A DNA stretch of 64,000 bases, from assembly GCF_963378095.1 (NCBI RefSeq), contig NZ_OY726397.1:3844001-3908000 (forward strand). Direction: 5' to 3'. Positions 1 to 64,000 of the stretch are shown here, piece after piece. Made by a program: the position numbers and the translations under genes. The stretch's first letter is position 1, and every line of letters starts with the position of its first letter. Under the pieces are notes generated by a model. It was given only the letters and a program-made list of their open reading frames with translations. It was not told the origin of the DNA and made no database searches. The stretch is from Mycolicibacterium sp. MU0053 (GTDB lineage: Bacteria > Actinomycetota > Actinomycetes > Mycobacteriales > Mycobacteriaceae).

Positions 1-1
1 G

Positions 2-1648
2 CTGTACCCGACGCGCAGCCACACCGGCGCCGCGCAGGGCGGGATGTGTGCCGCCCTGGCCAACGTCGAGGAAGACAACTGGGAGTGGCACACCTTCGAC
101 ACCGTCAAGGGCGGCGACTACCTCGCCGACCAGGACGCGGTGGAGATCATGGCCAAGGAGGCCATCGACGCGGTGCTGGACCTGGAAAAGATGGGGATGC
201 CGTTCAACCGCACCCCCGAGGGCCGCATCGACCAGCGTCGCTTCGGCGGGCACACCCGCGACCACGGCAAGGCCCCGGTGCGTCGCGCCTGTTATGCCGC
301 CGACCGCACCGGCCACATGATCCTGCAGACGCTGTACCAAAACTGCGTCAAGCACGATGTGGAGTTCTTCAACGAGTTCTACGCGCTGGACCTGATCCTG
401 TCCGAGACCCCCAGCGGGCCGGTGGCCACCGGAATCGTCGCCTATGAACTGGCGACCGGCGACGTGCACGTGTTCCACGCCAAGGCGATTGTCTTCGCCA
501 CCGGCGGATCGGGGCGGATGTACAAGACCACCTCGAATGCGCACACCCTGACCGGCGACGGCATGGCCGTGGTGTTCCGCAAGGGACTTCCGCTGGAGGA
601 CATGGAATTTCACCAGTTCCACCCGACCGGCCTGGCCGGTCTCGGCATCCTGATCTCGGAGGCCGTGCGCGGCGAGGGCGGCCGACTGCTCAACGCCGAC
701 GGTGAGCGGTTCATGGAGCGCTACGCGCCCACCATCGTCGACCTGGCGCCCCGCGACATCGTCGCGCGTTCCATGGTGCTCGAGGTGCTCGAGGGTCGCG
801 GCGCCGGGCCGAACAAGGACTACGTCTACATCGACGTGCGCCACCTCGGCGCGGACGTGCTGGAAGCCAAGCTGCCCGACATCACCGAATTCGCCCGCAC
901 CTACCTCGGTGTGGACCCGGTCACGGAACTGGTGCCCGTCTACCCGACGTGTCACTACGTGATGGGCGGCATCCCGACCACCGTCACCGGACAGGTGTTG
1001 CGCGACAACAACAACACCGTGCCCGGCCTGTACGCCGCCGGCGAATGCGCGTGCGTCTCGGTGCACGGCGCAAACCGGTTGGGCACCAACTCACTGCTGG
1101 ACATCAACGTGTTCGGCCGGCGCGCGGGCATCGCCGCGGCCGAGTACGCCGCCGACAACGACTTCGTCGACCTGCCGCCGAAGCCCGAGGAAATGGTGAC
1201 CGGCTGGGTGTCCCACATCCTTTCCGATCACGGCCACGAGCGGGTCGCCGACATCCGCGGGGCGTTGCAGCAGTCGATGGACAACAACGCCGCGGTGTTC
1301 CGCACCGAGGAGACCCTCAAGCAGGCGCTCACCGACATCCATGCCCTCAAGGAGCGCTACTCCCGAATCACCGTGCACGACAAGGGCAAGCGGTACAACA
1401 GCGACCTGCTGGAGGCCATCGAGCTCGGCTTCCTACTCGAGTTGGCCGAGGTCACCGTGGTGGGCGCGTTGAACCGCAAGGAATCTCGCGGCGGCCACGC
1501 CCGCGAGGACTATCCCAACCGTGACGACACCAACTACCTGCGTCACACCATGGCCTACAAGCAAGGCGAGGATCTGCTTTCCGACATCCGGCTGGATTAC
1601 AAGCCCGTGGTCCAGACCCGGTACGAGCCAATGGAACGGAAGTACTGA
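2..1648 (+). CDS. sdhA: Succinate dehydrogenase flavoprotein subunit, 5' end missing
   Basis: This is the FAD subunit of respiratory complex II, which oxidises succinate to fumarate on the cytoplasmic face of the membrane. The window opens inside the gene: the frame is open from base 2 and about 40 N-terminal residues are lost, judged from a usual length near 590. The first visible residues contain the S-H-T motif whose histidine (bases 20-22) carries the covalent FAD. Further on are the substrate-site signatures FHQFHPTG, RGEGG and HGANRLG and the C-terminal REDYPNRDD motif. The sdhB start follows two bases after the stop, so the two are translated together. Gene order matches the sdh2 (sdhCDAB) operon of M. 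tuberculosis; the membrane subunits should lie just upstream of the window. Confidence 0.97.
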   Translation: MYPTRSHTGAAQGGMCAALANVEEDNWEWHTFDTVKGGDYLADQDAVEIMAKEAIDAVLDLEKMGMPFNRTPEGRIDQRRFGGHTRDHGKAPVRRACYAADRTGHMILQTLYQNCVKHDVEFFNEFYALDLILSETPSGPVATGIVAYELATGDVHVFHAKAIVFATGGSGRMYKTTSNAHTLTGDGMAVVFRKGLPLEDMEFHQFHPTGLAGLGILISEAVRGEGGRLLNADGERFMERYAPTIVDLAPRDIVARSMVLEVLEGRGAGPNKDYVYIDVRHLGADVLEAKLPDITEFARTYLGVDPVTELVPVYPTCHYVMGGIPTTVTGQVLRDNNNTVPGLYAAGECACVSVHGANRLGTNSLLDINVFGRRAGIAAAEYAADNDFVDLPPKPEEMVTGWVSHILSDHGHERVADIRGALQQSMDNNAAVFRTEETLKQALTDIHALKERYSRITVHDKGKRYNSDLLEAIELGFLLELAEVTVVGALNRKESRGGHAREDYPNRDDTNYLRHTMAYKQGEDLLSDIRLDYKPVVQTRYEPMERKY

Positions 1649-1650
1649 CC

Positions 1651-2436
1651 ATGAGTGCACCCGTGATCGACAAGCCCGAGGCCGGCGACCCGCCACTGCC
1701 GCCCGTGCCCGACGAGGCCGTCATGGTGACGTTGAAGATCGCCCGGTTCAATCCCGAGAACCCGGACGCGGCCGGCTATCAGAGCTTCCGCGTGCCGTGC
1801 CTGCCCACCGACCGGCTGCTGAACCTGCTGACCTACGTCAAGAGCTACCTGGACGGCACCCTGACGTTCCGGCGCTCCTGCGCCCACGGGGTCTGCGGCT
1901 CGGATGCCATGCGGATCAACGGCGTCAACCGGTTGGCGTGCAAGGTGCTCATGCGCGACATGCTGCCCAAGAAGGCCGGCAAGCAACTGACCATCACCAT
2001 CGAGCCGATCCGCGGATTGCCCGTGGAGAAGGACCTCGTGGTGAACATGGAGCCGTTCTTCGACGCGTTCCGCGCGGTCAAGCCGTTTCTGATCACCAGC
2101 GGCAATCCGCCCACCCGCGAACGGATTCAGAGCCAGACCGACCGCGCCCGGTACGACGACACCACCAAGTGCATCCTGTGCGCGTGCTGCACCACCAGCT
2201 GCCCGGTGTTCTGGAGCGAGGGGTCCTACTTCGGGCCCGCGGCCATCGTCAACGCCCACCGGTTCATCTTCGACTCGCGTGACGAGGCCGCCGCCGAGCG
2301 CCTCGACATCCTCAACGAGGTCGACGGGGTGTGGCGTTGCCGCACCACGTTCAACTGCACCGAGGCCTGCCCGCGCGGCATCGAGGTCACCAAGGCGATC
2401 CAGGAGGTCAAGCGCGCACTGATGTTCGCGCGCTAG
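1651..2436 (+). CDS. sdhB: Succinate dehydrogenase iron-sulfur subunit
   Basis: The 261-residue electron-transfer subunit of complex II passes electrons from SdhA flavin to quinone through three clusters. The N-terminal plant-type ferredoxin domain has C77, C82 and C97, with D85 in the position where some homologues have a fourth cysteine, as in the E. coli protein. The C-terminal domain has C174-x2-C177-x2-C180-x3-C184 and then C230, C236 and C240, giving the ligands of the 4Fe-4S and 3Fe-4S clusters. The start lies two bases after the sdhA stop, so the subunits form one operon. An N-terminal extension of about 20 proline-rich residues precedes the conserved domain. Confidence 0.97.
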   Translation: MSAPVIDKPEAGDPPLPPVPDEAVMVTLKIARFNPENPDAAGYQSFRVPCLPTDRLLNLLTYVKSYLDGTLTFRRSCAHGVCGSDAMRINGVNRLACKVLMRDMLPKKAGKQLTITIEPIRGLPVEKDLVVNMEPFFDAFRAVKPFLITSGNPPTRERIQSQTDRARYDDTTKCILCACCTTSCPVFWSEGSYFGPAAIVNAHRFIFDSRDEAAAERLDILNEVDGVWRCRTTFNCTEACPRGIEVTKAIQEVKRALMFAR

Positions 2437-2490
2437 ATCCTGGTCGGCCTTCCTGCACGCTGGGTCAACAAACACGTTACGGTCCCAAGC

Positions 2491-3258
2491 ATGGCCGGCC
2501 TGTCTGAACTGCTGTCCGAAGAACGCATAGCCCTCGACGTGGTGGCCGGTGGCTGGCGGGAGGCGATCCGGGCCGCCGGCGCGCTGTTGGAACAGGCGGG
2601 CATCGCCGAATCCGCCTACACCGACTCGATGATCGCCAATGTCGAGAGCAACGGCCCCTACATCGTGGTCGCCCCCGGTTTCGCTTTCGCGCATGCCCGG
2701 CCGGCGGCGGCCGTGCACCGCACCGGCATGTCCTGGGTGCGGCTGGCCGATCCAGTTGAATTCGGCCACCAAACAAACGACCCGGTGACGCTGGTGGTGG
2801 CGCTGGCCGCCACCGACGCCGGCGCCCACACGGCCGCCATGGCGGAGCTGGCCAAGGTGCTCGGCGACCCGGCCCGCCGCTCGGCGCTGGATACCGCGAG
2901 CACCCCCGCCGAGTTGCTGGGAGTGCTCGGCGGCACCGCCACCCCGGCCCCCGCCGCCGCCGCGAAGGAGGGGTCGAACCTGATCCTGACGGTGTGCGGC
3001 AACGGACTGGGCACCAGCCTGTTTCTCAAGAGCACCCTCGAACAGGTGCTGCAGCGCTGGGGCTGGGACCGGTTCATCACCGTCGAGGCCACCGACACCA
3101 TCTCCGCGAAGGGTAAGGCCGCCGGCGCCGACCTGATCCTGACCTCGGGCGAGATCGCCAAGACGCTCGGCGATGTCGGGATTCCGGTCAAGGTCATCGA
3201 GAACTTCAGCTCCACCACCGAGGTCGACGCCGCAATGCGCGCCTCCTACGACGTCTAG
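2491..3258 (+). CDS. PTS ascorbate-type IIA-IIB fusion protein
   Basis: This cytoplasmic component of a phosphotransferase system passes phosphate from HPr to an incoming sugar. Residues 1-148 form a mannitol/ascorbate-type IIA domain with the phosphorylated histidine expected at H68 in FAHARP. An alanine- and proline-rich linker (about 149-160) leads to a IIB domain of the ascorbate/galactitol superfamily, with the phospho-cysteine C169 in the loop TVCGNGLGTS. The family often has separate UlaC and UlaB proteins; here they are fused. The membrane component follows eight bases later. No EI, HPr, regulator or catabolic gene lies nearby, so the substrate cannot be assigned beyond the L-ascorbate transporter class. 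Confidence 0.85.
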   Translation: MAGLSELLSEERIALDVVAGGWREAIRAAGALLEQAGIAESAYTDSMIANVESNGPYIVVAPGFAFAHARPAAAVHRTGMSWVRLADPVEFGHQTNDPVTLVVALAATDAGAHTAAMAELAKVLGDPARRSALDTASTPAELLGVLGGTATPAPAAAAKEGSNLILTVCGNGLGTSLFLKSTLEQVLQRWGWDRFITVEATDTISAKGKAAGADLILTSGEIAKTLGDVGIPVKVIENFSSTTEVDAAMRASYDV

Positions 3259-3266
3259 GAGAACCG

Positions 3267-4826
3267 ATGGACTGGTTGGTCAGCGTCGCCGAATTCCTCG
3301 TCAACGAGATTCTGGCGGTCCCCGCTTACCTGATCGGCATCATCACCGCCGTCGGGTTGCTCGCACTGCGCAAGAACGTCGGGCAGGTGGTCGGCGGCGC
3401 GTTGAAGGCCACGCTCGGCTTCATGCTGCTCAACGCCGGCGCGGTGCTGGTGGTCGGTTCGCTGGAACCGCTGGGAGTGATGATCCAGGGCGCCACCGGC
3501 AGCCAGGGCGTCGTGCCCACCAACGAGGCGATCGTCGGGATCGCACAGAACGAGTTCGGCGCGCAGGTGGCCTGGCTGATGATTCTGGGCTTCGGCTTCA
3601 GCCTGCTGTTGGCGCGCTTCACACCCCTGCATTACGTCTTCCTCACGGGCCACCACATGCTGTTCATGGCCACGCTGCTGACCATCGTGCTGGCCACGGC
3701 CGGGTTCTCCACCACGGTCGTCGTCGTGGTTGGCGGCATCCTGCTGGGCGTGCTGCTGGTGTCGTTGCCGGCGATCTCGCAGCCCTGGACCAAGCGGATC
3801 ACCGGTGACAACAGCATCGCGATCGGGCACTTCGGCACGCTGGGCTACATCTCCGCCGGCATCACCGGCCGCTTCGTGGGCGGCAAGAAGAGCAGGTCCA
3901 CCGAGGATCTCAAACTGCCCGAATCGCTGCGCTTCCTGCGTGATTCGATGGTCACCACCGCGCTGTCGATGGTGCTGATCTATCTGGCGGTCTCGCTGAT
4001 CTACCTGGTCAGGGTCGGGCCGGAGACCGCGTTCGCGGCGTTTGCCGACGACACCGGCGCCGGGGCCGCCTCCGATGTGGGCAACTACCTGATGATGGGT
4101 GTCACCGAGGGCCTCGGCTTCGGCGTGGCCGTCGCGGTGATCCTGTTCGGCGTGCGCACCATCCTCGGTGAGCTGGTGCCGGCCTTCCAGGGCATCGCCA
4201 AGCGGGTCGTGCCAGGCGCGGTGCCCGCCCTCGACGCGCCCATCGTGTTCCCCTACGCCCAGAACGCGGTGCTGGTCGGATTCATCTCGAGCTTCACCGC
4301 CGGCCTGGTGGGGCTGGCCGTCCTGGCGGCGTGGCTGGGCCCGGCGTTCGGCTGGGTGCTGGTGTTGCCGGGGCTGGTGCCGCACTTCTTCACCGGCGGC
4401 GCGGCCGGGGTGTACGGCAACGCCACCGGCGGTCGCCGCGGCGCGATCGCGGGCGGCTTCGTCAACGGCCTGCTGATCACCTTCCTGCCCGCGATCCTGG
4501 TGGGTGTGCTGGGCGCGCTCGGCGAGGAGAACACCACCTTCGGCGACACCGACTTCGGTTGGTACGGAATTCTGATGGGCAACGCCGCCAAGCTCGGCGC
4601 GGTGTGGGGCGTGGTGGTGATGCTGCTGATCAGCGCCATCCTGCTGGGGCTGGCGATCCTCGTGCAGAAGCGACTCGTCGAGACCGGCTGGGACCCCTCG
4701 CCGGGGCGCGCCGCGCCCACCGGGGCACAGCCGGACGACGAGGCCGTGGTGCCCAGCGCCGGGCGCAGCTATCCGAAGATCGCGCCGCCGGCCGGCGCTC
4801 CGACCCCGCCGCCGCCACCCGGCTGA
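3267..4826 (+). CDS. PTS ascorbate-type IIC permease (UlaA family)
   Basis: This polytopic membrane protein of 519 residues matches the UlaA (SgaT) family, the channel subunit that moves and phosphorylates the sugar with the IIA-IIB protein encoded just upstream. The family N-terminus is visible (a membrane segment, then RKNVGQVVGGALKATLGFML), followed by many hydrophobic spans and the GHHMLFM and APIVFPYAQNAVL segments. The last 45 residues or so form a proline-rich hydrophilic tail ending in a run of prolines, which is longer than I expect for the family. Its start is preceded by a GGAGAA ribosome-binding site. It forms a two-gene operon with the upstream fusion protein. Confidence 0.85.
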   Translation: MDWLVSVAEFLVNEILAVPAYLIGIITAVGLLALRKNVGQVVGGALKATLGFMLLNAGAVLVVGSLEPLGVMIQGATGSQGVVPTNEAIVGIAQNEFGAQVAWLMILGFGFSLLLARFTPLHYVFLTGHHMLFMATLLTIVLATAGFSTTVVVVVGGILLGVLLVSLPAISQPWTKRITGDNSIAIGHFGTLGYISAGITGRFVGGKKSRSTEDLKLPESLRFLRDSMVTTALSMVLIYLAVSLIYLVRVGPETAFAAFADDTGAGAASDVGNYLMMGVTEGLGFGVAVAVILFGVRTILGELVPAFQGIAKRVVPGAVPALDAPIVFPYAQNAVLVGFISSFTAGLVGLAVLAAWLGPAFGWVLVLPGLVPHFFTGGAAGVYGNATGGRRGAIAGGFVNGLLITFLPAILVGVLGALGEENTTFGDTDFGWYGILMGNAAKLGAVWGVVVMLLISAILLGLAILVQKRLVETGWDPSPGRAAPTGAQPDDEAVVPSAGRSYPKIAPPAGAPTPPPPPG

Positions 4827-4846
4827 CCGCCCGGCCCGCCGGTGAC

Positions 4847-4873
4847 TGTCACACATCGGCGGGCAATCTCGTC
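4847..4873 (+). promoter_or_regulatory. ECF41 sigma-factor promoter (TGTCACA - 16 nt - CGTC)
   Basis: TGTCACA (4847-4853) and CGTC (4870-4873) are separated by exactly 16 bases. This is the -35/-10 pair described for ECF41 sigma factors. The promoter points at the carboxymuconolactone-decarboxylase-like gene, whose ATG begins eight bases after the CGTC, so the transcript is probably leaderless or nearly so. The cognate sigma factor (SigJ) is encoded convergently next door. Confidence 0.85.
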
Positions 4874-4881
4874 CAAGGGGT

Positions 4882-5454
4882 ATGACTGAAACCCGAATCG
4901 CTCCCCTGCCCCCCAAGCAGGCCGGCCTGCTCACCCGCGCCATGTACCGGTTCGCCAGGCGCCGGTTCGGTGAGGTCCCCGAGCCGTTCGCGGTGGCGGC
5001 ACACCACCCCCGGCTCTTGGTCGCCAACGCTGTGCACGAGATGCTGCTGCAGCGCGGCTCGAACAAGCTGCCCGCCAGCGTTCGCGAACTCGCGGTGTTC
5101 TGGACCGCCCGCACCGTCGGCTGCTCGTGGTGCGTGGATTTCGGCGCCATGCTGCAGCGCCTGGACGGCCTCGACGTCGACCGGTTGAAGTCGATTGACG
5201 ACTACGCCACCTCGCCGCGGTTCAGTGCCGACGAACGCGCCGCGATCGCCTACGCCGACGCCATCACCACCGACCCGCACACCGTCACCGACGAGCAGGT
5301 CGGCGACCTGCGGCGGCGGTTCGGCGACGACGGGGTGATCGAGCTGACCTATCAGATCGGCGTGGAGAACATGCGGGCCCGGATGTACTCCGCGCTCGGC
5401 ATCACCGAGCAGGGCTTCAGTTCCGGCGATGCCTGCCGGGTGCCCTGGGCCTGA
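4882..5454 (+). CDS. Carboxymuconolactone decarboxylase family (AhpD-like) protein
   Basis: The 190-residue protein belongs to the CMD/AhpD superfamily and carries the redox pair C81-x2-C84 (GCSWC) followed by D-F-G. This suggests a peroxidase- or disulfide-type activity rather than ring-cleavage chemistry. It is one of the classic partners of ECF41 sigma factors (the COE group: carboxymuconolactone decarboxylases, oxidoreductases, epimerases). The neighbouring SigJ gene converges on it with a 38-bp overlap of coding ends. An ECF41 promoter sits directly upstream, so expression is probably controlled by SigJ. The physiological substrate is unknown. Confidence 0.9.
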   Translation: MTETRIAPLPPKQAGLLTRAMYRFARRRFGEVPEPFAVAAHHPRLLVANAVHEMLLQRGSNKLPASVRELAVFWTARTVGCSWCVDFGAMLQRLDGLDVDRLKSIDDYATSPRFSADERAAIAYADAITTDPHTVTDEQVGDLRRRFGDDGVIELTYQIGVENMRARMYSALGITEQGFSSGDACRVPWA

Positions 5455-6367
5455 CCGCGCGGTCGCGCAGCGGTGAGCCGGCGAACTTGTCCGGGTTCGC
5501 GACATCCCATACCGCCCAGACCTTTCCGTCCTTGACGGTCACGGCGGCGATGTGCGGTGCCATTTCGGAATTGTCGGGGTCGGCCGGCAGCCCCGGCGTG
5601 AACGAACCCAGCTCGCCGTTGATCAAGGCCGGTCGACTCGAGGTCACGAAGCCCGGTCCGTACCGTCGGGCCAGGCCGAGCAGGAACCGGGCCACCTTGT
5701 CGGGACCGACGATGACACGCGCCGCGGTGGGCGCTCGGCGGTTCGCGTCGCCGGTGAAGCTGACCTCCGGGTGCAACAGTGAGACCACATCGGCCAGATC
5801 CCCGGCCGCGATCGCCGCCATCAGCTTTCCGACGGCCTCGTCATGGCGCGGATCCGGCGGCGGGGGCGCTGCCTGCGCCACCGCGCGACGCGCCCGGGTT
5901 GCCAGTTGGCGCGCGGCCGAGGCGGTGGCCCCCAGCACCTCGGCGACCTCGGCGAAGGGCACCCCGAAGCCGTCGTGCAGCACGAAGGCCACCCGCTGAT
6001 CCGGGGAAAGCCGTTCCAGCACAACCATTGCCGCGTACCGGGCGTCCTCCGAAGCGACGACGGCGGCCAACGGATCCTCGGCCCCGAGTTCGACCACCAC
6101 CGGTTCGGGCAGCCAGGTGCCGACGTAGCGTTCCCGCCGGTGGGTGGCCGACCGCAGCCAGTCCAGGGACAGCCGGCTCACCACCGTCGTCAACCAGGCC
6201 CGCAGGTCGGCGATGTCGCCTCGGCGGTCGCCCAGTCCGGCCCACCGCAACCAGGCCTCCTGCACCATGTCCTCGGCGTCGGCGACCGTGCCGGTGAGCC
6301 GGTAGGCCACCGCCAACAGCTGGGGCCGAATCGCCTCGAATTCGGCCGCTCGCGCGCTCGCGGTCAC
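5417..6367 (-). CDS. sigJ: ECF sigma factor SigJ (ECF41 type, SnoaL-like C-terminus)
   Basis: The 316-residue protein has sigma region 2 (about residues 8-75, AEDMVQEAWLRW), region 4 (about 120-170) and a C-terminal SnoaL-like domain of about 120 residues. The last part holds the NPDKF motif corresponding to the ECF41 NPDKL signature. ECF41 proteins have no separate anti-sigma factor; the C-terminal domain modulates activity, and none is encoded here. The start codon is GTG. The position upstream of an aminotransferase and dacB1 matches Rv3328c (SigJ). The gene overlaps the convergent CMD-family gene by 38 bp. I see no ECF41 promoter in front of sigJ itself. Confidence 0.92.
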   Translation of the reverse strand: MTASARAAEFEAIRPQLLAVAYRLTGTVADAEDMVQEAWLRWAGLGDRRGDIADLRAWLTTVVSRLSLDWLRSATHRRERYVGTWLPEPVVVELGAEDPLAAVVASEDARYAAMVVLERLSPDQRVAFVLHDGFGVPFAEVAEVLGATASAARQLATRARRAVAQAAPPPPDPRHDEAVGKLMAAIAAGDLADVVSLLHPEVSFTGDANRRAPTAARVIVGPDKVARFLLGLARRYGPGFVTSSRPALINGELGSFTPGLPADPDNSEMAPHIAAVTVKDGKVWAVWDVANPDKFAGSPLRDRAVRPRAPGRHRRN

Positions 6368-6381
6368 CCGCCCAGCGTATT

Positions 6382-6422
6382 CCGTCGTTGCACCGACGGC
6401 CGCACCGCGGCGACCGTACTAT
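6382..6422 (+). promoter_or_regulatory. Permease promoter: inverted repeat and -10 element
   Basis: The divergent gap between sigJ and the permease holds an inverted repeat, CCGTCG-N6-CGACGG (6382-6399). A TACTAT -10 hexamer at 6417-6422 lies eight bases before the permease ATG, so that mRNA may be leaderless. No convincing -35 is seen. The repeat could bind a regulator; this is inferred from symmetry only. Confidence 0.4.
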
Positions 6423-6430
6423 CCCTGAGC

Positions 6431-7939
6431 ATGGCAATCGCCGAACCGCCGGCCCGGCCGCGCTCGGACAAGGGGCTGCAGGCCGACGCCCTCGGTTTGG
6501 CCGGCAACATCGTCATCGGACTGGCCGCCACCGCACCGGCCTACAGCCTGGCCGCCACTCTCGGTTACATCGTGCTCGCGGTCGGCGAGAAGGCGCCGTC
6601 GATGTTCGTGCTCGCCTTCATCCCGATGCTGATGGTCGCGTTCGCCTACCGTGAGCTGGCGCGCGACACCCCCGACTGCGGTACCACGTTCACCTGGGCC
6701 ACCAAGGCGTTCGGGCCGTGGATCGGCTGGATCGGCGGCTGGGGCCTGGCGGTCTCGGCGATCATCGTGCTGGCCAACGTCGCCGAGATCGCGGCCATCT
6801 ACCTGTTTCGGTTCGTCGGGCTCGATTCGCTCGCCGAGTCGCTGACCGCCAAGGTCCTGCTCGGATCGTTCTTCATCATCGCCATGACCGCGGTCAGTGC
6901 CCGCGGCATCGTGCTGTCCGAACGCATTCAGAGCGTGCTGATGGCCATCCAGTTCCTGGTGCTGATCGGCTTCAGCGTCATCGCCCTGGTGCGGGTGTTC
7001 AGCGGCACCGCCGGCGAGCAGGCGATCACGCCGTCGTGGAGTTGGCTGTGGCCATCGGGCCTGGACGCGAGTTCCATCGCGGCCGCGGTGATCCTGTGCA
7101 TCTTCATCTACTGGGGCTGGGACGCCTGCCTGGCCGTCGGCGAGGAGACCAGGGATTCGGCGAACACCCCCGGCCGCGCCGCGATCATCACGACGCTCAT
7201 CCTGGTGGCCAGCTATGTGCTGGTCGCCTACGCGATCCAGTCGTTCGCGGGTTTCGGTGACACCGGGATCGGCCTGAACAATCCGGACAACGTCGACGAC
7301 GTGCTGACGGTGCTCGGCGGACCGGTCGCGGGGACGGTGGCGGCCGCGCTGTTGTTGTTGACGGTCTCGGTGTCGGCGCTGTCCTCGACCCAGACCACCA
7401 TCCTGCCCACGGCGCGGGGCACCCTGTCGATGGCGGTCTACGAGGCCATCCCCAAACGCTTCTCGTTCGTGCATCCGCGTTACATGACACCGACATTCGG
7501 CACCATCGTGATGGGGATCTCCGCGCTGGGGTTCTTCTTCCTGTTGAGCTTCATCAGCCAGAATGCGCTGGCCGATTCGATCGCCTCGCTGGGCCTCGCG
7601 GTGGCGTTCTACTACATGATCACCGCGTTCGCCTGCGTCTGGTATTTCCGCCGCACGCTGTTGGAATCCACCCGAAACCTGTTCATGCGGGGCGTCTTTC
7701 CACTACTCGGCGGCACCGCGATGGTGTGGGCGTTCTTTCAGAGCGCGATCGATATGATCGACCCGGCATACGGCTCCACCGCGTTCGGATCGATCGGCGG
7801 GGTCTTCGTCTTCGGCGTCGGCATGCTCGTACTCGGCGTTCCGCTGATGCTGCTGTGCTTCGCGTTCGGCACCAAGCGCTTCTTCCGCGGCGAGACCCTG
7901 ACGGCCGAAACCCAGGTCAAGGTACCGGACATCTACTGA
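6431..7939 (+). CDS. APC-family amino acid/amine permease
   Basis: This 502-residue membrane transporter of the amino acid-polyamine-organocation superfamily has about twelve hydrophobic spans. The family landmark TAPAYSLAA lies in helix 1, followed by PDCGTTFTWATKAFGPWIGW and the WGWDACLAVGEE loop. ATG 6431 was chosen over upstream in-frame codons because the conserved domain begins directly after it and a -10 element lies eight bases upstream. A universal stress protein follows 16 bases later. An aldehyde dehydrogenase, an AsnC regulator and a class III aminotransferase lie beyond, pointing to import of an amine or amino acid degraded by those enzymes. A paralogue is encoded at 43151-44692. 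Confidence 0.9.
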   Translation: MAIAEPPARPRSDKGLQADALGLAGNIVIGLAATAPAYSLAATLGYIVLAVGEKAPSMFVLAFIPMLMVAFAYRELARDTPDCGTTFTWATKAFGPWIGWIGGWGLAVSAIIVLANVAEIAAIYLFRFVGLDSLAESLTAKVLLGSFFIIAMTAVSARGIVLSERIQSVLMAIQFLVLIGFSVIALVRVFSGTAGEQAITPSWSWLWPSGLDASSIAAAVILCIFIYWGWDACLAVGEETRDSANTPGRAAIITTLILVASYVLVAYAIQSFAGFGDTGIGLNNPDNVDDVLTVLGGPVAGTVAAALLLLTVSVSALSSTQTTILPTARGTLSMAVYEAIPKRFSFVHPRYMTPTFGTIVMGISALGFFFLLSFISQNALADSIASLGLAVAFYYMITAFACVWYFRRTLLESTRNLFMRGVFPLLGGTAMVWAFFQSAIDMIDPAYGSTAFGSIGGVFVFGVGMLVLGVPLMLLCFAFGTKRFFRGETLTAETQVKVPDIY

Positions 7940-7955
7940 AAATGCGGGGGCTGCA

Positions 7956-8813
7956 ATGCATTTAACCGTTGGTTACCTGGCAACACCGACCGGCGACGAC
8001 GGCGTGGCCCTGGCCGCCGCGCTGGCCCGCACCTTCGGCGCGACTGTCGACGTGGTCCTGGTGATCCGGCATGAACTGCCCGACGGCAGCCCCGGCCGGG
8101 CGCAGTATCAGCAGCTGCTGGTGGAACGCGGGCAGCGCTGGGTCGCCGGCGCGGCCGGCGCCTTGGCCGCCGGCAACGTCGCAGCCGGCGCCCACGTGCT
8201 GGTGGGTGAGTCGTTCGCCGAGACGCTGATGGGCTTCGCCCGGGACCACGACTCGGACCTGATCGTCGTCGGGGGCGCGCGGGACAGCATCTTCCGGGGC
8301 CATGCCATCGGACCAGTTGCCAGTGCGCTGCTGCACAGTTCGACCATTCCGGTGGCGTTGGCGCCCCGGAACTACGCCGAGGAACCACCCGAGTCGCTGA
8401 CCGCGGTCACCGCGGCGGTGCCCACCAGGCCCGGCGACGACAACCCGTTGCCGTTCGCGATCGCCCTGGCCGGCGCGGCCGGCCTGCCGATTCGGATGGT
8501 CTCGCTGGTGTCCGCCGAGAACCTCGCCGAGGCCGAGAACCTGGCCGAACTGCGCGCGCTGCAGATCGCCGCGGCCGAGCAGAACCTCGAAGTCGCCGCG
8601 AGCGCCCTGCCCAACGCACCGGAGGTCGAATCCCTTGTCGCCGAGGGCATGACACTGGAGTCGGCGCTCAAGAAGCTGACCTGGGCACCGTCGGATGTGC
8701 TGGTGGTCGGGTCGAGCCGATTCGGCGCGCCCAAGCGGATCTTCCTCGGTTCGACGGCCTCGCGCATCCTGGCCGGTACCGACGCGCCGGTGATCGTCAT
8801 CCCCCGCGACTGA
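7956..8813 (+). CDS. Tandem universal stress protein-like protein
   Basis: The 285-residue protein contains two UspA-type domains. The first half holds DLIVVGGARDS followed by PVASALLHSSTIPVALAPR. The second half ends in VLVVGSSRFGAPKRIFLGSTASRILAGTDAPVIVIPRD, which contains a G-S-S-R and G-S-T-A variant of the nucleotide-binding loop. It follows the permease by 16 bases and is probably co-transcribed. A clear paralogue at 44689-45576 is likewise paired with an APC permease, which suggests that these stress proteins regulate or stabilise their transporters. That role is inferred from pairing alone. The gene converges on the aldehyde dehydrogenase gene. Confidence 0.85.
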   Translation: MHLTVGYLATPTGDDGVALAAALARTFGATVDVVLVIRHELPDGSPGRAQYQQLLVERGQRWVAGAAGALAAGNVAAGAHVLVGESFAETLMGFARDHDSDLIVVGGARDSIFRGHAIGPVASALLHSSTIPVALAPRNYAEEPPESLTAVTAAVPTRPGDDNPLPFAIALAGAAGLPIRMVSLVSAENLAEAENLAELRALQIAAAEQNLEVAASALPNAPEVESLVAEGMTLESALKKLTWAPSDVLVVGSSRFGAPKRIFLGSTASRILAGTDAPVIVIPRD

Positions 8814-8837
8814 CCGGGCTCGACGGCGGGCGGACAC

Positions 8838-10340
8838 TCAGCGTTTGGTGAAAATCGTTCGGTGCCAGTCCTTGTCCGCTACCCCGGTGATGTCGCTCAT
8901 CACGTGTTTGATCGTCAGGTACTCCTCGAAGGAGTAATCGCTCATGTCCTTGCCGAAGCCCGAGGCGCCGACGCCGCCGTGCGGCATCTCGCTGATGATC
9001 GGGATGTGGTCGTTGATCCAGACGCATCCGGCGTCGATCTCCCGGGAGGCCCGCTGGGCGCGGTAGACGTCGCGGGTCCAGGCCGAGGCCGCCAGGCCGT
9101 ATTCGGTGTCGTTGGCCTGCCGCAGTGCGTCGTCGTCGTCGGTGAACGACCGCACCGTCAGCACCGGTCCGAAGATCTCGTCGCGGTAGACCTCGGAATT
9201 CTCGTCGACATCGGCGATCAGGGTCGGCGCGTAGAACGAGCCCGGCAGGTCGGGAACGCTGCCGCCGGTGACGATCCGACCGCCCTGGCCCGGGGCGCGC
9301 GCCACCATGCCCGCGACCTTGTCCCGGTGGGCCGTCGAGATCAGGGGCCCGAGGTCGGTATCGGGATCGTGCGGATCTCCGACCACCACCTTGCCCATCA
9401 CCTCGGCCACCCCGGCGACGAAATCGTCGTAGAGTTCGCGCGCCACGATCGCTCGCGTCGCGGCGGTGCAGTCCTGACCGGTGTTGATCAGCGACCCGGC
9501 CACCGCGCCCTGCACCGCGGCGTCGAGGTCGGCGTCGGCGAACACCACGAACGGAGCCTTGCCGCCGAGTTCGAGTTGGGCGCGGTGCCCGTGGACCGCG
9601 GCCGCGGCCATCACCTTGCGGCCCACGGCCGTCGACCCGGTGAAGGTCACGACGTCGACGCCCGGATGCCCGGCCAGCGCGGCGCCGACATCGGTCCCGG
9701 CACCGGTCACCACGTTGAGCGCACCGGCGGGCAGGCCGGCCTCGGCTGCCAGGTGGGCCAGGGTCAGCGTGGTCAGCGGCGTGATCTCGGCAGGCTTGAT
9801 GACCACGGTGCAGCCGGCGGCCAGCGCCGGGATCACCTTCCACACCGCCATCTGCAGCGGATAGTTCCACGGTGTGATGGTGGCGACCACGCCGAGCGCC
9901 TCGCGCCGGATGCTCGAGGTGTGGTCCGCGGAGTACTCGGCGGCGGCCTTGCCTTCCAAACGTCTTGCCGCACCGGCGAAGAACGCGACGTTGTCGATGC
10001 TGCCCGGCAGGTCGAACTCGGTCGCCAGCCGCACCGGTTTACCGGTCTGGCTGACCTCCTCGGCAATGAACAAATCGGCGTTGGCCGCCATCAACTCCGC
10101 CAACTTCCCCAGCACGCCCGCGCGCTCGACCGGGGCGGCCCGGGACCACTCGCGCAGCGCCGCCCGCGCCGCGCCGACCGCGCGATCCACCTCGGCGGTG
10201 GTGGCCATCGCCACGTGTGCGACGACGGACCCGGTGGCCGGGTTCACGACGGGATGGGGCCGCCCGTCCGCGCCGCTCACCGCCCCGTCGATCCAACTGC
10301 CTGCCACTGTCCGGGTCTGGCCGGATGCCGTCGCGGTCAT
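8838..10340 (-). CDS. NAD-dependent aldehyde dehydrogenase, aminobutyraldehyde type
   Basis: This 500-residue aldehyde dehydrogenase has the catalytic cysteine C291 in NTGQDCTAATR, the general base E257 in LELGGK, the nucleotide-fold motif FTGSTAVGR (233-241) and the TPWNYP segment. The GQDCTAA context resembles gamma-aminobutyraldehyde dehydrogenase PatD of E. coli. It is divergent from an AsnC regulator and class III aminotransferase. Together these would convert a diamine such as putrescine to an aminoaldehyde and then to the acid. Substrate specificity is inferred, not shown. ATG 10340 was chosen because the domain starts about ten residues later; an upstream in-frame extension looks non-coding. 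Confidence 0.9.
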   Translation of the reverse strand: MTATASGQTRTVAGSWIDGAVSGADGRPHPVVNPATGSVVAHVAMATTAEVDRAVGAARAALREWSRAAPVERAGVLGKLAELMAANADLFIAEEVSQTGKPVRLATEFDLPGSIDNVAFFAGAARRLEGKAAAEYSADHTSSIRREALGVVATITPWNYPLQMAVWKVIPALAAGCTVVIKPAEITPLTTLTLAHLAAEAGLPAGALNVVTGAGTDVGAALAGHPGVDVVTFTGSTAVGRKVMAAAAVHGHRAQLELGGKAPFVVFADADLDAAVQGAVAGSLINTGQDCTAATRAIVARELYDDFVAGVAEVMGKVVVGDPHDPDTDLGPLISTAHRDKVAGMVARAPGQGGRIVTGGSVPDLPGSFYAPTLIADVDENSEVYRDEIFGPVLTVRSFTDDDDALRQANDTEYGLAASAWTRDVYRAQRASREIDAGCVWINDHIPIISEMPHGGVGASGFGKDMSDYSFEEYLTIKHVMSDITGVADKDWHRTIFTKR

Positions 10341-10475
10341 GCGCCCAACGCTAGTGCACGACGACGCCTCCAGCCCACCGAAGTCGCTACGTAATCGTGC
10401 GACAAAGACGGCCGGAACTTTCGATACTGACCGAATTGGTTGCCCATGACAACTGATTCCGTGCACAATCAACCC
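10341..10475. promoter_or_regulatory. Divergent promoter region between dehydrogenase and AsnC genes
   Basis: This 135-bp divergent gap should hold promoters for the aldehyde dehydrogenase and for the AsnC-aminotransferase operon, and it is the likely binding region of the encoded AsnC-type regulator. Imperfect symmetry is seen around GACAAAG...CTTTCGA (about 10400-10423), but I cannot define an operator with confidence. Confidence 0.35.
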
Positions 10476-10985
10476 ATGTCCGAATCGCCCACCTCATCGT
10501 CTTCCGGGCCGCCGCGCGTGAACGGATCGGTGCCCACCATGCAACTCGACGACCTTTCGAAGGCCATCATCGAGAAGTTGCAGGAGGATGGCCGCCGTTC
10601 CTATGCCGGCATCGGCAAAGCGGTCGGGCTGTCCGAGGCCGCGGTGCGGCAACGCGTCCAACGGCTGGTCGACGCGGGCGTGATGCAGATCGTGGCGGTC
10701 ACCGACCCCATGCAGCTGGGCTTCGCGCGGCAGGCCATGATCGGCATCCGCTGCACCGGCGACACCCGCAGGGTGGCCGAGCAGCTCGCCGCCATCGACG
10801 CGGTCGACTACGTGGTGCTCACCGCCGGATCCTTCGACGCGATCGCCGAGGTGGTCTGCGAGGACGACGACAACCTGCTGGAGCTGCTGAACACCCAGAT
10901 TCGCGCGGTCCCGGGAGTGATCTCCACCGAGACGCTGGTTTATCTGAAACTCGTCAAGCAGCAATACAATTGGGGTACCCGATGA
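10476..10985 (+). CDS. Lrp/AsnC family transcriptional regulator
   Basis: The 169-residue protein has an N-terminal AsnC-type helix-turn-helix (LDDLSKAIIEKLQEDGRRSY, then GLSEAAVRQRVQRLVDAGVM). A RAM ligand-binding domain follows, ending near FDAIAEVVCEDDDNLLELL. Such regulators sense amino acids or amines and control adjacent metabolic genes. ATG 10476 was chosen; an in-frame ATG at 10446 would add ten residues. The stop overlaps the aminotransferase start as ATGA, giving tight translational coupling. It probably controls the divergent aldehyde dehydrogenase gene too. Confidence 0.92.
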   Translation: MSESPTSSSSGPPRVNGSVPTMQLDDLSKAIIEKLQEDGRRSYAGIGKAVGLSEAAVRQRVQRLVDAGVMQIVAVTDPMQLGFARQAMIGIRCTGDTRRVAEQLAAIDAVDYVVLTAGSFDAIAEVVCEDDDNLLELLNTQIRAVPGVISTETLVYLKLVKQQYNWGTR

Positions 10986-12337
10986 CATCACTGTCCGCCA
11001 AGGCCGACCGCCACCTGTGGGGCCACTTCGCCCGCCACGGCGCCGGCATCACACCGCCGATCATCACTCGCGGTGAGGGCGTGCACATCTGGGACGACAC
11101 CGGCAAGCGCTACATCGACGGGCTCTCGGGGCTGTTCGTCGTGCAGGTCGGACACGGTCGCGCCGAGCTCGCCGAGGCCGCGGCCAAACAGGCCGAAACG
11201 CTGGCCTTCTTCCCGCTGTGGAGTTATGCCACCGCCCCCGCGATCGAGCTGGCCGACCGGCTGGCCGGCTACGCACCGGGTGATCTCAACCGGGTGTTCT
11301 TCACCACCGGCGGCGGCGAGGCCGTCGAATCCGCCTGGAAGCTGGCCAAGCAGTACTTCAAGTTGACCGGCAAACCCGGTAAGCACAAGGTGATTTCGCG
11401 TGCGATCGCCTACCACGGCACCCCGCAGGGCGCCCTGGCGATCACCGGCATCCCGGCCTTCAAGGCACCGTTCGAACCGCTGACGCCGGGCGGGTTCCGG
11501 GTGCCCAACACCAACTTCTACCGGGCCCCGGAGCGCTATCACACCGACATCAAGGCGTTTGGGGAGTACTGCGCCGACCGGATCGCCGAGGCCATCGAGT
11601 ACGAGGGCCCCGACACCGTGGCGGCGGTCTTCCTCGAACCGGTGCAGAATGCCGGCGGCTGCTTCCCCCCGCCACCGGGATACTTCGAGCGGGTACGTGC
11701 GATCTGCGACGAGTACGACGTCCTGCTGGTCTCCGACGAGGTGATCTGCGCCTACGGCCGCATCGGGTCGATGTTCGCCTGTGACGACTTCGATTACGTG
11801 CCGGACATCATCACCTGCGCCAAGGGATTGACGTCCGGATACTCGCCGATCGGCGCGATGATCGCCAGCGACCGGCTCTTCGAGCCGTTCCACGACGGCA
11901 AGACCGTGTTCGCCCACGGCTACACCTTCGGCGGCCACCCGGTGTCGTCGGCGGTGGCGCTGGCCAATCTCGACATCTTCGAGCGCGAGGGACTCAACGA
12001 CCACGTCAAGCACATGGCGCCGGCGTTCCGTTCGACGCTGGAGAAGTTGCTCGATCTGCCGATCGTCGGCGATGTGCGCGGCGAGGGGTTCTTCTACGGG
12101 ATCGAACTGGTGAAGGACAAGGGCACCCGCGAGACGTTCGACGACGAGGAGTCCGAGCGGTTGCTGCGCGGGTTCCTCACCCCGGCGTTGTGGGAGGCCG
12201 GGCTGTACTGCCGCGCGGATGATCGCGGCGACCCGGTGGTGCAGCTGGCACCGCCGCTGATCTCGGGGCAGGCCGAGTTCGACGCCATTTACGAAGTCCT
12301 GCACGGGGTACTGACCGAGGCGGCCGGGCGACTGTAG
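10982..12337 (+). CDS. Class III PLP-dependent aminotransferase
   Basis: The 451-residue enzyme of the omega-aminotransferase class (Rv3329 family) carries the PLP lysine K281 in [15 protein letters not shown] and the D252 partner in [12 protein letters not shown]. The [17 protein letters not shown] phosphate-binding region is also present. The family transfers an omega-amino group from diamines, GABA or beta-alanine to pyruvate or 2-oxoglutarate. With the neighbouring permease and aminobutyraldehyde-type dehydrogenase, a polyamine or GABA catabolic role is the best inference. The gene starts within the AsnC stop codon. In M. tuberculosis the same gene sits between sigJ and dacB1; here four additional genes are inserted beside it. 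Confidence 0.9.
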
Positions 12338-12434
12338 CGGCACCGGCAGCCGCTGTCACACCCGCAACACAAACCACTTCAGTCACAGCGCGCCTCCACG
12401 AACCGGGCGGCTGTCGGGCTTAATCTGCACCCCG

Positions 12435-13661
12435 ATGGCCAGAACACGAATCACCGGCGTGGGTGCGTTGCTGCGGGGCACCGCCCTGGCGGCCGCACTG
12501 CTCTTGGGCGCCGCACCCGCGGTGGCGGTCGCCGACCCCGGCAGCGGCCCGGCCTGCCCCTACCGGGTGCACACCCCGCCGGCCGTCGACGCCTCCGAGG
12601 TGCCCAGACCCGGGCAGGCGCCGCCGCCCCCGCTGCCCGTTCCGGTCAAGCCGGTCGGCGGCGACGCGCTCGGCAGCTGCGGTCTGGTCACCGCCCCCGA
12701 TACCGCACCGGTGCCCGAGGACGTGTCGGCCGAGGCCTGGCTGGTGGCCGACCTCGACACCGGCGACGTGATCGCCGCCAAGGATCCGCACGGCCGGCAC
12801 CGGCCCGCCTCGATCGTCAAGGTGCTCACGGCCATGGCCGCGCTCGACGAACTCAACCTCAACAAGCGCGTGCCGGGCACACAGGACGATGCCAATCAGG
12901 AGGGCACCCGCGTCGGGGTGGCCCCCGGCGGCCTGTACACCATCAACGACCTGCTGCACGGCCTGATGATGCACTCCGGCAACGACGCCGCCCACGCGCT
13001 GGCCGTGCAACTCGGCGGGATGGATCCCGCCCTCGGCAAGCTCAACACCCTGGCCAGCAAGCTGGGCGGCCGCGACACCCGGGCGGCGACGCCGTCCGGG
13101 CTGGACGGCCCCGGGATGAGCACCTCGGTCTACGACATGGCCCTGTTCTACCGATACGCCTGGGACAACCCCACTTTCGCAGAGATCGTGGCAACCAAGA
13201 CCTACGACTTCCCGGGCCGCGACGGCAACCCGCCGTACGAGATCTACAACGACAACAAGCTGCTGGAGAACTATCCCGGCGCCCTCGGCGGCAAGACCGG
13301 CTACACCGACGACGCCGGGCAGACCTTCGTCGGCGCCGCCGAACGCGACGGCCGCCGGCTCGTGGCGGTGCTGATGCGCGGGTCCCGGGTCCCCATCGCG
13401 CCCTGGGAGCAGGCCGCCCGCCTCCTCGACTACGGCTTCGGGACCCCGCCCGGCACCCAGGTGGGCACCCTGGTGGACCCCGACCCCGCGCTGTCGACAC
13501 CCAAGCGCGCCGCGGACGCGGCGGTCGCGGCCCACGCGGCGGGCGTGCTGCCCGAGGCAGACAGCGCCCCGGTCCGGGTCGGGGTCGCGGTGGTCGGCAG
13601 CATCATCGTGTTCGGGTTGATCATGGCCGCCCGGTCGATGAACCGCAGGCCGCAGTACTGA
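12435..13661 (+). CDS. dacB1: D-alanyl-D-alanine carboxypeptidase DacB1
   Basis: The 408-residue low-molecular-weight penicillin-binding protein trims the terminal D-alanine from peptidoglycan stem peptides at the outer face of the membrane. An N-terminal signal sequence (about residues 1-33, ending AVAVADP) is followed by a proline-rich spacer. The catalytic motifs are S126-x-x-K129, S181-G-N183 and K287-T-G289. A C-terminal membrane anchor spans about residues 380-400 and ends in a short basic tail. The order aminotransferase-dacB1 equals Rv3329-Rv3330. A 97-bp gap separates it from the upstream gene, so it probably has its own promoter. Confidence 0.95.
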
Positions 13662-13670
13662 CAGCGGGGC

Positions 13671-14003
13671 TCACCACGGCCCGATGACGTGCTCGAGCAC
13701 CGCCAGCGCCACGGCGGCGAGGACGGCGAGCGCAGACCCCGCGACGAGCGTCCACGCGGTCACCCGCTCGGCACGCGCGCGGGCCAACAGCGCGCCCGCG
13801 ACCGCACCCGCCGCCCCGAGCACCACGATTCCACCGACGGCCAGATAGAACAGCGCGGCCAGCGCGGCCGTCGGCGCGGCGGCGAACCCGCTGACGTAGC
13901 CGTGGAACGGCACCGGGAACCGGTACAGCGCGGCGACGAGTCCAGCTGCCGGTGGCGCGCCCAGCACCGCCGCGGCGGCACCCAGCAGGCTGTGACGGAT
14001 CAT
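13671..14003 (-). CDS. Small hypothetical membrane protein
   Basis: A protein of about 110 residues with four hydrophobic stretches and a final segment ending HVIGPW. I do not recognise a named family. Its composition (alanine-, valine- and glycine-rich helices separated by short polar loops) is that of a real polytopic membrane protein rather than an antisense shadow. The start is ATG at 14003 or GTG two codons upstream at 14009. It converges on dacB1 with a ten-base gap and is divergent from the flavin oxidoreductase gene. Confidence 0.65.
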   Translation of the reverse strand: MIRHSLLGAAAAVLGAPPAAGLVAALYRFPVPFHGYVSGFAAAPTAALAALFYLAVGGIVVLGAAGAVAGALLARARAERVTAWTLVAGSALAVLAAVALAVLEHVIGPW

Positions 14004-14053
14004 GTCCACGCACCCTAGCGGCCGGACCGGGAAATCCTGGGCTACGTTGATGC

Positions 14054-15295
14054 ATGGTCCAGATCTCGGATCCGCTGATCCTGCCCTGCGGCACCGTGTT
14101 GCCCAACCGCATCGCCAAGGCCGCCATGAGCGAACAACTCGCCAACCGCAGGCACGCGCCCGACCATCGGCTCCGCGAACTGTACGGCCGCTGGTCCAAG
14201 TCCGGTGCGGGACTGCTGATCACGGGCAACGTGATGATCGAACCCGGCGCGGTCAGCGAACCACGCCAGGCCGTCCTCGACAGCGCAGAGCACCTGGCGG
14301 CCTTCGCGCGGTGGGCGCGGGCGGCCACCGACAACGCCACCGGCGTCTGGATGCAGATCAACCACGCGGGCCGGCAGATCCCGCGGTACCTGCGCCGCCG
14401 GCCGACGGCGCCGTCGGCGGTGCCGATGTCCGGCGGCCTGGGCATGTACGGCTTGCCGCGCGAGCTCTCCGCCGCCGAGATCACCGACCTGATCGCCGGT
14501 TTCGCGAACACGGCGCAGTTGGCGATCCGGGCCGGCTTCACCGGCATCGAGATCCACGCCGCACACGGGTACCTGATCAGCCAGTTCCTGTCACCGGCGA
14601 CCAACACCCGCACCGACGAATGGGGCGGATCACCCGAGCGCCGCCGCCGCTTCCTGCTGGCGGTCGTCGAGGCGGTCCGCGCCGCGATCGGGCCCGACGT
14701 ACCGCTGGGGGTGAAGATCAACTCGGCGGACTTTCAACGCGGCGGCTTCTCCGAGGACGAGTCGCTGGCCGCGCTGGAAGCACTCGGCGCCCTGGGAAAA
14801 ACCCATCTCGACTTGGTCGAGATCTCGGGCGGCACCTTCGAATCCGGCGCCATGGTCGGCCTCGCCGAGCAGCCGACCCGCGCCAGCACCCGCGCCCGGG
14901 AGGCCTACTTCCTGCGGTTCGCCGAACGGGCTCGCGAGCGCATCTCCACCCCGATCATGCTGACCGGCGGGTTTCGCAGCCGCGCGGGCATGCAGGCGGC
15001 GCTCGATGCCGGGGTGAACGTCATCGGGCTGGCCCGGCCGATGGCCCTGGCGCCGGAGTTCCCCCGACGGCTGCTCGACGGCACCGGCGCCGACTTCGAT
15101 CAGGGGGCCGAGAGCGGCGCGCGGCGCGGGCCGGTGTTCCTGCGCGCCGCCGCCGATGTCATGTGGCACACCGAACAGCTCGGCCGGATCGCGCGCCGCC
15201 GTGAGCCCGATCCACGCAGCAACGCCACCGCGAGCCTGGCCCGGATGCTGGCCGGGCACGGCGTGTCCGCACTGGCGTGCCGGCTCTCGCGCTGA
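14054..15295 (+). CDS. NADH:flavin oxidoreductase, old yellow enzyme family
   Basis: This 413-residue FMN-dependent TIM-barrel ene-reductase has the NRIAKAAMSEQLA N-terminal FMN-binding segment, the MQINHAGRQ strand, FTGIEIHAAHGYLISQFLSP with the substrate-binding H-x-x-H-type region, and the TNTRTDEWGG motif. It ends after the barrel with no Fe-S or FAD domain, so it resembles single-domain OYE proteins rather than dienoyl-CoA reductase. A second, divergent family member lies at 25064-26245. It converges on the nitronate monooxygenase-like gene with a five-base gap. The physiological substrate is unknown. Confidence 0.88.
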   Translation: MVQISDPLILPCGTVLPNRIAKAAMSEQLANRRHAPDHRLRELYGRWSKSGAGLLITGNVMIEPGAVSEPRQAVLDSAEHLAAFARWARAATDNATGVWMQINHAGRQIPRYLRRRPTAPSAVPMSGGLGMYGLPRELSAAEITDLIAGFANTAQLAIRAGFTGIEIHAAHGYLISQFLSPATNTRTDEWGGSPERRRRFLLAVVEAVRAAIGPDVPLGVKINSADFQRGGFSEDESLAALEALGALGKTHLDLVEISGGTFESGAMVGLAEQPTRASTRAREAYFLRFAERARERISTPIMLTGGFRSRAGMQAALDAGVNVIGLARPMALAPEFPRRLLDGTGADFDQGAESGARRGPVFLRAAADVMWHTEQLGRIARRREPDPRSNATASLARMLAGHGVSALACRLSR

Positions 15296-15300
15296 GCGCT

Positions 15301-16164
15301 CTATTCGGCGGGGCCCCAGTTGCGCAGCAGCGCCTCGGCGCCCTCGCACAGCGCGCCCACCACGGCGGCCGCCGGGGCCGGGCGGCGCACCGATCCCACG
15401 CCCTGCCCGGCGTTGACCGGCGATCCGCGCAGTACCCGCTCGGGAAGGTGTGGGGGCCAACGGTATCCGGCGGCGATGTCGTACTGCCGGGTCAACTCGG
15501 TGGCGTCGCCCGCAGCGGTAAGCAGCGCTTCGCGCGCGGAGGCCGACGTCAACGCCTCGGCGCAGGCCGCGAAGGCGGTGCCCACCCACGCCCCCGCTGC
15601 GCCGGCCGCCAGCACCGCGGCCACCGCGCGCGGTGTCGCGATTCCGCCCGCGGCCAGCACCGGCGCGTCGACGACGTCGAGCACCTCGGCCAGCAGCGGC
15701 AGGGTGCCCACCGCCGGCTCGCCGTGCCCGCCGCCCTCGGCGCCGCGCGCCACGACGACGTCCACGCCGGCGGCCACGGCGTCGCGGGCACCGGCGACGG
15801 TGGCCACCTGGCTCGCCGTCGGAACCCCGGCCGCCTGGGCCGCCCGCACCCAGGTCCAGTCATCGCCGAAACTGACGCACAGCAACGTGGGCCGCGCGGC
15901 CAGCGCGACCTCGAGCAGTTCCGGTTCGGCCGCCATCACCCAGTGCACCAACCCGATGCCGAACGGCCGGTCCAGCCCGTCGAGCTGGGCCACCTCGGCG
16001 CGCAGCGACGCGGCCGTCGCCGAGCTGCCCATCCCGATCATGCCGAGCCCGCCGGCGCGCGAGACCGCCGCGGCCAGCCGGCCGCCGGCCGCACCTCCCA
16101 TCGGGGCGTTGACAATCGGCGCGTCCAGACCAAGCGCCCGCGACCAGGGCGTCGCCAGCGCCAT
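15301..16164 (-). CDS. Nitronate monooxygenase (NPD) family flavoprotein
   Basis: The 287-residue TIM-barrel FMN protein belongs to the 2-nitropropane dioxygenase/nitronate monooxygenase family. It has the N-terminal PIVNAPMGGAAGG segment, VVARGAEGGGHGE in the middle, and the phosphate-binding region PVLAAGGIATPRAVAAVLAAGAAGAWVGTAF split across two strands. Catalysis is oxidative denitrification of nitroalkanes, although many members have other flavin-dependent roles. Its ATG overlaps the stop of the upstream YhjD gene by one base, so the two are translationally coupled. Confidence 0.85.
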   Translation of the reverse strand: MALATPWSRALGLDAPIVNAPMGGAAGGRLAAAVSRAGGLGMIGMGSSATAASLRAEVAQLDGLDRPFGIGLVHWVMAAEPELLEVALAARPTLLCVSFGDDWTWVRAAQAAGVPTASQVATVAGARDAVAAGVDVVVARGAEGGGHGEPAVGTLPLLAEVLDVVDAPVLAAGGIATPRAVAAVLAAGAAGAWVGTAFAACAEALTSASAREALLTAAGDATELTRQYDIAAGYRWPPHLPERVLRGSPVNAGQGVGSVRRPAPAAAVVGALCEGAEALLRNWGPAE

Positions 16165-17210
16165 CAGCGCTCCGGCTTACGCTGCAGCAGCCGCGAAAGC
16201 CCCAGCGCGCCAAAGGCTCCCACGACGGCGGCCAGCGCCGCCTGCTCGGGACCCAGACCCTTGCGGGTGATCACCCGGCTGTTGATCACGGCCGGGGCCG
16301 GCGCCGGGATCACGTCTTCGGTGAGGTTTTCCTTGGCGGTCGCCGCCCAGGCCGTCGCGAACAGCACCAGCCGGGCCGTGATGTAGGCGAACACCATGAG
16401 GCCCAGCACCGGACCGAACGTCGCGCCGGCCGGGCCGGTGACCACCGACTTGAGGTAGATCGAGGCCACCTGCTTGAAGATCTCGAAACCGACGGCGGCG
16501 ATCAGGCCGGCCCGGACGCTGCTACGCAAAGTGGCCGATTCGCGCGGCAACCGGGCGATGATCCAGGTGAACAACATCCACGACACGACCAGCGCCAGCA
16601 GCGTCGAGGCGATCCACAGCACCGGGCCCAGCACGGTGGCGTCGTGAATGCCCAACCAGCCCAGCACGTTCTCCATCACCGAGGCGTTACCCAACGTGGT
16701 CAACGCGACGGTGATGACGATGGCCACGAACGCCGACAGCAGCGCCGCCAGGTCCGAGAGCTTGGTCCGCAGGAACCCCGGGCGCTCCCCCCGGTACAGA
16801 CCCCACATCTGCGACAGCGCCTCGCGCAGATTTGCCATCCAGCCCAACCCCGCCCAGGCCGCGGTCGCCAGGCCGATCACGCCGACCGAGGTGCGCGAGG
16901 AGATGGCCGAATCCATCAGGTCGATGAGTTGCCCGCCGAGATCACCGCTGACCGTTTGGCGAATGGTGTTCTCGACCTGCTCCAGCAGATCCGGTCGGCT
17001 GGCCAACACGAAGCCGCCCGCGGCGAATCCGATCATGATCAACGGAAACAGCGCGAAGATCGTGAAATAAGTGATGCCGGCGGCGTAGAAGTCGCCCTTG
17101 CTGTCGTTGTAGCGCTGCTGCGCGCGCATCACGTGGTCGAACCAGGGCAGCCGAGCGCGTAGGCGATCGAGGATTCCGGGCTTGGCGTCCGATTCGGCCG
17201 GCTCGGTCAT
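16164..17210 (-). CDS. yhjD: YhjD/YihY family inner membrane protein
   Basis: A 348-residue membrane protein of the YihY/BrkB family, equivalent in position to Rv3335c, next to trpS. A hydrophilic N-terminus of about 45 residues precedes about six membrane segments, starting with GITYFTIFALFPLIMIGFAA. The tail carries a basic C-terminus (LLQRKPER). The E. coli homologue has been linked to lipid export at the inner membrane, but the mycobacterial role is unknown. It lies 16 bases downstream of trpS, in the operon xthA-trpS-yhjD-nitronate monooxygenase. Confidence 0.85.
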   Translation of the reverse strand: MTEPAESDAKPGILDRLRARLPWFDHVMRAQQRYNDSKGDFYAAGITYFTIFALFPLIMIGFAAGGFVLASRPDLLEQVENTIRQTVSGDLGGQLIDLMDSAISSRTSVGVIGLATAAWAGLGWMANLREALSQMWGLYRGERPGFLRTKLSDLAALLSAFVAIVITVALTTLGNASVMENVLGWLGIHDATVLGPVLWIASTLLALVVSWMLFTWIIARLPRESATLRSSVRAGLIAAVGFEIFKQVASIYLKSVVTGPAGATFGPVLGLMVFAYITARLVLFATAWAATAKENLTEDVIPAPAPAVINSRVITRKGLGPEQAALAAVVGAFGALGLSRLLQRKPER

Positions 17211-17226
17211 AGCCTGTGTCCTATTC

Positions 17227-19073
<1,847 letters not shown>

Positions 19074-19122
19074 GAGGCCCCACCCTAACCAACGCGTCGG
19101 ACGCCGCCCGGCCGCAGGCGAG

Positions 19123-19141
19123 CCGGTACCGGGGGTACCGG
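19123..19141. repeat. Perfect inverted repeat CCGGTACC-GGG-GGTACCGG
   Basis: An eight-base perfect inverted repeat with a three-base centre lies in the divergent gap between xthA and the alpha/beta hydrolase gene, ending 20 bases before the hydrolase ATG. The position suits an operator for a dimeric repressor, or a 5' UTR hairpin. No local regulator gene is present. Confidence 0.5.
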
Positions 19142-19161
19142 ATAGTTGCTAAAGTCGGGTC

Positions 19162-20001
19162 ATGACGTTCCGTCGCGCCCCCATTCATCTGGGCACCGGT
19201 GAACCGGTCCTGATGCTGCATCCGTTCCTGTGCTCGCAGCAGGTCTGGTCCACGGTCGGGCAGAAGCTCGCCGAGACCGGGCGCTACGAGGTCTTCGCCC
19301 CGACGATGGTCGGCCACCACGGCGGACCCGACGCCGGGACGTGGTTCTTGAACACCGAACTGCTCGCCGATCACGTCGAACGACAACTCGACGAACTGGG
19401 CTGGGACACCGCCCACATCGTGGGTAATTCGCTGGGCGGCTGGGTCGCGTTCGAGCTGGAACGACGCGGCCGGGCCCGCACCCTGACCGGCATCGCCCCG
19501 GCCGGCGGCTGGACGCAGTGGTCACCGGTCAAGTTCGAGACCGTGGCGAAGTTCATTGCCGGCGGTCCGGTCCTGCTGGCCGCGCGCCTGCTGGGGCCCC
19601 GGATCCTTCGGCTGCCCTTCGCCCGCCGGGTGGCCACGCTGGCGGTCAGCGGTCCCGCCGACGGGCCCACCGACGCCGACCTGGTGGACCTCGTCGCGGA
19701 CGCCACGCACTGCCGCGCCTACTTCGCGCTGCTGGTCAAGACCCTGATGTTGCCGGGACTGCTGGAGCTTTCCGAGATCGAGGTCCCGACCCACCTGGTG
19801 GTCTGCGAGAAGGACCGGGTCTTCCCCGCCGTGCGCGGCCACCGGCACTTCCTCGACAATCTGCCCCCCACCTCGCGCACCACCCGCCTCGACGGGGTCG
19901 GACACATCCCGATGCTGGAGGCTCCGGACCTCGTCGCGGACCTGCTGATCGCCTTCCTCGACGAGCACTCCGCGCCGGGCCCCGAACAGCGCCGGGCCTG
20001 A
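19162..20001 (+). CDS. Alpha/beta hydrolase
   Basis: This 279-residue alpha/beta hydrolase has the nucleophile elbow GNS90LGG, a likely acidic residue in CEKDRVFP and the catalytic histidine in GVGHIPMLEAP near the C-terminus. It starts at MTFRRAPIHL and lacks a signal peptide. The position upstream of metC corresponds to Rv3337/Rv3338, which I recall as two shorter neighbouring genes in M. tuberculosis. Here the gene is a single intact reading frame. The substrate is unknown; the fold covers esterases, lipases and epoxide hydrolases. Confidence 0.88.
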   Translation: MTFRRAPIHLGTGEPVLMLHPFLCSQQVWSTVGQKLAETGRYEVFAPTMVGHHGGPDAGTWFLNTELLADHVERQLDELGWDTAHIVGNSLGGWVAFELERRGRARTLTGIAPAGGWTQWSPVKFETVAKFIAGGPVLLAARLLGPRILRLPFARRVATLAVSGPADGPTDADLVDLVADATHCRAYFALLVKTLMLPGLLELSEIEVPTHLVVCEKDRVFPAVRGHRHFLDNLPPTSRTTRLDGVGHIPMLEAPDLVADLLIAFLDEHSAPGPEQRRA

Positions 20002-20064
20002 CCCCACCGGACGTTTCGCGGGTGGCTGAAGCGTGCCTGCTGGCCGACACTCGGTCGGTTGGGA

Positions 20065-20070
20065 TATTCT
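20065..20070 (+). promoter_or_regulatory. -10 element (TATTCT) of the met operon
   Basis: TATTCT sits seven bases upstream of the first base of the SAM-IV aptamer at 20078, the spacing expected for transcription to begin at or just before the aptamer. No strong -35 hexamer is visible. The assignment rests mainly on this spacing. Confidence 0.55.
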
Positions 20071-20077
20071 GCGTATC

Positions 20078-20212
20078 GGTCATGAGTGCCAGCAACAAGC
20101 CCCGGCTTGCTGGCCGGCAACCCTCCAACCGCGGTGGGGTGCCCCGGGTGATGACCAGGTTGAGTAGTCACTGGACCAACCATCCAGTGGGTTACACGGC
20201 AAGCGCGGGTCC
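20078..20212 (+). ncRNA. SAM-IV riboswitch
   Basis: The segment reads almost identically to the mycobacterial SAM-IV aptamer: GGTCATGAGTGCCAGC at the start, CCGGCTTGCTGGCCGGCAAC and CTCCAACCGCGGTGGGGTGC in the core, GATGACCAGG closing the first helix, and GGCAAGCGCGGGTC as the 3' pseudoknot strand. The variable peripheral stem (GTCACTGGACCA...TCCAGTGGGTTAC region) is longer than in the copy I remember. SAM-IV binds S-adenosylmethionine and represses downstream genes. Here it precedes metY-metX, so high SAM should shut off methionine synthesis. The ligand-responsive structure probably acts on translation, because no oligo-U terminator follows the aptamer. Confidence 0.95.
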
Positions 20213-20279
20213 GGTACGCGGGCCCCAAGAGTAGACAGGGAAACCTGATGCGGCCCGATATGTGTCACTGCTGCTGAAC

Positions 20280-20301
20280 CGACGCGCACCCGTGCGCGTC
20301 G
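20280..20301 (+). promoter_or_regulatory. Leader hairpin between SAM-IV aptamer and metY
   Basis: CGACGCGCA and TGCGCGTCG form a perfect nine-base stem with a CCCG loop, 67 bases after the aptamer and 61 bases before the metY ATG. It has no U-tract. It could be an intrinsic-terminator-like stem of the actinobacterial kind or part of the riboswitch expression platform. Confidence 0.5.
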
Positions 20302-20362
20302 ATCCGTCGTGCCAGCGCCGACGGACAAGCATCCGAGACCAGCTACCGAAGGACACCACCCC

Positions 20363-21703
20363 ATGAGCAACAAAACCGATGATCACAGCGCCTCCTGGTC
20401 GTTCGAGACCAAGCAGGTCCACGCCGGCCAGACGCCCGATGCCGCCACCAATGCGCGGGCCCTGCCGATCTACGCGACCACCTCCTACACGTTCGACAGC
20501 ACCGACCACGCCGCGGCCCTGTTCAGCCTGGCCGAACCCGGCAACATCTACACCCGGATCATGAACCCGACGACCGATGTCGTCGAGCAGCGCGTCGCGG
20601 CCCTCGAGGGCGGCGTCGCGGCGCTGTTCCTGGCATCGGGTCAGGCCGCCTCGACCATCTCGATCCTCAACATCGCCGCGGCCGGCGATCACGTCGTGTC
20701 CTCCCCGCGCCTGTACGGCGGCACCTATAACCTCTTCCAGCACTCGCTGCCGAAGCTCGGTGTCGAGGTCACCTTCGTCGAGAATCCCGATGATCCGGAG
20801 TCCTGGCGGGCGGCGGTGCGGCCCAACACCAAGGCCTTCTTCGCCGAGACCATCTCCAACCCGCAGATCGACATCCTCGACATCCCCGCGGTCTCGGCGG
20901 TGGCCCACGACAACGGCGTGCCGTTGATCGTGGACAACACCATCGCCACGCCGTACCTGATCCAACCGCTGGCGCTCGGCGCCGACATCGTCGTGCATTC
21001 GGCCACCAAGTACCTCGGCGGCCACGGCACCGCGATCGCCGGGGTGCTCGTCGACGGCGGCACCTTCGACTGGACCAGCGGACGATTCCCCGGGTTCACG
21101 ACGCCGGACCCCAGCTACCACGGTGTGGTGTTCGCCGAACTCGGCGCACCGGCCTACGCGCTGAAGGCCCGGGTGCAGTTGCTGCGCGACCTCGGCTCGG
21201 CCGCCTCCCCGTTCAACGCCTTCCTGGTGGCGCAGGGCCTGGAAACGCTGAGCCTGCGGATGGAACGCCACGTGGAGAATGCGCAATGCGTCGCCAAGTA
21301 CCTGGCCGACCACGAGGGCGTCACCAGCGTCAACTACGCCGGACTGCCGGATTCACCCTGGTATGACCTCGGAAAGAAGCTGGCGCCCAGGGGCACCGGC
21401 GCGGTGCTGGCCTTCGAGTTGGCCGGCGGAGTCGCCGCCGGCAAGGCATTCGTCGACGCGCTCACCTTGCACAGCCACGTCGCCAACATCGGCGACGTGC
21501 GGTCGCTGGTGATCCATCCGGCCTCCACCACGCATCAGCAGCTCTCGCCCGAGGAGCAGCTCAGCAGCGGGGTCACCCCGGGCCTGGTGCGCCTGGCGGT
21601 CGGCATCGAGGGCATCGACGACATCCTGGCCGACCTCGAGCGTGGCTTCGCCGCCGCCGGAGCCGTGGGGCACCCGGACCCCCAAGCCGTGGCGGCGTTT
21701 TGA
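20363..21703 (+). CDS. metY: O-acetylhomoserine sulfhydrylase
   Basis: The 446-residue PLP enzyme of the Cys/Met metabolism family converts O-acetylhomoserine and sulfide to homocysteine. It carries the PLP lysine K216 in [15 protein letters not shown], the YTRIMNPT segment and the N-terminal TKQVHAGQ. It is equivalent to Rv3340 (named metC there). ATG 20363 was chosen because a GAAGGA ribosome-binding site lies about nine bases upstream. The leader of roughly 285 bases holds a SAM-IV riboswitch, and metX follows immediately. Together the two genes make homocysteine from homoserine. Confidence 0.95.
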
Positions 21704-21714
21704 GTGAGCCGGAC

Positions 21715-22845
21715 ATGACCATCTCCGAAGAGCGCGTATTCGCGCACGCCGTCCTGCCCCCCGAGGGTGAGACCGCGATCGTCAACATCGGTGCACTCGA
21801 GCTGGAAAGCGGTGTGGTGCTCGACGACGTCAGCATCGCCGTCCAGCGCTGGGGCGAGCTGTCCCCGGCTCGCGACAACGTCGTCATGGTGCTGCATGCG
21901 CTCACCGGCGATTCGCACATCACCGGCCCGGCCGGACCGGGGCACCCGACCCCGGGCTGGTGGGACGGCATCGCCGGGCCGGGCGCGCCGATCGACACCG
22001 ACCGCTGGTGCGCGGTGGCGACCAATGTGCTGGGCGGCTGCCGCGGTTCGACCGGACCGAGTTCGCGCAAGCGCGATGGATTGCCATGGGGCTCACGCTT
22101 TCCGGTGATCACCATCCGCGACCAGGTCAACGCCGACATCGCCGCGCTGGCCGCCCTCGGCATCACCGAGGTCGCCACCGTGATGGGCGGCTCGATGGGC
22201 GGTGCCCGAGCGCTGGAATGGATTGTCGGACATCCCGATACGGTGCGCACCGGGCTGGTGCTGGCGGTCGGCGCGCGCGCCACGGCCGATCAGATCGGCA
22301 CCCAGAGCACTCAGATCGCGGCCATCAAGGCCGACCCGGACTGGCAGGGTGGCGACTACTACGAGACCGGCCGCAGCCCGGATGCCGGGCTGCAGATCGC
22401 GCGCAGGTTCGCACACCTGACCTACCGTGGCGAGGTCGAGCTGGACACCCGGTTCGGCAACATCGCGCAGGGCGACGAGGACCCGCTGACCGGCGGTCGG
22501 TACGCGGTGGAGAGCTATCTGGAGTATCAGGGCGCCAAGCTGCGCGCCCGGTTCGACGCCGGCAGCTATGTGACACTCTCCGACGCGCTCTCGAGCCACG
22601 ACGTGGGTCGTGGACGCGGCGGGGTGGCCGCGGCGCTGCGGTCCTGTTCGGTCCCCACGGTGGTGGGCGGCATCACCTCCGACCGGCTCTATCCGCTGCG
22701 GTTGCAGCAGGAGCTGGCCGATCTGCTGCCCGGCTGCGAGGGGCTCAACGTGGTCGAGTCGATCAGCGGCCACGACGGATTCCTGGTCGAGATGGAACCC
22801 ATCGGCGCCCTGATCCGGCAGACGCTGGAATTGGCGTCCCGGTGA
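21715..22845 (+). CDS. metX: Homoserine O-acetyltransferase
   Basis: The 376-residue alpha/beta-hydrolase-fold acyltransferase acetylates homoserine, feeding MetY. The nucleophile is S160 in [19 protein letters not shown] and the terminal GHDGFLVE (catalytic histidine) are conserved. ATG 21715 reproduces the MTIS N-terminus of Rv3341. An alternative TTG at 21700 would overlap the metY stop as TTGA and add five residues. The stop overlaps the methyltransferase GTG as GTGA, so all three genes form one riboswitch-controlled operon. Confidence 0.95.
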
Positions 22846-23576
22846 TCGCGCAAGACCCCGCACGGTCGCTGTCCTTCGGTTCGGAGGCCGCCGCCTACGA
22901 GCGGGGCCGCCCGTCGTATCCCCCGGACGCCATCGATTGGCTGCTGCCGCCGGGCGCGCGCGATGTGCTCGACCTCGGCGCCGGCACCGGCAAGCTGACC
23001 ACCCGGCTGGTGGAACGCGGACTGAACGTGGTGGCGGTCGACCCGATCGCGGAGATGCTCGAGGTGCTCAGCAATGCGCTGCCCGAGACCCCGGCGCTGC
23101 TCGGCACGGCCGAGGAGATTCCGCTGCCGGACAACAGCGTCGACGCCGTCCTCGTCGCACAGGCCTGGCACTGGGTCGACCCGGCGCGCGCCATCCCCGA
23201 GGTGGCCCGGGTGCTGCGGCCCGGCGGTCGGCTGGGCCTGGTGTGGAACACCCGCGACGAGCGGCTGGGCTGGGTCAAGGATCTCGGGGCCATCATCGGC
23301 CCCGAACACGACCCGTTCAGCCAGTCGGTGCCGCTGCCGGAACCGTTCCGCGACGTGCAGCGCCATCAGGTGGAGTGGACCAACTACCTGACGCCGCAGG
23401 CGGTGGTGGACCTGGTGGCCTCCCGCAGCTACTGCATCACCTCACCGGCACGGGTGCGCACCCAGACGCTGGATCGGGTCCGCGAACTGCTGGCCACCCA
23501 CCCGGCACTGGCGAACTCCACCGGCGTCGCCCTGCCGTACGTGACGGTGTGTATCCGGGCGACGCTGGCGGGTTGA
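22842..23576 (+). CDS. Class I SAM-dependent methyltransferase
   Basis: The 244-residue protein matches Rv3342. It has the SAM-binding motif [13 protein letters not shown], the motif II acidic end [11 protein letters not shown] and post-[22 protein letters not shown], in the style of methyltransferase type 11. It starts with GTG inside the metX stop codon. The substrate is unknown. Its place in a SAM-repressed operon suggests that its expression also falls when SAM is abundant, although it consumes SAM. Confidence 0.9.
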
Positions 23577-23581
23577 CCAAT

Positions 23582-23818
23582 CTAGCCGCCCCGGCCCCGC
23601 TTTGCATCGATCTGATTGAGCAGCATTCCGAACCCGTTGGCGCGCAACGAAATCCGTAGCTGCTTGCTGGGATCGTGGCCATCGAGCCAGCGCCACAACA
23701 CCTGCTGCTGCCGCAGCGCGGACTGCGATTCCGCGTGCAGGATACGAAGCAAAGTGGCCAACGTGGCCGGCGACTCGCCCCCGGATAGATCCGTCGAACT
23801 ATCTAATAGTGCCCCCAT
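23582..23818 (-). CDS. Hypothetical 78-residue protein
   Basis: This short open frame encodes a helical, charged peptide (LLRILHAESQSALRQQQVLW, then WLDGHDPSKQLRIS) that looks protein-like rather than like an antisense shadow. I do not recognise it. Base composition is more A/T-rich than in flanking genes and rare codons (CTA, TTA) follow the start, hinting at acquired or weakly expressed DNA. The ATG lies at the centre of a 16-bp perfect palindrome. The gene converges on the methyltransferase with a five-base gap. In M. tuberculosis this interval is occupied by PPE genes and others. Confidence 0.5.
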   Translation of the reverse strand: MGALLDSSTDLSGGESPATLATLLRILHAESQSALRQQQVLWRWLDGHDPSKQLRISLRANGFGMLLNQIDAKRGRGG

Positions 23819-23825
23819 GGGGGCA
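23810..23825. repeat. 16-bp perfect palindrome over the start codon of a small gene
   Basis: TGCCCCCATGGGGGCA is perfectly self-complementary, and its central CATG supplies the ATG of the 78-residue frame on the minus strand. It could be an operator or an RNA hairpin that hides the start codon. Confidence 0.55.
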
Positions 23826-23874
23826 TCTTAGTGACCCCGACCGCCGCCGCACCGCCGGATTCTCTGTGGATCGA

Positions 23875-24156
23875 CTAAGACGTTCCGAGCGGATCGATGG
23901 TCGAGGCCGCGTACATCACCACCGTCGCCACCGAAGCGGTGGTGACGAAATCGATGCCCTTGGTGCGCACTCCGAGCAGGCCGGCGCGATCCTCGCTGAG
24001 CAGGAGCCGCAACCCGGCGGCCACCGCCACCCCGACCCCGATGAGCAGCGCGCCGCGGCGCCAGAAGCCGGCGGCCACCAGCACGAAGGCGATCGCGAAC
24101 GTCGCGACCACCGTCAGGATCGGCCATTGGTCGCGCAGCGCCGACCGCAGCGTCAT
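23875..24156 (-). CDS. DUF3017 membrane protein
   Basis: The 93-residue protein has three hydrophobic segments ([38 protein letters not shown] and [16 protein letters not shown]). It matches the DUF3017 family encoded after folD in mycobacteria (Rv3355c). A characteristic [16 protein letters not shown] stretch lies between helices 2 and 3. The start overlaps the folD stop as ATGA, so it is translated with folD. Function is unknown. Confidence 0.85.
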
Positions 24157-25001
24157 TGCCGCGACTCGGCGCGTTCGACCACGTTGGTCAGCAGGAACGC
24201 GCGGGTCAGCGGCCCGACACCGCCCGGATTCGGCGAGACGTGCCCGGCCACGTCCCAGACGCCGGGATGCACGTCGCCGGTAAGCTTGCCGTCGACCCGA
24301 CTCACGCCGACGTCGACCACCGCCGCACCCGGACGGACCATGTCCGCGGTCACCAGGTGCGGCACCCCGACCGCCGCGATGATGATGTCGGCCTGCCGTG
24401 TCAGTGCGGGCAGGTCACGAGTTCCGGTGTGGCACAACGTCACTGTCGCGTTCTCCGAACGACGGGTCAACAGCAGACCCAGCGGTCGGCCCACGGTCAC
24501 GCCGCGGCCGATCACCACGACGTGCGCGCCGGCGAGTTCGACGTCGTAGCGGCGCAGCAGGTGCACGATGCCGCGTGGGGTGCACGGCAGCGGCGCCTGC
24601 TTGCCCAGCACCAGCCGGCCGAGGTTGGTGGGGTGTAACCCGTCGGCGTCCTTGTCCGGGTCGACCCGTTCCAGCGCGGCGTTCTCGTCCAGGTGCTTGG
24701 GCAGCGGCAACTGCACGATGTAGCCCGTGCACTCCGGGTTGGCGTTGAGCTCGTCGATGGTGTCCTCGAGTTGCGCCGCGGTGCTGTCGGCGGGCAGATC
24801 GCGGCGCAACGAGGTGATGCCGACCTTCGCGCAGTCGGCGTGTTTGCCGCGCACATAGGCCTGCGACCCGGGGTCGTCACCGACCAGGATGGTGCCCAGC
24901 CCCGGGGTGATCCCGGCCTGCGCCAACTTCGCCACCCGCTCCTTGAGGTCGACGAAGATTTCGTCGCGCGTGGCCTTACCGTCCAGAACTGTTGCACCCA
25001 C
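24153..25001 (-). CDS. folD: Bifunctional methylenetetrahydrofolate dehydrogenase/cyclohydrolase
   Basis: The 282-residue FolD interconverts 5,10-methylene-, methenyl- and 10-formyl-tetrahydrofolate. The active-site lysine K53 lies in YVRGKHADC, with the family signatures [15 protein letters not shown] and [14 protein letters not shown] and the NADP-binding [17 protein letters not shown] 25001 was chosen because it gives the N-terminus [16 protein letters not shown] that matches Rv3356c; an ATG 14 codons upstream lacks conserved sequence. It is followed by the overlapping DUF3017 gene. Confidence 0.95.
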
Positions 25002-25063
25002 CTCGACATTGTTGCATCGAGGTCCTTTGACAGAGCCGGACACCGCGGTGTTGAGTTCGTTAG

Positions 25064-26245
25064 GTGAACACCAGCCCAGATGTGTTCAGTCCGGCCCGAC
25101 TCGGCCCGCTGACGCTGCGCAACCGCATCATCAAGGCGGCCACCTTCGAGGCAGCCTCCCCGGATGCCCTGGTGACCGACGACCTGATCAACTACCACCG
25201 CCGGCCGGCGGCCGGCGGCGTCGGGATGACCACGGTGGCCTACTGCGCGGTGGCCCCCGGCGGCCGCACCGACGGCTGGCAGATCTGGATGCGCCCCGAG
25301 GCCGTCCCGGGCCTGCGCAAGCTCGCCGAGGCCGTGCACGCCGAGGGTGCGGCGATCAGCGCGCAGATCGGCCACGCGGGTCCGGTGGCCAACGCGAGGA
25401 CCAACAAGGCGCAGGCGCTGGCGCCGGTGCGGTTCTTCAACCCGCTGTCGATGCGGTTCGCCAAGAAGGCGACCGTCGAGGACATCCGCGAGGTCACCGA
25501 GGCCCACGCCAATGCGGCCCGGCTGGCGATCGACGCCGGTTTCGACGCCGTCGAGATCCACCTGGGCCACAACTATCTGGCGAGTTCGTTCCTGAGTCCG
25601 CTGATCAACCGCCGCACCGACGAGTTCGGCGGTTCGCTGGAAAACCGCGCCAAGGTGGCCCGCGGTGTCGTCCAGGCGGTGCGCCGCGCGGTCGGCGATC
25701 AGATCGCGGTCATCGCCAAGCTCAACATGTCCGACGGCGTACGCGGCGGCATCCCCATCGAGGAGTCACTGCAGACCGCGAAATGGCTGGAGTCCGACGG
25801 CGGCCTGGACGCCCTGCAACTCACCGCCGGCAGCTCGCTGGTCAACCCGATGTACCTGTTCCGCGGCGACGCCCCGGTCAAGGAATTCTCCAAGGTGTTC
25901 AAGCCGCCCATCAGCTGGGGCATGCGGATGACCGGCAAGAAGTTCCTGCGCGAGTACCCGTACCACGAGGCGTATCTGCTGCGCGACGCCAGTAAGTTCC
26001 GGGCCGAGCTGACCCTGCCGTTGATCCTGTTGGGCGGCATCACCAACCGCGAATCGATGGACCGGGCCATGGCCGCCGGCTTCGAGTTCGTCGCGATGGG
26101 CCGGGCGCTGCTGGCCGAGCCGGACCTGCTGCACCGTATTCAGGCCGACAGCAGCGTGAAATCGGTGTGTACGCACTGCAATCTGTGCATGCCGACGATT
26201 TACAGCCACACCCACTGCGTGCTGACCGGCGCGCCGGACCGGTAG
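25064..26245 (+). CDS. NADH:flavin oxidoreductase with C-terminal cysteine cluster
   Basis: This 393-residue FMN TIM-barrel protein equals Rv3359 in position, beside folD. Barrel motifs include [45 protein letters not shown] and NRRTDEFGG. Unlike the paralogue at 14054-15295, it ends in C369-x2-C372-N-x-C375-x9-C385, the spacing style of the 4Fe-4S site of 2,4-dienoyl-CoA reductase, but stops without the FAD/NAD domain that normally follows. It may therefore be a truncated-architecture iron-sulfur flavoenzyme. It starts with GTG, divergent from folD. Confidence 0.88.
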
Positions 26246-26264
26246 GCCGTTACAGTTGGACCCG

Positions 26265-28886
26265 ATGACTGGACCAGTGGCACCCGCGCTGACCGTTCGG
26301 TACGACGGGTCCCAGCGGACCTTCGCAGCGGGCAATGATGTGGTGATAGGCCGCGATCTGCGCGCCGACGTGCGTATCGCGCATCCGTTGATCTCGCGGG
26401 CGCACCTGATCCTGCGGATCGAGCGGGGCCGTTGGCAGGCGATCGACAACGGCTCCCTCAACGGCATGTACCTCAACGGTCGTCGGGTGCCGGCCGCCGA
26501 CGTCTCCGATGGCATGGCGCTCAACATCGGCAACCCGGACGGACCCCTGCTGAGTTTCGAGCTGGGCCGCAACACCGGGGCGGTGGGCATGCCGCCGCAG
26601 ACCGCGGCGGTGCCGGTGGCCCGCCCGCCACAGGGCAGCGGTCCCATCGGCTACCCCAGCCAACCCATGTACCCGACCGGCGGCGGCGGTTACTCGACCG
26701 GCTACCGGACCGGCACACCGCCCGGCACGCCGCCGCCGCGGCCGCCGTATCCGACCGCGTCCCGCCCGCAGCCGGCGTACCCGACCAGCGGCAGCTACCC
26801 CACCGGATATCCGCCCAGTGCGTCGCGACCGGTCCAGCAGCAGCCGCAGTCGGGCAACATGCCCACCCAGATGGGTCCCGCCGCGGCGGTGCCCAAGAGC
26901 GGCGACGGCAACCTCGCGACCAGCATGCTCAAGATCCTGCGGCCGGGCCGGACGCCGGAAGCACCGGCCGGTGCCATCAAGATCGGCCGCGCCACCGACA
27001 ACGACATCGTCATCCCGGACGTACTGGCGTCGCGCCACCACGCGACGCTGGTGCCGGGCGTCGGCGGTACCGAGATCGTCGACAACCGCAGCATCAACGG
27101 CACCTTCGTCAACGGTCTGCGCGTCGAGTCGGCCCAGCTGAACGACGGCGACGTCGTCACGATCGGCAACGTCGACCTGGTCTTCACCGGCGGCACGCTC
27201 GCGCGCCGCTCGGAGACCGAGGCCGCCACCCGCACCGGCGGCCTGGAGGTCCGCGGCCTGACGTGGACCATCGAGAACAACAAGACGCTGCTGAACAACA
27301 TCTCGATCGACGCCCGCCCCGGCACGCTGACCGCGGTGATCGGGCCCTCGGGCGCGGGTAAGTCGACGTTCGCCAAGCAGGTGGCCGGACTGACCCACCC
27401 GACCAGCGGCACGGTGACGTTCGAAGGGCACGACATCCACGCCGAGTACGCCTCGCTGCGGTCCCGGATCGGGATGGTCCCGCAGGACGACGTGGTGCAC
27501 GGCCAGCTGACCGTCGATCAGGCCCTGATGTATGCCGCGGAACTGCGGCTGCCGCCGGACACCAGCGAGGCGGACCGCGCGCAGGTGGTCGCGCAGGTGC
27601 TCGAGGAGCTGGAGATGACCCAGCATCGCGAGACCCGGGTGGACAAGCTCTCCGGCGGTCAGCGCAAGCGCGCGTCGGTGGCCCTCGAATTGCTCACCGG
27701 CCCTTCGCTGCTGATCCTCGACGAGCCGACCTCGGGCCTGGACCCCGCGCTGGACCGCCAGGTGATGACGATGCTGCGGCAGCTGGCGGACGCCGGCCGC
27801 GTGGTGCTGGTGGTCACCCACTCGCTGACCTACCTCGACGTCTGCGATCAGGTGCTGTTGCTGGCCCCGGGCGGCAAGACCGCGTTCTACGGCCCGCCCA
27901 GTCAGATCGGTCCGGAGATGGGGACCACCAACTGGGCCGACATCTTCAGCGCCGTCGCCGGCGATCCCGACGACGCGCATCAACGCTTCCGGCAGCGCTC
28001 GGCCCCGCCCCCGGCGCAACCGGCCGCGGCCAGCGCGCCCACGGATCTGGGCAAGCCCGCGAAAACCAGTCTGCTGCGGCAGTTCTCCACGATCGCGCGT
28101 CGACAGATGCGGCTGATCATCGCCGACCGCGGTTATTTCGCGTTCCTGGCGCTGCTGCCCTTCATCATGGGGGTGCTGTCGCTGTCGGTGCCCGGCGAGG
28201 TCGGATTCGGGGTCCCCGACCCGTTCGGCGAGGCCCCGAACGAACCGGGGCAGATTCTGGTGTTGCTCAACGTCGGGGCCATCTTCATGGGCACCGCGTT
28301 GACCATCCGCGACCTGATCGGCGAACGGGCGATCTTCCGCCGGGAGCAGGCGGTCGGACTGTCCACCACCGCTTATCTTTTGGCCAAGGTCTGCGTGTAC
28401 GCGGTGTTCGCGATCGTGCAGTCGACGATCGTCACCGCCATCACGATCATGGGCAAGGGCGCGCCGACGCAGGGCTCGGTGGGGCTCGGCAATCCGACGC
28501 TGGACCTGTTCGTGGTGATGGGTGCGACGACGGTGACCTCGGCGATGGTGGGCCTGGCGCTCTCGGCGCTGGCCCGCACCAGCGAGCAGATCATGCCGCT
28601 GCTGGTGGTCGCGGTCATGAGCCAGCTGGTGTTCTCCGGCGGCATGATCCCGGTGACCGACCGGCTGGGGCTCGACCAGCTGTCCTGGATCACCCCGGCG
28701 CGGTGGGGCTTCGCGGCGTCGGCCTCCACGGTGGATCTGATCCACCTGGTGCCCGGTCCGCTGACGCCCAAGGATGGGCACTGGGAGCACACCTCGTCGG
28801 CCTGGTGGCTCGACATGGCCATGCTGGGCGGGCTGTGCGTGGCCTATCTGACCTTCGTGCGGTGGAAGATCCGGCTCAAGGGCTGA
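26265..28886 (+). CDS. ABC exporter with two FHA domains (Rv1747-like)
   Basis: The 873-residue fused ABC half-transporter has an N-terminal FHA domain (about 8-100, with GR at 29-30, SRAH at 44-47 and N66). A low-complexity Pro/Gly/Tyr/Thr linker (about 110-225) follows, then a second FHA domain (about 235-310, SRHH near 255). The ATPase has Walker A GPSGAGKST near 360, signature LSGGQRK near 461 and Walker B LLILDEPTSG near 481. An ABC2-type membrane domain (about 605-873) completes it. In Rv1747 the linker is phosphorylated by a Ser/Thr kinase and bound by the FHA domains; the same control is likely here. No kinase gene is adjacent. The proposed substrate of Rv1747-type exporters is lipid-linked and not settled. 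Confidence 0.93.
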   Translation: MTGPVAPALTVRYDGSQRTFAAGNDVVIGRDLRADVRIAHPLISRAHLILRIERGRWQAIDNGSLNGMYLNGRRVPAADVSDGMALNIGNPDGPLLSFELGRNTGAVGMPPQTAAVPVARPPQGSGPIGYPSQPMYPTGGGGYSTGYRTGTPPGTPPPRPPYPTASRPQPAYPTSGSYPTGYPPSASRPVQQQPQSGNMPTQMGPAAAVPKSGDGNLATSMLKILRPGRTPEAPAGAIKIGRATDNDIVIPDVLASRHHATLVPGVGGTEIVDNRSINGTFVNGLRVESAQLNDGDVVTIGNVDLVFTGGTLARRSETEAATRTGGLEVRGLTWTIENNKTLLNNISIDARPGTLTAVIGPSGAGKSTFAKQVAGLTHPTSGTVTFEGHDIHAEYASLRSRIGMVPQDDVVHGQLTVDQALMYAAELRLPPDTSEADRAQVVAQVLEELEMTQHRETRVDKLSGGQRKRASVALELLTGPSLLILDEPTSGLDPALDRQVMTMLRQLADAGRVVLVVTHSLTYLDVCDQVLLLAPGGKTAFYGPPSQIGPEMGTTNWADIFSAVAGDPDDAHQRFRQRSAPPPAQPAAASAPTDLGKPAKTSLLRQFSTIARRQMRLIIADRGYFAFLALLPFIMGVLSLSVPGEVGFGVPDPFGEAPNEPGQILVLLNVGAIFMGTALTIRDLIGERAIFRREQAVGLSTTAYLLAKVCVYAVFAIVQSTIVTAITIMGKGAPTQGSVGLGNPTLDLFVVMGATTVTSAMVGLALSALARTSEQIMPLLVVAVMSQLVFSGGMIPVTDRLGLDQLSWITPARWGFAASASTVDLIHLVPGPLTPKDGHWEHTSSAWWLDMAMLGGLCVAYLTFVRWKIRLKG

Positions 28887-28895
28887 GGTTTTCCG

Positions 28896-28958
28896 CGCCG
28901 AAAGTCGGGTTGTTGTACGCGTTTCGCGAGTGACCCCGCGAACAAGTCAACTCTCGGC
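28896..28958. repeat. 63-bp palindromic direct repeat, copy 1 (locus 1)
   Basis: This copy is 62/63 identical to copy 2 at 29864-29926; the only difference is A at 28933 against G at 29901. The element is an imperfect palindrome with outer arms GCCGA/TCGGC and inner stem TTCGCG/CGCGAA. It contains the stop codon of the DUF559 gene and fills the gap between that gene and the convergent ABC exporter, so it may also act as a bidirectional terminator. Confidence 0.9.
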
Positions 28959-29810
28959 ACACCAGCCGGCGGCCCGTAGCGCTTCGCGGGCGCGTCGCAC
29001 CACCCCGGGCTCGTCGAACTCGAGGTGGCGCGCCGAAACCCGCACGATCCGCCAGCCGAGGCCAGCGAGGAACTCGAGCCGGTCGATGTCGGCGGCGTAG
29101 TGATTCGCGTCGGTCCAATGCTGTTCACCGTCGTACTCCACAGCGACCTTCCAGTCGGGCCACCCGAGGTCGAGGCGACGCACAATCCGACCGGCCGCGT
29201 TGCGGATCGGTATCTGCGTCACCGGCCGCGGCAACCCGCCGCGGACGAGCGCCAATCGCACGCGGGTCTCCTGCGGAGATTCGGCTCCCCCGTCGACGAG
29301 TTCGAGCACCTCCCGGAGCTGTCGGATGCTGCGGGCTCCCGGATACCTGGCGGCCAGCGTCGCCACCGCGGGGACGCCGATCGCCGTGGCGTTCAGCAGG
29401 GCGTCCACCCGTATCACGGCCTCGTCCAGTGGGAGTCGGCGACCGATGTCGAATGCCGTGCGCGGGGCCGTCGTACAGCTGACGCCGCCCAGCAGTTGCA
29501 CCTCGTCGTCCGCGACGGTGTCCCGGTGGATGCTGATGCCGGCCGGCGCCCCGTGCTGGGCGCGCACCAACTCGGCCGGCGCCTTGCGGGGCACCCACTT
29601 GCTGCCCAGCAGCGCGGCGGCCGATAACCCAGCCACTGTGGCCGCGCGGTTCGACCACAGCCACGCCGCGATCGCTCGATCCCTCGGAGTCAATTGGGCG
29701 TCACGCGGCGCATACACGTTGCGGTGCACTTTCGTGTAGCGCCGGGCCAGATCGCGGCGGGCCAGCGCGCCCGACGCCAACGCCTCGGTCGCCAAGATCA
29801 GTCTGGGCAC
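28947..29810 (-). CDS. AbiEi/DUF559-type nuclease-like protein (locus 1)
   Basis: The 287-residue protein has two parts. The N-terminal half resembles the winged-helix region of AbiEi-like proteins (LATEALASGALARRDLA, then VHRNVYAP). The C-terminal third is a DUF559/Vsr-like endonuclease fold: ESPQETRVRLALVRGGLP, RLDLGWPDWKVAVEYDGEQHW and DRLEFLAGLGWRIVRV, with acidic residues where Vsr-type nucleases bind metal. Nuclease activity is inferred. The gene has no partner and is flanked by 63-bp direct repeats; its last residues (A-E-S) and stop are encoded by repeat copy 1. It sits between the ABC exporter and mfpA, consistent with insertion. A second gene of this type lies at 56721-57614. Confidence 0.85.
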   Translation of the reverse strand: MPRLILATEALASGALARRDLARRYTKVHRNVYAPRDAQLTPRDRAIAAWLWSNRAATVAGLSAAALLGSKWVPRKAPAELVRAQHGAPAGISIHRDTVADDEVQLLGGVSCTTAPRTAFDIGRRLPLDEAVIRVDALLNATAIGVPAVATLAARYPGARSIRQLREVLELVDGGAESPQETRVRLALVRGGLPRPVTQIPIRNAAGRIVRRLDLGWPDWKVAVEYDGEQHWTDANHYAADIDRLEFLAGLGWRIVRVSARHLEFDEPGVVRRAREALRAAGWCAES

Positions 29811-29863
29811 GCGCAGATCGTGCGGGAATCCGCGGAATCCCGGTATTCACCCCTGTTGGCAAT

Positions 29864-29926
29864 CGCCGAAAGTCGGGTTGTTGTACGCGTTTCGCGAGTG
29901 GCCCCGCGAACAAGTCAACTCTCGGC
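29864..29926. repeat. 63-bp palindromic direct repeat, copy 2 (locus 1)
   Basis: This copy lies 53 bases upstream of the DUF559 start and contains the mfpA stop codon. MfpA therefore also ends in A-E-S, encoded by the same bases as the end of the DUF559 protein. It probably serves as the terminator of the five-gene mfp operon. Confidence 0.9.
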
Positions 29927-30463
29927 GAGGTTGAGCCCGTGGGCCGCGGCGAACGCCAGGGCCTGGGGGACGTCGATCCTGGCCCCGCGCAGCGCCGCGG
30001 TGGTCCACAGCGTCGCATCGATGCGCGCGCCGCGCAGGTCCGCCTCCTGCAGTCGGGTGCCCTGGGTGCGCGCCCCCGACAGGTCGGCCCCGCGTAGCAC
30101 CGCCTTGCGCAGATCGGCGTCCACCAGCGACACCTCCCGCAACCGGCAGCCGCTGAGGTCGACGCCGCGCAGATCGGCGCCCCCGAGCACCGCCAGCGAG
30201 AAGTCGACCTCGTCGAAGACGGCTGGGCGCAACCGGCAATTCGTGAACACCGACCCCATCAGGCTGCAGTGCCGAAAGGTGCTGTGCCACAGCGTCGCCC
30301 GTTCGAAACGGCAGTTCCGGAAGGCCGATCCGGAGTGCGTGGACTCGGCCAGGTTCACGCCGCTGAAATCGCAGTTGTCGAACACCACGCGCTCGGTGGT
30401 CAGTCCCGCGAGGTCCTCATCGCGGAAGTCGTGCTCGCTGAACTCGCGGTCCGACCAGTTCAC
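29915..30463 (-). CDS. mfpA: Pentapeptide repeat protein MfpA
   Basis: The 182-residue right-handed beta-helix protein is built from repeats of the A(D/N)LxG type, for example ADLRGVDLSGCRLREVSLVDADLRK divided into five-residue turns, spanning nearly the whole length. MfpA (Rv3361c) mimics DNA, binds DNA gyrase and protects it from fluoroquinolones. The gene is the last of a five-gene signalling operon and overlaps the GTPase gene by four bases. Its final three residues and stop fall inside a 63-bp direct repeat, so the extreme C-terminus may have been replaced by the repeat. Confidence 0.93.
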   Translation of the reverse strand: MNWSDREFSEHDFRDEDLAGLTTERVVFDNCDFSGVNLAESTHSGSAFRNCRFERATLWHSTFRHCSLMGSVFTNCRLRPAVFDEVDFSLAVLGGADLRGVDLSGCRLREVSLVDADLRKAVLRGADLSGARTQGTRLQEADLRGARIDATLWTTAALRGARIDVPQALAFAAAHGLNLAES

Positions 30464-31038
30464 CCCGCAGCCGTCAGGGACTCCAGCGCGTACTCGCTGA
30501 CGGTGATCAACGCGTTCTTGGCGGACTCACGATCGCGCGCGTCCACGGTGATCACCGGGATGTCCTCGGACAGCGCCAACGCCTGGCGCACCTCGTCGAC
30601 CGGGAAGCGCTGCGCGTCCTGGAACTCGTTGACGGCGATGATGAAGGGAATCTTGCGGTTCTCGAAGAAGTCCACCGCGGCGAAGCTGTCCTCCAACCGC
30701 CGGGTGTCGACCAGCACGATGGCCCCGATCGCCCCGTGGACCAGGTCGTCCCACATGAACCAGAATCGGCGCTGGCCCGGGGTGCCGAACAGGTACAACA
30801 CCAGGTTTTCGTCGAGGGTGATCCGGCCGAAGTCCATCGCCACGGTCGTGGTCGCCTTGCTCGGAGTGGCCTCGAGGCCGTCCACGCCGGAGGACGCGGT
30901 GGTCACCATCGCTTCGGTACGCAGCGGCATGATCTCGGAGACCGAGCCCACGAACGTGGTCTTGCCGACACCGAAGCCGCCTGCGATGACGATCTTGGTC
31001 GATGCAGCATCACGCCTCTCAGAGTGCGCGTAGGCCAC
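30460..31038 (-). CDS. mfpB: Small GTPase of the MfpB family
   Basis: The 192-residue Ras-like ATP/GTP-binding protein is the Rv3362c equivalent. The P-loop is GGFGVGKT (residues 20-27), the G3-like motif reads LFGTPGQRRFW, and the G4 position reads AVNEF rather than NKxD, as in the other conservon GTPases. MfpB-type GTPases act with MfpA in gyrase protection. It overlaps mfpA at one end by four bases and the DUF742 gene at the other by 20 bases, so the operon is translationally coupled. Confidence 0.93.
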   Translation of the reverse strand: MAYAHSERRDAASTKIVIAGGFGVGKTTFVGSVSEIMPLRTEAMVTTASSGVDGLEATPSKATTTVAMDFGRITLDENLVLYLFGTPGQRRFWFMWDDLVHGAIGAIVLVDTRRLEDSFAAVDFFENRKIPFIIAVNEFQDAQRFPVDEVRQALALSEDIPVITVDARDRESAKNALITVSEYALESLTAAG

Positions 31039-31390
31039 GGAGGGTCCTTCCTATCAGTTCGCGTCGTTCATCGTGTGTCGAGCGGTCGGAGAGAGTCGCC
31101 TGCACTTGAAGGTATCCCGAGGTCACGAGATCACCGACCAGGACACGGGCCACTCCGAGTGGAACGTCCAGCAGCGCTGAGATTTCGGCCACAGAAGGAC
31201 TTTTCGTGCAGAGCTGGATGATCCGCCCGCGCATGTCGTTGGGCGGCCAGCGATGGAACAGCGCCGATTCCAACGTGCGCACCGGGGCCTCCAGCGACAG
31301 CGCCACGGTGGTGTCGGTACGGCCCGCGGTCAGCATGTAGGGACGCACCAGGCTCGCTTCGTGCGCTGCCGACCGTTCGAACATATTCAT
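31019..31390 (-). CDS. DUF742 winged-helix protein (conservon component)
   Basis: The 123-residue protein is the DUF742 member that sits between the roadblock protein and GTPase in actinobacterial conservons (Rv3363c). The conserved N-terminal SLVRPYMLTAGRT motif and a helix-turn-helix-like ISALLDVPLGVARVLVGDLVTSGYLQV are visible. The role is probably as an adaptor between the sensor kinase-roadblock pair and the GTPase; the mechanism is not established. It ends 20 bases inside the GTPase coding sequence. Confidence 0.9.
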   Translation of the reverse strand: MNMFERSAAHEASLVRPYMLTAGRTDTTVALSLEAPVRTLESALFHRWPPNDMRGRIIQLCTKSPSVAEISALLDVPLGVARVLVGDLVTSGYLQVQATLSDRSTHDERRELIGRTLRGLRAL

Positions 31391-31403
31391 TCCAGTTCTT
31401 CGA

Positions 31404-31823
31404 TCAACTGTGTTGGGGCGCGCGGCGGCGGGTGGACTGCACAGTGCTTCCCACCCGTTCCACCAGGATCGCCATCTCGTATCCGACCTGGCCGATGTCG
31501 CAGGACTTGGAGGCCAGCGTGGCCAGCTGCGACCCGTCGCCGACCTGCATGATCAGGACGTAGCCGTGATCCATCTCCACGACCGACTGCAGCACCCGGC
31601 CGCCGTCGAAAAGCTGTGCCGCACCGGCGGACAGGCTGGCCAGTCCGGAGGTGACGGCGGCAAGCTGGTCGGCCCGCTCGGGTGGTAGATGCTCGCTGGC
31701 CGCGATCAACAATCCGTCGACCGACACCAGGACGGCGTGGGCGACACCGGGGACATCACGGGCGAACTTCGAGACCAACCAATCGAGCGGGTTCTCGTGC
31801 TGCGAACCTTGCGCATAGCTCAT
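31404..31823 (-). CDS. Roadblock/LC7 domain protein
   Basis: The 139-residue roadblock/LC7 family protein (Rv3364c equivalent) starts [33 protein letters not shown], the classical MglB-like strand-helix pattern, here quoted across two elements. In this type of operon it is expected to regulate the cognate small GTPase. Its ATG overlaps the histidine kinase stop as ATGA. A basic, serine-rich tail follows the domain. Confidence 0.92.
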
Positions 31824-34750
31824 TGCTCATCGAGTCCTTGAGTTGTGTTGCGGGCGTGCGAGCGTGCCGCGCGCACGCCGCCGAAATGATTACTCATCGA
31901 GGCGCGGATCGCCTGGGGATCGCGCTCCGGCTGACTGTCGTTCGAATCTGGCTCGTCCTCCGTGTTTTCGGCATTCTCCTGCAACTCGCCTTCCGCCACC
32001 GGCGGGGTGGCTCCACCCGGGATCAGCCGAGCACCCGGCGCACGCACCGGCAAGCCGTGATCGGTGCGCTCCTCGACGGGCACCTGCTCGGCCTCGGCGG
32101 CCGCCGCCCAGCCGTTGTCCCACACCGATTTCCAGTCCTGTGGCACTGCGAGCTGTTGCACCTCGGCCGGATCCAGCAGTTCCGTGACCATGTTCTGGTA
32201 GATCAGGTCGACGGAGCCCACCGGGATCGGGCCCGACTGCGGCGCGATCTCCTCGGCCAGCCGGTCCATATCGGTCAGGTCGATGTCGTCCTCGGCGACC
32301 GGCACCGGCCCGGTGTCCTCGAGCACCTCGTCGGGAGCTTCTTCGGAAGCCTCCTCGACCGGCTCAGCGGGCGGCTCCTCGACCGGCTCGGCGGGCGGCG
32401 CCGGCTGCTCCTCCGGTTCCTGCTGGCGGGCCCGACGACGCGAGGCGAAAAAGCCCGAGGTGTTCGACGGCAGCTCCGCCGCCGGTTCCGCGGCGGACTC
32501 GTCCGACCACCACTCGTCGGCTGCGCCGGTGTCCTGGCCCGCACCCACCTCGGTGAACAGCCGATCCCCCGGTGTGGCGATGGCACTGGAGCCGGGGTTG
32601 CGCCGCGGCAGCACCGAGACCGAGGAATCGCTGACCGCGGGCTCGCTGTCGGGTTCGTAGCGGATATCGAAGTCGACGTCGGGCGGCGCCGGCTCGTCCG
32701 CGACCGGTTCGTCGTGGGCCGGGGTCTCGGCCGCCGGCTCGACGACCTCGGGCTCGACGACCTCGGGCTCGGCAACCTCGGGCTCGTCCGCATAGGGCTC
32801 CGGCGGGTAGGACTCGGCGTAGCCCTCCAACAGGGTGGGCGGCAGGTAGACCTGCGCGATGGTGCCGGCGCCCGTCGCCCCCGGCAGCAGCCGCACCGTC
32901 ATGCCGTGCTGGCGCGCCAACCGGCCCACCACGAACAGTCCCATGTGCCGGGTGTTGTCCGGAGTCACCTCGCCGCCGGCGTTCAGCCGCATATTGGCGA
33001 TGCGAAGGTCGGCATCGGTCATCCCGAGGCCGGTGTCGTTGATGTCGATCAGCACGCCGGACTCGCTGGTCTGCACCGCTGTCACGCGCACTTGGGCGGT
33101 CGGCGGCGAATACCGCAGCGCGTTGTCGATCAGCTCCGCGAGCAGGTGCACCGCGTCGCCGGCCGCGGCCCCGATCAACGAGCAGTCCGGGACCATGCCG
33201 GTTTCCACCCGCTGATAGTCCTCGACCTCGCTGGCCGCGGCGTTGATCAGCGAACTCAGCGGCACCGGCTGGCCCTGTTCGCGCCCGGCCGGTGCACCGG
33301 CGAGGACCAGCAGATTTGCTCCGTTGCGTCGCATCCGGGTGGCCAGGTGGTCCAGCCGGAACAGACTGTCGAGGCGCTCCGGATCCTCCTCGTTGCGTTC
33401 CAACCGGTCGATCAGCGACAGCTGTTGGTCGACCAGCGACTTGTTGCGCCGGGACAGCGTCTCGAACATGTCGTTGACCATCACCCGCAGCCGCGCCTCG
33501 TCGCCGGCCAGCAGCAGCGCCTGGGTATGCAGTTCGTCGACGGCGTGGGCGACCTGTCCCACTTCCTCGGTGGTGTAGATCGGCAACGGATCGGGTTCCC
33601 GCTCGTCGCCGGCCTTGACGCGTTCCACGCCGGCGGCGAGGTCCTCGTGGGCGATCTTCAAGGCGCCGTCGCGAAGCCGTCGCAACGGACGGATCAACGA
33701 TCGCGCGACGCCCCACACGATCAGCATCGCCAACAGGATCGCGAGGATCACCACGACGGCGTCTCTGATGGCCGCGTTGCGCTGCGCGGTGGCGGCCTCG
33801 TCGACGGTGGCCAGCAGCTCCGGCGTGACGCCCTCGATGACGTCCCGGGCGATCGCATCGGTGGTGTCCAACGAGGCCAGCATCCGCGCGCTGCCGACCA
33901 CGGGCACCGCCGGATCGGCCATCATCGACAGCCGCAGCACCATCTGGGCGCGCAACTCGGAAGCCTCCGAGGAACTGTTGCCCAGCAGCGCGGACACCCC
34001 GGTGACGTTCGACGGCTCGGTGCCGGCCAGCGCGATCATCGAGGACCGCACATACGGCTCGGGCAATTCGGCACCGCGTTCGACCAGCAGCCGCTGGATC
34101 ATCATCTGCCCGTGGGTCCCCACGGCGCGGGCCAAACCGTCGGCCTGGCGGCGCACGGATTCGTCGTCGACCCGCACGGACCCGGTGATGGCGGTCTCGG
34201 CGGTGAGCAACAGCGGCGCGAACGCGGTCACCCGCTCGGGCAGTTCGGCCGCATTCGGCCCGGCCTCGGAGACAAGCTCCTGGCCCTGGTCGGTCAGGGT
34301 GGTGACGGCCTCCCGAACCTCGGCGATGGTGTCATCGTTGACCCCCGCCAAGAGCTCGGAGCGACGAGTTTCGAACGCGGTCTGAACCTCAGTGGAGCCG
34401 GCCTTGGACGGCAGGGTGAACAGGGCGTCTTCGAGGGCGGCCATGTAATCGGCGATCGCCGGCACCAACTCGGCCCGGTCGGCGGCCACGCGCAGATCGC
34501 GCGCCTCGGCGAAGCTGGAGTAAATCCGGAGTCCGCCGAACACCGCGGCCAGCACCAGCGGCAGCAGCGCGATCGCCACGACCTTCCAGCGCACCGGCCA
34601 GTTCGTCGGAGACCAGCGCCGCGGCCGGATCGCCGGTTCGGGCTCGGCCACCGCCCCGGCCTCGGCCGGCGGGAAGGGGTCGGCCGGTGACGTGTTGAGG
34701 TCTGGCCCCAGGGGTTCGTTGAACGCCGGGGGCTTGTCGAACATCGTCAC
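31820..34750 (-). CDS. Sensor histidine kinase of the MfpA operon
   Basis: The 976-residue membrane kinase (Rv3365c family) has a first membrane span near 57-77, a nitrate-sensor-like extracellular domain, a second span near 325-345, a HAMP region and a helical segment containing [20 protein letters not shown]. The HATPase domain follows (N box [16 protein letters not shown]1 DINDTGLGM). An acidic, low-complexity tail of some 360 residues is rich in EPV/EVV repeats. It is about 100 residues longer than I recall for the tuberculosis protein. No response regulator is present; output is presumably through the roadblock protein and GTPase. GTG 34750 overlaps the stop of a 26-codon upstream frame; ATG 34744 is the alternative. 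Confidence 0.9.
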
Positions 34751-34827
34751 CGGGCGGTTCCCCCTGCCGCTGCCGGGCTCGCCGCACTCGCGATCGCACC
34801 GCTGTTATTCAGTGTTTCCGCCTTCAT
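34747..34827 (-). CDS. Possible 26-codon leader ORF coupled to the histidine kinase
   Basis: An ATG preceded by AGGAAG opens a 26-codon frame rich in alanine, glycine and asparagine. Its TGA overlaps the GTG start of the kinase (GTGA), the same coupling used inside the operon. It has no similarity I recognise. It may be a real leader peptide or a chance frame in the 5' UTR. Confidence 0.35.
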   Translation of the reverse strand: MKAETLNNSGAIASAASPAAAGGTAR

Positions 34828-35019
34828 CAGACTTCCTGCTCATTTCGACCCGTCGCGGTGTTCGACGGGCGTAATTCGCACGGCAATTGGTGAAGTATGA
34901 CAGTCCTCACCAGGGTGTTCCAATGTTCTTACTGAACGAACAGACTACGGCGGCCGCCGCGGCCGTCCGGACGCACAATGCCGAGCAAACTTCCACCCAG
35001 CACCGAAGGGACGCCAGAG

Positions 35020-35484
35020 ATGTTCGCGCTGCTGTTCTACTCACCGCGGATTGCGCCCAATACCGGGAACGCGATCCGCATGGTCGCGGGCACCGGCGCC
35101 GAACTGCATCTGGTCGAGCCTTTGGGCTTTGACCTGTCCGAACCCAAGCTGCGGCGGGCCGGGTTGGACTACCACGACCTGGCGTCGGTGACCGTGCACG
35201 CGTCGTTGGCGGCGGCCTGGGAGGTGCTGATGCCGGCGCGGGTTTTCGCGTTCACGGCCCACGCCGAGACATCGTTTGTTGATGTTAGCTATCGATCAGG
35301 CGACGTCTTGATGTTCGGTCCGGAACCCACCGGTTTGGATGCGCAGACGTTGGCCGATCCGCACATCACCGGTACGGTCCGGATTCCGATGTTGGCCGGG
35401 CGGCGGTCGTTGAACCTGTCGAACGCCGCCGCCGTCGCGGTGTACGAGGCGTGGCGTCAGAACGGCTTTCCGGGCGCGGTATAG
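35020..35484 (+). CDS. trmL: tRNA 2'-O-methyltransferase, TrmL/SpoU family
   Basis: The 154-residue SPOUT-class methyltransferase (spoU, Rv3366) is expected to methylate the ribose of the tRNA wobble base using SAM. Motif 1 (SPRIAPNTGNAIRMVAGTGA), motif 2 (MFGPEPTGL) and motif 3 (IPMLAGRRSLNLSNAAAVAVYE, the knot) are all present. ATG 35020 gives the 154-residue family length and is preceded by GAAGGG about nine bases upstream. Upstream in-frame codons add unconserved sequence. It is divergent from the kinase operon and converges on the nitroreductase gene. Confidence 0.93.
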   Translation: MFALLFYSPRIAPNTGNAIRMVAGTGAELHLVEPLGFDLSEPKLRRAGLDYHDLASVTVHASLAAAWEVLMPARVFAFTAHAETSFVDVSYRSGDVLMFGPEPTGLDAQTLADPHITGTVRIPMLAGRRSLNLSNAAAVAVYEAWRQNGFPGAV

Positions 35485-35497
35485 CGGCGCCGTCGGG

Positions 35498-36139
35498 TCA
35501 CCAGGTGTCCCAGTGCGTCAACTGCTCGGCGGGCAACCGCTTGGCCTGCTTGAACTCGGTGCCCTTGGTGTAGGCGATCGGGAACAGCCCGCCCTGGGAG
35601 TACTGCTCGAACGGAATCCCGAGTAGGTCGGCCGCCTGCTTCTCGCCGTCGCCGATCAGGTGCAGCGTGGTCCAGGCCGAACCGAGGCCCCGGGACCGCA
35701 ACGCCAGCATGAAACTCCACACCGCGGGCAACAACGAACCCCAGAACGAGGCGCTCATCCCGGCGGGCGCGCCGTCGGCACGGCCTTCCAGGCACGGGAT
35801 CAGCAATACCGGCGCCTTCTCGAAATTCTCGTTGAGGTACTTGGCCGAGCTCTGCACCGCATCGAGTTGCTGGTCCCGGATGTCGCCGCGCTCGGGCTTG
35901 GGCAGGTCCAGATACGGGGTCGCATTGGCCCGGTAGATGTCGGCCAGCGCCTTCTTCTTGGCGGGGTCCTCGACAAACATCCACTGCCAGCCCTGCGCGT
36001 TGGAGCCGGTCGGGGCCTGCAGCGCCAACTCCAGGCACTCCATGATCACCTCGCGGGGCACCGGCTTGTCGAAGTCCAGCCGCTTGCGGACGGAGCGCGT
36101 GGTGGTCAGGACTTCATCGACAGACAGGTTCAAGGACAT
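35498..36139 (-). CDS. Nitroreductase family FMN protein (Rv3368c-like)
   Basis: The 213-residue flavin reductase begins MSLNLSVDEVLTTTRSVRKR, the typical TTRSVR FMN-phosphate site, followed by APTGSNAQGWQW. The later SFMLALRSRGLGSAW segment contacts the isoalloxazine. It matches Rv3368c. It follows dnaE2 by 53 bases on the same strand and could be part of the SOS-induced transcript, as in the tuberculosis gene order. The substrate is unknown; the family reduces quinones and nitro-compounds. Confidence 0.92.
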   Translation of the reverse strand: MSLNLSVDEVLTTTRSVRKRLDFDKPVPREVIMECLELALQAPTGSNAQGWQWMFVEDPAKKKALADIYRANATPYLDLPKPERGDIRDQQLDAVQSSAKYLNENFEKAPVLLIPCLEGRADGAPAGMSASFWGSLLPAVWSFMLALRSRGLGSAWTTLHLIGDGEKQAADLLGIPFEQYSQGGLFPIAYTKGTEFKQAKRLPAEQLTHWDTW

Positions 36140-36192
36140 GACATCGAGAGTAGTGGTCGCCGCTGCGTCGACACCGCCGAACGGTTCATGGC

Positions 36193-39100
36193 TCAGCGGA
36201 AGTCCCGCGAACGCGAACCGATCTTCATGTCGATGGGTTCCATCCGGTCGGCGACGACGGTGACGGCGCCGCTGGCGTTCTGCACGATGCCGCGGATCAC
36301 CAGGGCCGAGGCGGTCTGGGCCAGTTTGCGGTACCGCGACCAGACCCCCGGCGAGCACAGGATGTTGACCATCCCCGTCTCGTCCTCGAGGTTGAGGAAC
36401 GTCACCCCCTGTGCGGTCGCCGGCCGCTGCCGGTGGGTCACCGCGCCGGCCACCAGCAGCCGGGTGCCGTCCGCCACCGCCAGCAACTGCGCGCAGGGCA
36501 GCACCCCGCGCGCATCGAGGTCGGCGCGCAGAAATTGGATCGGGTAGCTGTCCGGCGAGATGCCGGTGGCCCACACATCGGCGGCCGCCAACTCCAGCGC
36601 GCTCATCCCGGGCAGGGCCGGGACATGCGAGGACGTCCCCACCCCGGGCAGCCGGTCCGGCCGTTCGGCGGCCGCGGCCCCGGCCGCCCACAGCGCCTCG
36701 CGCCGGGTGATCCCGAAGCAGCCCAGCGCCCCGGCCGTCGCCAGCGCCTCGGTCTGCGGCACCGACAGCGGAACCCGCCCGGTGAGATCCACCAGTGAGC
36801 GGAACGGGCCGCCCCGGTTTCGCTCGTCCACCAGGCGCTGCGCCAACTCCGCACCGATGTTGCGCACCGCCCCCAGCCCGAGGCGCACCTCGCTGCCGGC
36901 GTTCTCGAGCGTCGCGTACGCCAGGCTGGCGTTGACGCACGCGCCGTGCACCAGCACCCCGTGCCGACGGGCATCGGCGACCAACGACTGCGGCGAGTAG
37001 AACCCCATCGGCTGGGCGCGCAGCAGCGCCGCGCAGAACGCCGCCGGGTGATGCAGTTTGAACCACGACGAGTAGAACACCAGCGACGCGAAGCTCAACG
37101 AGTGGCTCTCGGGGAACCCGAAATTGGCGAAGGCCTCCAGCTTCTCGTAGATCCGGTCGGCCAATGTCCCGGTGATGCCGTGCAAGTCACGCATGCCGTC
37201 GTAGAAGCGCCCACGCAGCCGGCGCATCTTCTCGGTGGAGCGTTTGGAACCCATGGCCCGGCGCAGCTGATCGGCCTCGGCGGGGGTGAACCCCGCACAG
37301 TCCACGGCCAGCTGCATCAACTGCTCCTGAAACAGCGGCACCCCAAGGGTTTTGCGCAGCGCGGGTTCCATGGAGGGGTGGTCGTAGGTGACCGGCTCCA
37401 GACCGTTGCGGCGGCTGATGTAGGGGTGCACCGACCCGCCCTGGATGGGTCCGGGCCGGATCAGCGCCACCTCGACCACCAGGTCGTAGAAGATCCGCGG
37501 CTTGAGCCGGGGCAGGGTGGCCATCTGCGCGCGGGATTCCACCTGGAACACGCCGACGGAATCGGCGCGCTGCAGCATCTCGTAGACGCCCGGGTCGGTC
37601 AGGTCCAGTTTGGCCAGGTCCACCTCGATGCCCTTGTGTTCGGCCAACAGATCGATGGCATAGTGCAGCGCGGAGAGCATGCCCAGGCCCAACAGGTCGA
37701 ACTTCACCAGCCCGATGGCCGCGCAGTCGTCCTTGTCCCATTGCAGCACACTGCGGTTCGCCATCCGCGCCCACTCCACCGGGCACACATCGGCGATCGG
37801 CCGGTCACAGATGACCATCCCGCCGGAGTGGATGCCCAGGTGTCGCGGCAGGTTCTTGATCTCGGTGGCCAGCTCGACCACCTGCGACGGGATTCCGGCC
37901 ACCTCCGGCGCCTCGACCAGACCGTTCCACCGGCTGATCTGCTTGCTCCAGGCGTCCTGCTGACCCTGCGAGAAACCCAGGGCGCGAGCCATGTCCCGGA
38001 TGGCACTGCGGCTGCGGTAGGTGATGACGTTGGCGACCTGTGCCGCGTAGTCGCGACCATAGCGGTCGTAGACGTACTGGATCACCCGCTCGCGCAGGTC
38101 TGATTCGATGTCGATGTCGATGTCGGGCGGACCGTCCCGGACCGGTGACAGGAAGCGCTCGAAGAGCAGATCGTTGGCAATGGGATCGACCGCGGTGATG
38201 CCCAGGGCGTAGCAGACCGCGGAGTTGGCGGCCGATCCCCTGCCCTGGCACAGGATGTTGTTGTCCCGACAGAACCGGGTGATGTCGTGCACCACGAGGA
38301 AGTAGCCCGGGAACTTCAACTCCTCGATCACGGCCAGCTCGTGTTCGATCTGGGCATAGGCGCGCGGGGACCGCCCCGGCGGCCCGTACCGGTCGGCGGC
38401 ACCCGTCAGCACCAGCTCGCGCAGCCAGCTGTCCTCGGTGTGGCGGTCCGGAACCTCGAAGGGCGGCAGCTGCGGGGCGATCAACTGCAGCCCGAAGGCG
38501 CACTGCTCGCCCAATTCCGCTGCGGCGCTGACGACTCCGGGAAACGGCGCGAACAACCGGGCCATCTCCTCCCCCGAGCGCAGATGCGCACCGCCCAGCG
38601 GGGCCAACCAGCCGGCGGCCTCATCGAGGGACTGCCGCGCGCGGATGGCGCCCATCGCCATGGCCAGCCGGCCGCGGGACGGCTCGGCGAAATGCGCGCC
38701 GGTGGTCGCCACCACCGAAACGCCGAACCGGTGCGCGATCGACGCCAGGGCCGCGTTGGTCTCATCCTCACCCGGGTGACCATGACGGGTCAGTTCGACA
38801 CTGACCCGCTCTGGCCCGAACCGGTCCACCAGATCGGCCAGCGCGACCGCCGCCGCCTCCGGGCCCCCTTCGGAGAAGGCCTGGCGGACATGGCCTTTCC
38901 GACATCCGGTGAGGATATGCCAGTGCCCACCGGCGGCCTCGGTCAGCGCGTCGAAATCGTAGTGCGGCTTCCCCTTCTCGCCCCCGGCCAGGTGTGCGGC
39001 CGACAGCTGCCGGGACAACCTGCGGTACCCCTCGGGCCCGCGGGCGAGGACCAACAGATGCGGGCCGGGCGGATCCGGTGTATCGGTGCGGGCGACGTTG

Positions 39101-39489
39101 CCCAGCGACAACTCCGCCCCGAACACCGTGCGCACATCGAGCTCGGCAGCGGCCTCCGCGAACCGCACCACCCCGTAGAGGCCGTCGTGGTCGGTGAGGG
39201 CAATGGCCCGCAGATCCAGCCGTGCCGCCTCCTCGACGAGCTCTTCCGGAGTGCTGGCGCCGTCGAGGAAGCTGTAGGCCGAATGCGCGTGCAGTTCGGC
39301 GTAGGGCACCGTCGAGCGGCGCGCCGGCGGACCGTCCGGACGCTGGTAGTCCGCCCGCTTACGGGTCCAGGCCGGACTGTCGCCGCCGTCGCGGACGGGT
39401 TCGGTCAGCGGCAGGCCGGAGCGGCGCGGCTTGCCATTGAGCACCCGCTCCATCTCGGACCAGCTCGGCGGCCCGTTGCTCCAACCCAC
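36193..39489 (-). CDS. dnaE2: Error-prone DNA polymerase DnaE2
   Basis: This 1098-residue C-family polymerase performs damage-induced translesion synthesis with ImuA' and ImuB. The N-terminal PHP domain starts YAELHAHSAYSFLDGAS near residue 63. The catalytic acidic motif PDIDIDIESD lies near 453-462, and a C-terminal OB-fold region ends in VTVVADRMEPIDMKIGSRSRDF, given here as a split reading. The start is GTG 39489, preceded by a perfect LexA box 13 bases upstream, so transcription is induced by DNA damage. An N-terminal extension of about 60 residues precedes the PHP domain. Confidence 0.96.
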   Translation of the reverse strand: MGWSNGPPSWSEMERVLNGKPRRSGLPLTEPVRDGGDSPAWTRKRADYQRPDGPPARRSTVPYAELHAHSAYSFLDGASTPEELVEEAARLDLRAIALTDHDGLYGVVRFAEAAAELDVRTVFGAELSLGNVARTDTPDPPGPHLLVLARGPEGYRRLSRQLSAAHLAGGEKGKPHYDFDALTEAAGGHWHILTGCRKGHVRQAFSEGGPEAAAVALADLVDRFGPERVSVELTRHGHPGEDETNAALASIAHRFGVSVVATTGAHFAEPSRGRLAMAMGAIRARQSLDEAAGWLAPLGGAHLRSGEEMARLFAPFPGVVSAAAELGEQCAFGLQLIAPQLPPFEVPDRHTEDSWLRELVLTGAADRYGPPGRSPRAYAQIEHELAVIEELKFPGYFLVVHDITRFCRDNNILCQGRGSAANSAVCYALGITAVDPIANDLLFERFLSPVRDGPPDIDIDIESDLRERVIQYVYDRYGRDYAAQVANVITYRSRSAIRDMARALGFSQGQQDAWSKQISRWNGLVEAPEVAGIPSQVVELATEIKNLPRHLGIHSGGMVICDRPIADVCPVEWARMANRSVLQWDKDDCAAIGLVKFDLLGLGMLSALHYAIDLLAEHKGIEVDLAKLDLTDPGVYEMLQRADSVGVFQVESRAQMATLPRLKPRIFYDLVVEVALIRPGPIQGGSVHPYISRRNGLEPVTYDHPSMEPALRKTLGVPLFQEQLMQLAVDCAGFTPAEADQLRRAMGSKRSTEKMRRLRGRFYDGMRDLHGITGTLADRIYEKLEAFANFGFPESHSLSFASLVFYSSWFKLHHPAAFCAALLRAQPMGFYSPQSLVADARRHGVLVHGACVNASLAYATLENAGSEVRLGLGAVRNIGAELAQRLVDERNRGGPFRSLVDLTGRVPLSVPQTEALATAGALGCFGITRREALWAAGAAAAERPDRLPGVGTSSHVPALPGMSALELAAADVWATGISPDSYPIQFLRADLDARGVLPCAQLLAVADGTRLLVAGAVTHRQRPATAQGVTFLNLEDETGMVNILCSPGVWSRYRKLAQTASALVIRGIVQNASGAVTVVADRMEPIDMKIGSRSRDFR

Positions 39490-39501
39490 CCCCGCAGTCT
39501 A

Positions 39502-39517
39502 TCGAACATCTGTTCGA
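39502..39517 (-). promoter_or_regulatory. LexA (SOS) box upstream of dnaE2
   Basis: TCGAACATCTGTTCGA matches the mycobacterial SOS consensus TCGAAC-N4-GTTCGA exactly. It ends 13 bases from the dnaE2 GTG, so LexA binding would block initiation. Confidence 0.95.
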
Positions 39518-39530
39518 TGGACTGTCTCGG

Positions 39531-40421
39531 TCAGGGCTTGCGGGCCACGATCACCGGCATGCGCGCCGCCTGGGCGATCGAGTTGGCCACCGAGCCCAGC
39601 AGCATCCCGGTGAAGCCACCCCGGCCGTGGCTGCCGACCACCAGCAGTTGGGCGGATTCGGACTGCTTGAGCAGCGCCTTGGCGGGCCGGCCCCACTCCA
39701 CCACCCGGCGGACGGTGACATCGGGATAGCGTTCCTGCCAGCCGGCCAACCGCTCGCTGAGAATGACGTGGGCGCGTTCCTCCAGCGTCTCGTAATCCAC
39801 GCCGGGGATCTCGATCACATCGGCGTCGCTGACCGCGTGGAACGCCACCAGGTCGACGCCCCGGCGCGACGCGGCATCGAAAGCGATCGCGGTGGCCAGT
39901 TCCGAGGCCGGCGAGCCGTCGATCCCGACGACGACCGGCGCCTGCGACGGGTGCTCCATCAACGGATCCTCGTCGTGGATGACCGCCACCGGACAGTGCG
40001 CGTGCCGCACCACATTGGAGCTGACCGAACCGAGCAGCCCACGGGCCAGCGCCCCGCGGCCGCGACTGCCCACCACCACCAGGTCGGCCTGGGCGGACAG
40101 TTCGATCAGCACCGACTGCGACGGACCCGTCGGCATCTCGGTGCGGACCTCGAGGCCGCCGGCGTCCTTGGCGGCCTCCTGAGCCAGAGCGGTTGCCGCG
40201 CTCAGGATTTCGCGGCCCTGTTCCTCCTGCCACTGGGAGTAGCTCGGCGGCATCGCCACCTCGGGCCACATCATCATCACCGGCGGGCTGAGCACATACA
40301 CGAGCGTGAGCGGCACCCGGCGGGAGGCCGCCTCCCGCGCGGCCCAGTCGACCGCCACGTTTGCCGACGGCGATCCGTCGACACCGACCAGAATGCCTCG
40401 ATGAGTCGTGGGCGCGGACAT
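39531..40421 (-). CDS. Universal stress protein (tandem UspA, Rv2005c-like)
   Basis: The 296-residue protein has two UspA domains, each with an N-terminal VGVDGS or VGIDGS strand and an ATP-binding loop: GSRGRGALARGLLGSVSS, then GSHGRGGFTGMLLGSVAN. Such proteins of the M. tuberculosis dormancy regulon bind ATP and slow growth. The gene lies 114 bases downstream of the kinase/ATPase gene, an arrangement I recall as Rv2005c-Rv2004c. ATG 40421 was chosen because the first domain begins nine residues later. The intervening gap contains a hairpin. Confidence 0.93.
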   Translation of the reverse strand: MSAPTTHRGILVGVDGSPSANVAVDWAAREAASRRVPLTLVYVLSPPVMMMWPEVAMPPSYSQWQEEQGREILSAATALAQEAAKDAGGLEVRTEMPTGPSQSVLIELSAQADLVVVGSRGRGALARGLLGSVSSNVVRHAHCPVAVIHDEDPLMEHPSQAPVVVGIDGSPASELATAIAFDAASRRGVDLVAFHAVSDADVIEIPGVDYETLEERAHVILSERLAGWQERYPDVTVRRVVEWGRPAKALLKQSESAQLLVVGSHGRGGFTGMLLGSVANSIAQAARMPVIVARKP

Positions 40422-40516
40422 GTCTTTCCCTTCCACCTGCAGGTCCCGTCGACCGGCGTTGCCACCGACGTTAGCCGCCGCGGGGACCACAGGTAAGGGC
40501 ACCAAGTCCTCGGCCC

Positions 40517-40532
40517 CGGGTCCTCGGACCCG
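40517..40532 (-). terminator. Hairpin after the kinase/ATPase gene
   Basis: CGGGTCC and GGACCCG form a seven-base perfect stem with a two-base centre, three bases after the stop of the minus-strand kinase/ATPase gene. There is no U-tract. It may terminate or attenuate read-through into the stress-protein gene. Confidence 0.5.
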
Positions 40533-40535
40533 CGA

Positions 40536-42023
40536 TCAGGGCGCTTGCCGCCAGATTTCCTCGGCCTGTGCCACCGACTCGGCCGGCGGGCGGTCCGTGG
40601 CAATGCGATGGGCGCCGGCCCAGGCGTCGCCGACGGCCCGTTCCTCGATTCCGCGCGCGATCTCGGGGGTGGCGTCCGAGGTGCTGTTGCGGCGCTGGGC
40701 GATCCGGTTCTGCGCCTCGGCCAGCGCGGCGCTGCACTCCATCTCCAGCAGCACGGCGTGGGCGTTGTCCGCCAACTCGCGCGCGTGTTCGCGCTGCGCC
40801 GGGTCACGCCAGGTGGCGTCGAGAATCACCGACTCGCCCGCCGCCAGCACGCTGTGCGCGCGCCGCAGCACCACCTTGTACACCATGGCCACGTTCTCCG
40901 GGGCGTACAGACCGGCATCGAGTTCACCGGGCGCACCGGCGATGACGTCGTCGCGCTCGAGGTCCCGGCGGACATCGTCGGTCGAGATCACCCGCGCGCC
41001 GACGCGTTCGGCCAGCGCTCGGGCCAACGTGGTCTTGCCCGTGCCGGGCCCGCCGCCGACGAGGGTCAGGCGCGGAACCGCGGCCCGCAGATGCGCCAGG
41101 GCGAGGTCGAGGTGGCGCGCGGCGTCGGCGGCGGCCTCGGGGTGGCCCTGCGCATGCCGGATGCAGTCCACCTTGGCCCGCACCCCGGCCCGGTAGGCGA
41201 TGTAGAAGTGGCGCAGCGACTGCGGGGCCTCGTCGGCGGCACACCCGCAGTAGCGGTCCAGGTACGCCTCGGCGAGGTCGGGCCGGCCCAGGAACTCCAG
41301 GTCCATCGCCAGGAAGGCCGCATCGTCGAGGCCGTCGACATAGCGCAACCGGTCGTCGAAGTCCATGCAGTCAAGCAGATTCGGATACCCGTCGACGCAG
41401 AAGATGTCGTCGGCGAGCAGATCGCCGTGCCCGTCGACGATGCGGCGCAGCGAGATCCGGTCGGCGAACAGCACCGCCCGGCCGCGGATGTATCGGTGCG
41501 CCAACTCCTTGATCTGGCGGACCGCCGCCGCGGAGGCCACCGCGCCGGTGAACTTCTCGAGTTCGGCGAGATTGTCGTCCCACCGGCCCTTGATGGCCAG
41601 CACCCGGGCCTGCGCGTCGATCTCCCGGCCGCGGCGAGCGCTGCGGTGGAAGTCGGCCAGCACCACCGCGACCCGTTCGACCTCCGCGCGCACCGTCTCG
41701 AGGTCGGCGGCCACCCGCGTGCTCAGTCGGACCGCATCGGGATAGCGGTTCATCACCAGCACCGGTTCGCGGTCGTCGGGGCCGGGCCCGTCCAGTTGCG
41801 CAATACCAAGGTAGGCCTGCGGCGCCAGCCGATTGTTGAGTTCCAGTTCGCGGGTCAGGGCATGCTCGCGCGCGTCGCGCGTGCTGAAGTCCAGAAAGTC
41901 GGTGACCACGGGCCGCTTGGCCTTGTAGGCACGCTCGCCCACCAGAATCACCACACCGGTGTGTGTTTCGCGCACCTGGGCGTAGGGCTGACCGTCGGCG
42001 TGCGCATCGAAATCCCGGGGCAT
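40536..42023 (-). CDS. Phosphotransferase-like/AAA ATPase fusion protein (Rv2004c-like)
   Basis: The 495-residue fusion has an aminoglycoside-phosphotransferase-like N-terminal domain with GHGDLLADDIF and DCMDFDDRLRYVD (catalytic-loop-like). The C-terminal P-loop ATPase/gluconate-kinase-like domain has VGGGPGTGKTTLARAL near 320 and VISTDDVRRDL. The architecture and neighbour match Rv2004c of the DosR regulon. The substrate is unknown. It is divergent from an Acg-like nitroreductase, with a DosR-like motif in the gap that could serve both genes. Confidence 0.85.
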   Translation of the reverse strand: MPRDFDAHADGQPYAQVRETHTGVVILVGERAYKAKRPVVTDFLDFSTRDAREHALTRELELNNRLAPQAYLGIAQLDGPGPDDREPVLVMNRYPDAVRLSTRVAADLETVRAEVERVAVVLADFHRSARRGREIDAQARVLAIKGRWDDNLAELEKFTGAVASAAAVRQIKELAHRYIRGRAVLFADRISLRRIVDGHGDLLADDIFCVDGYPNLLDCMDFDDRLRYVDGLDDAAFLAMDLEFLGRPDLAEAYLDRYCGCAADEAPQSLRHFYIAYRAGVRAKVDCIRHAQGHPEAAADAARHLDLALAHLRAAVPRLTLVGGGPGTGKTTLARALAERVGARVISTDDVRRDLERDDVIAGAPGELDAGLYAPENVAMVYKVVLRRAHSVLAAGESVILDATWRDPAQREHARELADNAHAVLLEMECSAALAEAQNRIAQRRNSTSDATPEIARGIEERAVGDAWAGAHRIATDRPPAESVAQAEEIWRQAP

Positions 42024-42076
42024 ACCTCGATACTGCCCATCCGCCGCTGGGTTGGCTAGTTACGTCGGCCCCGCCC

Positions 42077-42096
42077 GGGGTGACCAATGACCCTGT
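42077..42096. promoter_or_regulatory. Possible DosR box between kinase/ATPase and Acg genes
   Basis: The core GGTGACCAATGACCC resembles the DosR consensus GGGACYWWNGNCCC with one mismatch (T for G). The flanking positions fit poorly. It lies 57 bases upstream of the Acg-like ATG and 53 bases from the divergent kinase/ATPase start. Support comes from dormancy-regulon homologues on both sides. Confidence 0.5.
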
Positions 42097-42153
42097 TGCA
42101 CCACGTCGGCTCGGGCGATGATGGACGCCAGCGAATGGGAAGGGTGGTAGATC

Positions 42154-43137
42154 ATGTCCCGGGCAATCCTCGACGCCGAGGTGATCAAGCAGGCCGTGAC
42201 GGTGGCCGCGCGGGCGCCGTCGCTGCACAACAGTCAACCCTGGACGTGGGTGGCCGACGGTCCCGAGCTGCAGCTGTTCGGCGACCGCAGCCGGATCCTG
42301 CGCTCGGCCGACAGCTCCGGCCGCGAGGCCCTGATCAGTTGCGGGGCGCAACTGGATCACCTGCGGATCGCGATGGCCGCCGCGGGGTGGCAGTCGTTCG
42401 TGGACCGGTTTCCCAACCCGAACAACCTCGGCCATCTCGCCTCGGTCGACTTCCAACGCAGCGAATTCGTCACCGACGCGACCCGGGCGCGGGCCAACGC
42501 CATTCTGCGGCGCCGCACCGACCGGCTGCCGTTCGAGGCGCCCGCCGATTGGGACATCCTCGCGCCGGTGCTGCATGAGTTGGTCGACTCCGACGTCGTG
42601 CATCTCGATGTGATCGACGACGCGCTGCGACCAGAACTCGCCGAGGCATCCCGGTTGAACGAGGCGCTGCGCCGCCACGACCCGGAATACATGTCCGAAC
42701 TCGATTGGTGGACAGCACCGTTCGAACTCGACGAGGGAATTCCGCGCAGCGCACTGAACTCGGTGGCCGAAGCCGACCGGGTCGACATCAACCGCGCTTT
42801 TCCCGTCGACGGCCACCATGAGCGCCGGGTGGCCACCGGAGCGGATCAGGCCAAGATCCTGGTGCTGACCACGCCCGATGACAGCCGCAAGGATGCGTTG
42901 CTGGCCGGCGAGGCGCTGTCGACGGTGCTGCTGGAATGCACCGCGGTGGGGTTGGCGACCTGCACCGTGACACATCTGACCGAAACGGAGTCCGGGCGGG
43001 CGGCCATCGGCTCGCTCCTGGGCAAGCCGCGCTGCCCGCAGGCGCTGATCCGGGTGGGCCGGGCACCGGCACTCGAGCATCCGCCGGCCCCCACCCCCCG
43101 CCGCGCGCTGAGCGACATCCTGAAGTTCCGGCGCTAG
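42154..43137 (+). CDS. Acg-family nitroreductase-like FMN protein
   Basis: This 327-residue protein belongs to the Acg (Rv2032/Rv3131) branch of the nitroreductase fold, with RAPSLHNSQPWTW near the N-terminus, two pseudo-repeated halves and LLECTAVGLATCTVTHLTE near the C-terminus. Acg-type proteins are thought to sequester flavin rather than act as efficient reductases. In M. tuberculosis they are strongly induced by hypoxia through DosR. A GGAAGGG ribosome-binding site precedes ATG 42154. A DosR-like motif lies upstream. Confidence 0.9.
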   Translation: MSRAILDAEVIKQAVTVAARAPSLHNSQPWTWVADGPELQLFGDRSRILRSADSSGREALISCGAQLDHLRIAMAAAGWQSFVDRFPNPNNLGHLASVDFQRSEFVTDATRARANAILRRRTDRLPFEAPADWDILAPVLHELVDSDVVHLDVIDDALRPELAEASRLNEALRRHDPEYMSELDWWTAPFELDEGIPRSALNSVAEADRVDINRAFPVDGHHERRVATGADQAKILVLTTPDDSRKDALLAGEALSTVLLECTAVGLATCTVTHLTETESGRAAIGSLLGKPRCPQALIRVGRAPALEHPPAPTPRRALSDILKFRR

Positions 43138-43150
43138 CGATCGGCCGCGG

Positions 43151-44692
43151 TCACACCTCGAGTGGTTCCTGAGGTGCCGGGGTGCCGCGCGCCAGGGTGC
43201 GGCCCTCGAAGAACGCCGGGCTGCGCATGCGCATCACCAGCATCAGCACCACACCGAAACCGAGGATGCCGAAGCCCATGAAGAACACCAGACCAATCCC
43301 GGCGAAGGCCGCCCCGCTGCCGTTCTCCGGGTCCATGCTCTCTTTGATCGAGATGATGAAGACCGCGGCCAGCATCAGCCCACCCAGCAGCGGGAACAGC
43401 AGCTTGAACACGAAATTGCGTGCGCTGGTGAATAATTCGCGGCGGAAGTACCAGATGCAGGCGAATGCGGTGATCCCGTAGTACCAGCAGATCATGATGC
43501 CCAGCGCCGCGATGGTGTCCAGCAACGTGGATTCGGACAGCACGCTGACCGCGGTGTAGAAGACGGCGGTGACCACCCCGGCCACCACGGTGGCGAAGAC
43601 CGGCGCCAGGTGTCGCGGGTGCACCTCGGCGAACTTCGCCGGGAACGCGCCGTAGGCGCCCATCGCCAGCATCGCCCGGGCCACCGGCAGGAACGTGGTC
43701 TGCAGGCTGGCCACCGAGGAGGCGAACACCGCGGCGAACAACAACAGCCCGCCCCAGGGCCCGAGCACCGGCGCGGCCAGCACCCCGAAGACGTTGTCGG
43801 CGTTGTCCTGGTTGCCCAGTCCCATGCCGGTCTCCCCGACGCCGGCGTACATCATCACCGCGACCGCGACCAGCAGGTAGGTCAACAGGATCGAGATCAC
43901 ACACAACAGGCCCGCCCGCCCGGGCGTCTTGGTGGGATCCTTGGATTCCTCGCCCAGCGTCAGGCAGGTGTCCCACCCCCAGAACGCGAAGATCGAGCCC
44001 GTGACGCCGATGACGAACGCGCCCAACGCCAAACCGGAGAACGGGTTGAACCAATCCAGGTCGAAGGCCAGGCCCGCCGGTGCGTCACCGAGGTTGACAT
44101 GGCTGATCGCGATGACCGCGAACGCGATCAGCACCACCATCTGAAATCCGACCAGCACGTACTGCACGCGCTCGCTGGTGGTGATCCCCCGGCTGGCGAT
44201 CAGGGTGGCCAACGCCAGCAGGGCCACCGTGGTGAGGATGTTGATCAGCTTGTTGTCGGCCAACTCGGCGATGCCGGGTTGGTTGAACAACTGCGCGATG
44301 AACAGGTACAGGAACTCCACGGCGATCGCGGCCAGGTTCGACAGCACGATGATGGTGGCGATCACCATGCCCCAGCCGCACATCCAGCCCACGTAGGGGC
44401 CAAATGCCTTGGTGGACCAGGTGAACGAGGCCCCACAGTCCGGTGCCCGGGAGTTCAGTTCGCGGTATGCGTAGGCGGTCAGGAACATCGGGATGAAGCC
44501 GGCGATGAAGATGGCCGGCATCTTGAGTCCGACGGCCGCGACGATCAGCCCGATGCTGGCGGTCAGGGTGTACCCAGGAGCCACGCACGAGATGCCCAGG
44601 ACCGCGCCGGCGAGCGTGCCGACCTTGCCCTCGGCCAATCCCTTGGCGACCAGGCCGGTGCGCTCCTCTGCGGCCTTCAACGGATCGGTCAT
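43151..44692 (-). CDS. APC-family amino acid/amine permease (paralogue 2)
   Basis: The 513-residue transporter is clearly homologous to the permease at 6431-7939 throughout its length (shared blocks TFTW or SFTWSTKAFGP, FWGWDTCLTLGEE, WYYGITAFACIWYFRREL). It has about twelve membrane segments. Its start overlaps the stop of the upstream universal stress protein gene by four bases, so the two are translationally coupled. No catabolic genes accompany this copy. The substrate is unknown, but it probably belongs to the same amine or amino acid class as paralogue 1. Confidence 0.9.
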   Translation of the reverse strand: MTDPLKAAEERTGLVAKGLAEGKVGTLAGAVLGISCVAPGYTLTASIGLIVAAVGLKMPAIFIAGFIPMFLTAYAYRELNSRAPDCGASFTWSTKAFGPYVGWMCGWGMVIATIIVLSNLAAIAVEFLYLFIAQLFNQPGIAELADNKLINILTTVALLALATLIASRGITTSERVQYVLVGFQMVVLIAFAVIAISHVNLGDAPAGLAFDLDWFNPFSGLALGAFVIGVTGSIFAFWGWDTCLTLGEESKDPTKTPGRAGLLCVISILLTYLLVAVAVMMYAGVGETGMGLGNQDNADNVFGVLAAPVLGPWGGLLLFAAVFASSVASLQTTFLPVARAMLAMGAYGAFPAKFAEVHPRHLAPVFATVVAGVVTAVFYTAVSVLSESTLLDTIAALGIMICWYYGITAFACIWYFRRELFTSARNFVFKLLFPLLGGLMLAAVFIISIKESMDPENGSGAAFAGIGLVFFMGFGILGFGVVLMLVMRMRSPAFFEGRTLARGTPAPQEPLEV

Positions 44693-45576
44693 GGCAGGTC
44701 CTCGTCACTGAGTTGGTCGCGGGGGATGACGATCATCGGAACGTCGAGCACGCGCAGCATCTTGGCTGCGGTGGAACCGAGGAACAGTCGGCGCGGGGCG
44801 CTGAGCCGACTGGAGCCCACCATGATGACGTCGCCGTCGTGCCAGGTGAGCTGCGCGACCGCGGCCTCGACCGAGGCTCCCTGCAACACGCTCGAGGTCA
44901 CCGGAAAGCCCTTGGGCAGCTCTGCTTTGGCCATGTCGAGGGTCCGCAACGCGTGCCGGACCGCATGTTCGCGAGCGGCGTCGTCGTCGCCACGCAGCAT
45001 CCCGAACACCGGGTCGAGCGCCACCAGCGACACCAACCGTAACGGCACGTCGGCCGCCGCGCTCAGGCGCACCGCGTAGTCGAGCAGGAGGTCGGCACCG
45101 GCGCGTTCGCCGATCGCGCAGGTGACCCCGCGGATCCGGTCGACCCGGGATTCGCGCAAACCGCGCGGCGCGACGGCGACCGGCACGGGTGCGGAGTAGA
45201 GCAATTCGTTGACCACCGAGCCCAGCGAGCGGTTGCCCGCGATGCCGCCGCCCGACCCGCCGACCACCAGGAGATCCGCCTCGAGGCGGACGACTTCGTT
45301 GATCAGTCCCTCGGCGAACGAGTCCGCGAAGTTGCGGTGGCCGTGGGCAATGATCCCCATCGGCACCTCGGCAAGCGCGTCGGCGATCCACGCGTCGGTG
45401 CTCTCTGCGACGAGCTTCTCGTAGCTCGCGGGCGCGCCGCCCAGGGCGGGCAGTTTGGCCGGCGGGAGGATGAGGCAGATCTCGAGTTGGGCGACCAAGC
45501 TGCGGGCGAGCCGGCCGCCCAGCGCCAGCGCGTCCGCCCCGCCCGGGGTGGCCAGGTATCCGACGACCAGTTTCAT
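44689..45576 (-). CDS. Tandem universal stress protein-like protein (paralogue 2)
   Basis: The 295-residue protein is a clear paralogue of the one at 7956-8813: both begin VGYLATP and end with VGSSR-x5-RRLFLGSTA or KRIFLGSTA followed by a P-x-I-V-I-P-R-D terminus. Both have two UspA-like halves. Here it precedes the permease rather than following it. ATG 45576 begins MKLVVGYLATPGG; upstream in-frame codons run into an 11-bp-arm inverted repeat. Translational coupling to the permease suggests a stoichiometric partnership, which is inferred. Confidence 0.85.
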   Translation of the reverse strand: MKLVVGYLATPGGADALALGGRLARSLVAQLEICLILPPAKLPALGGAPASYEKLVAESTDAWIADALAEVPMGIIAHGHRNFADSFAEGLINEVVRLEADLLVVGGSGGGIAGNRSLGSVVNELLYSAPVPVAVAPRGLRESRVDRIRGVTCAIGERAGADLLLDYAVRLSAAADVPLRLVSLVALDPVFGMLRGDDDAAREHAVRHALRTLDMAKAELPKGFPVTSSVLQGASVEAAVAQLTWHDGDVIMVGSSRLSAPRRLFLGSTAAKMLRVLDVPMIVIPRDQLSDEDLP

Positions 45577-45599
45577 GAGCGAATCCTGACAACGTGGCG

Positions 45600-45646
45600 C
45601 CGTCGATATCGGCAGTTCGCCGAAATTGCCGTCCGGATATCGACGG
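45600..45646. repeat. Inverted repeat with perfect 11-bp arms in a divergent promoter region
   Basis: CCGTCGATATC (45600-45610) and GATATCGACGG (45636-45646) are exact reverse complements separated by 25 bases. The spacer itself contains a weaker GGCA/TGCC pair. The element lies between the divergent stress-protein gene and a small membrane-protein gene. It is a strong candidate operator pair or looping site. Confidence 0.7.
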
Positions 45647-45679
45647 TGTGCGATGCTGCCGACAGTGGGAAGGGAGACC

Positions 45680-45928
45680 ATGCTGGACGAGCTTCGTCGG
45701 GTGCTCAATTTCCGGGTCAGTGTCGAGCAATTGATCGAATTGGCGCTGTGGCTGGCCATTCCCTATCTGCTGGCCGGTGTCGTGTTCACCTTCTTCAACG
45801 CCGAAGCCGTGGACCGCTACCAGGCCCGGCTCGAGACCCAGCTGCCCGCCGGGGCCAACCTGCTGGCGTTCGGCCACACCACCGCGATGTGGCCGGTGCT
45901 GCTGGTCGCGCCCGACGTCTGTCGTTAG
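45680..45928 (+). CDS. Small hypothetical membrane protein
   Basis: The 82-residue protein begins MLDELRRVLNFRVSVEQLIE, followed by a membrane segment (LALWLAIPYLLAGVVFTFFN) and a second hydrophobic stretch near the C-terminus (TAMWPVLLVAPDVC). ATG 45680 was chosen because a strong GGAAGGGAG ribosome-binding site precedes it. I do not recognise a named family. It is divergent from the stress-protein/permease operon and shares its symmetric promoter region. It precedes the acyl-CoA thioesterase by 48 bases. Confidence 0.75.
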   Translation: MLDELRRVLNFRVSVEQLIELALWLAIPYLLAGVVFTFFNAEAVDRYQARLETQLPAGANLLAFGHTTAMWPVLLVAPDVCR

Positions 45929-45976
45929 GCCGACCCGGCTGCCCCGGCCGCGACCGGGCATGGCTACATAGAGGTC

Positions 45977-46849
45977 GTGCCGCAGCAACTGAAGAACGTG
46001 TTGGACCTGTGCCGGGTCGAGGACCTCGGAGATGACGCCTTTCTGGGCGCGCAGCCCGACGATGACCGCAAGCGGGTGCGCGTCTACGGCGGTCAGGTCG
46101 CAGCACAGGCGATCGCGGCCGCGGCCCGCACCACCGCGCGTCGGCCGCACAGCATGCACCTGTCGTTTCTGCGCCCCGGCAACACCGAGATCCCGGTGCG
46201 CTACGACGTGGTGTCGCTGCGCGAGGGCCGGACGTTCTCCACCCGGCGGGTGACCGCCAGCCAGGACGGCACCGTGGTGATGGAGGCGCAGGTGTCGTTC
46301 ATCATCGACATCGACGGCGACGAGTACCAGCAACCGATGCCCGCGGTGCCCGAACCCGAAGCGCTGGTCCCCCTCGACGAACAGCTGCGGACCCACCTGC
46401 CGGCCGACGATGAGTACCTGGAAATGGTGCGCTTTCGCATCGCCGAGATGCGCTACGTCGATCCCCCGCCCCGCCTCGCCGTCGATGCGCCGCCGCCCGC
46501 GGTGGCCCAGTGCCGGACCTGGCTGCGGCTTTCCGAACAGCCGCCGGCCGAGTTGGTCGACGACCCGCTGCTGGCCACCTGTCTACTGGCCTACATCAGC
46601 GACTGGGCCATCCTTGACGCGGTTCAGATCGCCATCGGCAAGACCTGGCAAGACCTGGAACACATGGCGTCGCTGGATCACGCGATGTGGTGGCATCGGC
46701 CGGTCGACTTCACCGACTGGCTGCTCTATGAACAGCGGAGCGGCACCGTCACCGGCGGCGTCGGTCTGGGTACTGGCGCAATCTACAACCGTGACGGCAC
46801 GTTGGTCTGTACGGTGACCCAGGAGGGCTTCGTGGGAAGGCGACTCTAG
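45977..46849 (+). CDS. tesB: Acyl-CoA thioesterase II (TesB family)
   Basis: The 290-residue double hot-dog thioesterase hydrolyses acyl-CoA to free acid and CoA. It has the family N-terminal region VYGGQVAAQAIAAAA followed by SMHLSFLRPG, and the second-domain segments ASLDHAMWWHRPVDFTDWLLY and GAIYNRDGTLVCTVTQEG. The start is GTG. The stop is followed immediately by the lpqD ATG, so these genes are coupled. TesB proteins in mycobacteria act in fatty acid turnover. Confidence 0.92.
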   Translation: MPQQLKNVLDLCRVEDLGDDAFLGAQPDDDRKRVRVYGGQVAAQAIAAAARTTARRPHSMHLSFLRPGNTEIPVRYDVVSLREGRTFSTRRVTASQDGTVVMEAQVSFIIDIDGDEYQQPMPAVPEPEALVPLDEQLRTHLPADDEYLEMVRFRIAEMRYVDPPPRLAVDAPPPAVAQCRTWLRLSEQPPAELVDDPLLATCLLAYISDWAILDAVQIAIGKTWQDLEHMASLDHAMWWHRPVDFTDWLLYEQRSGTVTGGVGLGTGAIYNRDGTLVCTVTQEGFVGRRL

Positions 46850-47551
46850 ATGCCACACGCCGGGCTGCTCGGGGGAAAAGCACTGGCCGCGCTGTTCGCG
46901 GTCACGGTGGTGGGTGCGTGCAGCTCGGGTCCACCGCCCCCGCCGTCGATCACGCTGACCCTGGTCCGGCACGCCGAGTCCGAGGGCAACATATCGGGCG
47001 TCATCGACACCTCGGTGCCCGGCCCGGGTCTCACACCCGAGGGCAAGCAGCAGGCCGAAGACCTCGCGGATGAGTTGCGCGGCAAGGACTTCGACGGAAT
47101 CTACGCATCGAACATGGTGCGCACCGCGCAGACCGCCGCACCACTGGCCGCCGACCTCGGCGAGCAGGTCGAGGTGTTGCCGGGGCTGCGCGAGATCGAG
47201 GCGGGCTGGTTCGAGGGCAAGCCCGAGGACCAGATCGCGACGACGTATTTCCTGGCGCCGGTGCAATGGCTCGAGGGGAATATGGACGCGGCCGTTCCCG
47301 GCTCGGTCAGCGGCAAGGAGTTCAACGACCGGTTCACCGGCGCGGTGCAGGAGATCTACGCCAGCGGGGACAAGAATCCGGTGGCGGTCGCGCACGCCGG
47401 GTCGATCATGCTGTGGACCCTGTTGAACACGGTGAACTCCCGGGAAAGCCTGCTGCAGACCCGCCCGCTGCCCAACACCGCGATCGTGGTCCTCGAGGGC
47501 AACCCGATCACCGGGTGGCGCCTGGTGAGCTGGGACGGCCTCACCCTTTAG
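46850..47551 (+). CDS. lpqD: Lipoprotein LpqD, histidine phosphatase family
   Basis: The 233-residue protein has a lipoprotein signal peptide ending at VGAC24, so it should be lipidated and anchored outside the membrane. The phosphoglycerate-mutase-like domain follows, with TLVRHAESEGN (catalytic histidine) and VAVAHAGSIM (second histidine). Family members are phosphatases acting on varied substrates. It equals Rv3390. It starts at the base after the tesB stop and is followed by a hairpin and acrA1. Confidence 0.9.
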   Translation: MPHAGLLGGKALAALFAVTVVGACSSGPPPPPSITLTLVRHAESEGNISGVIDTSVPGPGLTPEGKQQAEDLADELRGKDFDGIYASNMVRTAQTAAPLAADLGEQVEVLPGLREIEAGWFEGKPEDQIATTYFLAPVQWLEGNMDAAVPGSVSGKEFNDRFTGAVQEIYASGDKNPVAVAHAGSIMLWTLLNTVNSRESLLQTRPLPNTAIVVLEGNPITGWRLVSWDGLTL

Positions 47552-47559
47552 CGCGAGCG

Positions 47560-47582
47560 GGCGTGTCCCCGGCCGACACGCC
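47560..47582 (+). terminator. Hairpin downstream of lpqD
   Basis: GGCGTGTC and GACACGCC form an eight-base perfect stem with a seven-base loop, starting eight bases after the lpqD stop and followed by the A/T-rich GTCAAATT. It probably terminates the tesB-lpqD transcript. Confidence 0.65.
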
Positions 47583-47617
47583 GTCAAATTCCCGTGGTTT
47601 GCGCACCTTCGCCATCC

Positions 47618-47636
47618 CCAATCTTGTCAAGATTGG
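47618..47636. repeat. Inverted repeat with 9-bp arms upstream of acrA1
   Basis: CCAATCTTGTCAAGATTGG has perfect nine-base arms around one central base and is A/T-rich against its surroundings. A TTGACA hexamer follows directly (47637-47642). The position, 37 bases before the acrA1 ATG, suits an operator of a TetR-type or similar regulator. Confidence 0.6.
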
Positions 47637-47673
47637 TTGACACGAGGGGTCCGGGCGCGCCACGATGCTCCCC

Positions 47674-49680
47674 ATGAACTATGTCGTTACCGGCGGTACC
47701 GGGTTCATTGGCCGCCGGGTGGTCACCCGAATCCTGCGGGCTTACCCACAGGCCGAGGTCTGGGTGCTGGTGCGACGGGAGTCGCTGAGCCGATTCGAAC
47801 GCCTCGCCGCCGAGTGGGGCGATCGGGCCCGCCCCTTGATCGGTGACCTCACGGCCGCCAACCTGGGCCTGACCAGCGACACCGAGGCCGAACTCGCCGC
47901 CGTCGAACACGTCGTGCACTGCGGGGCGGTCTATGACATCGCCGCCGACGACGCCCGGCAACGCGCTGCCAACGTCGACGGCGCCCGCGAGGTGATCGCC
48001 CTGGCCCAGCGCCTCGATGCGACCCTGCATCACGTCTCCTCCATCGCGGTGGCCGGCACGTACGCCGGGCAGTACGCCGAGGCCGACTTCGACCTGGGCC
48101 AGGACCTGCCGACGCCGTATCACCAGACCAAGTTCGAGGCCGAGCAGTTGGTGCGGACGACGGCAGGTTTGCGCTACCGGGTGTATCGGCCGGCGGTCGT
48201 GGTCGGCGATTCGGTGACCGGTGAGATGGACAAGATCGACGGCCCGTACTACTTTTTCGGCCTCCTGGCCAAGCTGGCGGCACTGCCGCGGTTCACCCCG
48301 ATCGCGCTGCCGAATACGGCCCGCACCAACATCGTTCCGGTCGATTTCGTTGCCGACGCACTGGTGGCGTTGCTGCCCGCCGAGGGCCGCGATGGCCAGA
48401 CGTTCCACCTGGTCGCGCCGAAGACGATCGGGCTGCGCGGCATCTACCGCGCCCTGGCTCCGGCCGCTGGACTGCCCCCGCTGCGGGCCAGCCTGCCGCG
48501 GGCGCTGGCCGGCCCGGTTCTCGACGCGCGCGGACCACTCAAGGCTTGGCGCAACATCGCTATCACCCAGCTGGGAATCCCGCCCCGGGTCCTCGATGTC
48601 GTCGACCTGCCGACGACATTCACCTCCGACAACACCCGAAACGCCCTGCAGGACACTGGGATCGCTGTTCCTGACTTCGCCGACTACGCGCCGGCGCTGT
48701 GGCGCTACTGGGCCGAGCACCTCGACCCCGACCGGGCCCGGCGCACCGATCCCGGCTCCCCGCTGGCCGGGCGGCACGTCATCATCACCGGTGCCTCCAG
48801 CGGGATCGGGCGCGCCTCGGCGCTCGCGGTCGCCGGGCGCGGGGCCACGGTGTTCGTGTTGGCCCGCAACGGCGAGGCGCTCGACGACCTGGTCGACGAG
48901 ATCCGTGCCGCCGGCGGACAGGCACACGCGTTCACCTGCGATGTCACCGACTCGGACTCGGTCGAGGCCACCGTGAAGGACATCCTCGGCCGGTTCGGTC
49001 ACGTCGACTATCTGGTGAACAACGCCGGGCGCTCCATCCGGCGCTCCGTCGAGGCGTCCACCGATCGCCTGCACGACTACGAGCGGGTGATGGCCGTCAA
49101 CTACTTCGGCGCGGTGCGGATGGTCCTCGCGCTGCTGCCGCACTGGCGCGAACGCCGGTTCGGTCACGTCGTCAACGTCTCCAGCGCCGGGGTGCAGGCG
49201 TCGTCACCGAGATACTCGGCGTATGTGCCGACCAAGGCCGCGCTGGACGCGTTCGCCGAGGTGGTGGCCGCCGAGACGCTGTCCGATCACGTCACGTTCA
49301 CCACCATCCACATGCCGCTGGTCCGTACGCCGATGATCGTTCCGTCCAAGCGGCTCAACCCGATTCCCGCGATCAGCGCCGAGCACGCCGCGGCCATGGT
49401 GGTGCGCGGGTTGGTCGACAAGCCGGTGCGGATCGACACCCCGCTGGGCACGCTGTCGGACGCGGGCCGCTACCTCACGCCGAAGCTGGCCCGTCGGATC
49501 CTGCATCAGGTGTACCTGGGGTATCCGGACTCGGCCGCCGCCCGGGGCGAGGCCCCGGCAGCGCCCGCCGCACCCCGGCGTCCCCGGAAGCCGAGTCGAC
49601 CCGCCCGCGCGGCGCGCAGGCTGAGGGTGCCGCGCAGCCTCAAGCGCACGGTCCGCCGGTTCCCGGGCGTGCACTGGTAA
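47674..49680 (+). CDS. acrA1: Fatty acyl-CoA reductase AcrA1-like two-domain oxidoreductase
   Basis: The 668-residue fusion (Rv3391 type) has an N-terminal extended SDR/male-sterility-like domain starting MNYVVTGGTGFIGRRVV, with YHQTKFEAE as its YxxxK site. A C-terminal classical SDR domain follows, with ITGASSGIGRAS near 370 and SSAGVQASSPRYSAYVPTKAA as its S-Y-K region. A basic arginine-rich tail ends the protein. Reduction of fatty acyl-CoA to aldehyde or alcohol is the expected role. ATG 47674 was chosen over ATG 47665 because it reproduces the family N-terminus. An inverted-repeat operator candidate lies upstream. Confidence 0.92.
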   Translation: MNYVVTGGTGFIGRRVVTRILRAYPQAEVWVLVRRESLSRFERLAAEWGDRARPLIGDLTAANLGLTSDTEAELAAVEHVVHCGAVYDIAADDARQRAANVDGAREVIALAQRLDATLHHVSSIAVAGTYAGQYAEADFDLGQDLPTPYHQTKFEAEQLVRTTAGLRYRVYRPAVVVGDSVTGEMDKIDGPYYFFGLLAKLAALPRFTPIALPNTARTNIVPVDFVADALVALLPAEGRDGQTFHLVAPKTIGLRGIYRALAPAAGLPPLRASLPRALAGPVLDARGPLKAWRNIAITQLGIPPRVLDVVDLPTTFTSDNTRNALQDTGIAVPDFADYAPALWRYWAEHLDPDRARRTDPGSPLAGRHVIITGASSGIGRASALAVAGRGATVFVLARNGEALDDLVDEIRAAGGQAHAFTCDVTDSDSVEATVKDILGRFGHVDYLVNNAGRSIRRSVEASTDRLHDYERVMAVNYFGAVRMVLALLPHWRERRFGHVVNVSSAGVQASSPRYSAYVPTKAALDAFAEVVAAETLSDHVTFTTIHMPLVRTPMIVPSKRLNPIPAISAEHAAAMVVRGLVDKPVRIDTPLGTLSDAGRYLTPKLARRILHQVYLGYPDSAAARGEAPAAPAAPRRPRKPSRPARAARRLRVPRSLKRTVRRFPGVHW

Positions 49681-49702
49681 ACCGCGGCGATAGCATGGGC
49701 GC

Positions 49703-50752
49703 ATGCCCGCGGTCTTCGCCGATCTGGATACCGGCGTCGACGACGCCATGGCTCTGGTCTACCTGTTGGCCAGCCCGGAAGCGGAGCTGGTCGGCATCGC
49801 CTCGACGGCCGGAAACGTTTCGGCGCAACAGGTTTGCGAGAACAACCTGGCACTGCTTGAACTCTGCGGCAGGCCCGATGTCCCGGTGTCGCTGGGCGCC
49901 GCCGTGCCGTTGAGCATCCCGCTGCGCACCGCCGAGGACACCCACGGCCCCGCCGGTCTCGGCTACGCCGAACTGCCCGCTCCGAGAACCCAACCCAGCA
50001 CCCACGACGCGGCGCAGGCCTGGATCCGCGCGGCGCATGCGCATCCGGGCGAACTGATCGGCCTGGCCACCGGCCCGCTGACCAACCTGGCCCTGGCGTT
50101 GCGGGCCGAACCGGAGCTACCCCGGTTGCTGCGCCGACTGGTGATCATGGGCGGCTCGTTCGACTACCGGGGCAACACCACCCCGGTCGCGGAGTGGAAC
50201 ATGCTCGTCGACCCGGAGGCCGCCGCCGAGGTGTTCGCCGCCTTCGACCGTCCCGAGGGACACGCCGGTGAGCTCCCGCTGGTATGCGGGCTCAACATCA
50301 CCGAAAGCATCGTGTTGACCCCGCAGATCCTGGCGCGGTTGGGCGACGCCGCGGGCGCCCCAACCCGCACGATGAGGCCCGACGATGCTCCCGGAACTCG
50401 TTCTGCGGCCGCCAATCCGCTGATCCGGGTGCTCGAGGACGCGATGCGGTTCTATTTCGAATTCCACGCGCAGCAGGACGAGGGGTATCTGGCGCATCTG
50501 CACGATCCGTTTGCCGCGGCGATCGCGCTGGACCCCGGGCTGGTGACCGCCCGGGCCGCCACCATCGATGTGGAGTTGTACGGAACGCTGACCCGCGGTA
50601 TGACGGTGGCCGATGTGGCCGGACACTGGGGTCGCCCGCCGAATGCCGCCATCGTCGTCGATGGCGCAGCGCACACCGGCCGCCCGTTGGCCGAAGTGTT
50701 CTTCGACCGGTTCATCGCCCGTGTCGGCCCGTTTCTGCAGCGATTGTCCTAG
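49703..50752 (+). CDS. iunH: Inosine-uridine preferring nucleoside hydrolase
   Basis: The 349-residue nucleoside hydrolase releases ribose from purine or pyrimidine nucleosides for salvage. The N-terminal calcium-binding motif reads ADLDTGVDD (residues 6-14), with leucine in place of the usual threonine between the aspartates. The GPLTNLAL, MGGSFDYRGN and AEWNMLVDPEAA segments and the terminal HDPFAAAIAL complete the site. It matches Rv3393 and follows acrA1 by 22 bases. It converges on imuB with a three-base gap. Confidence 0.92.
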   Translation: MPAVFADLDTGVDDAMALVYLLASPEAELVGIASTAGNVSAQQVCENNLALLELCGRPDVPVSLGAAVPLSIPLRTAEDTHGPAGLGYAELPAPRTQPSTHDAAQAWIRAAHAHPGELIGLATGPLTNLALALRAEPELPRLLRRLVIMGGSFDYRGNTTPVAEWNMLVDPEAAAEVFAAFDRPEGHAGELPLVCGLNITESIVLTPQILARLGDAAGAPTRTMRPDDAPGTRSAAANPLIRVLEDAMRFYFEFHAQQDEGYLAHLHDPFAAAIALDPGLVTARAATIDVELYGTLTRGMTVADVAGHWGRPPNAAIVVDGAAHTGRPLAEVFFDRFIARVGPFLQRLS

Positions 50753-50755
50753 CCG

Positions 50756-52336
50756 CTACTCATAGGCACCCTCCACGTACCAGCGCCGACGGCGGTAGCA
50801 CAACAGCAGCGCCGGGCCGAGTTCAGTCGTCGAGGCGTCCTCGAGAAGCACCTGGGCGCGCGCAGTCCGGCCGGGCGCTTCCTGATCCCACCAGCGTTCA
50901 TCCACGGGCCAAGGACCCGTCCACCAACGCAGCGGACCGCTGTGACCGCGATGGCTGGCCGCCAATCGGGCCGGTTCGGCAGAGAACATTCCCCGAGCGG
51001 TCACCCGAACCGGATTGCCTTGGGCATCAAGCAGATCCACCGGATCGTCGAGCAGCACCGCGGGCGCCGGTTCCGGCAGTCGTCCCGGCCATGGCCGGTC
51101 CGGGTCCGTTCGCGGCACCAGTTCATCACCCAGCGGGGCCAACGTGATGCGTTCGGCGGGTCCGCGCCCGCCGCTGAGCACCGGCAGCTGCACGGCATCG
51201 GGGCCGAGCAGGCCCTGCACCCGAACCAGCGCACGACGCGCGCGGAGGCGATCCTCGTCGCCGACCCCACCCCACAGCGGCAGCTGCAGCGCACCGGCGG
51301 ACACCAGCTCCACCGGGTGCAGCCGCAGCACCGTGATCGGCCCGGTGGGGCGGTCCGCGGTGTTGCGCCGGTTCAGCCAGCCGTCCAGCTGCCAGCGGAT
51401 GCGGTCGGCGGTGGCGTCCTCGGTCAGCGGTTCGGCACACCGCCACACCCGGTTCAACTCCTCGCCGTTGCTGGTCACCGCCTGGATCGCCAGCCGGGTG
51501 CAGCCCACCCCGGCCGCCTCCAGGTTCCGGTGCAGTTCGCTGGCCAGCGTCCGACCGGCAAAGGCCGCGGCGTCGACCCGGTCGATGGGCGGATCACAAT
51601 CGAGCACGGCGTCGCGTTCGGGCGGCAGTTCACGGCCCGACGGCGCGCGCATCGGCTCGGCGCGCACCATTCGATGAGCCACCACCGCATCCGCCCCGAA
51701 CCGGGATGCCACATCGGTGCGGGGCAGTTCGGCGAACTGACCGAAGCTGCGAATTCCCATCCGCCACAACAAATCCGACAGATCATCGCGTCCCGGAGCG
51801 GACAGACCGGGCTCGGCTGCCAGTTGCCGGATCGACAAGCCGGACAGGAACCGGGCATCAGTACCCGGGGCGATGATGCGTCCCGCACGGGCGGCGAACA
51901 CGGCGGTGGGTAACTGATCGGCGATACCGATCTGGCATTCGGCCCCCGCCGCGGCCACCGCATCGACCAGCCGCTCGCCGGCCTGCTGCTCGGATCCGAA
52001 ATAGCGCGCGGCTCCGCGCACCGGCAGCACCAGCAGTCCGGGACGCAGCACCTCGGCGCGCGGCACCAGGTCATCGACCGCCACGATCACCGATTCGAAG
52101 AGTCGGGCGTCCCGGCCCGGATCCGCGGCCACCACATGCAATTGGGGGCAGCGCGCTTGCGATTCGCGCCGGCGCAGGCCCCGCCGGACCCCGACCGCGC
52201 GAGCCGACGAGGAACAGGCCACGACCCGGTTGGCCAGCGTCACGGCCACCGGGGCCGTCTCCGGCAGGCCCCCGGCCAGCGCCGCGGCCACCGCGGGCCA
52301 GTCCATGCACCACAGCGCCAACACCCGTGCGGTCAT
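50756..52336 (-). CDS. imuB: Mutasome adaptor ImuB (inactive Y-family polymerase)
   Basis: The 526-residue Y-family polymerase-like protein corresponds to Rv3394c. The N-terminus reads RVLALWCMDWPAVAAAL where active polymerases have a D-x-D metal site, so it is probably catalytically dead. The beta-clamp-binding motif QLPLWG lies near residues 351-356. ImuB links DnaE2 and ImuA' to the sliding clamp during damage-induced mutagenesis. The start lies one base after the ImuA' stop, so the two are co-translated under the LexA box upstream of imuA'. Confidence 0.94.
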   Translation of the reverse strand: MTARVLALWCMDWPAVAAALAGGLPETAPVAVTLANRVVACSSSARAVGVRRGLRRRESQARCPQLHVVAADPGRDARLFESVIVAVDDLVPRAEVLRPGLLVLPVRGAARYFGSEQQAGERLVDAVAAAGAECQIGIADQLPTAVFAARAGRIIAPGTDARFLSGLSIRQLAAEPGLSAPGRDDLSDLLWRMGIRSFGQFAELPRTDVASRFGADAVVAHRMVRAEPMRAPSGRELPPERDAVLDCDPPIDRVDAAAFAGRTLASELHRNLEAAGVGCTRLAIQAVTSNGEELNRVWRCAEPLTEDATADRIRWQLDGWLNRRNTADRPTGPITVLRLHPVELVSAGALQLPLWGGVGDEDRLRARRALVRVQGLLGPDAVQLPVLSGGRGPAERITLAPLGDELVPRTDPDRPWPGRLPEPAPAVLLDDPVDLLDAQGNPVRVTARGMFSAEPARLAASHRGHSGPLRWWTGPWPVDERWWDQEAPGRTARAQVLLEDASTTELGPALLLCYRRRRWYVEGAYE

Positions 52337-52337
52337 G

Positions 52338-53000
52338 TCAACCCGCCCGCGCGCACCGGCCGCGGGCGCGCAACGACAGCCGGACCTCGCCCACCCGACC
52401 GGAACCGCATCCGCCCGTCAACTCATAGCCGCGAACCCGGGCGTCCAACCGCACCTGGGCGCCCGGCCAGTCGGCCCCGGTCACCAGCAGGGTGCAGCCC
52501 TTGTGCCGGGCCCGTGCCGTCATCGACCGGGCCCGCGTGGGCGCCACCGAGCATCCGGTCAGATCGAGCACCACCAGATCCATCCCGTCCATCAGCACCG
52601 TGGCCACTTCGAGCGGGTCGGCGCCGGGTTCGGGGATCATCGCCAACCTGCTCAGGTCCGCGCCCATCTCGACGGCGGCCAGCAGGCTCGCCCGCGGGTC
52701 ACCGACGATGGCCGCATATCCCCCTCCCGCGGTCACCGCGGCGACCATGTTCAGCGGTAGCGAACGCGCCCCCGTCAGCACTCCCACGACGCCGCGCGGC
52801 AACCCCCGGGGCAGCAGGTCCGACAGTGATTTCGGCACCGGCAGCAAAGATTCCGAGGCCGGCGCGGGGCCCTCGGCGCCGACATCGGCGCGCCGGGAGC
52901 GACCCACCTTCCCGGAGACCGCCGCCATCTGGCGACGCAGCTGTTCTACCTGTTCAGAGCGGTTTTGAGAGCGCCCATCCAGGGAAAGTGCCGTCGTCAT
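52338..53000 (-). CDS. imuA': Mutasome protein ImuA'
   Basis: The 220-residue RecA-like protein (Rv3395c type) is required with ImuB and DnaE2 for induced mutagenesis. The position of the Walker A loop reads [17 protein letters not shown] and lacks the canonical GKT, so ATP binding is doubtful. [11 protein letters not shown] strand resembles Walker B. A LexA box lies 35 bases upstream of the ATG. It is the first gene of the imuA'-imuB operon. Confidence 0.92.
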
Positions 53001-53035
53001 CGCCCACCTTCCAGCTCATCCCAGCTTCGCCTTGT

Positions 53036-53051
53036 TCGAAAATATGTTCGA
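53036..53051 (-). promoter_or_regulatory. LexA (SOS) box upstream of imuA'-imuB
   Basis: TCGAAAATATGTTCGA matches TCGAAC-N4-GTTCGA with one mismatch. It lies 35 bases upstream of the imuA' ATG in an A/T-rich patch. Confidence 0.9.
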
Positions 53052-53131
53052 TATAGGCAGTAAACACCCGGGCACCGACAGCGTCAAGCGCGCGAGACGG
53101 CAGGGACGTACGTGACTCAGGTGACGAAAGT

Positions 53132-53149
53132 GCCCGCGATTCAGCGGGC
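53132..53149 (-). terminator. Hairpin downstream of guaA
   Basis: GCCCGC and GCGGGC form a six-base perfect stem with a six-base loop, 38 bases after the guaA stop and upstream of the imuA' LexA box. It probably separates the two minus-strand transcripts. Confidence 0.55.
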
Positions 53150-53187
53150 GCGGGTACCTCGCATCAAGGCGAAAAGACCGGGGTCGG

Positions 53188-54753
<1,566 letters not shown>

Positions 54754-54798
54754 TGGCTCAGTGTAGTGGCGACCAGGCCGGTCCTCGTCCGATGGCCG

Positions 54799-56535
54799 TC
54801 AGCCCGCCGAGCTCACCGGCTCGATGGGCAGCCGGCGCAAGCCGCCCGGCGCTTCGGCGGGGACCACCGGATGCGCGGGTGCGATCGGGTCCAGCTTGCG
54901 GTAGGGCTGGCCCTGCGCCGGGCGCAGATCGTGTTCGCCCTTGTTGGGCCACAACGCCGCGGCGCGTTCGGCCTGCGCGGTGATCGACAGCGACGGGTTG
55001 ACGCCGAGGTTGGCCGAGATCGCCGCGCCATCCATCACCGACAGCGTCGGGTACCCGTAGACCCGCTGATACGGGTCGATCACGCCGTGCTCGGGGCTGT
55101 CGCCGATGGCGGCACCACCGAGGAAGTGGGCCGTCAGCGGGATGTTGAACAGCTCGCCCCAGGTGCCGCCGGCGACGCCGTCGATCTTGGCGGCGACCCG
55201 CCGGGTGACCTCGTTGCCGGCCGGAATCCAGGTCGGGTTGGGCTCGCCGTGGCCCTGCTTGCTCGAGTAACGCCGGATGCCGAGGGGGCCCCGCTTGGTG
55301 AACGTCGTGATCGAGTTGTCCAGGTGCTGCATCACCAACGCGATCAACGTGCGTTCGCTCCACCGTCGCACGTTGAGCAGCCGCAGCGTGCCGCGCGGAT
55401 CCTGGGCGGCGTTGCTGAACAGCTGCTTCCAGCGCGGCACGTCGGTGCCCGCCGGTCCGGGACCGTCGGTCATCAGCGTCTGCAACAGACCCATCGCGTT
55501 GGAACCCTTGCCGTAGCGCACCGGTTCGATGTGGGTGTCCGGGGTCGGGTGGATCGACGACGTGATCGCTACGCCGTGGGTCAGATCGAGGTCGTCGCCG
55601 ACCTGGAGGCGGCCCGCCCCCACGATGGATTCCGAGTTGGTCCGGGTCAACACCCCCAGTTGGTTCGACAGCTGGGGCAGTCTGCCCGTGTCGCGCATCT
55701 TGAACAGCAGCTTCTGGGTGCCGTAGGTGCCGGCCGCGAGGATGACGTGCGTCGCGGTGAACGTCCGGCGCCGTCGTCGCAACCAACGTCCGGTCCCGGC
55801 GGTACGCACTTCCCAGAGCCCGTCGGCGCGGTGCGCGAACCCGGCCACCGTCGTCATCGGAAACACCTGCGCCCCAGCCGATTCAGCGAGTCCTAGATAG
55901 TTCTTGACCAGCGTGTTCTTGGCGCCGTACCGGCAGCCGGTCATGCACGCCCCGCATTCGATGCAGCCGGTGCGCTCCGGGCCGGCGCCGCCGAAATAGG
56001 GATCCGGCACGCGCTCGCCGGGGGCCTTGGCGTTATCCGGGCCGAAGAACACCCCGACCGGCGTCGGGACGAAGGTCTCACCGACCCCCATCTCGTCGGC
56101 GACCTCCTTCATGATCCGGTCGGCGTCGGTGAACGTCGGGTTTGTGACGACCCCCAACATCCGCTTGGCCTGCTCGTAGTGCGGCATGAGCTCGGCACGC
56201 CAGTCGGTGATGTGCGCCCACTGCTTGTCGACGAAGAACGGCTCCGGCGGCACGTAGAGGGTGTTGGCGTAGTTGAGCGAGCCACCCCCGACGCCCGCGC
56301 CGGCCAGGATCATCACATTGCGCAGCAGATGAATGCGCTGGATGCCGTAGCAGCCCAGCCGCGGTGCCCACAGGAACTTACGCAGGTTCCAGGAAGTCTT
56401 GGCGAAGTCGGTGTCGGCGAAGCGCCGACCGGCCTCGAGCACTCCGACCCGGTACCCCTTCTCGGTGAGGCGTAGCGCCGAGACGCTGCCCCCGAACCCC
56501 GACCCGATGATGAGAACGTCGTAATCCGGTTCCAT
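54799..56535 (-). CDS. choD: GMC-family oxidoreductase ChoD (putative cholesterol oxidase)
   Basis: The 578-residue FAD flavoprotein starts MEPDYDVLIIGSGFGGSVS, the dinucleotide-binding motif. It is very close to Rv3409c in length and sequence, with the LAGAGVGGGSLNYANTLY FAD segment, a cysteine-rich stretch (TGCIECGACMTGC) and a C-terminal GMC-like domain. ATG 56535 gives the tuberculosis length; an ATG two codons upstream is possible. Although named cholesterol oxidase, this subfamily's role in sterol oxidation is uncertain. The cysteine-rich insertion with a ferredoxin-like spacing is notable. An inserted DUF559 gene separates it from guaB3. Confidence 0.93.
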   Translation of the reverse strand: MEPDYDVLIIGSGFGGSVSALRLTEKGYRVGVLEAGRRFADTDFAKTSWNLRKFLWAPRLGCYGIQRIHLLRNVMILAGAGVGGGSLNYANTLYVPPEPFFVDKQWAHITDWRAELMPHYEQAKRMLGVVTNPTFTDADRIMKEVADEMGVGETFVPTPVGVFFGPDNAKAPGERVPDPYFGGAGPERTGCIECGACMTGCRYGAKNTLVKNYLGLAESAGAQVFPMTTVAGFAHRADGLWEVRTAGTGRWLRRRRRTFTATHVILAAGTYGTQKLLFKMRDTGRLPQLSNQLGVLTRTNSESIVGAGRLQVGDDLDLTHGVAITSSIHPTPDTHIEPVRYGKGSNAMGLLQTLMTDGPGPAGTDVPRWKQLFSNAAQDPRGTLRLLNVRRWSERTLIALVMQHLDNSITTFTKRGPLGIRRYSSKQGHGEPNPTWIPAGNEVTRRVAAKIDGVAGGTWGELFNIPLTAHFLGGAAIGDSPEHGVIDPYQRVYGYPTLSVMDGAAISANLGVNPSLSITAQAERAAALWPNKGEHDLRPAQGQPYRKLDPIAPAHPVVPAEAPGGLRRLPIEPVSSAG

Positions 56536-56585
56536 GGCCATCAGTATGGCCGTACTCGTCGGTAACTTGCCACTACCCACCTCGG

Positions 56586-56644
56586 GAGCAGACGCGAACT
56601 TGCCTCTTTGAGGCACAAAAGGGGGAAGTACGCGTCTGCTCGCG
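56586..56644. repeat. 59-bp palindromic direct repeat, copy A (locus 2)
   Basis: The outer arms GAGCAGACGCG and CGCGTCTGCTC are perfect reverse complements, extended inward by the imperfect pair AACTTGCC/GGGAAGTA. The arms match copy B at 57593-57651 in the same orientation, while the central 16 bases or so differ. It lies between the choD start and the DUF559 start, 76 bases upstream of the latter. Confidence 0.9.
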
Positions 56645-56720
56645 AGTGGTACCGGGAGTTATGCACAGGCCGCAGACGGGCTGAATAGCAGTTCAAGCAC
56701 CCAAACCGCACGATCCCGCT

Positions 56721-57614
56721 ATGAAAGCAGCCGCCGGCCAAGCCCTCATCGATGCGGCCGGCGGCTTCGCCACCACCGCGCAACTGTTGACCGTGATATC
56801 CCGTAAACAACTCGACAGGCAGATCCGACAGGGGCAGCTGGTGCGGGTGTGGCGGGGTGTGTACGGCATCGAGAATCCCGACAGCCTCGGGCGACTGCGC
56901 GCACTCGACCTCTTCCTTGGTCGCGAGGCGGTCGCCTGCCTCGGCACCGCAGCGCAGTTGCACGGGTTCGACACCGAAAATCCCTCGGCCATCCACATCC
57001 TGGATCCGGGAGTCCGGGTGCGACCCACCGTCGGGCTGATGGTCCATCAGCGCACCGGCGCGCCGCTGCGCCGGGTCGCGGGACGGCTGGCAACGAGTCC
57101 CGCCTGGACTGCCGTCGAAGTGGCCCGTCAGTTGTCCAGACCTCGGGCCTTGGCGACGCTTGATGCGGCATTGCACTCTGCGGCGTGCAGCCTTGGCGAA
57201 CTGGACCGCGCCGTGCGAGAGCAGCACGGCAGACGCGGAATAGTCGCAGTGCGAGAACTTCTGCTTCTTGCCGATGGTCGGGCGGAATCACCCATGGAGA
57301 GTGAGGCTCGCCTGGTGATGCTCGAAAATGGCTTGCCGCAACCGGAACTGCAGTACGAGATCCGTGGACGCGGTGAAGTGTGGCGTGTCGATTTCGCTTG
57401 GCCCGAAGCCAGGGTGTGCGCCGAGTACGAAAGCGTGGACTGGCATGCCGGACGCAGCGAAATGCTCAGAGATAAAAAGAGATTCGCCGGTATTCAGGAA
57501 ATGGGCTGGACGATGATCCCCATCGTGGTGGACGACGTCCGGGTCGAGCCAGATAGGTTCACCGACCGGCTCGCCCACCATCTCTCATCGGCGAGCAGAC
57601 GCAAACTTGCCTAA
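56721..57614 (+). CDS. AbiEi/DUF559-type nuclease-like protein (locus 2)
   Basis: The 297-residue protein has an AbiEi-like winged helix at the N-terminus (GGFATTAQLLTVISRKQLDR, then LVRVWRGVYG). A DUF559/Vsr-like nuclease domain ends it (AESPMESEARLVMLENGLP, RVDFAWPEARVCAEYE, RDKKRFAGIQEMGWTMIPI). It is a distant relative of the protein at 28947-29810. Local base composition is lower in G+C than in neighbouring genes, suggesting transfer. It is flanked by 59-bp direct repeats, and the last residues (SRRKLA) and TAA are encoded inside copy B. It is inserted, on the opposite strand, between guaB3 and choD. DNA cleavage is inferred from fold only. Confidence 0.85.
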   Translation: MKAAAGQALIDAAGGFATTAQLLTVISRKQLDRQIRQGQLVRVWRGVYGIENPDSLGRLRALDLFLGREAVACLGTAAQLHGFDTENPSAIHILDPGVRVRPTVGLMVHQRTGAPLRRVAGRLATSPAWTAVEVARQLSRPRALATLDAALHSAACSLGELDRAVREQHGRRGIVAVRELLLLADGRAESPMESEARLVMLENGLPQPELQYEIRGRGEVWRVDFAWPEARVCAEYESVDWHAGRSEMLRDKKRFAGIQEMGWTMIPIVVDDVRVEPDRFTDRLAHHLSSASRRKLA

Positions 57615-57651
57615 ATCAGCCCCGCAATGGGGAAGTACGCGTCTGCTCGCG
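57593..57651. repeat. 59-bp palindromic direct repeat, copy B (locus 2)
   Basis: The same outer arms as copy A are present, with a different centre (AAATCAGCCCCGCAAT region). It overlaps the 3' end of the DUF559 gene and stops four bases before the guaB3 stop, so it can act as a bidirectional terminator for two convergent genes. Confidence 0.9.
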
Positions 57652-57655
57652 GCAG

Positions 57656-58792
57656 TCAGGACCCGACCGTCAAGCCCACCTTCTGGAATTCCTTGAGATC
57701 GCAGTAGCCGGCCTTGGCCATCGACCGACGCAGGCCGCCGACCAGGTTCAACGAGCCGAACGGATCATCGGAGGGGCCGCTGAGCACCTGATCCAGCGAC
57801 GGCCGCTCACCCATCGCGATCTGCAGCAGCGCACCGCGCGGCAACGACGGGTGCGCGGCGGCCGAGGGCCAGAACCAGCCGTCGCCCAGGGCCTCGGCGG
57901 ACTGCGCCAGCGGCGTGCCGAGCACCACGGCGTCCGCGCCGCACGCGATCGCCTTGGCCAGCTCGCCGGAGGTGTGGATGTCGCCGTCGGCGAGCACATG
58001 CACGTAGCGGCCGCCGGTTTCGTCGAGATACTCGCGGCGCGCCGCGGCGGCGTCGGCGATCGCGGTGGCCATCGGCACGCTGATGCCGAGCACCTCGTCG
58101 CTGGTGGTCGCGCCCGAGGTCGATCCGTAGCCGACGATGACCCCGGCCGCGCCGGTGCGCATCAGATGCAGTGCGGTGCGATGGTCCTGCACGCCGCCGG
58201 CGACGACGGGCACGTCCAGCTCCGAGATGAAGGTCTTCAGGTTCAGCGGCTCGCCGTTGGACGATACGCGTTCGGCCGAGATGATCGTGCCCTGGATGAC
58301 CAGCAGGTCGATCCCGGCGGCGACCAGCGTCGGGGTCAGCGCCTGCGCGTTCTGGGGGCTGACCCGGACCGCGGTGGTCACGCCGGCCTCGCGTACCCGG
58401 GCCACCGCCGCGCCCAGCAGGTCGAGGTCCAGCGGCGCGGCATGCAGTTGCTGCAGCAGGCGCACGGCCGCCGACGGCTCGGGCTCCTTGGCGGCGGCCT
58501 CGACCACCTGGGCGACCTTGGCCTCGACGTCGGCGTGCCGGCCGATCAGGCCCTCGCCGTTGAGGACGCCGAGACCGCCGAGGCGGCCCAGCTCGATGGC
58601 GAAGTCGACCGACACCAGCGCGTCGGTGGGATGGCTGAGCACCGGGATCTCGAACCGGTAGGCGTCCAGCTGCCAGGCCGTCGACACGTCCTGGCTCGAC
58701 CGGGTGCGCCGGGACGGCACGATGTTGATGTCGGCGAGCTCGTAGGTGCGCCGCGCACTGCGGCCCATGCCGATTTCGACCAAGTCACGCAC
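57656..58792 (-). CDS. guaB3: GuaB3, IMP dehydrogenase family protein
   Basis: A 378-residue TIM-barrel protein of the IMPDH/GMP reductase family (Rv3410c) without the CBS domain pair of true IMPDH. It begins with VEIGMGRSARRTYELADINIVPSRR, typical of this actinobacterial branch. The central part contains DVPVVAGGVQDHRTALHLMRTGAAGVIVG, divided over the phosphate-binding loops. Its catalytic role is unsettled, because GuaB2 is the functional IMPDH in M. tuberculosis. GTG 58792 was chosen; a TTG three codons further in would match the tuberculosis annotation. It follows guaB2 by 17 bases. Confidence 0.93.
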   Translation of the reverse strand: MRDLVEIGMGRSARRTYELADINIVPSRRTRSSQDVSTAWQLDAYRFEIPVLSHPTDALVSVDFAIELGRLGGLGVLNGEGLIGRHADVEAKVAQVVEAAAKEPEPSAAVRLLQQLHAAPLDLDLLGAAVARVREAGVTTAVRVSPQNAQALTPTLVAAGIDLLVIQGTIISAERVSSNGEPLNLKTFISELDVPVVAGGVQDHRTALHLMRTGAAGVIVGYGSTSGATTSDEVLGISVPMATAIADAAAARREYLDETGGRYVHVLADGDIHTSGELAKAIACGADAVVLGTPLAQSAEALGDGWFWPSAAAHPSLPRGALLQIAMGERPSLDQVLSGPSDDPFGSLNLVGGLRRSMAKAGYCDLKEFQKVGLTVGS

Positions 58793-58809
58793 TGAACCAG
58801 TCCCCTTTG

Positions 58810-60414
<1,605 letters not shown>

Positions 60415-60497
60415 CTATCGGCTCGTCGGATGTGCGCCGCCCGCCCCGGGGCCGGGTATCGCTGGCCTAGCCCAGCACGGCTGCGTAGGGTGGAGGC

Positions 60498-60902
60498 GTG
60501 CGCGACCATCTTCCTCCGGGATTGCCGCCAGACCCGTTCGCCGACGACCCCAGTGACCCGTCCGCGGCGCTGGATGCCATCGAGCCCGGCCAGCCACTGG
60601 ATCCCCAGGAGCGCTCCGCAGTCGAGGCCGACCTGGCCGATCTCGCGGTATACGAATCGCTGCTGGCTCACAAGGGAATCCGTGGCCTGGTGGTGTGCTG
60701 CGACGAATGCCAGCAGGACCACTACCACGACTGGGACATGCTGCGCGCGAATCTGCTGCAGCTGCTGGTCGACGGCACCGTGCGCCCGCACGAGCCCGCG
60801 TATGACCCGGAACCCGACGCGTACGTCACCTGGGACTACTGCCGCGGCTACGCCGATGCGTCGCTGAACGAGGCGGCCTCCGAGAGCGACGGGTACCGCT
60901 AA
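60498..60902 (+). CDS. DUF5319 conserved protein (Rv3412-like)
   Basis: The 134-residue protein is nearly identical in pattern to Rv3412. A proline/aspartate-rich N-terminus is followed by VVCCDECQQDHYHDWDMLRANLL, whose residues C67, C68, C71, H75 and H77 look like a metal site. The C-terminal YVTWDYCRGYADASLNEA segment is conserved. Function is unknown. The start is GTG. It is divergent from guaB2 and its stop overlaps the rsdA stop by three bases on the opposite strand. Confidence 0.9.
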   Translation: MRDHLPPGLPPDPFADDPSDPSAALDAIEPGQPLDPQERSAVEADLADLAVYESLLAHKGIRGLVVCCDECQQDHYHDWDMLRANLLQLLVDGTVRPHEPAYDPEPDAYVTWDYCRGYADASLNEAASESDGYR

Positions 60903-62041
60903 CCCTCTTCCGGGATCTCGGCTTCGATCAGCGGTGCCTGGACGGTGGTCGTGGTCGTGACGATCTCCGCAGTCGACGCCGACGTCTCGGTTGGCGCACT
61001 GGTCACCGCCGACTCGGCCGCTTCAGTCTCCTCGACCTCGTCGGCCGGCTCGGCTGCCCGCGGCGCGGTGGTCGTGGTGAGCGACGACGACGGCGGCACC
61101 GTGGTCGACGTCTTCGTCGCGGTCGCGCTCGTGGGCGTCGTAGTGGCGGCGGGCGGTGCGGTGGTCGGCTCCGGCGTGGGCGTGGTGGTCGGTTCCGCAC
61201 TCGGCTGCGCGCCCGGCTCGGTGCTGGGTGCTGTGGTCGGGGCGCTCGGCTCGGTCGTCGGCTCCGGACTGCTCTCCCCCGGCGGCGACTCCGACGTCGT
61301 CGCGGTTTCGGACGGGACGGTGGTGGTCTCGTCCGAGGGCGCGGTGGTCGTCGGAGCCACGAGGGCCGGCAATTCCAGCAGCGTGACGCCCGGCGGTGGC
61401 GGCACCGAGGGTGCGCCCGGCACGATTTCGGGCAGCGCCGCATTCGCGTCCCGAGTGCCGACCTTGACGCTCAGCTCATTCCACTGCTGGATCAAGTCGG
61501 TCTTGTTCTCGACATCGTCGACGGTCTGCACCTCGGTGCTGACCTGTTCGAGCTTGGCCTGCGCCTGTTCCCAGTCGCCGCGCTCGATCAGCTGCTGGAC
61601 CTCGGCGAGCTGCGTCTGCGCCGCCAGGGTCACGCGATCATCGCGCACCGCCTGCGATTCCCCGAACAGCGCCGTGCGCAGCCCGTACATCGAGTCGCCG
61701 GGTTGGGCCCCGCCCACCAGGGCGCCGAAGCCGCCGATCGCCAGCACGCCGGCGGCCAACGAGGCCACGATTGTCAGCCCGCGCCGCGGTCCCGGCTTCG
61801 CGGTTTGCACCGCCAGGCCCTCGCGCACTGCGGCCGCGGCCTCGTCCTCGGTGAGGAATCGGCGCACCGACGGCCCGCGCACGCCGTCGCGCCAGTCCTC
61901 GAGCAGCGCGAACAGCTCGGCATCGGCCCGGTCGGCGGGCCGAACCCGGCGCTGATCGGCCAACGCGTCGAGCAGCTGGTCGGTGGCCGCGATCTCGGCC
62001 AGGGATTCGGGTTCGGCGGAGTCCCGGAAGTCACTAGGCAT
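60899..62041 (-). CDS. rsdA: Anti-sigma-D factor RsdA
   Basis: The 380-residue membrane anti-sigma factor holds SigD inactive. A cytoplasmic N-terminal domain of about 85 residues (LAEIAATDQLLDALADQRRV) binds the sigma factor. A single membrane span follows near 88-110 (LTIVASLAAGVLAIGGFGAL), then an extracellular helical region and a low-complexity Thr/Pro/Ser/Glu tail of some 160 residues. Release is by regulated degradation in the family. The gene overlaps sigD by eight bases. It matches Rv3413c in position and architecture. Confidence 0.93.
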   Translation of the reverse strand: MPSDFRDSAEPESLAEIAATDQLLDALADQRRVRPADRADAELFALLEDWRDGVRGPSVRRFLTEDEAAAAVREGLAVQTAKPGPRRGLTIVASLAAGVLAIGGFGALVGGAQPGDSMYGLRTALFGESQAVRDDRVTLAAQTQLAEVQQLIERGDWEQAQAKLEQVSTEVQTVDDVENKTDLIQQWNELSVKVGTRDANAALPEIVPGAPSVPPPPGVTLLELPALVAPTTTAPSDETTTVPSETATTSESPPGESSPEPTTEPSAPTTAPSTEPGAQPSAEPTTTPTPEPTTAPPAATTTPTSATATKTSTTVPPSSSLTTTTAPRAAEPADEVEETEAAESAVTSAPTETSASTAEIVTTTTTVQAPLIEAEIPEEG

Positions 62042-62612
62042 AGTCGTACCCCGAGGCCGTGATCTCGTTCTTCAACTTGGCCAGCGCGCGATGCTGCGCG
62101 ACCCGCACCGCCCCGGCGGTGCTACCCACCGCGACCGCGGTCTCCTCGGCGGACAGCCCGACCACCACCCGCAGGATCACGATCTCGCGTTGCTTTTCGG
62201 GCAGCACCTGCAGCAGCGCGTCCATCCGCGCCGCGGCGTCGGAGTTGATCGCCTGCTGTTCAGGACCCATATCAGGGTCATAACGCTCGGGCACCGAGTC
62301 GGTCGGTTCCGCGCGATTTCGGCCCGCCGCGCGATGCGCGTCGGCGACCTTGTGCGCTGCGATGCCGTACACAAAAGCCAGGAACGGTCGTCCCTGATCC
62401 TGGTAGCGCGGCAGCGCCATCATGGCGGCCAAGCAAACCTCCTGTGCGACGTCATCAGCCGAGAGACCACTGCGCTCCGCGGTTCCGACGCGGGCCCGGC
62501 AATACCGGACTACGACGGGGCGGATTATCTCCAGCACTTCCCGGAGCGCGTCACGATCGCCAGCGACCGCGTCAGCAACGACGGCGTCGAGACGTTCTCC
62601 TGGAATTGTCAT
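62034..62612 (-). CDS. sigD: ECF sigma factor SigD
   Basis: The 192-residue ECF sigma factor has region 2 (LSADDVAQEVCLAAMMALPRY, split near residues 55-75) and region 4 (LPEKQREIVILRVVVGLSAEETAVAVG near 125-150). SigD responds to nutrient limitation in mycobacteria. ATG 62612 was chosen; upstream in-frame codons add unconserved residues. It is followed by rsdA with an eight-base overlap, so sigma and anti-sigma are made together. Order and identity equal Rv3414c. Confidence 0.95.
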   Translation of the reverse strand: MTIPGERLDAVVADAVAGDRDALREVLEIIRPVVVRYCRARVGTAERSGLSADDVAQEVCLAAMMALPRYQDQGRPFLAFVYGIAAHKVADAHRAAGRNRAEPTDSVPERYDPDMGPEQQAINSDAAARMDALLQVLPEKQREIVILRVVVGLSAEETAVAVGSTAGAVRVAQHRALAKLKNEITASGYDYA

Positions 62613-62700
62613 CGACGGTGATATCTCCAACGTTACGGCCGGAGGTATCCCGGCGGCGCGGCACAGCTAAACAATAACGGCCCGGTGGGCCACCTTAGGG

Positions 62701-63501
62701 TCAGTGTGGGCACCACCGGCCGCCGCGATGGGAAACGGTATGGGCCGCGCTCTCGCGGATCAGTCGAATCTGCGCACCCGAAAACGCCTCGCTGCCAATC
62801 CCGTCGAGCAGGCTGGCCACCGCCCAGCGCAGCGGGACCAGACCGTGCTGTTCGGTGCGAACCAGCAGGTCGTCGGCCACCGCCCGGGCTTCGGGGACGC
62901 GGCCGCCGCTGCACAGCGCGGCGGCCAGCACCACATCGCTCTTGATGCGGTGGCGCACCGACCCTGCGTCGGCGGCGAGCGCGACGGCACTGTGGGCATG
63001 CGTCAGCGCGGTCTCCGGCTCGCCGCGCGCCATGGCGAGTTCGGCGCTGACCCATTCGATCCGAATGGCGGACCTGTTCTCGGGCCCCCGCTGCGCCCGC
63101 GCCACGACCAACAGCCGCGCCGCGGCGGCGAATCGTCCGAGCCCCAGCGCGTCTGCCGCCAGTCCTACCAACGCGTCGAGTCGCGCCACCGGATCGTCGC
63201 CGGCCAGCAGCAGCGCCCTGCCGTCCCAGCCGCGGGCGAGCCGATGCCAACCGAGCTGACGCAGCAGGGAACCCTCGGTGCTGTGCGCCAGGGCGGCCAG
63301 CGGACCGGTCCGCGTCTCCCGGCGCACCAGGGCCAACTCGGCGCGCGCGGCGGCGTAGTGCCCTTGTCCGCCGGCGGCCACCGCGCGCAGCCAGCGCTGC
63401 TGCGGATCGTGCGCCGGCGGCAACGGCCGGTGCCCCGGGGTGTCGCCGAAGGCCACGGCGCGAAGCGGCGTTGCGGCGAGGCTGACAAGTGCGCGCGACA
63501 T
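62701..63501 (-). CDS. Conserved hypothetical protein (Rv3415c-like)
   Basis: The 266-residue protein is alanine-, leucine- and arginine-rich with a repetitive helical pattern (AHDPQQRWLRAVAAGGQGHY, then AARAELALVRRETRTGPLAALAHST) resembling tetratricopeptide helices. It lies between sigD and whiB3 as Rv3415c does, and ends 88 bases upstream of sigD on the same strand. No catalytic motif is visible. Function is unknown; conservation of place suggests a link to the SigD or WhiB3 regulons, which is inference. Confidence 0.85.
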   Translation of the reverse strand: MSRALVSLAATPLRAVAFGDTPGHRPLPPAHDPQQRWLRAVAAGGQGHYAAARAELALVRRETRTGPLAALAHSTEGSLLRQLGWHRLARGWDGRALLLAGDDPVARLDALVGLAADALGLGRFAAAARLLVVARAQRGPENRSAIRIEWVSAELAMARGEPETALTHAHSAVALAADAGSVRHRIKSDVVLAAALCSGGRVPEARAVADDLLVRTEQHGLVPLRWAVASLLDGIGSEAFSGAQIRLIRESAAHTVSHRGGRWCPH

Positions 63502-63732
63502 CGCGGCACGCTACCAATTGTCGAGTTAACACTTGGCGGCTGCCACGTTACGAACACATAAATCGCCACGGCGGTTGGGGTGAACGGGTTTGCCAACGAG
63601 ATCTCAGCGACGTGCAGAAATTCATGATCACTGTGCCGCACCCACATTCGCGGAGCGCTCACAATCCTTAAAGGATGAACATGAAGTAAATTCTTACGCT
63701 GCGGTTATGCCATTTAACACAGTGCCCCACTA

Positions 63733-63762
63733 TTGACTGACTTTCGTCGACCCACATACTTT
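63733..63762 (+). promoter_or_regulatory. Sigma-A-type promoter of whiB3
   Basis: TTGACT (63733-63738) and TACTTT (63757-63762) are separated by 18 bases. Transcription would start near 63769, giving a leader of about 80 bases. The -10 lies inside an inverted repeat, CCCACA (63751-63756) with TGTGGG (63762-63767), which a regulator could use. Confidence 0.6.
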
Positions 63763-63810
63763 GTGGGTGCACTCGAGTTGTCATCGGCGACAGCACTCGG
63801 ACTACACCTT

Positions 63811-63827
63811 CCTTTGCCAGCCAAAGG
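63811..63827 (+). promoter_or_regulatory. Hairpin in the whiB3 leader
   Basis: CCTTTG and CAAAGG form a perfect six-base stem with a five-base loop, ending 24 bases before the whiB3 ATG. It might modulate translation or stability of the leader. Confidence 0.4.
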
Positions 63828-63851
63828 AACTCGGCGACAAGGGGTTCTCCA

Positions 63852-64000
63852 ATGCCACAGCCGCAGCAACTACCCGGACCCAACGCCGACATCTGGGATT
63901 GGCAAATGCACGGCCTGTGCCGGGGCGTCGACTCCGCGATGTTCTTCCACCCCGACGGGGAACGCGGCCGCGCCCGCGCCCAACGCGAACTGCGGGCCAA
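63852..64000 (+). CDS. whiB3: Redox-sensing regulator WhiB3, 3' end missing
   Basis: The first 49 codons of a WhiB-family iron-sulfur regulator are visible and run off the window. They read MPQPQQLPGPNADIWDWQMH, then C23 in GLCRGVD, the first of the four cluster ligands, then SAMFFHPDGERG, the family motif. The next cysteines and the DNA-binding GVWGG turn lie beyond the edge. The N-terminus and place after Rv3415c identify it as WhiB3, a redox-responsive regulator of lipid metabolism. AAGGGG about nine bases upstream is the ribosome-binding site. Confidence 0.93.
   Translation, partial: MPQPQQLPGPNADIWDWQMHGLCRGVDSAMFFHPDGERGRARAQRELRA

Follow-up and report, generated by a model that had tools for sequence, protein, structure and literature searches.

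Why does a DUF559 nuclease gene of Mycolicibacterium sp. MU0053 lie between two copies of a palindrome, and does that palindrome belong to the nuclease? The gene, which encodes 297 aa (56721..57614, plus strand), is located in the 64,000-nt stretch of DNA analysed here (hereafter, the window). The original prediction had placed two 59-bp repeats with identical outer arms around it, one 50-80 bp upstream of the start and the other covering the TAA. Such repeats are indeed present (56586-56644 and 57593-57651; 59 nt, 83% identity, direct orientation), and each of them is an inverted repeat in its own right. The TAA (57612-57614) falls within the downstream copy and 76 nt separate the end of the upstream copy from the ATG; the outer arms, however, are not fully identical, the left arm of the downstream copy being GAGCAGACGCA rather than GAGCAGACGCG. 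By sequence reading, each copy contains a 56-nt core unit (56586..56641 and 57593..57648), the upstream one consisting of two 20-nt half-sites and a 16-nt loop. A position profile of 84 clade units, together with the flanking units, indicated the half-sites to be constrained, the loop to be free and the length to be almost fixed, and strong hairpins are predicted for most copies. When the window was scanned for inverted repeats (unit of 40-75 nt, threshold of 15/18 paired arm bases), four passed, the top two being the copies that flank the 297-aa gene. The gene itself is under purifying selection (dN/dS, 12 hand-picked pairs of relatives). Its neighbours, which on the basis of the original prediction and recall we take to be guaB3 and a gene for a GMC-type oxidoreductase, do not include an AbiEii toxin. 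A search of the whole window against Rfam at gathering scores returned a SAM-IV riboswitch (20078-20211, plus strand) as the sole match, and no self-splicing intron.

Structure comparison divides the protein into two parts. Residues 1-185 match the AbiEi fold and form an AbiEi-like reader, while residues 189-293 (57285..57599, plus strand) form a Vsr-like nuclease whose nearest fold is that of the homing endonuclease I-Bth0305I and whose nuclease residues are conserved in the gene family. In the structural model, residues 28-36 are helical (56802..56828, plus strand), which together with the co-variation described below makes them the predicted recognition helix of the winged helix, and residue 45 lies between two wing strands.

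A second locus of the same architecture, as had been proposed, is found on the minus strand around the paralogous nuclease gene L014 (about 28947..29810), with 63-nt copies of another palindrome family, 98% identical to each other, over the stop codon (28896..28958) and upstream (29864..29926). These copies pair at 14/18 arm bases, under the threshold of the window scan. The upstream one also includes the apparent stop codon of the adjoining pentapeptide-repeat gene. The original prediction took two such loci to argue against chance, and the complete genome bears this out: a protein search of the 5.45-Mb single contig yielded 11 loci (L008-L018) including the 297-aa gene, whose nearest paralogue is 54% identical. 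Aligned with each other, the upstream and downstream flanks of L008 to L018 score 71, 103, 40, 110, 28, 38, 121, 86, 55, 85 and 60, respectively, and 104 mismatched pairings reach at most 38; six pairings within the related trio L016-L018 (reaching 32) were left out of these controls. Nine of the 11 paralogues thus outscore every mismatched control; L013 ties with the maximum and L012 fails. Partial half-sites persist in L012 and resemble a lone palindrome from another species slightly better than shuffled sequence does (31 and 34; maxima of the shuffles, 28 and 33). The sequences of the flanking pairs differ between paralogues, and in L016-L018 the final codons and the stop sit in the downstream copy. 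All 11 proteins match MTES_1575 in a family search (E <= 0.01), and none matches PF01797, the HUH/Y1 transposase domain, at the same cutoff.

Within the genus, 81 of 118 genomes contain a match at E <= 1e-60 (protein search, at most 20 candidates scored per genome). We examined 100 loci, namely the 11 own paralogues plus 29 and 60 others, using a family-specific detector for the flanks. Palindromes of the GAGCAGAC type were detected on both sides in 47, upstream only in five, downstream only in 11 and on neither side in 37, the last group comprising 10 own paralogues and mostly members of a sister clade, in which different palindromes, of the GAGCGTGCGTG type, are readable in many loci. Unit length is nearly invariant (56 nt in 98 of 110 units, 55 in eight, 57 in four). 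With upstream and downstream links merged, the flanks of the first 30 loci fetched fall into six neighbourhoods, two upstream groups representing loci cut at a contig edge; within a group, most species carry gene and palindromes at the same place, and there are several places overall. Across the class, own genus included, 185 of 246 genomes encode a homologue, and 3,216 proteins reached E <= 1e-30 among 7,998 candidates scored. Outside the genus, 16 loci were taken, of which one is truncated; 10 of the 15 scored exceed the maximum of 225 mismatched upstream/downstream pairings, two of these ten pairs (L274 and L281) being scarcely palindromic, and a clear flanking pair is absent in 5 of the 15. 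Spread on plasmids or phages is unsupported, with only two weak plasmid matches and one weak phage match at E <= 1e-5.

Does the palindrome follow its gene? Across 47 genes, the inner arm of the upstream copy agrees with that of its own downstream copy at 8.44 of 10 positions and with those of other genes at 5.44, a degree of own-gene agreement attained in 0 of 10,000 permutations; of the loop positions, 7.5 of 14 agree. The suggestion of a separate palindrome for each nuclease is thereby borne out, and we consider it well supported. Lone copies match the resident gene as well: with flanking copies removed, 93 copies from 15 genomes (every lone copy listed, except for G007 with 9 of its 66 copies) agree with the resident gene's arms at 7.80, above a permutation maximum of 7.08 (0 of 20,000). 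The own gene ranks first for the lone copies in nine of the 15 genomes and second in two, with weaker matches in G013 and G109 (both fourth) and G065 (sixth). The clear exception is G049, where the own gene ranks 13th of 15 for nine lone copies. The lone palindromes of this genome are of more than one inner-arm type and mismatched to its known gene; nuclease genes may be missing or lost there, or the genome may be an exception.

Repeat and protein also co-vary, as anticipated: arm distance correlates with protein distance in 47 genes (Spearman 0.68) and in 119 (0.56; 147 minus non-intact, palindrome-less and duplicate ones), which partly reflects joint inheritance, the genes being related and shared descent incompletely removed. 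After regression on total protein distance, the top columns are 23, 45, 29 and 32, all in the N-terminal winged helix. The proposed test of co-variation with the N-terminal domain is positive in that residues 1-60 contain 6 of the 10 top columns (hypergeometric p 0.026) and outscore both other segments (p 0.002 each), but columns 26-37 as a block fall short of significance (p 0.068) and the C-terminal segment correlates with the arm, too. Within the predicted recognition helix, residues 29, 32 and 33 track the inner arm. All 34 genes with QQDV at residues 29/30/32/33 have TCGCA; KRAG goes with GCCCC in eight of nine genes, RTAR with CTGCC or CTGTC in seven of eight, and KMRT with GGCCC in four of four. 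Likewise, 46 of the 53 genes with Asp32 have TCG in their inner arm, compared with 0 of the 66 without. The inner arm is apparently read by the DNA-binding helix of the protein.

Copies are dispersed well beyond the genes. The pattern GAGCAGACRC-N24-52-GYGTCTGCTC is found in 90 of 118 genomes, at 0 to 94 copies each, and a reversed control pattern has 0 matches in all 118. Among genomes with a clade gene, 62 of 63 carry copies (median 14), compared with 28 of the 55 without (median 1, up to 29; Mann-Whitney p 5e-15, for genomes that are related and whose clade-gene status was read from at most 20 scored candidates each, such that some genes may be missed); G035 has a clade gene and no copy by the exact pattern. 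The MU0053 genome holds nine copies, two of them at the 297-aa gene. The seven lone ones sit between predicted genes; for five of them, the distance is 7-20 nt to the gene on the right and 12-37 nt to that on the left. With ORFs called by length and GC3 only around these seven copies, three have no overlapping high-GC3 ORF of at least 90 aa, and the ORFs overlapping the other four look spurious or touch only by an end. A second pattern, for the GATTTCGGYGYG family (mostly 49 nt), has 24 copies in this genome and matches in 20 of 60 genomes, with 0 for the control. By eye, 13 of the 24 are of the GGTGCG subtype, six GGCGTG and five GGCGCG, corresponding to the types of L017, L018 and L016, respectively; two of the 24 are the own flanks of paralogue genes. 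Judged by paralogue and copy counts, palindromes outnumber nuclease genes.

Further features of individual copies were recorded. A GGCGTGTC-like motif recurs on one side of the otherwise free loop, both in the clade of the 297-aa gene and in sister-clade palindromes (for example, L117, L125, L132, L141 and L174). At L023 (G000:C1:4568206-4568257), the palindrome is partially fused with a gene-end hairpin, and a relative has at this site a plain hairpin with the same CGAGCAG/CTGCTCG ends. A conventional Y1 transposase is not required as the mover, given that 5 of 10 palindrome-bearing genomes are without a match; the other five have one, including the MU0053 genome with its single IS200-type match (G000:C1:4816834-4817196).

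Presence and absence of units at orthologous sites is real. For the gap that harbours the 297-aa gene, between neighbours that we presume, from the original prediction and recall, to be choD and guaB3, 24 of 30 loci fetched show both neighbours; the gene is present in four and absent in 20, where the gap measures 14-270 bp. Among these gene-less gaps, L061, L066, L070 and L079 carry lone palindromes of other families, and the L084 gap contains half a palindrome of the 297-aa gene's family. Flank queries in eight relatives, followed by base-level reading, added detail site by site. In none of G012, G077, G071 and G104 does the L008 site hold a palindrome of its family. At the L018 site, G012 shows a single palindrome whose right border is unchanged, which may equally represent gene loss leaving one copy, and G071 shows none; at the L017 site, the palindrome of G104 is decayed and G102 lacks one. 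In G012, the counterpart of window positions 28896-29926 (L316, the L014 site) carries two similar palindromes, but the gene between them is a different one on the opposite strand, presumably SnoaL-like, and cargo may have been exchanged between palindromes. Moreover, the lone palindrome L022 is kept in G012 (L317) with different inner arms, and L025 is decayed there (L318) with matching changes in both arms; the arms at these two sites may have been rewritten in place. The junctions read display neither target-site duplication nor excision footprint.

What kind of system could tie a nuclease to a private palindrome? To our knowledge, the precedent for linking chromosomal palindromes to a nuclease of their own is REPIN/RAYT. 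RAYT genes lie between inverted REPs, with which they co-evolve (PMC2817692). In a REPIN, two REPs in inverted orientation enclose a spacer that is less conserved, and the critical features are length and hairpin capacity (PMC3116915). The way in which REPs are spread by TnpAREP has, according to the literature, yet to be elucidated (PMC8266576). The present system resembles RAYT/REPIN in the location of the gene between two copies of its palindrome, the multi-copy extragenic palindromes, the co-evolution of gene and repeat, the mostly vertical inheritance, and the pair of inverted half-sites around a spacer of lower conservation (PMC2817692, PMC3116915, PMC8266576). It differs in that RAYTs are HUH/Y1 single-strand enzymes whereas the present enzyme is AbiEi-like plus Vsr-like, without a Y1 domain, in that REPs have a GTAG head, which both 56-nt units lack, and in that the present flanking copies are direct or inverted. 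The bracketing of the genes by matching palindromes suggests a repeat-spreading system of a kind previously tied to an unrelated enzyme, and we regard a chromosomal nuclease-palindrome system, REPIN/RAYT-like and built on an unrelated enzyme, as the probable explanation of the locus.

In a system of this kind, a DNA reader (AbiEi-like winged helix plus middle domain) and a Vsr-like nuclease are combined in the product of each family gene. The protein would bind, probably as a dimer, to inverted repeats that hardly vary in length (56 nt at the 297-aa gene, 49 nt for the L016-L018 group), with recognition helix and wing reading the variable inner part of each half-site. A copy flanks the gene on each side, and gene-less copies elsewhere, mostly intergenic among those inspected, would represent non-autonomous repeats. 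We infer that the most likely activity of the nuclease is nicking or cutting of the palindrome or its hairpin; through host repair, palindromes would then be copied to new sites and stay in agreement with the resident nuclease, much like the role assumed for RAYTs with REPINs. Weighing against this account are the copies in genomes that lack a clade gene, the mismatch in G049 and the weak matches in G065, G013 and G109, the copy-less G035, the missing pairs of L012 and of five homologues outside the genus, the L008 site without a lone palindrome of its family in four relatives, and the absence of target-site duplications and excision footprints from the junctions read. Put forward more tentatively, and rather doubtful as it stands, is a transposase-free spreading and policing of palindromes: a double-strand nuclease with an antitoxin-type reader would cut its palindrome, and repair would copy or overwrite palindromes genome-wide, such that even old orthologous sites would be rewritten to the specificity of the resident enzyme.

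Alternatively, the gene could be a homing-type selfish element for which the palindrome is the target: a cut lone palindrome would take in the palindrome-gene-palindrome block by recombination, and the gene would spread rather than the palindrome. A homing gene normally interrupts its target, destroying it; here, intact copies flank the gene and further copies exist in the same genome. I-Bth0305I is not known to lie between intact copies of its target. The nearest fold of the catalytic domain is nevertheless that of this homing endonuclease, the same family occupies six neighbourhoods, and one orthologous site has a lone palindrome in one genome and gene plus two palindromes in the other (L018/G012). 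Besides, according to a review, the target on which I-Bth0305I dimerises measures just under 60 base pairs (PMC3943268), a length with which the 56 nt agree just as its catalytic fold agrees with the Vsr-like one here. I-Bth0305I is an intron-borne phage gene with another DNA-reading part, however, whereas the 297-aa gene has intact palindromes on both sides and interrupts no target of its own. Palindromes outnumber genes, and own-genome paralogues are at most 54% identical, therefore there are no recent gene copies. Homing is thus an unlikely account of these loci.

Quite unlikely, too, is a regulator with its operators, that is, an AbiEi-like protein that represses its own promoter and tunes neighbours, the repeats being its regulon and the nuclease domain having some other role. 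AbiEi does bind inverted repeats through its winged helix and represses its own promoter via two of them (PMC3985639), in most relatives some 40-110 nt separate the upstream copy from the start, and the lone copies of the MU0053 genome lie in short intergenic gaps. Regulation would leave unexplained the coming and going of copies at orthologous sites and the conserved nuclease residues, and it would not say why the downstream copy covers or adjoins the stop codon or why one site can be taken by palindromes of different families. Compared with AbiEi antitoxins (type IV toxin-antitoxin) and Rv2827c, the present protein adds a nuclease domain, and its system has dispersed repeats and no AbiEii toxin among the neighbours read. 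Finally, it is very improbable that the palindromes are ordinary hairpin terminators or insulators accompanying intergenic genes: most copies form strong predicted hairpins, downstream copies are located at gene ends and terminators of G+C-rich genomes often lack a U run, but the terminator-only reading is disfavoured by the copy 5' of the gene, by constrained half-sites with a free loop and an almost fixed length, and by arm sequence that, beyond structure, tracks the protein, which does not fit generic terminators unlinked to these genes.

Vsr repair endonucleases and DUF559 proteins such as Caulobacter VsrA differ from the present proteins, which are linked to private palindromes, and the nuclease-palindrome system is assigned to none of the RAYT, I-Bth0305I, AbiE and Vsr families. 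We found no description of such a system in the literature searched; among the papers with 'DUF559' found there, PMC12907096 included, no title concerns palindromic repeats, and a term search in PMC3733652 gave no mention of Actinobacteria, Mycobacterium, Corynebacter- or Streptomyces. A nuclease-palindrome system as favoured here would give a function to many genes now termed 'hypothetical', 'DUF559' or 'very-short-patch-repair', and an unrelated enzyme with the same architecture provides an independent test of what REPIN/RAYT-like systems need. It also offers a helix-to-DNA code directly testable in vitro; if true, transposase-free spreading with a readable helix-to-arm code would amount to a naturally occurring family of re-targeted nucleases across the Actinomycetes, whose sites measure about 56 bp.
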